Shown here one piece after another: positions 1 to 20,719 of a DNA stretch of 20,719 nucleotides. The translations under genes were made by a program, and so were the position numbers. A model generated the notes under the pieces. That model saw nothing but the letters and a program-made list of their open reading frames with translations, did no database searches and was not told the DNA's origin. Source of the DNA: a virus; the IMG/VR virus record IMGVR_UViG_3300028553_002420, positions 1 to 20,719 of that record, one strand, 5' to 3'. Every line of letters begins with the position of its first letter. The first letter of the stretch is position 1.

Positions 1-260
1 GTACCGGGTAGCATCTTCTGCTTGCTCGGTGCACTATCCGGCGAAGTCTGTGGTTGTACTGTTGGTGCAGACTGCTTAGATGTTATACCATGATGTATTG
101 CAAGTGCACCACCTAGTGTGATCAGCGGCGCTAAGAGCCCGGTAATAATACTACTTATGGCGGGGGCGGCTGCAGCTGCAGCAGGTACGACCACAGGTGC
201 AGCTATTAAAAACTCGTGTAGTAGTTGGTTTATTTTATTCTCAAATCTATTATTAAGCAC
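1..260 (-). CDS. Partial hypothetical protein with Ala-rich membrane segment (3' end beyond window)
   Basis: An open frame starts at GTG (260-258) and runs off the left edge of the window after 86 codons. An in-frame stop at 266-264 leaves GTG as the only plausible start. The protein begins LNNRFENKINQLLHEFLIAAP, then has an alanine-rich stretch and a hydrophobic segment (about residues 18-55, ending near ALAIHHGI), followed by a Ser/Pro/Gln/Thr-rich linker. I read it as one or two membrane-embedded helices or a low-complexity virion protein. A late-type box GATAAATA ends 4 bases before the GTG, so it is probably a late gene. The first helix ends in L-H-E, which loosely fits the cleavable N-terminal tag seen on other late proteins here. 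I do not recognise the family. Confidence 0.6.
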   Translation of the reverse strand, partial: MLNNRFENKINQLLHEFLIAAPVVVPAAAAAAPAISSIITGLLAPLITLGGALAIHHGITSKQSAPTVQPQTSPDSAPSKQKMLPG

Positions 261-264
261 TAAT

Positions 265-272
265 TATTTATC
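265..272 (-). promoter_or_regulatory. Late-type promoter box for the partial gene at 1-260
   Basis: On the minus strand the box reads GATAAATA, one base from the T4 late consensus TATAAATA. Only 4 bases (ATTA) separate it from the GTG start. There is no ribosome binding site between them. Confidence 0.5.
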
Positions 273-274
273 AA

Positions 275-472
275 TTAGCGATTAAGAACAGACGAGAGCT
301 TTTCACGAAATTGTGTTAAGAATTTCTGAACAAACCCCTCTAGAGCTTTATTACCAGCGTCAAAACCTTCTGTCTTAATAATGCCCGTCAGATCATCTTG
401 ATTGAGAAGGACTCTGTAAGACTCAACACCACCATTTTGACCAGTAATTTGTACATCAATTGTTACGTTCAT
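275..472 (-). CDS. Small hypothetical protein, 65 aa
   Basis: The 65-residue product begins MNVTIDVQITGQNGGVESY, a likely beta hairpin. The second half is a charged helix (FVQKFLTQFREKLSSVLNR). It has no cysteines, membrane segment or catalytic motif that I can identify. It sits between queE (ending at 506) and the partial gene at 1-260 on the same strand. A late-type box TATAAACA ends 5 bases before the ATG, which supports it as a genuine separately transcribed gene. Function unknown; it could be a small virion or regulatory protein. Confidence 0.6.
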   Translation of the reverse strand: MNVTIDVQITGQNGGVESYRVLLNQDDLTGIIKTEGFDAGNKALEGFVQKFLTQFREKLSSVLNR

Positions 473-477
473 GTGTA

Positions 478-485
478 TGTTTATA
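478..485 (-). promoter_or_regulatory. Late-type promoter box for the 65-aa gene
   Basis: The minus strand reads TATAAACA, two changes from TATAAATA if the last positions are compared strictly. It is followed by five bases (TACAC) and the ATG at 472. The spacing matches the other late boxes in the window. Confidence 0.4.
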
Positions 486-505
486 TCTCAGGTTAAACTA
501 ATCAA

Positions 506-1252
506 CTATACCTTTAGAGCTTTATCCCAAATAACAAGCTGTAATCGAGGGCTAAAATTAAACATATGCTCCTTGCATAATTCAGCAACCATGGCTGCTT
601 TTTCAGTTAACTCAGCACGGCTACCACAACATGGCATCAACCACACTCTATTGCGGGGCACTCTGATGTCAGGAGCATCTATGTAGTTAGAAAACACTTC
701 ATCCAAATCCTCTTGCTTGCTGATGACAAATTTGAACCCAGACCCGTTTCTTGCATGCCAATTCAACACCTCAGGCTTATATCTCTTATCTGCTGCATCA
801 CCATTATTGGCAAGCTTGGGTGAAGTTGTGAAGGTGGCTTTGTACTTATTAACCCACTCTTCACGTGGCATAATTGTTGCGTTAGTCTCAAAATCAATGA
901 TGGGGGTAACACCATGACGTTCCACAAAAGCTTCCACTAAATCCAAAAGTTTGTTCTGTTGAATGAGAGGCTCACCCCCTGTGAGCTTCCATATTGCACC
1001 ACCAGTTAACCGTTTGTCATACCCCTTTTCCTTCAAATAATCAAGAATCTCATTAACTGTATATTTGTTTTTAACAGACCAACTCACAAAACTATCACAT
1101 CCATAGGGAGCATCGGCTGATTTAAATCCCTGACATGTCAAATTGCACATTGAAAGCCGCATGAAAACAGATGGAATGCCTGCAAACTCGCCTTCACCCT
1201 CAATTGTATAAAAAATCTTATCATCACTTAAGAATATTGTAGAATCTTGCAT
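506..1252 (-). CDS. queE: QueE-like 7-carboxy-7-deazaguanine synthase (radical SAM)
   Basis: QueE converts 6-carboxytetrahydropterin to 7-carboxy-7-deazaguanine, the third step from GTP to preQ0. The 248-residue protein opens with the QueE hallmark FYTIEGEGEFAGIPSVFMRL (residues 14-32). A cysteine cluster follows at C36, C40 and C52, and the SAM-binding GGEP is at 92-95. FETN (around 123) and SPK (around 145) also fit the family. The cluster is odd: spacing is CX3CX11C with CDS after it, whereas the usual radical SAM spacing is CX3CX2C. An insertion between the second and third cysteines is implied. C-terminal cysteines at PCCGS are additional. The gene has its own sigma70-type promoter and faces phoH. 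With queD and folE it supplies three of the four preQ0 steps; queC is not in the window. Confidence 0.9.
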   Translation of the reverse strand: MQDSTIFLSDDKIFYTIEGEGEFAGIPSVFMRLSMCNLTCQGFKSADAPYGCDSFVSWSVKNKYTVNEILDYLKEKGYDKRLTGGAIWKLTGGEPLIQQNKLLDLVEAFVERHGVTPIIDFETNATIMPREEWVNKYKATFTTSPKLANNGDAADKRYKPEVLNWHARNGSGFKFVISKQEDLDEVFSNYIDAPDIRVPRNRVWLMPCCGSRAELTEKAAMVAELCKEHMFNFSPRLQLVIWDKALKV

Positions 1253-1260
1253 ATCAATAT

Positions 1261-1288
1261 ATAATAATATAACTTAAGTTGAAATCAA
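1261..1288 (-). promoter_or_regulatory. Sigma70-type early promoter of queE
   Basis: On the minus strand TTGATT (1288-1283) and TATTAT (1266-1261) are separated by 16 bases. The -10 ends 8 bases before the queE ATG, so the transcript would start about two bases upstream of it. This is the least exact member of the early promoter set. Confidence 0.5.
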
Positions 1289-1290
1289 GA

Positions 1291-1298
1291 CATAAATA
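1291..1298 (+). promoter_or_regulatory. Late-type promoter box of phoH
   Basis: CATAAATA is followed by six bases (TTACAG) and the phoH ATG at 1305. No -35 hexamer lies at the distance used by the early genes. The box is close to the T4 late consensus, suggesting gp55-dependent expression of phoH. Confidence 0.5.
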
Positions 1299-1304
1299 TT
1301 ACAG

Positions 1305-2063
1305 ATGTCGAAAAAAGACAGGGCACTCAAGAAGGCCAATAGACTTGCAAAAGATCAAGATGGTATCATAAGAACAGACATCTTTCTCAACTTTAAAATA
1401 GATCAAAAGTTCCATTTCAACGAGAGACACAAAGCTTTGGTAGACAGAGCCATGGATGACACTTCGCAAATCATTTTTTGTGATGGTCCTGCAGGTTCAT
1501 CAAAAACCTATTGTGCTGTGTTCGTTGCACTAACAATGCTCAAAGAAAAGAAAATAGACGAAATTGTGTACATAAGAAGTATTGTGGAATCCGCTACCAG
1601 AAAATTGGGCAGTTTACCAGGTGAAGTCGATGAAAAGTTCAAACCATGGAGCATTCCGTTGGTTGAAAAATGTGATGAACTTGTTGGCAAACAAGTAACT
1701 AACATGCTATTTGATAGCAATTACATGAAGTGTGTTCCAGTTAATTTCTTGAGAGGTTCAACCTTTACAAATAGCGTGGTCATTGTGGATGAGGCTCAAA
1801 ACTTAGAACACAGTGAATTGGTGACCATATTAACACGTTTTGGAAAAAACTGTAAATTGTTTGTCATTGGAGACACACTGCAATCAGATATCTTTGGCAA
1901 ATCTGGGTTTGAGAAAATGATGAATGCTTTTGATACAGAGGACAGTCATGCAAATGGCATTAACGCGTTTCATCTTACTGAAGAAGATATTACCAGGAGC
2001 AAGCTATTGAAGTTTATTGTTAAAGTAATATCAACAATAAAAATAAGAACTAATAAGGATTAA
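1305..2063 (+). CDS. phoH: PhoH-like P-loop ATPase
   Basis: PhoH is a P-loop NTPase widely carried by marine phages; its role in infection is not settled (ATPase, possible RNA helicase, sometimes phosphate-responsive in hosts). The 252-residue protein has Walker A GPAGSSKT at residues 61-68 and Walker B with VVIVDEAQN at 158-166. The motifs REG-like LRGSTF (149-154) and the GD of VIGDTLQSDI are typical of the PhoH core. The first 30 residues are basic and lack a PIN domain, so this is the short PhoH form. It is transcribed from a late-type box and is divergent from queE. Its stop codon overlaps that of queD tail to tail at TTAA (2060-2063). The family call is secure; the biological role is not. 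Confidence 0.93.
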   Translation: MSKKDRALKKANRLAKDQDGIIRTDIFLNFKIDQKFHFNERHKALVDRAMDDTSQIIFCDGPAGSSKTYCAVFVALTMLKEKKIDEIVYIRSIVESATRKLGSLPGEVDEKFKPWSIPLVEKCDELVGKQVTNMLFDSNYMKCVPVNFLRGSTFTNSVVIVDEAQNLEHSELVTILTRFGKNCKLFVIGDTLQSDIFGKSGFEKMMNAFDTEDSHANGINAFHLTEEDITRSKLLKFIVKVISTIKIRTNKD

Positions 2064-2722
2064 GCACCCCAGCTTGTGCCGCTGTATGGGTTTCCCCAAC
2101 CAGAAGATACTTTATTGCCAACAGCAGCACCATGTTCTTTATCTGCAGCTTTCTGTATTTCAGGTGATGGTGCTGCTACAACATTAGCAACAGGCTGTGT
2201 CTGAGAAGTAAAATTAAGTTCATACTGCTCAGCTACAACTTTCTGTTTGTCATTAGGTGCAGCTGGTGTGTTCATATGTGTGGTACCATAACTAACAATT
2301 GCAGAGTTCTTATCATGCTCCCACACCTCAACTCTCTCCACCCAGCATCTGTTACTTGTAATGCCTCTCACATGCCCATCGGCCACATCAAAACACCATT
2401 CGGCTGTTCTCTCGATGCCCACGCCCCGCTGCATGACTCTCAAATCACAAACACCTGCAATATCCAGTTGTTTGAATAACTCAAGCTGAGGATCATCTGC
2501 CGATACACAAAATGTATGGTCGAACTGTTTCTCCAGAACCTGCTTAAGCTCCTTGAGCCCACCAAAATCCACAACCCAATTTCTATCATCCAGACGGTCA
2601 CATGCAAACCAAAACTTTGCAACCAATCTGTAGCCATGAATAAACTTGCAGTGACTGTCTGCCTTCCATTGACGAAATGCACAACTCCCAAGTTCAATAA
2701 TTTTAGTACTTTGATATTCCAT
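2060..2722 (-). CDS. queD: QueD-like 6-carboxytetrahydropterin synthase with C-terminal extension
   Basis: QueD turns dihydroneopterin triphosphate into 6-carboxytetrahydropterin, the second preQ0 step. The catalytic Cys is C25, within SHCKFIHGY (23-31). VDFGGLK (51-57) and the Asp-His pair D68-H69 are in place, and VEVWEH (131-136) supplies the usual C-terminal Glu. The zinc site differs from E. coli QueD: HGH is HGY (29-31), and the FxAAH histidine is replaced by FRQWK. From memory, a bacterial subfamily shares this FRQW-SHC-HGY form. At 220 residues the protein is much longer than the usual 120-150. Residues from about 150 are a low-complexity tail ending in GW-GNPYSG-SWGA. It has its own early promoter. 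The pathway role is probable, but an altered activity is possible. Confidence 0.8.
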   Translation of the reverse strand: MEYQSTKIIELGSCAFRQWKADSHCKFIHGYRLVAKFWFACDRLDDRNWVVDFGGLKELKQVLEKQFDHTFCVSADDPQLELFKQLDIAGVCDLRVMQRGVGIERTAEWCFDVADGHVRGITSNRCWVERVEVWEHDKNSAIVSYGTTHMNTPAAPNDKQKVVAEQYELNFTSQTQPVANVVAAPSPEIQKAADKEHGAAVGNKVSSGWGNPYSGTSWGA

Positions 2723-2728
2723 ACCTAC

Positions 2729-2756
2729 ATTATAATGTATATTAGCTGATTCTCAA
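2729..2756 (-). promoter_or_regulatory. Sigma70-type early promoter of queD
   Basis: On the minus strand TTGAGA (2756-2751) and TATAAT (2734-2729) are spaced by 16 bases. Exactly six bases (GTAGGT) separate the -10 from the queD ATG at 2722. With standard geometry the first transcribed base is the A of the start codon. Confidence 0.7.
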
Positions 2757-2769
2757 CTAATTTTTTGTA

Positions 2770-3054
2770 TTAAGGATTTAATTTATTTTCTTTACACTCT
2801 TCACAACCACTGCAATCACAACCGTCTTTAGCATACTTACAATGACTCTCTACTGTCATTCCTTCTCTAAAAAACTTCTCAAGGAAATTATTAACAGTTT
2901 CATCAAAACTTTCTTTCTTGAGAAACTCTTTAATCTTTTTTTCTGGCATCTTAGCAGCTGCTTTCTTTGCTGCCCCAGTTACTTTTGCTTTGCCCTCTTT
3001 AGCACCCATAACGGCACCAAAAAATCTTTTTTGTTTTTCTGTTTTTGATGGCAT
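2770..3054 (-). CDS. Small basic protein (DUF3008-like) with C-terminal cysteine cluster
   Basis: The 94-residue protein starts MPSKTEKQKRFFGAVMGAK, the pattern of the small DUF3008-like proteins (MPxKSxxQxRFxG), from memory of that family. A lysine/alanine helix KKAAAKMPEKKIKEFLKK follows. The C-terminus has five cysteines in the order C-x6-C-x-C-x2-C-x2-C (from about residue 73), which could bind a metal. The start overlaps the stop of the upstream 440-aa gene by one base (TAATG). Unlike the first genes of transcription units here, it has a clear ribosome binding site, AGAGGA, six bases before the ATG. It is thus the second gene of a late operon. Function unknown. Confidence 0.75.
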   Translation of the reverse strand: MPSKTEKQKRFFGAVMGAKEGKAKVTGAAKKAAAKMPEKKIKEFLKKESFDETVNNFLEKFFREGMTVESHCKYAKDGCDCSGCEECKENKLNP

Positions 3055-4376
3055 TATATTTCCTCTTTTATTATTTTTATTACAACCTTCAATTTATTTA
3101 GTTTTTCAGCAACAGATTTTCCGGCAAAATCAGGTTCTTTCTTCAATTCTTCGAAAAAAGCAATCACATCAGCCAGTTTTGATTTATCGTACCCCTTAAG
3201 ATCTTGTGCAAATCCCATAAGAATATCACTAAATTGTGGTAACTTCTCAGCTTCTTGATATGACCCTTCTAATAGATCCTTCAAGAGACGCTTTGCACGC
3301 ACAGCATGTATTAAGCCTTTGCTACTCTCCGGAGTTTTATCTGCCACATTATATTTGAGTATTTTTACAAACCAGATATCCTCAGTTAATGTTATTTGTG
3401 CGGTACTATATCGCTTTTGCCCATCAATAATAAAGATAGCTTTACCTGTTTTACGTGGGTTGTCAAGCACCGAAAAGTCTAACATTATTTTGTCTAGCTT
3501 TGGATAGCTCGGGTTAATGTCTGAAACAATATATTTGATACCTTCTGCAGAATAATTAGCAGAAGCAACACTACCTTTTAACTGATAATTTACAGGTCCC
3601 TGATTGTACGACAACTTAGGAAGACCTGTAAAGTATACAGTATTACCTTTATATGGTATATGTGAGTATTCGTTTGAACGTAGCTTCAAGGACTTAAGAT
3701 CTATAAGATCTTGAACGTTTAAGGTTTTTAAGAATGAGGAGAGACGCGCAACTATATTGCGCTTACCTAGAGCCAGCTCAGAAGCAGTGTCAATTGCTGA
3801 AGCTACCATGCCTATGCCCTTGGATATAGTGCCACCATTTTCTAGACTTTTAAGGATACTTCTAGCCCTACTTTGCTTACGACCAAAAATTTCATCTAAA
3901 TCATCACCTTGTGTTTCTGTGGGTTGTGCATTTGAAGCAGAGAGTGTAGCTGCCTCTGTAAATGTGGCATTCAAAAGTGCTTCAGGATCGATACTTGCCT
4001 GCTTTAAGAACGTTTCAATAAACTCTGGATTATTGCTTGCTTTAATTTGATTATAAACAGGGCTTTCGGAACCATGACCGGCTTTTATAAGTGCAGATAG
4101 GAGGTTTCGCTTTAAGTTCTGAAAGGATGGATTTATTGTTGGCTCATCCACAGGCTCTATTTGAGATGCACCAACTTGCTGTATGGGGCTAACATTTGGA
4201 GGGACATTTACTATGTATACACTTACAGTTGTACCGCATTCCTCCAATACATACCCCTCAAAGTGAGCTACATTCTCATATCCAAAAACTGGTAGTTCGG
4301 AAGGATCTACCTTTATTCTAACTCTCTTGAGCTTAGTGTTTCTGAGTGTATTCTCAATAAGTTTATTCAAAAGCAT
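3054..4376 (-). CDS. Hypothetical late protein, 440 aa
   Basis: I do not recognise this protein. The N-terminus MLLNKLIENTLRNTKLKRVR is a basic amphipathic helix. Then comes a small beta-rich region (about 20-60; YVLEECGTTVSVYIVNVPP) and a helical section with Pro/Thr-rich linkers to about residue 160. The C-terminal half (about 230-360) looks like a folded beta-rich domain with the segment FIIDGQKRYSTAQITLTED, followed by a lysine-rich helical end. There is no signal peptide or clear catalytic motif. A late-type box GATAAATA ends 4 bases before the ATG, and the next gene overlaps by one base. It is divergent from folE. A virion or capsid-internal protein is the likeliest role by context only. 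Confidence 0.75.
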   Translation of the reverse strand: MLLNKLIENTLRNTKLKRVRIKVDPSELPVFGYENVAHFEGYVLEECGTTVSVYIVNVPPNVSPIQQVGASQIEPVDEPTINPSFQNLKRNLLSALIKAGHGSESPVYNQIKASNNPEFIETFLKQASIDPEALLNATFTEAATLSASNAQPTETQGDDLDEIFGRKQSRARSILKSLENGGTISKGIGMVASAIDTASELALGKRNIVARLSSFLKTLNVQDLIDLKSLKLRSNEYSHIPYKGNTVYFTGLPKLSYNQGPVNYQLKGSVASANYSAEGIKYIVSDINPSYPKLDKIMLDFSVLDNPRKTGKAIFIIDGQKRYSTAQITLTEDIWFVKILKYNVADKTPESSKGLIHAVRAKRLLKDLLEGSYQEAEKLPQFSDILMGFAQDLKGYDKSKLADVIAFFEELKKEPDFAGKSVAEKLNKLKVVIKIIKEEI

Positions 4377-4380
4377 ATAT

Positions 4381-4388
4381 TATTTATC
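4381..4388 (-). promoter_or_regulatory. Late-type promoter box of the 440-aa gene
   Basis: The minus strand reads GATAAATA, four bases (ATAT) from the ATG at 4376. It sits back to back with the -35 of the folE promoter on the other strand (4389). Confidence 0.5.
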
Positions 4389-4415
4389 TTGATTAATGAA
4401 GTTTATTACTATAAT
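4389..4415 (+). promoter_or_regulatory. Sigma70-type early promoter of folE
   Basis: TTGATT (4389-4394) and TATAAT (4410-4415) are 15 bases apart. Seven bases follow before the ATG at 4423. The -35 to start distance (28 bases) equals that of the other early genes. The promoter lies over and upstream of the ATG at 4396, which therefore is unlikely to be the start codon. Confidence 0.65.
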
Positions 4416-4422
4416 AACTTAT

Positions 4423-5076
4423 ATGTCTAATAAGAACAAGTTTGCTTTTGCTAATCATAACTACCCACATACCAAAGAAGAGACAGCGCAAATCATAGAA
4501 AACGCTGCTAAAGCTTATGAAGCCTATATGGATGCTTTAGGATACGATTGGAGAAATGATCCTAATAGTTCTAATACACCGCATAGAGTTGCGAAAGCGT
4601 TTGTTGAAGATTTTGCTTGGGGATGTTATAGTAATCCCCCCAAAGTAACTGCGTTCGATAATGTTGACCATTATGATGGTATGGTATGTCAGAATAATAT
4701 TAAGCTAACGTCGTTGTGTTCACATCATCATGCACCGTTTACCGGTCATGCCCATGTTGCTTACATACCTTCAACGGGTGGTAAGGTTATTGGACTAAGC
4801 AAGTTGAATAGAATTGTAGATTGGTTTGCCCGCAGACCACAAGTACAAGAAAACCTCACAATGCAAATTCATGCCTATATTGATAAGGTTTGTGAAAAGA
4901 ATAATGGTGTTGCAGTTATGATTGAGGCAGCTCATACATGTTGTTCGAACAGAGGCATTAGACATGATTCAACTATGCGTACTGCTAGAATGTCTGGTGC
5001 ATTTCTAGATAATGATGATAATTCGCGAGCAGAGTTTTATAAGTTTGTAGAGTTCTCTCAATCTAATCGAACTTAA
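4423..5076 (+). CDS. folE: GTP cyclohydrolase I (FolE type)
   Basis: FolE hydrolyses GTP to dihydroneopterin triphosphate, the entry step to folate and to the 7-deazaguanine route via QueD. The zinc ligands are recognisable: Cys and His in LCSHHHAPFTGHAHVAYIP, and the second Cys in HTCCSNRGIRHDS. The substrate-loop motif GKVIGLSKLNRIVDWFARRPQVQE is canonical. TPHRVAKAF matches the N-terminal helical part. The frame is open from ATG 4396, but I choose ATG 4423 (MSNKNKF, 217 aa). The -10 box lies at 4410-4415, and only this start fits the promoter-to-start distance of neighbouring early genes. It ends tail to tail with the protease gene, the two stops sharing TTAA. Enzyme identity is secure. 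Confidence 0.93.
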   Translation: MSNKNKFAFANHNYPHTKEETAQIIENAAKAYEAYMDALGYDWRNDPNSSNTPHRVAKAFVEDFAWGCYSNPPKVTAFDNVDHYDGMVCQNNIKLTSLCSHHHAPFTGHAHVAYIPSTGGKVIGLSKLNRIVDWFARRPQVQENLTMQIHAYIDKVCEKNNGVAVMIEAAHTCCSNRGIRHDSTMRTARMSGAFLDNDDNSRAEFYKFVEFSQSNRT

Positions 5077-5489
5077 GAGGTAAGGTTATTGTTAATATTG
5101 ACGTTAACAACGCCACCATTTTGCTTAATAAAATCCTTACAAAGTAAAACAGGATTATCTTGGTTACTTCTATCAGCAAGACTGAAGGGAGTTTTATTGA
5201 ATTGCTCTTTACCAATACTGCAGTCTAGTTCAACAACAACTCTATCGTTAACATTATTATTACCTGAAACTGTGATGCTATCCTTGATGGGAAGTTCTAA
5301 TACTTTATCACCAATAGTTTTAAACTTTACATGACCAGGCTTGGCATCTTTTAATACTATTGCATGTAGAACGTTATACCCGCTATTGCCTGTGTCTACA
5401 GTAGCTCGTACATTTCCAACATGTTGAATAGTAATACCTTCTGTCGATCCCAGTATTTGTTCATAAAAAAATTCTTTAAAACTACGCAT
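5073..5489 (-). CDS. Retropepsin-like aspartyl protease (PF05618/RimB-type) with capsid-tag-like N-terminus
   Basis: The 138-residue protein matches the pattern of RimK-associated retropepsin-like proteases (older name ATP-dependent zinc protease, PF05618), judged from memory. The catalytic-type motif is VDTGNSGYNVLHA (31-43), where family members have VDTGAxTSALHA. The distal motif FSLADRSNQDNPVLL (102-116) stands for the usual LxDRSxxxYPVLLG. Here the Gly is Cys (LLCKDF). A single lobe of this size would act as a dimer. The N-terminus MRSFKEFFYEQ fits the tag shared with other late proteins in this region. A late-type box precedes it. Possible roles are virion maturation or cleavage of a host target after injection; both are inference. 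Confidence 0.72.
   Translation of the reverse strand: MRSFKEFFYEQILGSTEGITIQHVGNVRATVDTGNSGYNVLHAIVLKDAKPGHVKFKTIGDKVLELPIKDSITVSGNNNVNDRVVVELDCSIGKEQFNKTPFSLADRSNQDNPVLLCKDFIKQNGGVVNVNINNNLTS
5089..5110. repeat. Short inverted repeat near the folE/protease convergent ends
   Basis: TTGTTAA and TTAACAA form 7-base arms around an 8-base loop. It lies just inside the 3' end of the protease gene, after the folE stop. No U-run follows on either strand, so a terminator role is doubtful, and the Asn/Val repeat in the protein may explain it. Confidence 0.25.
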
Positions 5490-5495
5490 ATTAAG

Positions 5496-5503
5496 TATTT
5501 AGT
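5496..5503 (-). promoter_or_regulatory. Late-type promoter box of the protease gene
   Basis: The minus strand reads ACTAAATA with six bases (CTTAAT) before the ATG at 5489. The GIY-YIG gene has a nearly identical arrangement (TAAATA-CTTCTA-ATG). Confidence 0.45.
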
Positions 5504-5505
5504 AG

Positions 5506-5513
5506 TATAAATA
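5506..5513 (+). promoter_or_regulatory. Perfect T4 late promoter box TATAAATA
   Basis: An exact TATAAATA is followed by six bases (TATAAA) and the ATG at 5520. This is the reference example for the looser late boxes in the window. It abuts the box for the divergent protease gene. Confidence 0.7.
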
Positions 5514-5519
5514 TATAAA

Positions 5520-6068
5520 ATGAGTAAGAAAAACGAGCTTATTAAAATTTCTGAAGCTTATAACGAAGTTGTTGTAAATGAATTAAACCTTGGACCTGGG
5601 CCAGAATCTACAGCAATGGCTCCATCGAACAATACACCAACAGTCTTAAAGATAAGTGACAATAAAGCTTGTGAGGACTGCGAAGACGGCTGGGATGAAA
5701 AAACACCTACCGCAGGCACAGGAGAGACAGATGCAGATATGGCAAAGAACGAGCTTTATAAGATGCATAACGCCTCAAAGCAATTATACAATTTAATTAA
5801 AGATGGTGAGGATCTCGAACCCTGGGTTTTTAGTAAAATTACAGTAGCAGCAAGTTATATTGAAGGTGTAAGAAATTACTTAGAATATAATAAGTTTAAG
5901 AAACAAGGTGAATTTGCACCCGATAACGACGCACATGAATTTAAGATTGTTTCAAGAATCAGAGATATGCTACACGGCGAGAATAAAGAAGTTCTTGAGA
6001 CAGTATTGCGTCAAACAATTTTTAATCTTGAAGCTATCAAGACAATCGAAGAAAATAAAGAAAAATAA
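5520..6068 (+). CDS. Late virion-type protein with conserved 'WV-KI-A-YI' helical module
   Basis: The 182-residue protein begins MSKKNELIKISEAYNEV, whose ISE/A could be a prohead-protease site. A Pro/Thr/Asn-rich linker with CEDCEDGWDE (around 50-60) follows. The second half is a helical module beginning about residue 73 (MAKNELYKMHNASKQLYNLI) and continuing with EPWVFSKITVAASYIEGVRNYLEY. From memory, closely similar modules (AWVQxKIxxAxDYIxxVxxYL) recur in proteins of marine T4-like phages, often at C-termini; the function is not known to me. It has a perfect late promoter box at 5506. It is convergent with the ligase-like gene, separated by one base. A virion-associated or internal protein is likely. 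Confidence 0.75.
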   Translation: MSKKNELIKISEAYNEVVVNELNLGPGPESTAMAPSNNTPTVLKISDNKACEDCEDGWDEKTPTAGTGETDADMAKNELYKMHNASKQLYNLIKDGEDLEPWVFSKITVAASYIEGVRNYLEYNKFKKQGEFAPDNDAHEFKIVSRIRDMLHGENKEVLETVLRQTIFNLEAIKTIEENKEK

Positions 6069-6069
6069 A

Positions 6070-7425
6070 TTAAAATCTGCCACCCATTAGGCGGTTCATT
6101 CTAGTAAAGTCTACCCGATCTACTATCTTAACCTGATTATTACCAACAAATAAAACATACCCTTCATCTTTAGCTTTTGCATAAGAACCATCAGGTAGCT
6201 GATAGAAGGCATTGGATGTTAATCTGGTGTCCAGCTGGGAAAGTATTTGCAGTATAAAAAACTTTACACGAACCATTTCGTATGTAGCGTGTATTAAACT
6301 TTCAAAACTCTTACGATGCATATCAAGAAAGTCCATTATACTAGAAATTTTTTGTTCTCTTGCTGCTCTGCCTTTCTCGCCTAATTCTTCAATACCTTTA
6401 CTAATACGCTCATTAACGAATGCCTTAAACCCCTCATAGAACTGCGCTGTATCAAACTTGGCACCCGTCTTCGCGGCGCCAAAAATTCCACTATCTTCTA
6501 AATCTACCTGTTTATTTAAATAAATTTTTAACAGCGGTAATATCTGTCCGCCCATCGATCCTTTTGCAGACGAAACATATTCTTGATCAAACTTATTATC
6601 AATGCTATTAACATGCTTGGTGGCTGCAGCAATTGTTTTTTCTATATCATGCACCATCTTGTCTGACATATCAAAAGCCACCTCACCGTAGTTACTACCT
6701 CTTATAAAAGCTTTAGTACCCTGGCTGCTACTAATTAGTGACGATATGTTCTTTCCAGCTGGTTTTAATTTAATACTCTTACCATTGTCACTGATAACCC
6801 CCGTGAACGAGTCATGAACTATAATACCAACATTGCTGCTATTAATACTAGCAAACAACGGCGATTTATCGTCAATAGGTACAGTATACATAATTGTATT
6901 TGGTTTAAACGCAATATATTCTTCATTCTCTATTCTAACTCTGCTTTTATCTGCAGACGATGTAAAGAGAACGTCAGCTTGATAGATCTTACCACTATTA
7001 TCATAAGCTGGTTTAAGATTTAAAAGCAAGCTCTTCAGCTTAGTTGCAAGCTCTTGCTTACCACTAAAGTTTTGATCTATTTCTTGCTCACTATGCAACA
7101 GCTTGGCATTTTCTTTAAGTGTATCAGTACTTTCATCTATTACATACTTTAAAGCTACAAAAAATTGTTTATTAGCTTCTGGACGAGGATCGGCACCAAA
7201 CAAAATTGACGGGGCACCATCAATTTTTGCGTTAATCTCTTGCTCGGATTCAAATCCTTTTAATTTGTTTATTATGTTAGTAGCTTGTATAAGAAAACTA
7301 TTAAATCCATTTTTCCCACCTTCTATAGCTAAATCTTCTAAGTGTGAAAGATGTGGCGAAAAGTAAGTATCTTTTTCGAGAAGAATTTCGTTTTCGGATA
7401 ATATGTAAGTCTTAAACCTAATCAT
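6070..7425 (-). CDS. Ligase-like (KxDG) covalent nucleotidyltransferase candidate, with capsid-tag-like N-terminus
   Basis: The 451-residue protein carries EQEINAKIDGAPSILFG around residues 61-77. K67-x-D69-G70 fits motif I (KxDG) of DNA/RNA ligases and capping enzymes, where the Lys is adenylated or guanylated. Plausible later motifs are YQADVLF (148-154, motif III), VGIIVHD (199-205, IV) and SIKLKP (217-222, V), in the correct order. A phage family of unknown function (DUF6267, from memory) has a similar KWDGxPA core. The C-terminal 200 residues are helical. The N-terminus MIRFKTYILSEN fits the shared late-protein tag. Its start overlaps the nucleotidyltransferase stop as ATGA, so the two are co-translated. 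Motif assignment beyond KxDG is tentative. Confidence 0.65.
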   Translation of the reverse strand: MIRFKTYILSENEILLEKDTYFSPHLSHLEDLAIEGGKNGFNSFLIQATNIINKLKGFESEQEINAKIDGAPSILFGADPRPEANKQFFVALKYVIDESTDTLKENAKLLHSEQEIDQNFSGKQELATKLKSLLLNLKPAYDNSGKIYQADVLFTSSADKSRVRIENEEYIAFKPNTIMYTVPIDDKSPLFASINSSNVGIIVHDSFTGVISDNGKSIKLKPAGKNISSLISSSQGTKAFIRGSNYGEVAFDMSDKMVHDIEKTIAAATKHVNSIDNKFDQEYVSSAKGSMGGQILPLLKIYLNKQVDLEDSGIFGAAKTGAKFDTAQFYEGFKAFVNERISKGIEELGEKGRAAREQKISSIMDFLDMHRKSFESLIHATYEMVRVKFFILQILSQLDTRLTSNAFYQLPDGSYAKAKDEGYVLFVGNNQVKIVDRVDFTRMNRLMGGRF

Positions 7426-8048
7426 TTTACTAGCTTTCTATAAATTTCTTGCTTACCTTGAATTGCAATATCTGGTAAGAAAGTAAAGAATTTTGCTTCT
7501 TCCTTATTTTTTAGGGCCTCTCTTGCCTGTGTAGCTGAAGCTAGTCTAGAAATATTACCGTGACCGATCTTGGAAACATTTTTACCTACATAAATTTGTT
7601 TATTAGGACCGGTAAAGGCATTAAAGCGTACTAAGTCCTCTTGACTTGCATATAGGTTTATAGTGTAGGGTGCAGGTGACCCTTGTAACATTTTTGCAAT
7701 TTTATCAGCATCAGGCAATGGGTTAGTGACTTTTGGCGTTGGTGAGAATTGACCATTATTCAATATATCAACAATCTGATAGATTGCAGTCACAGGAGAC
7801 CCAGTAATAGTATGTATATAAACATTTTTTGGAAGATATTCTTTGTACATATTCCAAATCTCATATGAATCTGCTGTTGTAATACCATCTCGATCTGAAC
7901 CTGAAATCAACACAACTGCTATGTCGTTATCAGTAGCCGCTTGTTTAGCAGTATCAAAATGCCCTTTGTGTGGTGGCTTAAAAGCTCCTGGGAAAAAACC
8001 TATTGATGTACCAGTTACTTCAATTAAGAATTGTTTAAACGGTAGCAT
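7422..8048 (-). CDS. HIGH-superfamily nucleotidyltransferase with capsid-tag-like N-terminus
   Basis: The 208-residue protein has the cytidylyl/adenylyltransferase signature GAFKPPHKGHF (residues 21-31, matching GxFxPxHxGH). It also has the C-terminal SATQAR (171-176), which matches the ISSTxxR phosphate-binding loop. Such enzymes join a nucleotide to a phosphorylated small molecule, as in NMN adenylyltransferase or FMN adenylyltransferase; the acceptor here cannot be told. The catalytic domain starts unusually late, at about residue 15. The preceding MLPFKQFLIEV is a clean example of the shared N-terminal tag, with LIE/V as a prohead-protease-like site. It overlaps the upstream PD-(D/E)XK gene by 14 bases and the downstream ligase-like gene by ATGA. 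Confidence 0.8.
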   Translation of the reverse strand: MLPFKQFLIEVTGTSIGFFPGAFKPPHKGHFDTAKQAATDNDIAVVLISGSDRDGITTADSYEIWNMYKEYLPKNVYIHTITGSPVTAIYQIVDILNNGQFSPTPKVTNPLPDADKIAKMLQGSPAPYTINLYASQEDLVRFNAFTGPNKQIYVGKNVSKIGHGNISRLASATQAREALKNKEEAKFFTFLPDIAIQGKQEIYRKLVK

Positions 8049-9279
8049 CAGGCGTCCCTTGTACAGGTTGAGGTTGTGAAACTTGTGCTACAGCAGGGAT
8101 AGGGGCAGGCACTACTGTAGAAGAAGCAGGCGTTCCTGGTATTTTTCCTTGTTTTGGTTTGGCGGCTTTTGCTATTCCATCAGATGACTTGCTCTTACCT
8201 ATTAATACCTTTGCACCACCATTAGCAGGCAATACATAAAATCTATTTTTCATCTTATTTAAAATTTCTGAAATTGATTCATTATCTGTTATTTGTGCAG
8301 GAACACAATTTAAATAGGATGTTCTTTTATCTACAACAAGAAACCAGTTTAGTCTATTTTTATTACAATATATTTTTAAAATTATTGCACCGGCTATATT
8401 TCTACCTTCCTCAAACGACAAACTAGTCCTGTCACCTATAATGCTATTGACTTCTGACTCAAAAGGCTTAAACGCATCTTCTGCATATTTGTAATCTCCA
8501 AATGCTAAGTACTTTATCTTGTTCAATAGTGTATCAGGAGCAGTTACAAAATATTCTTTCGGCCTCTTATAATACACTCCACTCTCCTTTATTCCTAATC
8601 TACCGTCCAAGGCTTTAAGCTCTAACTTAACCCCGCCTATCATTATATCGCCCTTTGAGGTTTCCTCGCTAGATGAAGCTTCATCTCTAGAGGAAAGTTT
8701 TTTTCCATTAGCAAAAAAAGCTATAAAAACTTCCCCGGGACCTGCATTTTTACTCTGATCCTTTCTGGGCGCCTTATCTGTTGCTAGTAAATCATATAAT
8801 TCAGTAATCTCGGGATAGCTAGCAATACTTTGTGCTGTGATATTCTGACCGTTAGCATTTAAGGCTTCAGCTAATACGGTTATAAATGAAATAAATGGTT
8901 GGTTTAATCTACTTAAAAAAAGTCTTTCACACTCTTTGAAGATTTCTTCTGTTAATGTAATATTAAGTGTTTGTAAGAAGTCTACTAATAAATTGTAGTT
9001 TCTATTGGTGTAACAACCAGTATTCATTAGTCTTTCTTTTACTATTTTTGCTAATTGATAATTACCACCCCTTGTTATTGCTGGAGAAATAACATCATCA
9101 TAATATTCTTTATCTACTTCACCTTCCAGCGTAGCGGGATCATCTGCTTCCTGTTTATAGACTTTTATAGCCTCATCTTCTTCTTTTATAAACAAGCGTA
9201 CGCTTTGTCTAGGTAATGGCGGGACCGGTTTACCCACAACATTCTCGGAGTATACTTCTTTTAAACTCTTATACGACAC
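8035..9279 (-). CDS. PD-(D/E)XK nuclease-like protein, 414 aa
   Basis: The start is GTG (9279). In the middle lies GDIMIGGVKLELKALDGRLG (210-229). D211 followed after eight residues by E220-x-K222 fits the D-(x)n-ExK core of PD-(D/E)XK nucleases. An upstream GPGEVFIAFF (180-189) could give the helix-borne Glu. Residues 70-165 are helical. From about 365 to the end the protein is a Pro/Ala/Val/Gln-rich tail, typical of a flexible terminus. The N-terminus SYKSLKEVYSEN fits the shared tag loosely (YSE/N). A late-type box AATAAATA ends four bases before the GTG. It overlaps the nucleotidyltransferase gene. The fold call rests on one motif; it could also be an inactive relative or a structural protein. 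Confidence 0.6.
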   Translation of the reverse strand: MSYKSLKEVYSENVVGKPVPPLPRQSVRLFIKEEDEAIKVYKQEADDPATLEGEVDKEYYDDVISPAITRGGNYQLAKIVKERLMNTGCYTNRNYNLLVDFLQTLNITLTEEIFKECERLFLSRLNQPFISFITVLAEALNANGQNITAQSIASYPEITELYDLLATDKAPRKDQSKNAGPGEVFIAFFANGKKLSSRDEASSSEETSKGDIMIGGVKLELKALDGRLGIKESGVYYKRPKEYFVTAPDTLLNKIKYLAFGDYKYAEDAFKPFESEVNSIIGDRTSLSFEEGRNIAGAIILKIYCNKNRLNWFLVVDKRTSYLNCVPAQITDNESISEILNKMKNRFYVLPANGGAKVLIGKSKSSDGIAKAAKPKQGKIPGTPASSTVVPAPIPAVAQVSQPQPVQGTPDATV

Positions 9280-9283
9280 AGAT

Positions 9284-9291
9284 TATTTATT
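9284..9291 (-). promoter_or_regulatory. Late-type promoter box of the PD-(D/E)XK-like gene
   Basis: The minus strand reads AATAAATA, four bases (ATCT) before the GTG start. It lies in the 18-base gap after the stop of the 176-aa gene. Confidence 0.45.
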
Positions 9292-9297
9292 AAAGCT

Positions 9298-9828
9298 TTA
9301 TAGCGTTTTATGTTTATCTTCTTCTGCATTCTCCTCTTTACCAGCAGCTTTCTTTGCAGCATGCCTGGCAGCAGCTTCTGGATTCTGCATTTTCCATTTG
9401 GCCCATCTCTTTTTGTTTATATCCCATCCCCTTTGCACTCGTTCTTTTCTTTCATCTGAACTCTCTGCATTCTCTGCATAAGGACCAGGATCATTGGGGT
9501 GCTGGGCTCTGTAGGATCTTATCATGCCTATCAACTGCCTGCCCCGGTGTCTCTCTTCTTCTGTTGCAGGGGTGCCTCTGTCTGAAATTTCTTTTGTTTT
9601 GTCATGCAGTTCTTGTCTGATCTTGATAAACTCTTCTTTGCTTGGAATACCGTATCTCACAATGTCCATGATGTTACCAGCCAATTCACCTCTGCGCTTG
9701 GTAATACCGTCCACTGGTTGTTCTGCATCTTCTGAATTATTATCTCTTGCATCTACTGGTTTGTCCACACCTGTGGCACTTTGTTTGTTAATAAATGCTT
9801 CAAATATTAAATGATTGTCCCTATTCAT
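9298..9828 (-). CDS. Charged hypothetical protein, 176 aa
   Basis: The product begins MNRDNHLIFEAFINKQ; the LIFE/A step resembles a T4 prohead-protease site. The rest is strongly charged and probably helical: an acidic N-terminal linker, then many Arg/Lys/Glu residues. WAKWKMQNPEAAARHAAKKAAGKEE near the C-terminus is a basic alanine-rich helix of the kind seen in DNA-binding internal proteins. No catalytic motif or membrane segment is visible. It follows the 117-aa gene on the same strand with a 4-base gap and no clear ribosome binding site. A capsid-internal or core protein is a reasonable but unproven guess. Confidence 0.7.
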   Translation of the reverse strand: MNRDNHLIFEAFINKQSATGVDKPVDARDNNSEDAEQPVDGITKRRGELAGNIMDIVRYGIPSKEEFIKIRQELHDKTKEISDRGTPATEEERHRGRQLIGMIRSYRAQHPNDPGPYAENAESSDERKERVQRGWDINKKRWAKWKMQNPEAAARHAAKKAAGKEENAEEDKHKTL

Positions 9829-9832
9829 ATTA

Positions 9833-10186
9833 TTATGTATTGGTCTGTGTATTTACATCTAAATTAACAGCATCCATCTGCATCAACTTAATAATTTTGT
9901 TAAGCACATCAGATGCATTTTTTTCATCAGTATCGGGTAAATCCTTTAGGACCTTAAGCTCTATATCATCAGGGTTCATGAATAGTGCCTTCCTAAGTAG
10001 ATTAATTAAAAAGACTTCACCCTCAGGAGTTAGAGGTTTTTGTTGCTGCGGCTCTACTTGAGGCTCGGGGACTGCTTGTGGAGCAGCAACAGGCGCTTCA
10101 GCCGCAGGTACATTAATTTCAGGCTGTACAGGTGTTTGCTCGAGCAAATTACCGAATTTTGCTGCAATTAGATCGTTAAATCTCAT
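9833..10186 (-). CDS. Hypothetical late protein with Pro/Gln/Ala linker, 117 aa
   Basis: The first 17 residues, MRFNDLIAAKFGNLLEQ, form an amphipathic helix ending in L-L-E/Q. A low-complexity stretch rich in Pro, Val, Ala, Glu and Gln (about 18-52) follows. A compact acidic helical part then begins TPEGEVFLINLLRKALFMNPDD. The gene overlaps the end of the 120-aa gene as ATGA (10183-10186), implying coupled translation. Tag, linker and small folded unit resemble the neighbouring proteins. Function unknown. Confidence 0.7.
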   Translation of the reverse strand: MRFNDLIAAKFGNLLEQTPVQPEINVPAAEAPVAAPQAVPEPQVEPQQQKPLTPEGEVFLINLLRKALFMNPDDIELKVLKDLPDTDEKNASDVLNKIIKLMQMDAVNLDVNTQTNT

Positions 10187-10545
10187 GGAACTGTTGTTGG
10201 TGTAGTAGCAGTTGGTGTAGTAGCAGGAATCTGTGTTGATGCTTGTCTTAATTTGCCAGTAGCTTCTTCAGCTTTCTTCTTCAGCGCATCAGCAACTTGC
10301 TTGTAAATTGTATCTAGTTCTAGCTTTTTCTTAGCAAGTTCAGGGTCTTGTTGTACCTTGAGAGTATCATCAATAACTTTTCCAAGATTGGGTGCTTGAC
10401 TAGCAGATGAAGTTGAAGGGGTAGATGGAGTTGAAGATGTAGAGGGGGTCACGCCAGGTATACTTGATACATACTCCATAACCCATTGTGGCGGATCAAT
10501 TTCTAATTTCTTGTACTTTTCAATAATTTGTAATAAAAACTTCAT
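10183..10545 (-). CDS. Hypothetical late protein with Ser/Thr/Pro repeats, 120 aa
   Basis: The protein starts MKFLLQIIEKYKKLEIDPP, a short helix containing I-I-E. A tract of repeated Thr-Pro-Ser units (about 33-48) follows. A charged coiled-coil-like helix, LAKKKLELDTIYKQVADALKKKAEEATGKL, comes next. The tail has alternating Thr/Pro/Ala, encoded partly by a 15-base tandem repeat. Composition and layout suggest a flexible virion or scaffold-type protein rather than an enzyme. A late-type box CATAAATA ends seven bases upstream. It overlaps the next gene by ATGA. Confidence 0.7.
   Translation of the reverse strand: MKFLLQIIEKYKKLEIDPPQWVMEYVSSIPGVTPSTSSTPSTPSTSSASQAPNLGKVIDDTLKVQQDPELAKKKLELDTIYKQVADALKKKAEEATGKLRQASTQIPATTPTATTPTTVP
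10196..10225. repeat. Two perfect tandem copies of a 15-base unit
   Basis: GTTGGTGTAGTAGCA occurs twice in direct succession (10196-10210 and 10211-10225). It encodes the Thr/Pro/Ala repeat at the C-terminus of the 120-aa protein. The 15-base length keeps the frame. Confidence 0.8.
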
Positions 10546-10552
10546 TATAAGA

Positions 10553-10560
10553 TATTTATG
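10553..10560 (-). promoter_or_regulatory. Late-type promoter box of the 120-aa gene
   Basis: The minus strand reads CATAAATA, with seven bases before the ATG at 10545. It overlaps the last codons of the upstream early gene. Confidence 0.5.
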
Positions 10561-11095
10561 TTAAGAACAACCCTAATTTTACCTTGAAATTACTATTCAA
10601 TTCACCTTGAATTTTTTGAATTCCGTTTTTTAATAAAAACTTATCTAATTTTACAAGATCAGGTCGCTTGAGATGACGTGCATATACAAAATTAACTCTA
10701 GCTCTAGTCTCTCGTCCTTCTCCAGTTGCTGCTGTTAATAGGTCTGCAAATTCAATAAACCCCATATCATCTGCATATATACTTAGCGATAAAATTGCAG
10801 ACAGTTTACGGAATAAATTAATTACAAACAGCCGATTGTCACCTATATGCTCTGCTTGTAGTTCCTTAGGAAGGAACAGCAAGAGTTTCTTACCACAACT
10901 AACATTATTACCTAATGTATCTAAAATAAAACTTACAACCCTATAGACTATAAACCTTCTCAGCAATCGGTTATTTTTTTCTAGATTATATTTAAATACA
11001 TCCTCTGTTACGTGTGGCTCAATTTCCTCAGTAAACGCTCGCTGAATATCAATTAATTTGTAATCAAGAGATTTTATGTCTTTAATATAACCCAC
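10556..11095 (-). CDS. Hypothetical early protein, 179 aa
   Basis: I do not recognise the family. The protein is soluble, mixed and mostly helical, with no catalytic signature that I can name. Features include FVINLFRKLSAILSLSIYADDMGF in the middle and a basic C-terminal part, FLLKNGIQKIQGELNSNFKVKLGLF. The frame is open from ATG 11101, but TATAAT lies directly against that ATG, which would then not be transcribed. The third codon is GTG (11095), exactly six bases from TATAAT as in the other early genes. I therefore take GTG as the start (first residues MGYIKDIKSLDYKL). It is an early gene set among late genes, which suggests a role in host takeover or replication rather than in the virion. 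Confidence 0.7.
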   Translation of the reverse strand: MGYIKDIKSLDYKLIDIQRAFTEEIEPHVTEDVFKYNLEKNNRLLRRFIVYRVVSFILDTLGNNVSCGKKLLLFLPKELQAEHIGDNRLFVINLFRKLSAILSLSIYADDMGFIEFADLLTAATGEGRETRARVNFVYARHLKRPDLVKLDKFLLKNGIQKIQGELNSNFKVKLGLFLT

Positions 11096-11101
11096 GCCCA
11101 T

Positions 11102-11129
11102 ATTATAGATGAACTTATATAGCAGTCAA
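11102..11129 (-). promoter_or_regulatory. Sigma70-type early promoter of the 179-aa gene
   Basis: On the minus strand TTGACT (11129-11124) and TATAAT (11107-11102) have a 16-base spacer, close to the ideal sigma70 promoter. Six bases after the -10 lies GTG (11095). It starts right after the stop of the GIY-YIG gene. Confidence 0.75.
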
Positions 11130-11543
11130 TTAAATTTTAAAATCTTTTGGCGGGGTACCAATTCGGACATTAAGAATGCCATTATAATATTCTTGACTAA
11201 GAATTACATCGCGATGTATTTGTTCTTTAATTTCTCTATAGCCTAATTCCCATTTAGATCCGCAAAAGTGTAATATAGTAAAACGGAATTTATCTTTTCC
11301 ATATTTCTCTATATCTGCATTTAATTCATTTGAAGAGCCTGTATACACCTTCCAATCAGATTCTCTTAACTCTATTCTTTTATTTTTGCGTCCCTTGAGA
11401 GGTTTTCTTTTAAGTTTTGAAATGCATTGTTTTTTGCCAATATATTTTTTATTAGTTACTGTATTACAGATTTCATATATGAACCCAAATGCTCCTTCTT
11501 GAGGTGTAACACCTGGAGCTAATTCCCAGTGGCCAAAATTCAT
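11130..11543 (-). CDS. GIY-YIG family nuclease
   Basis: The 137-residue protein has GFIYEI (residues 20-25) for the GIY element and KKYIGKKQ (33-40) for YIG. A basic segment KLKRKPLKGRKNKR follows. The Glu of YREIKEQI is a candidate metal ligand, and YNGILNV near the C-terminus fits the family's terminal Asn. This is nearly the bare catalytic domain, without an obvious DNA-recognition domain. It may be a free-standing homing endonuclease of the Seg type or a phage repair/degradation nuclease. It overlaps the stop of the upstream 76-aa gene by one base (TAATG). A late-type box TTTAAATA lies inside the end of that gene, six bases from the ATG. Confidence 0.8.
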   Translation of the reverse strand: MNFGHWELAPGVTPQEGAFGFIYEICNTVTNKKYIGKKQCISKLKRKPLKGRKNKRIELRESDWKVYTGSSNELNADIEKYGKDKFRFTILHFCGSKWELGYREIKEQIHRDVILSQEYYNGILNVRIGTPPKDFKI

Positions 11544-11773
11544 TAGAAGTATTTAAACAAGCTTCTTCGTTGTACAAGAGGCACACGCCGTTTTTTGCCT
11601 TTTTTGCCGACTAACGTTGCTCCTAAGAATTTGGGTGTTCGCATATCATCTGGTGCATAAAAATCAGAATTTCCTACTGCTCCGCCATGTCCCATGCTAG
11701 GTGCGTCGCCGAAGACCCCGCCTGCACCGGCAGTATTATCCTCTTGCATAACATATTCTTTAAACGTTTTCAT
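11543..11773 (-). CDS. Small Gly-rich late protein with capsid-tag-like N-terminus, 76 aa
   Basis: The N-terminus MKTFKEYVMQEDN is the closest in the window to the T4 internal-protein targeting peptide (MKTYQEFIAE, from memory). The middle is Gly/Ala-rich with FGDAPSMGHGGAVGN and NSDFYAPDD, and the C-terminal third is strongly basic (GKKGKKRRVPLVQRRSLFKYF), suiting DNA contact inside a capsid. The function is not recognised. The late box CATAAATA on this strand lies 33 bases before the ATG, further than for other late genes, with no obvious ribosome binding site. The gene faces away from uvsY. Confidence 0.75.
   Translation of the reverse strand: MKTFKEYVMQEDNTAGAGGVFGDAPSMGHGGAVGNSDFYAPDDMRTPKFLGATLVGKKGKKRRVPLVQRRSLFKYF
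11550..11557 (-). promoter_or_regulatory. Late-type promoter box of the GIY-YIG gene
   Basis: The minus strand reads TTTAAATA with six bases (CTTCTA) before the ATG at 11543. It is embedded in the last codons of the 76-aa gene. Confidence 0.35.
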
Positions 11774-11777
11774 GGTA

Positions 11778-11805
11778 TTGATTTTTGTATGTATGAATCT
11801 ATAAT
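11778..11805 (+). promoter_or_regulatory. Sigma70-type early promoter of uvsY
   Basis: TTGATT (11778-11783) and TATAAT (11800-11805) have a 16-base spacer. Six bases (GTATTT) then lead to the ATG at 11812. It is probably the main promoter for the uvsY-uvsW-fkbM-55-47-46 run, since those genes touch or overlap with almost no gaps. Confidence 0.75.
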
Positions 11806-11806
11806 G

Positions 11807-11814
11807 TATTTATG
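11807..11814 (-). promoter_or_regulatory. Late-type box overlapping the uvsY start codon
   Basis: The minus strand reads CATAAATA; its first three bases are the complement of the uvsY ATG. It would drive the 76-aa gene leftward with a short leader. Use of this late promoter could interfere with the early promoter next to it. Confidence 0.4.
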
Positions 11815-12207
11815 AGTCTGCTACAGAAATATATATTAGAGTTAGAGGAAGATGTTAAGCTGGATGAACTTAACTTAAAGGAAGCCGCACTTATGTTACC
11901 AGCAAAGAAAGCAAAGTGGGTATCGCGTCTTATGCTTGAAAAGGCTGCTTTAAATGAATTATTAAGAAAGAAGGAAAAAACAGCAAATGAAGTTGTGGAT
12001 GAATTGCGCAAAGAATCGGCGGTGAAGCTAGCTTTACCAACACTTCAAAATGCAGCTGAAAGACATGGCCAGGTAATGGCAATTAGTAATGAAGTTAGAG
12101 AGCGTCAAGCTGTTATAGAGTTCTTGGAGCGGGTAGAAAAGACAATGCACAGTATTGGGTTTGATATTAAAAATTTAATCGAATTAATTAAGATGGAGAC
12201 CGCATAG
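11812..12207 (+). CDS. uvsY: UvsY-like recombination mediator
   Basis: T4 UvsY loads the UvsX recombinase onto ssDNA covered by gp32. The 131-residue product is close to T4 UvsY in length (137) and matches it in layout. It starts with a helix with a DVKLDELNLKEAAL segment, continues with KKAKWVSRLMLEKAALNELLRKKEK (T4 has YSKWLNKHSSIKKEML, from memory), and ends in a helix around SIGFDIKNLIELIKM (T4: SRGFAIKHIQDM). It is all helical with basic patches. Its position directly before uvsW strongly supports the call, since these genes are close neighbours in T4. The promoter places the transcript start at the ATG. The stop overlaps the uvsW GTG (TAGTG). Confidence 0.8.
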   Translation: MSLLQKYILELEEDVKLDELNLKEAALMLPAKKAKWVSRLMLEKAALNELLRKKEKTANEVVDELRKESAVKLALPTLQNAAERHGQVMAISNEVRERQAVIEFLERVEKTMHSIGFDIKNLIELIKMETA

Positions 12208-13691
12208 TGGTATATTTTGATTTAGATAAAAACAAAACCACAGGGGTCCTCACAGGGGATCATTTAAATGATGTGCGGGAACATTTCTCTGTAAAGAATG
12301 AAGGTGCTAGATTTGCTAGAATGAGAGGGCGGTTTATACCATCTCGCACTTATGCTATTACCCCTGCAGGTCGATTAGACCCATGCTTGTTTTTTGAAAT
12401 TACCAGGTTCTTACTTCAAAATGATTACTGCAAACAAGATCAAATTCGAGCTTCAAAAGAGTTTCTTGAAGCCATTATACCTGGTCCAACCACATATCAA
12501 AAGGGTGTTCATTACACCAATCAACCATACAATAATCTTTCTCTAGAATTAAGAGATTATCAAAAAGCAGTTGTAACCAGATGTCTTGATACGGGGAGAG
12601 GGGTAGTTGTACTGGCAACCGCAGGCGGAAAGACATTAATTATGGCATCTCTTTTATCAAATTTCTTTTATATGAAGAATAATTTTAAGTGTTTGTTAAT
12701 AGTACCGGATTTGGGATTAGTTGAGCAAACGTTTTCTGACTTTACATCTTATAATGTACCATTTTCAACTCGTAAGTGGACAGGAAGCAATCCCCTCGAG
12801 GGCGACAAGGGGTGTGCCGCAAACGTTATTATAGCTAATTTAGGAATCTTACAGTCAGAAAAATCTAATTTGGACTGGATTGAGGATATTGATATGTTAG
12901 TGTTTGATGAAATTCATAAAGCTCGTCGTGGTAATCAGGTTAATAAGATTATTAAGAAAATGAAAACAAATATCCGATTTGGGTTTACTGGTACTATGCC
13001 TGAGGAAAAGCTCGATCAATGGAATATAATCGGTAAGATAGGACCTATTATCTACGAGAAGAACAGTTATCAGCTACGTAATGAGAAGTATATTTCTAAC
13101 GTTAATGCAAATATCTTAGAAATGAATTACAATTCGAAGCCTCCAGCAATAACGGAGCTTTCTAATCCTGCAGAACGATATAAAGCTGAGTTAGAATTTC
13201 TGTTTACTAATACTTTTCGCAATAACACAATTGCTGCTCTTTGTAATAATGCTCCTAACAACGTACTAATACTTGTAGATTTTATTCGCCACGGTGAAGA
13301 GCTACAGCAAGTATTAACATCTACTTGTAATCGAAAGAAAGTTTTCTTTATTCGAGGAGAAGTTGAAGTAAAGGATAGAGAGCAAGTGCGAGATTTAATG
13401 GAGAAAAGCAATGATGTAGTCTGTGTTGCTATTAGTAAAATTTTTAGTACAGGGGTAAATATTAAAAATCTACACTTTATTGTGTTTGCAGGCGGCGGCA
13501 AGGCAAAGGTGCGCACTATTCAAAGTATTGGAAGAGGGTTGAGACTGCACACATCTAAAGAGAAGCTATATATTATTGATATAGCAGATCAATTTACATA
13601 TGGTAAGCGTCACCAGCTTAAACGACAATCTCTTTACGAACAGGAACAAATACCATACCAAATTAAAAAAGTAGCCGAAAAACCAGTATGA
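12207..13691 (+). CDS. uvsW: UvsW-like superfamily 2 DNA/RNA helicase
   Basis: UvsW unwinds R-loops and branched DNA, turning off origin-type initiation and aiding recombination. The 494-residue protein is near T4 length (about 500). An N-terminal substrate-recognition region (about 1-100) is followed by RDYQ (116-119), Walker A ATAGGKT (137-143), DEIH (234-237), motif III TGT (261-263) and motif VI QSIGRGLRLH near residue 435. The start is GTG, overlapping the uvsY stop by one base; GGAG about eight bases upstream serves as the ribosome binding site. The stop overlaps the fkbM start by ATGA. All key helicase motifs are intact. Confidence 0.92.
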   Translation: MVYFDLDKNKTTGVLTGDHLNDVREHFSVKNEGARFARMRGRFIPSRTYAITPAGRLDPCLFFEITRFLLQNDYCKQDQIRASKEFLEAIIPGPTTYQKGVHYTNQPYNNLSLELRDYQKAVVTRCLDTGRGVVVLATAGGKTLIMASLLSNFFYMKNNFKCLLIVPDLGLVEQTFSDFTSYNVPFSTRKWTGSNPLEGDKGCAANVIIANLGILQSEKSNLDWIEDIDMLVFDEIHKARRGNQVNKIIKKMKTNIRFGFTGTMPEEKLDQWNIIGKIGPIIYEKNSYQLRNEKYISNVNANILEMNYNSKPPAITELSNPAERYKAELEFLFTNTFRNNTIAALCNNAPNNVLILVDFIRHGEELQQVLTSTCNRKKVFFIRGEVEVKDREQVRDLMEKSNDVVCVAISKIFSTGVNIKNLHFIVFAGGGKAKVRTIQSIGRGLRLHTSKEKLYIIDIADQFTYGKRHQLKRQSLYEQEQIPYQIKKVAEKPV

Positions 13692-14299
13692 ACTTTATTA
13701 AAAAATATAACTTAAATTTGACCGGCGCTATAACTATTGGTGCAGATGAAGGTCAGGAGATACCTTTTTATAAAGAAAATGGAATTAAACAGTTAGCGTT
13801 TTTTGAGCCGCGACCATCAGCATATGAAAAGCTATTAGAATCTTTGAAAGATATTGATAGCTCCTACCACGTACAGACTTTTAATGTTGGCCTAGGTGAT
13901 GCAGAAGAAATACTCCCTATGCATACAGCAGGTGGTGGTCAGGCGAGCTCTTTCCTTAAACCTAAACTGCATCTTGAGAAGCACCCTTCAATTGTGTTTC
14001 GAGATGATATGATTTATAACTTCCCTGTCAAAACATTAGACTCATATAATTTTGGCCCAGAATACAACTATATTCATATGGATGTACAGGGGTATGAGCT
14101 AAGAGTATTAAAAGGCGGTAGGAAAACATTAAATAACGTACTAGCTTTAAATACTGAAGTTAATATAATGGAACTATATGAAGGTTGTGTACTCATGGAC
14201 GAATTAGATAATTTTCTAGCAAAGTTAAATTTTTCACGAGTCGAAACTAATATTACTGAATTTGGATGGGGCGACGCCTTATATATTAAAAATTTATGA
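13688..14299 (+). CDS. FkbM-type SAM-dependent methyltransferase
   Basis: FkbM-type enzymes transfer methyl groups, usually to sugar or polyketide hydroxyls. The 203-residue protein has an N-terminal ITIGADEGQEIPFYKENG in place of the SAM loop (vDVGAnxGxy). FFEPRPSAYEKL (38-49) and YIHMDVQGYELRVLKGG (128-144, typically DVEGxExxVLxG) are hallmark segments. The gene is wedged between uvsW and gene 55 with 4-base overlaps on both sides, so it is translated with the replication operon, an unusual place for a sugar methyltransferase. The substrate is unknown. With the glycosyltransferase downstream, modification of phage DNA or of a virion or host glycan can be considered. Confidence 0.85.
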   Translation: MNFIKKYNLNLTGAITIGADEGQEIPFYKENGIKQLAFFEPRPSAYEKLLESLKDIDSSYHVQTFNVGLGDAEEILPMHTAGGGQASSFLKPKLHLEKHPSIVFRDDMIYNFPVKTLDSYNFGPEYNYIHMDVQGYELRVLKGGRKTLNNVLALNTEVNIMELYEGCVLMDELDNFLAKLNFSRVETNITEFGWGDALYIKNL

Positions 14300-14892
14300 T
14301 AAAAAAACAACCAAAAAATAAGCAGAAACTTTTAAAGGCAAAGCAAGAGGAAGTAGAGCTACCTGTTAGTCTGGCCATAGTTAGTTCTGTCGTAGCAACT
14401 CTTACCGGTGAGGGGGCTGCCAAAGGAAAGAAACGAAAATTAAAGCCTTCTGAAAAACCGCACTATGTAAACAGTAAGCAGTTCGAAGAAGAAATTAGAC
14501 AGTTTTATAAAACAGATAATATGACTGAATACTTGGCTGATGCTATAAGACGAATAGCGTATGGGTTATCTTTTGCACCTAATTTTATTAATTACAGCTA
14601 TCGTGATGAGATGATGGGCGATGCCATAGTTAAGATGTACCAAGCCTTAAAATATAAGAAATTTAAATTAGATCACGGGTTTAGCCCGTTTAGTTACTTC
14701 ACAACAATTGCATTTCATGCGTTCATTAGCCGCATTAAGAAAGAAAAGAAACATCATCAACTAATTACAGATTTTCGGGAACGCAATTACGATAGTCTTA
14801 TTAATAAAGACGAAGATGAAACCGGGATCCGAGTTTGTACTAAAGATCATGGAGTTCTAGATAACAGTCTTTATAATCAAAGTAACGCTTAA
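14296..14892 (+). CDS. 55: gp55-like late-transcription sigma factor
   Basis: gp55 directs host RNA polymerase to TATAAATA late promoters, together with the sliding clamp. The 198-residue protein has a long basic N-terminal arm (about 1-50). The region-2-like core then includes INYSYRDEMMGDAIVKMYQAL and a segment with FSPFSYFTTIAFHAFISRIKKEKK. These match the conserved core of T4 gp55 (185 aa). It is followed directly by gene 47, as in T4. The late-type boxes found elsewhere in the window are its expected targets. Its start overlaps the fkbM stop by ATGA. The stop codon sits in the middle of a perfect 16-base palindrome. Confidence 0.88.
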   Translation: MIKKQPKNKQKLLKAKQEEVELPVSLAIVSSVVATLTGEGAAKGKKRKLKPSEKPHYVNSKQFEEEIRQFYKTDNMTEYLADAIRRIAYGLSFAPNFINYSYRDEMMGDAIVKMYQALKYKKFKLDHGFSPFSYFTTIAFHAFISRIKKEKKHHQLITDFRERNYDSLINKDEDETGIRVCTKDHGVLDNSLYNQSNA

Positions 14893-14898
14893 GCGTTA
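14883..14898. repeat. Perfect 16-base palindrome at the gene 55/47 junction
   Basis: TAACGCTTAAGCGTTA can form a 6-bp stem with a TTAA loop. The gene 55 stop codon (14890-14892) lies in the loop region, and the gene 47 ATG is three bases after the stem. It could act as an RNA hairpin controlling gene 47 translation, or as a dimeric operator. Confidence 0.55.
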
Positions 14899-14901
14899 TA
14901 G

Positions 14902-15945
14902 ATGAGTCAGAATAAGAAAGTAGCTATAATATCCGATCTTCACCTGGGTGTTCATTTGAACAGCCCATCGTGGCATGATATATCTTTAGAGTGGGCTAAA
15001 TGGTTGGTGAACGAATTAACCGAAAAGGATATTACCCAGATAATTTTTTGTGGTGATTTTTTTCATAGTCGTAGCGAGATAACAGTAAACACACTTCATC
15101 ACGCAAGTACTATTCTTAGTATTTTTAAAAACTTCAATATAACCATGATTACAGGCAATCATGATTCGTTCTACAAGAACGATAGCCGTGTTAATAGTAT
15201 TAGCATCTTAGATGGGCGACCTAATATTACAATTCTAGACAAACCTACACTCAAACAAATACACGGTAAAGAAGTATTTTTTGCTCCCTGGGGTACAGGG
15301 TTAAATGATTTACAGAGCTGCGATATTATGTTTGGTCATTTTGAAATTGAGAGCTTCAAGATGAATACCTTCAAGGTATGCGATGAGGGGTTTAAGTCTG
15401 CGGATTTATTTAAATATGCCCCCTTTGTGGTCTCCGGTCACTTTCATTTAAGAGAAGAGAGAGTGTATGAAAAAGGTACAATTCTATATGTTGGATCGCC
15501 TTTCGAGCTTGATTTTGGTGATACCGGTTCAACAAAAGGGTATTACATAATGGATTTCAATAATTTAAAGTATGAGTTTTTTCCTAATACAATATCACCA
15601 CAACATATAAAGGTCTCTTTGTCTGATCTTATAAAACTTAAAGATTTTAAATCGGAAGCTAAAAAGCTTCTTAGTAATAATATTGTTAAATTATCCATTG
15701 ATAAGACCATTGATAGTAGCGATCTTGAGAAGATTACAACTAAGATCAACACAGTAACTCCGCTGAGCTTAGTTGTAGATCATATAGCTACATTTGATCA
15801 GCTCGGTAAAGCTTGTCAAAGTGAGGTTGACTTGAGCGGTGTAGATATTGGTCAAGCAATTTCTGATTTTGTTAATTTGTTAGATATTCAAAATAAGAAG
15901 GAGGTTATAGAGTATACAGTATCGCTTTATAATAGTTGTAAATGA
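14902..15945 (+). CDS. 47: gp47-like Mre11/SbcD nuclease subunit
   Basis: This is the nuclease subunit of the gp46/47 complex that resects DNA ends for recombination-dependent replication. The 347-residue product (T4: 339) shows the calcineurin-type phosphoesterase motifs: SDLHLG with D12 and H14, CGDFFHS with D52, TGNHD at 84-88, and SGHFH at 178-182. All metal ligands expected from the motifs are present. The stop overlaps the gene 46 start as ATGA, so the subunits are translated together. No ribosome binding site is visible; the upstream palindrome may matter instead. Confidence 0.95.
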   Translation: MSQNKKVAIISDLHLGVHLNSPSWHDISLEWAKWLVNELTEKDITQIIFCGDFFHSRSEITVNTLHHASTILSIFKNFNITMITGNHDSFYKNDSRVNSISILDGRPNITILDKPTLKQIHGKEVFFAPWGTGLNDLQSCDIMFGHFEIESFKMNTFKVCDEGFKSADLFKYAPFVVSGHFHLREERVYEKGTILYVGSPFELDFGDTGSTKGYYIMDFNNLKYEFFPNTISPQHIKVSLSDLIKLKDFKSEAKKLLSNNIVKLSIDKTIDSSDLEKITTKINTVTPLSLVVDHIATFDQLGKACQSEVDLSGVDIGQAISDFVNLLDIQNKKEVIEYTVSLYNSCK

Positions 15946-17744
15946 AAAAGGTTATTTTTGATAAATTGATTATAAAGAACTTTCTTAGTGTGGGTAATAC
16001 ACCAGTTATTATATCTTTTAAGCCCGGGTTACATGGTATTACTGGTATTAATCGCGATCAGATTGATAGGCGTAATGGTGTGGGTAAAAGCACTGTACCC
16101 GATGCTGTACATTTTGCTTTATTTGGTACTACTATTCGTGAGCTTAAAAAAGAATTTATTATTAATAATATAACAGGTAAAACGTGTGAAGTTGCTTTAT
16201 CGTTTAGTATTATAAACGGTGAAAGTGTAGAGAGCTATGAAATTGTCCGTACATTAGAACCAAGTAAGTGTTTCCTATACCATAATCAACGAGACATAAC
16301 CAGAGATAGTATTGTTAATACAACAGAGTATATTTCTCAGCTTATAGAATGTAATTCAGAATTATTTCAAAACTGTGTTATAATGACTGTTAATAATACC
16401 GTACCTTTCATGGCTAAAAAGAAAAATGAGAAGCGTAAATTTATTGAGGGTATTTTTAATCTAGAAATTTTCAGTAAGATGCTTAATGAACTTCGCGAAG
16501 AACAATCAGATGTTAAGAAAGACTTAGATACTGAATCAGCTCGAGAAGAAGAGGTCCGCCGGGTAGTTGATGGACTAAAAGAACAACAAATAAAGGCACA
16601 TACCGAGTATACAAACCGAAAAGCTTTACTCGAAAAAAGACGTGTAGATAATACAAAGGAGTTAGCTGTCTTAACAAAGAAGCTCGAGAATATTAAGTCT
16701 ATTGATGTAGATGATGTAACTAAAAATATAACTTTGCTTACTAAAAAAATAGCTGAATGCGATGATCAAATACAAGAGCTAGGCAAACAGGTCGCTTCAC
16801 TAGAAACAACAAATGAGTTCTGCTTCACAACAATGAGTAAAATTGGTACTGATAAGGATACGTGCCCGACTTGCTTGAAGTCTATTACTGAACACGATAC
16901 AAAACATATTAAAGAGAGTAAGGAAAATTACAAGAAACAAATTAAATCGCAGGAGACTGAAATTAAAGCGCTAGAGTCAAAGATAAGTGAGATCAATACT
17001 CTTAAAACGAAAGTAAACGATGCGATTAAAAAGGGTCAAAATAATATCAATCAAAGTAAGTTACAAGCACAGCAAAAGTTACACGACGAAAAGCGTGTCA
17101 AGCAGTTGGAGGATTACAACAAACAAGTAGATCAAGACTTGCAGCATCTTACCGATACAAGTACAGGCCTTACAACTATGATTGAAGAGGCTACACAAAA
17201 ATTGGGAACCTTGCAGGAGAAGGTAGAGGGATTTAAGAAAGTACTAAATTTGATGGATACGGTGAAATTTGTAGTAAGTGAAGAGGGGGTAAAGAGTTTT
17301 ATTGTAAGGCGTATATTAGATTTGTTTAATAGTAAGCTTACCTATTATCTCAGTAAGCTTAATTCCACAGCTATTATTTCATTTAATGAGTACTTTGAGG
17401 ATCAGATTATTAACGATAAAGGCAAACTTACAAGTTACTTTAATTTTAGCGGTGCAGAGCGTAAAGCAATAGACTTAGCTATTATGTTTGCATTTATTGA
17501 TATGTTACGACTACAGGGTAATATCTTTTATAATATACAATTCTATGATGAATTACTTGATACTAGCTTAGATGAAACAGGTGTCGAACTAGTTCTCAGT
17601 CTTTTGAATGAATTTGTAAATAAAAATAACTTTGGTGTATATGTTATATCACATAGAAAAGAGTGCGCCCGGTTTGTAACTGGTGATTTGATCTTTCTCG
17701 AGAAGAGAAACGGGATCACAACTCTCTCTACACAAACTACTTGA
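15942..17744 (+). CDS. 46: gp46-like Rad50/SbcC ATPase subunit
   Basis: This is the ATPase partner of gp47. The 600-residue protein (T4: 560) has an N-terminal Walker A in RRNGVGKST (43-51). A long coiled-coil region (about 170-430) is interrupted by the zinc hook CPTC (308-311). The ABC signature is FSGAERKA (502-509) and the Walker B region FYDELLD is at 534-540, followed by the switch His in VISHR. The order and spacing are those of a complete Rad50-type protein. A slightly extended loop, GINRDQIDRRNG, precedes the Walker A. The operon appears to end here, since the next gene has its own promoter. Confidence 0.95.
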   Translation: MKKVIFDKLIIKNFLSVGNTPVIISFKPGLHGITGINRDQIDRRNGVGKSTVPDAVHFALFGTTIRELKKEFIINNITGKTCEVALSFSIINGESVESYEIVRTLEPSKCFLYHNQRDITRDSIVNTTEYISQLIECNSELFQNCVIMTVNNTVPFMAKKKNEKRKFIEGIFNLEIFSKMLNELREEQSDVKKDLDTESAREEEVRRVVDGLKEQQIKAHTEYTNRKALLEKRRVDNTKELAVLTKKLENIKSIDVDDVTKNITLLTKKIAECDDQIQELGKQVASLETTNEFCFTTMSKIGTDKDTCPTCLKSITEHDTKHIKESKENYKKQIKSQETEIKALESKISEINTLKTKVNDAIKKGQNNINQSKLQAQQKLHDEKRVKQLEDYNKQVDQDLQHLTDTSTGLTTMIEEATQKLGTLQEKVEGFKKVLNLMDTVKFVVSEEGVKSFIVRRILDLFNSKLTYYLSKLNSTAIISFNEYFEDQIINDKGKLTSYFNFSGAERKAIDLAIMFAFIDMLRLQGNIFYNIQFYDELLDTSLDETGVELVLSLLNEFVNKNNFGVYVISHRKECARFVTGDLIFLEKRNGITTLSTQTT

Positions 17745-17768
17745 TTTTTTGTTAGATTATTATAGATA
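17741..17768 (+). promoter_or_regulatory. Probable early promoter of the glycosyltransferase gene
   Basis: TTGATT (17741-17746), 16 bases, TAGATA (17763-17768), six bases, then ATG at 17775. The -35 to start distance is again 28 bases. The -10 is imperfect, so this is a weaker case than uvsY or gene 43. It overlaps the gene 46 stop codon. Confidence 0.4.
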
Positions 17769-17774
17769 TAGTAT

Positions 17775-19016
17775 ATGTTTAATACTGGTGAGTTTGCTTC
17801 CCCTTTTTTAAGAAATATACCCCAAATTGTACCGCTTGCCGGTTCTTTAGCTGCGCCAATGCCTGGTCAAGCGCCCACCTTACAAGCCGATAACACACCA
17901 CCTGCTGATGTGAACCTACCACGCGTGGTGCAGTATTATGCAGATTATTCTGGGTGCGGCTTCTGGCGTATGCTTTGGCCGGAACAGCTTTTGAATGCTT
18001 TTGGCAGCATAACCGTGCACGGCAGTACAGTTATGGTTTTAGACCCTCGCTGGTATACAAACGTCAAGGTTGTCAGAGTACAGCGACAAGCCACAGCTTC
18101 ACAATTACAGTTTGTTAAATTCTTAAGAGACGTATCAAAGATACATGGATTTAGAATTGTATACGAAATAGATGATCTTGTGTTTAGTGAAGATATCCCC
18201 GATTATAACAAATTTAAGACCGCTTTCGTGGATCCAGAGATTCGTAAGAATGCGCAAGAGATTATGTCTCTATGTGATGAGATAACTGTGACCTGTGATT
18301 TCATGAAGGAGTATTACAAAGAAAAGACGGGGCATAAATGTGTAACAGTTATACCTAACTTCCCACCAAAGTTTTGGCTCGGAAGACTTTATGATGAGAA
18401 GACAATAAGCAGTAACTATGACGCTCATAAGAGTAAGCCTAGAATTCTATATGCAGGCTCTGGAGCACATTTTGATGTGGAAAATCGGGTGAATCAAAAT
18501 GACGATTTTGCCCATGTCATTAAGGCTATATACGAGACTCATAGAGAGTTTCAGTGGGTGTTTCTCGGTGCGTTCCCTCTCCCTCTTCGACCTTTAGTTG
18601 AACAAGGATTAGTTGAATTCCATCCATGGATAAATCTCTACCATTACGGTGAAAAGCTAAAAAATCTTAGAATTAATATGCTAGTTGCCCCCTTACAAGA
18701 TAATACTTTTAATAAGAGTAAATCAGATCTAAAGTGGATCGAGGCCAATTGCTTGGGATTACCAATCGCGTGTCAAGATCTATGTACATATAAAGATGCA
18801 GAATTTAAATTTAAGACAGGCGAAGAAATGATTAAGGTAATTCGCGATGTTTTAAGCAAGAAGGGCAGATATATGAATTTGTGCGCAGCTGCATATAAGA
18901 GGGCCGAAGCCCGATGGATGGAGGATAATATAGATTGCTACGAAGAACTATTTAAATACCCGTACGGTAGCCCAGAGCGCAAGAAGTTAAATAAAATTAA
19001 TAATATTACGACTTAA
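17775..19016 (+). CDS. GT-B-fold glycosyltransferase (group 1-like)
   Basis: The 413-residue protein begins with about 45 residues of Pro/Ala-rich, probably flexible sequence. A Rossmann-like N-terminal domain follows (VVQYYADYSGCGFWRMLWP, then GFRIVYEIDDLVF, then DEITVTCDFMKEYYKE). The C-terminal domain has KPRILYAGSGAHFD, FQWVFLGAFP and the nucleotide-sugar-binding stretch NKSKSDLKWIEANCLGLPIACQD (from about residue 313), matching the KSxxKxxEaxaxGxP pattern of GT4-type enzymes. There is no signal peptide or membrane segment, so it acts in the cytoplasm. Targets could be modified phage DNA, a virion protein or a host glycan. It sits between genes 46 and 43, where T4 has genes 45, 44, 62 and regA. 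Confidence 0.88.
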   Translation: MFNTGEFASPFLRNIPQIVPLAGSLAAPMPGQAPTLQADNTPPADVNLPRVVQYYADYSGCGFWRMLWPEQLLNAFGSITVHGSTVMVLDPRWYTNVKVVRVQRQATASQLQFVKFLRDVSKIHGFRIVYEIDDLVFSEDIPDYNKFKTAFVDPEIRKNAQEIMSLCDEITVTCDFMKEYYKEKTGHKCVTVIPNFPPKFWLGRLYDEKTISSNYDAHKSKPRILYAGSGAHFDVENRVNQNDDFAHVIKAIYETHREFQWVFLGAFPLPLRPLVEQGLVEFHPWINLYHYGEKLKNLRINMLVAPLQDNTFNKSKSDLKWIEANCLGLPIACQDLCTYKDAEFKFKTGEEMIKVIRDVLSKKGRYMNLCAAAYKRAEARWMEDNIDCYEELFKYPYGSPERKKLNKINNITT

Positions 19017-19197
19017 GTATAGCTTGAAGCCGAATAATAAATTTATTTTTTAACGTATTTTCTGCACATCTGCCACAACCACCTTGGCGTTTTAAATTAT
19101 TGAGCTCATCTACATATTCAATTCGGACACGATCACACTCCGGTATTTCTGATGGACAAGGTAATTCAAAATTAAAGAATTGCATGATTTTTTCCAT
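19006..19197 (-). CDS. Small Cys-rich (possible zinc-binding) protein, 63 aa
   Basis: The protein has four cysteines arranged as CPSEIPEC (14-21) and CGRC (41-44), separated by a charged helix RVRIEYVDELNNLKRQGG, followed by a helical C-terminus. A C-x6-C ... C-x2-C set could bind one zinc ion. The gene lies on the opposite strand to its neighbours. It ends 10 bases inside the glycosyltransferase gene and is divergent from gene 43. A loose late-type box (AATAAATT) ends five bases before the ATG. The ordered cysteines and fitting promoter box argue for a real gene. The family is not recognised. Confidence 0.6.
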   Translation of the reverse strand: MEKIMQFFNFELPCPSEIPECDRVRIEYVDELNNLKRQGGCGRCAENTLKNKFIIRLQAILKS

Positions 19198-19209
19198 ATA
19201 ATAATTTAT

Positions 19210-19237
19210 TTGCCAAATACAGAAGTTCCATTATAAT
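19210..19237 (+). promoter_or_regulatory. Sigma70-type early promoter of gene 43
   Basis: TTGCCA (19210-19215) and TATAAT (19232-19237) have a 16-base spacer. Six bases (AAAAAG) lead to the ATG at 19244. Transcription is predicted to start at the A of the ATG. The purine-rich six bases are not a canonical ribosome binding site. Confidence 0.75.
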
Positions 19238-19243
19238 AAAAAG

Positions 19244-20719
19244 ATGATAGGCTATAGAAATATTGCATACGACCCTAGGCAGGAGCTTATTCGGCTGTTC
19301 ACCTGGGATGCATCAGGTAATAGAATTGCTATTGATTCTACATTCAAGCCCTATATTTACCTAGAATCTAACAATGCAAAGGACGCAGTTAGTATCTTCA
19401 ATACTAATCTTAAGAAAAAAGTTTTTAAGAATCAATTTGAAAAGTCAAAATATTTAAAAGAAACAGATACAGTTAGAGTATTTGAAAATCTTTCACCAGG
19501 TCAGCAATTTTTAATTGATAATTTCTGGGAACATAATGAATCGACAGAGTTTTCAAGGTTCCCTCTTAAGCTATTCTTTCTTGATATCGAAACATATTCT
19601 GTTGATGACTTTCCTAATGTAGAGACAGCTAATCATGCTGTAAATGTTATTACAATTTATGACAGTCTAAGTAAAAAGTACATAACCTGGGGTACAAAAC
19701 CTTATACCAAGACTGCTGCGGATCATAAATTCTACTTCTGTAAAACAGAAAAAGAAATGTTTTTAAAGTTCATTACATATATAGAGAGTGACTATCCAGA
19801 TGTACTCTTGGGTTGGAATTCTATTTTGTTTGACTTACCGTATTTAATTAATCGCATCAGGGTGTTGTTTGATGATGACACGGTGCGTCGCCTGAGCCCC
19901 ATGGGTAGAGTCCATAGTAGAACCCTGAAAGGCCAGTTCGGTAGAGAGCAGGTTCGATGGTATATAGACGGTATCTCTTGTTTAGATTATCTTGATATTT
20001 ACAAGAGATTTTGCATGGTTTTGCGAGAAAACTATAAGCTTAATAATATTGCCATAATTGAGTTAGGAGAATCTAAAATAGATTTTGGTAATACTAACTT
20101 AAGTACTCTGGCCGACACAGATTGGGATACCTTTGTTGAATATAACGTACAAGACGTTCGACTTTTGATTAAGCTTGAAGAAAAGCTGCAATACTTTGAA
20201 CTACTCCGAATGCTAAGTTATACCGGCTTGACGACCATGGAAGCTGCGATGGGCAGTATGAGTGTAATTATTGGTGCATGTGCTATTCGAGCACGCTATA
20301 GAAATAAAAAAATACCTACTTTTATACGTGGTGCGGATGACGGTAAGCAGAATGAAGGTGCGTATGTCGGGGATCCAAAGCGTGGATTTCAAAAATACAT
20401 TGTGAGTTTTGACGCCAATAGCCTGTACCCATCTGTTATGATTACTCTCAATCTTTCACCTGAAACTAAGATGGGTGTAATAGAATCACAAACGGATAAA
20501 GATGTTACTATTCGTGATGTTAATAGTAGAACGGTAGTTGTTCCTATGGCTAAGTTTGCAAAGCTTGTTCAAGAGGAAAAGTTAGCTATCAGTAAAGCAA
20601 AAGTACTCTTTAGTCAGAAGCATAAGGGCATTATACCGGAAATGGTTGACCAGTACTATAAGCTTCGTGTGCAGGTGAGAAAGGAGCATAAGAAAATTAA
20701 GAGACAATTATCAGAGCTA
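19244..20719 (+). CDS. 43: Family B DNA polymerase, gp43-like (3' end beyond window)
   Basis: This is the replicative polymerase with 3'-5' proofreading. Translation from ATG 19244 is open for 492 codons to the end of the window, a little over half of the T4 protein (898). Exo I is FFLDIETYS (D114, E116), Exo II is GWNSILFDLPYL (N192, D197), Exo III is YNVQDVRLL (Y300, D304), and polymerase motif A is DANSLYPSV (D390). All exonuclease and first polymerase acidic residues are present, so proofreading should be active. The catalytic DTD motif C lies beyond the window. The gene has its own early promoter with a predicted leaderless start. Confidence 0.95.
   Translation, partial: MIGYRNIAYDPRQELIRLFTWDASGNRIAIDSTFKPYIYLESNNAKDAVSIFNTNLKKKVFKNQFEKSKYLKETDTVRVFENLSPGQQFLIDNFWEHNESTEFSRFPLKLFFLDIETYSVDDFPNVETANHAVNVITIYDSLSKKYITWGTKPYTKTAADHKFYFCKTEKEMFLKFITYIESDYPDVLLGWNSILFDLPYLINRIRVLFDDDTVRRLSPMGRVHSRTLKGQFGREQVRWYIDGISCLDYLDIYKRFCMVLRENYKLNNIAIIELGESKIDFGNTNLSTLADTDWDTFVEYNVQDVRLLIKLEEKLQYFELLRMLSYTGLTTMEAAMGSMSVIIGACAIRARYRNKKIPTFIRGADDGKQNEGAYVGDPKRGFQKYIVSFDANSLYPSVMITLNLSPETKMGVIESQTDKDVTIRDVNSRTVVVPMAKFAKLVQEEKLAISKAKVLFSQKHKGIIPEMVDQYYKLRVQVRKEHKKIKRQLSEL

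Follow-up and report, generated by a model that had tools for sequence, protein, structure and literature searches.

The closest known counterparts of the tags described here are the capsid-targeting sequences (CTS) of the T4 internal proteins IPI, IPII and IPIII, N-terminal peptides of 10 residues with hydrophobic positions 4, 7 and 8 and Glu at 10, which sit on unrelated carriers in a phage with a gp21 protease and have been proven experimentally, according to the sections of the paper available to us (PMC9026906). In the T4 genome (NC_000866), ipII and ipIII start with MKTYQEFIAE and ipI with MKTFKEF. Accessible parts of the literature on this CTS name nothing beyond core proteins as its receptor on the scaffold. 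The DarB packaging signal of P1, a different type of phage, is also N-terminal, and its peptide is described as enough by itself to bring a reporter into the head (PMC9024508). In the giant phages phiKZ, 201phi2-1 and SPN3US the prohead protease cleaves many head-internal proteins after Glu, the 201phi2-1 sites having few determinants beyond this residue in the account consulted (PMC9026906). T4-like viruses are very common at sea (PMC3037559), and the virions of the cyanophages S-CREM2, S-SZBM1, S-SCSM1, S-SM1 and S-CBWM1 are reported to hold NMNAT-like proteins or other enzymes (PMC10665884, PMC9602691, PMC9146016, PMC3037559), including NMNAT-like or cytidylyltransferase proteins (PMC10665884, PMC9146016). 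The parts of these papers available to us treat such enzymes as regulatory or leave them unexplained, and mention no targeting peptide.

The stretch analysed here (the window) comprises 20,719 nucleotides of the IMG/VR virus record IMGVR_UViG_3300028553_002420, from a T4-like phage. Four of its proteins, starting at 5489, 7425, 8048 and 11773, have N-termini of similar make (MRSFKEFFYE, MIRFKTYILSE, MLPFKQFLIE and MKTFKEYVMQE), within a block with the following features.

5073..5489, minus strand: retropepsin-like protein (PF05618, E 7e-6), with the tag MRSFKEFFYE at 5460-5489.
5520..6068, plus strand: 182-aa protein with an N-terminus of the form ..[IL]xEAY, a possible tag, in most orthologues among those listed.
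6070..7425, minus strand: DUF6267 protein (PF19782, E 3e-50), with the tag MIRFKTYILSE at 7393-7425.
7422..8048, minus strand: CTP_transf_like/NMNAT-like nucleotidyltransferase, with the tag MLPFKQFLIE at 8019-8048.
8035..9279, minus strand: 414-aa protein with a GTG start and, at 9205-9279, an N-terminal module MxYxSLKxxYxx...PPLPRQ common to poorly aligning proteins.
9298..9828, minus strand: 176-aa protein with a second tag class, M[ND]xDxxLIFEA[YF], at 9793-9828.
9833..10186, minus strand: 117-aa protein whose N-terminus ends in hydrophobic-x-E-Q, a possible tag, in most orthologues among those listed.
10553..10560, minus strand: a further copy of CATAAATA, immediately upstream of the start at 10545; the element also precedes this gene in contigs G001, G004, G008, G010 and G011.
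11543..11773, minus strand: 76-aa protein with the tag MKTFKEYVMQE at 11741-11773, the remainder resembling a miniature N-arm of the major capsid protein (MCP) with a basic tail.
11807..11814, minus strand: CATAAATA, a promoter element of the T4 late type upstream of the block, with ATAAATA in 19 of 20 orthologous loci.

An earlier note on this DNA had picked out the four N-termini, together with looser ones, and each that it quoted was found at its position in the window. From the T4 literature, as far as available to us (PMC9026906), we derived a strict motif (aromatic residues at about 4 and 7, a hydrophobic one at 8 and Glu at 10-11) and scanned a near-identical 92-kb contig of the same phage with 105 called genes (G001). 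Exactly the four proteins that the note had ranked best carry it, and none of the 101 other genes, replication genes included, does, contrary to what would be seen if the motif were equally common on early genes. In 400 shuffles the mean was 0.07 matches and the maximum 2 (Poisson P 2e-5), and at internal positions the motif occurs 36 times in 25,770, with a single match at 370 internal Met. A looser form matches 11 of the 105 genes and also fits the start of 14 of 17 orthologues of UvsY, a replication protein. Being so unspecific, it was rejected as evidence, so that only the strict form is counted.

The 10-residue design, with hydrophobic or aromatic residues at 4 and 7 in all four proteins, Glu near 10, unrelated carriers and a gp21-type protease (see below), is that of the T4 CTS. 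Unlike T4, the present phage has a Phe-Lys-x-Phe/Tyr core, bigger cargo resembling enzymes and two or more classes of tag, and another clade uses a leucine version. The present tags differ also at P3 of their Glu, since LSE and LIE fit L/I-x-E while FYE and MQE have other hydrophobic residues (Leu in only two of four tags); the corresponding MCP contexts (IGE, INE, VNE and CME) are relaxed to a similar degree. The 10-residue pattern contrasts with the few determinants at 201phi2-1 sites.

A gp21-type prohead protease, whose gene the earlier note had proposed to look for, is encoded by the same phage (G001:3296-3745, E 1.2e-37). At L116:3149-3823 Peptidase S77 scores 125 bits against a Pfam cut-off of 27, and the conserved His/Ser motifs, within which we take the catalytic residues to lie, are present; the alignment of the homologue with T4 gp21 (5jbl, E 4.5e-21) spans the GELNxP and SRxLGSL stretches. 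The gene was found in 15 of 23 related contigs and in 15 of the 20 tag-bearing contigs of at least 70 kb, the other five, possibly incomplete, showing none. HTVC008M has an annotated gp21-type protease, and a search for the strict motif found no match there.

The tagged bodies belong to distinct Pfam families, in agreement with the earlier claim that they are otherwise unrelated. The retropepsin-like protein scores 26.5 bits for PF05618 (cut-off 27) and its orthologues keep the tag. The DUF6267 protein probably has an ATP-dependent-ligase fold: its model (pLDDT 80.9) shows a helix at 4-10 followed by a low-confidence stretch at 12-24, and the 50 rows listed in VIA are ligases or repair complexes containing a ligase (best Z 8.9), but the best Foldseek E is only 0.016. 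Residues K67, D69 and G70 are invariant in 13 sequences, fitting KxDG, which we take to be motif I of ATP-dependent ligases and covalent nucleotidyltransferases. The profile of the 76-aa protein family matches four MCPs (E 4e-9 to 4e-8), and by its sequence this protein is a mimic of the capsid-protein N-arm; in four of five MCPs the Glu of the tag falls on Glu ~60 (context IGE, INE or VNE), likely the capsid maturation Glu.

The looser N-termini fared unevenly. By itself [LI]xE is background, occurring within residues 2-16 of 22 of the 105 G001 genes and of 14-23% of the genes in eight genomes, and was rejected as evidence alone. MNRDNHLIFE (9828) represents another recurrent class of tag, found in 10 of 1232 proteins forming seven groups without mutual BLAST similarity, and at none of 3392 internal Met. 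SYKSLKEVYSE (9279) lies in a module of 25 residues on poorly aligning bodies (20-24% identity), with invariant columns M1, Y3, S5, L6, K7, Y10 and P20-Q25 plus seven scattered further on; in our reading, judged from few letters, this 8035 protein may resemble PD-(D/E)XK nucleases, its structure model (pLDDT 44.8, two sequences) being unusable. FGNLLE (10186) and ELIKISE (5520, on the strand opposite to the block) keep hydrophobic-x-E in most orthologues among those listed, LLQIIE (10545) was rejected as a tag (kept in 4 of 14 orthologues among those listed), and INQLLHE (260) was seen in one close relative only. The claim that most of the late block encodes cargo stands for part of it: four of ten minus-strand genes are clear, those at 8035, 9298 and 9833 are plausible, and those at 10183, 10556 and 11130 (SegE) are unsupported.

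Counts of promoter elements in the window were not above chance (CATAAATA, 3 against 2.1 expected; TATAAATA, 1 against 3.3), and a sigma-70 scan gave chance level only. Summed over seven contigs, 201 of 1226 genes have ATAAATA in the 70 nt before their start; only cross-locus conservation and placement are informative. ATAAATA also precedes a sheath-like gene in all six contigs having that gene. The conserved T4-late-type element at the block start would suit late expression together with head genes.

Non-redundant orthologues of the four families carry the strict motif in 6/10, 8/14, 6/39 and 11/16 cases, against none in ten other listed families; 33 of the 39 nucleotidyltransferases lack it. 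Judged from these N-termini, the tag is conserved as a pattern while its letters drift. A MNLGQYIAQQLLE start of distant nucleotidyltransferases was rejected as a common tag, being confined to that gene in the scanned 20-kb loci save two loose matches (L042, L045); G014 has a second MNLG start, unlike MNLGQYIAQQLLE.

Two cyanophages with published virion proteomes, S-CREM2 (52 of 219 proteins) and S-SZBM1 (30 virion proteins), were counted with annotated starts, as the gene caller misplaces them (two matches instead of five in S-CREM2), and with the pattern fixed for the G001 scan, which was left unchanged although some of their N-termini were already known. Of the five S-CREM2 proteins with the motif, four are among those detected in the virion (P 0.012; 0.07 when proteins below 100 aa are excluded). 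S-SZBM1 taken alone shows no enrichment (1/3, P 0.36), two proteins with textbook tags (_191 and _192) being absent from its virion set. Pooled over both phages, the motif occurs in 5 of 82 proteins detected in virions and in 3 of 355 that were not (odds ratio 8; stratified P 0.009). Four S-CREM2 proteins were top matches of environmental tagged proteins, and all of them were virion-detected (base rate 52/219). The 23 environmental tagged proteins chosen by us matched four S-SZBM1 proteins, only one of which was virion-detected.

With the gp21-type protease, the motif-free remaining genes, the conserved late-type element and the enrichment in S-CREM2 (not in S-SZBM1 alone), the capsid-targeting reading of the earlier note gains support, and the shared N-terminus is very probably a T4-kind targeting tag removable by the protease, its cargo being putative for this phage. 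A short amphipathic helix would attach the tagged protein to the scaffold core while the head grows. The protease would cut after the tag Glu (hydrophobic-x-E), and the protein, freed inside the head, would then be injected together with the DNA. For the putative cargo (nucleotidyltransferase, ligase-like enzyme, retropepsin-like protein and capsid-arm mimic), the probable target is host defence or the head.

The tag could instead dock uncleaved on scaffold or capsid, its carriers being structural head components, as the N-arm mimic and orthologous tags without Glu (MKPFKDYVGNN, MISYKDFTTTN) would allow. We consider this improbable, since Glu is retained in many drifted tags and aligns with the likely MCP maturation site, and carriers include SAM lyase, ADP-ribosyltransferase, NUDIX and methyltransferase families, which delivery fits better than a structural role. 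A different role of the peptide, as a translation enhancer, a degron or an address for the membrane or a replication factory, with contamination accounting for virion detection, is very unlikely, despite the lack of enrichment in S-SZBM1 alone and the S-CREM2 authors' caution, in the portion available, that abundant non-virion proteins can co-purify (PMC10665884): the tag co-occurs with gp21, its T4 counterpart is a proven CTS, shuffled N-termini seldom match, and the 10-residue pattern has at least 120 loci in IMG/VR (of 120, 117 lie close to the start of an ORF) against one for a scrambled pattern, so that residue order and not composition matters. Some matches (G004 53875, G021 142756, G011 88014 and S-CREM2 gp30) are in our judgement chance or start-site artefacts. 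Descent from one gene, as paralogues with a divergent N-terminal domain, has only the common start in its favour and is the least credible, given bodies in different Pfam families, 41 and 63 BLAST families among environmental proteins with the tag removed (41 for the 10-residue pattern) and bodies (RCTKVTGQ, CWKGYK) seen with different tags.

The targeting tag appears to come in clade-specific versions, Phe/Tyr and Leu. The leucine version, MIKLxDLLxE, a candidate tag, was first seen in G019 and G024 (L060 and L068), and the contigs of the dialect table were assigned to clades after this first look; in contigs added later, MIKL starts 3/204 (G014), 5/255 (G018) and 8/237 (G022) genes. G023, added along with these, is of the F kind. 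One L-tagged protein has homologues in isolates, and in 8/8 records from three phage groups the alignment starts only at residue 12. We lean towards a broader reading of these sequences, in which head-cargo addressing in T4-like phages would be a modular code with clade dialects (M-x-x-F-K-x-F-L-x-E and M-I-K-L-x-D-L-L-x-E, alike position for position), possibly with several tag classes per phage (the F-tag and M[ND]xDxxLIFEAY), as if separate scaffold-core docking sites co-evolved with tags that are swapped while bodies stay.

Related labels, in dialects specific to families, are found on dozens of proteins from uncultured viruses that are unrelated to one another. A tag readable in sequence gives a testable list, from metagenomes, of the proteins that T4-like viruses would inject; if the code holds, the tag would predict the injected set of uncultured viruses, including ADP-ribosyltransferases, SAM lyases, nucleotidyltransferases, ligases, proteases and many unknowns. 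Clade dialects make the scaffold receptor accessible to co-variation analysis, and the tags offer a ready means of packing proteins of choice into phage heads. Many of the listed tagged proteins may be anti-defence.

The short tag with which several proteins of the window phage begin is real, repeated and conserved, and the N-termini quoted in the earlier note are present as stated. According to the accessible part of PMC9026906, residues 4 and 7 of the T4 IPIII peptide serve targeting and residues 8 and 10 processing, and the prohead protease gp21 cleaves after L/I-x-E. A strict pattern (aromatic at about 4 and 7, hydrophobic at 8, Glu at 10–11) was derived from this T4 literature rule, which is independent of the window. 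The window (20,719 b) is an entire virus record and a fragment by gene content, and contig G001 (92,062 b, another sample), with DUF6267 protein, nucleotidyltransferase and gp46 homologue 100% identical to the window's, was taken as its larger copy. Among the 105 genes called in G001, exactly four match, the same four that the earlier note had singled out as best (retropepsin-like, DUF6267, nucleotidyltransferase and a 76-aa protein), against a mean of 0.07 and a maximum of two in 400 shuffles of residues 2–16; inside G001 proteins the pattern occurs at 1/370 internal Met and 36/25,770 internal positions. T4 ipII and ipIII fit it and ipI nearly does, with no further match among the 34 genes of the T4 stretch holding the ip genes. 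Seven related contigs gave 30/1232 genes versus about 1.75 summed from shuffles, matches that are not independent, the contigs being related to each other, and a few of which are chance.

Among orthologues the tag letters drift and the pattern is kept; in the nucleotidyltransferase, MLPFKQFLIE, MKTFKQFLLE, MKPFKHFLLE and MKTFRQFLIE all precede the same SIG[FV]FPGAFKPPHKGH-like start. The strict tag is carried by 6/10 non-redundant orthologues of the retropepsin-like protein, 8/14 of DUF6267, 6/39 of the nucleotidyltransferase (many very distant) and 11/16 of the 76-aa protein, some of whose orthologues have additional residues before the tag (MIIKCKTFKQFVIE), and by none in ten other families of the same list, including SegE and UvsY. 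In the predicted DUF6267 structure the tag is a helix (4–10), followed by a low-confidence stretch (12–24) and the fold. DUF6267 itself (PF19782, window 6070–7425, minus strand) has an invariant KxDG (13 sequences), its 50 listed structural matches are all ligases or ligase-containing complexes, and sequence and model suggest that it is probably an ATP-dependent-ligase-like nucleotidyltransferase. A separate 25-residue N-terminal module, MxYxSLKxxY...PPLPRQ (window 8035–9279, minus strand), is common to proteins otherwise aligning poorly.

A gp21-type protease, invoked in the earlier note, was looked for and found in G001: this gp21 homologue scores 125 bits against a cut-off of 27, and its alignment with T4 gp21 (5jbl, E 4.5e-21) spans the GELNxP and SRxLGSL stretches. 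An incidental hint at the cleavage site comes from the 76-aa protein, whose family profile finds the major capsid proteins (MCPs) of the same phages, with E 4e-9 to 4e-8 in four and 0.016 in the fifth (G021). The tag Glu of the 76-aa protein aligns with a Glu at about 60 in four of the five (contexts IGE, INE, VNE), and the fifth has a Glu one residue earlier. Since 65 residues are removed from T4 gp23 (PMC9026906, accessible part), this alignment makes the tag seem to occupy the place of the MCP propeptide. The 76-aa protein (window 11543–11773, minus strand; listed with L116:320-1792) consists of the tag, an MCP N-arm copy and a basic tail. Among the environmental proteins with an F tag, one resembles PHROG 595, head maturation protease (E 5e-12).

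Published virion lists comprise 52 proteins for cyanophage S-CREM2 (Table 3 of PMC10665884) and 30 for S-SZBM1 (Table 1 of PMC9146016).

Virion-detected proteins with the strict pattern
S-CREM2 gp6, SAM hydrolase, MKDFDSFLEE
S-CREM2 gp14, kinase, MKRFDAFLTEE
S-CREM2 gp136, MQTFSMFFSE
S-CREM2 gp154, cytidylyltransferase, MKNFSSFLTE
S-SZBM1 _140, cytidylyltransferase, MRFRQFIIE

With annotated starts, 5/219 S-CREM2 proteins match, four of them virion-detected (P 0.012; 0.07 without proteins shorter than 100 aa), and the fifth, gp30, absent from the virion list, looks like a chance match. Two near-fits are also virion-detected, gp13 (MKDLHSFLTE) and gp12 (PLRFASFMAE near residue 20). The latter, annotated as Cas9/Csn1 (L163:7704-10313), has its tag-like RFASFMAE near residue 20 and not at residue 1. 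In S-SZBM1, 3/218 match and one is detected (P 0.36); _191 and _192 bear strict tags, yet are not among the 30 virion proteins. Pooled, the pattern is found in 5/82 detected versus 3/355 undetected proteins (odds ratio 8, stratified P 0.009), co-purification being a caveat given by the S-CREM2 authors (PMC10665884, accessible part). Independently, environmental proteins found by tag alone have as best S-CREM2 matches gp6, gp137, gp160 and gp208, each of which is on the virion list, whereas the base rate is 52/219; of 23 chosen S-SZBM1 proteins the same set matched four, only _140 virion-detected.

As a DNA pattern, MKxFK[EQ]FLxE occurs in at least 120 IMG/VR stretches, and a control with the same codons reordered in one. 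Of the 120 matches listed, 117 have an in-frame stop no more than 35 codons upstream (12 of these also have an in-frame ATG ahead of the match), and 117 tagged proteins of at least 50 aa form 41 BLAST families with the tag removed (single linkage, E 1e-3). When one representative each of 40 of these families was scanned with Pfam, the matches at E up to 0.01, a few of them weak, included S-AdoMet lyase, ADP-ribosyltransferase, methyltransferases, NUDIX, lysozyme, PF05618 and GNAT. Of 21 listed tag-bearing contigs of at least 70 kb, 15 of the 20 examined encode gp21, as does the remaining one, G022.

A different T4-like clade has unrelated proteins beginning with MIKLIDLLLE, MIRLVDILKE or MIKLTDLLIE. 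Five contigs of this L clade have the leucine pattern in 30/1161 genes (shuffles about 6.1 summed) and the F pattern in 3 (about 1.4); the seven F-type contigs have the leucine pattern in 6 (about 3.9). With clade assignment partly post hoc, MIKL starts 22/1161 L-clade genes (internally 3/4246 Met) versus 1/1232 F-type (Fisher P 2e-6), and F-type core starts 28/1232 F-type genes versus 0/1161 (P 9e-9). MIKLxDLLxE occurs in at least 120 IMG/VR stretches; among the matches listed, 123/129 have a stop at most 35 codons upstream, and the proteins form 63 BLAST families. Pfam scans of 60 of these families gave matches to ART-PolyVal, lysozyme, GNAT and, weakly, a metallopeptidase and P-loop kinases. 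The same body can follow different tags, MKSFKQYFLE before KKVAPRGVCWKGYK (G021) versus MIKLSELLSE before KAPCWKGYK (G022), and the RCTKVTGQ body has four dissimilar starts. For one L-tagged protein, alignment with isolate homologues begins only at residue 12 in 8/8 records (Melnitz phages, HTVC008M, Atu_ph07). Another tag class, M[ND]xDxxLIFEA[YF], comprises 10 proteins in 7 BLAST groups, the window's 9828 gene included, and none in the L clade. Flavobacterium phage immuto (L220) has several proteins with repeated N-termini (e.g., MENFDLKKFLVENKLT, MADNFNLRSFLTENKLT, MKKSQLRQIIKE), possibly additional dialects.

In 19/20 orthologous loci the 76-aa gene has the late-promoter-like ATAAATA no more than 70 nt ahead of it (window 11807–11814), L031 and L032 retaining it at different spacings; three bases of the element in the window coincide with the start codon of the divergent UvsY, so its conservation there is partly forced. 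ATAAATA also precedes the MAR[TQ]IQSPGV gene, which we take to be sheath-like, in 6/6 F-type contigs having one, and 201/1226 genes overall, and such elements are not above chance number in the window. The window also encodes PhoH, UvsY, a UvsW-like helicase, the gp46 homologue and, presumably, gp47, gp55 and gp43. Flanking the block are three genes:
506–1252, 4Fe-4S-domain protein, presumably QueE-like
2060–2722, 6-pyruvoyl-tetrahydropterin-synthase (PTPS)/QueD-type protein
4396–5076, GTP cyclohydrolase I
They suggest 7-deazaguanine synthesis, and perhaps DNA modification.

The idea is anticipated in print, since the accessible parts of two papers describe capsid targeting sequences as possibly a general packaging route in T4-like phages (PMC9026906) and as alone conserved among the diverse T-even internal proteins (PMC3012670). 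Our literature search, covering few subscription journals, found only a T4 review for capsid targeting in cyanophages, nothing for capsid targeting with metagenomes, no tag beyond T4, P1 and giant phages by title or abstract start, and no earlier account of the breadth, dialects or cargo list. Predicted capsid targeting, then putative cleavage, is the best explanation of the tag, and the tagged proteins of the window phage would be packaged, cleaved and injected.
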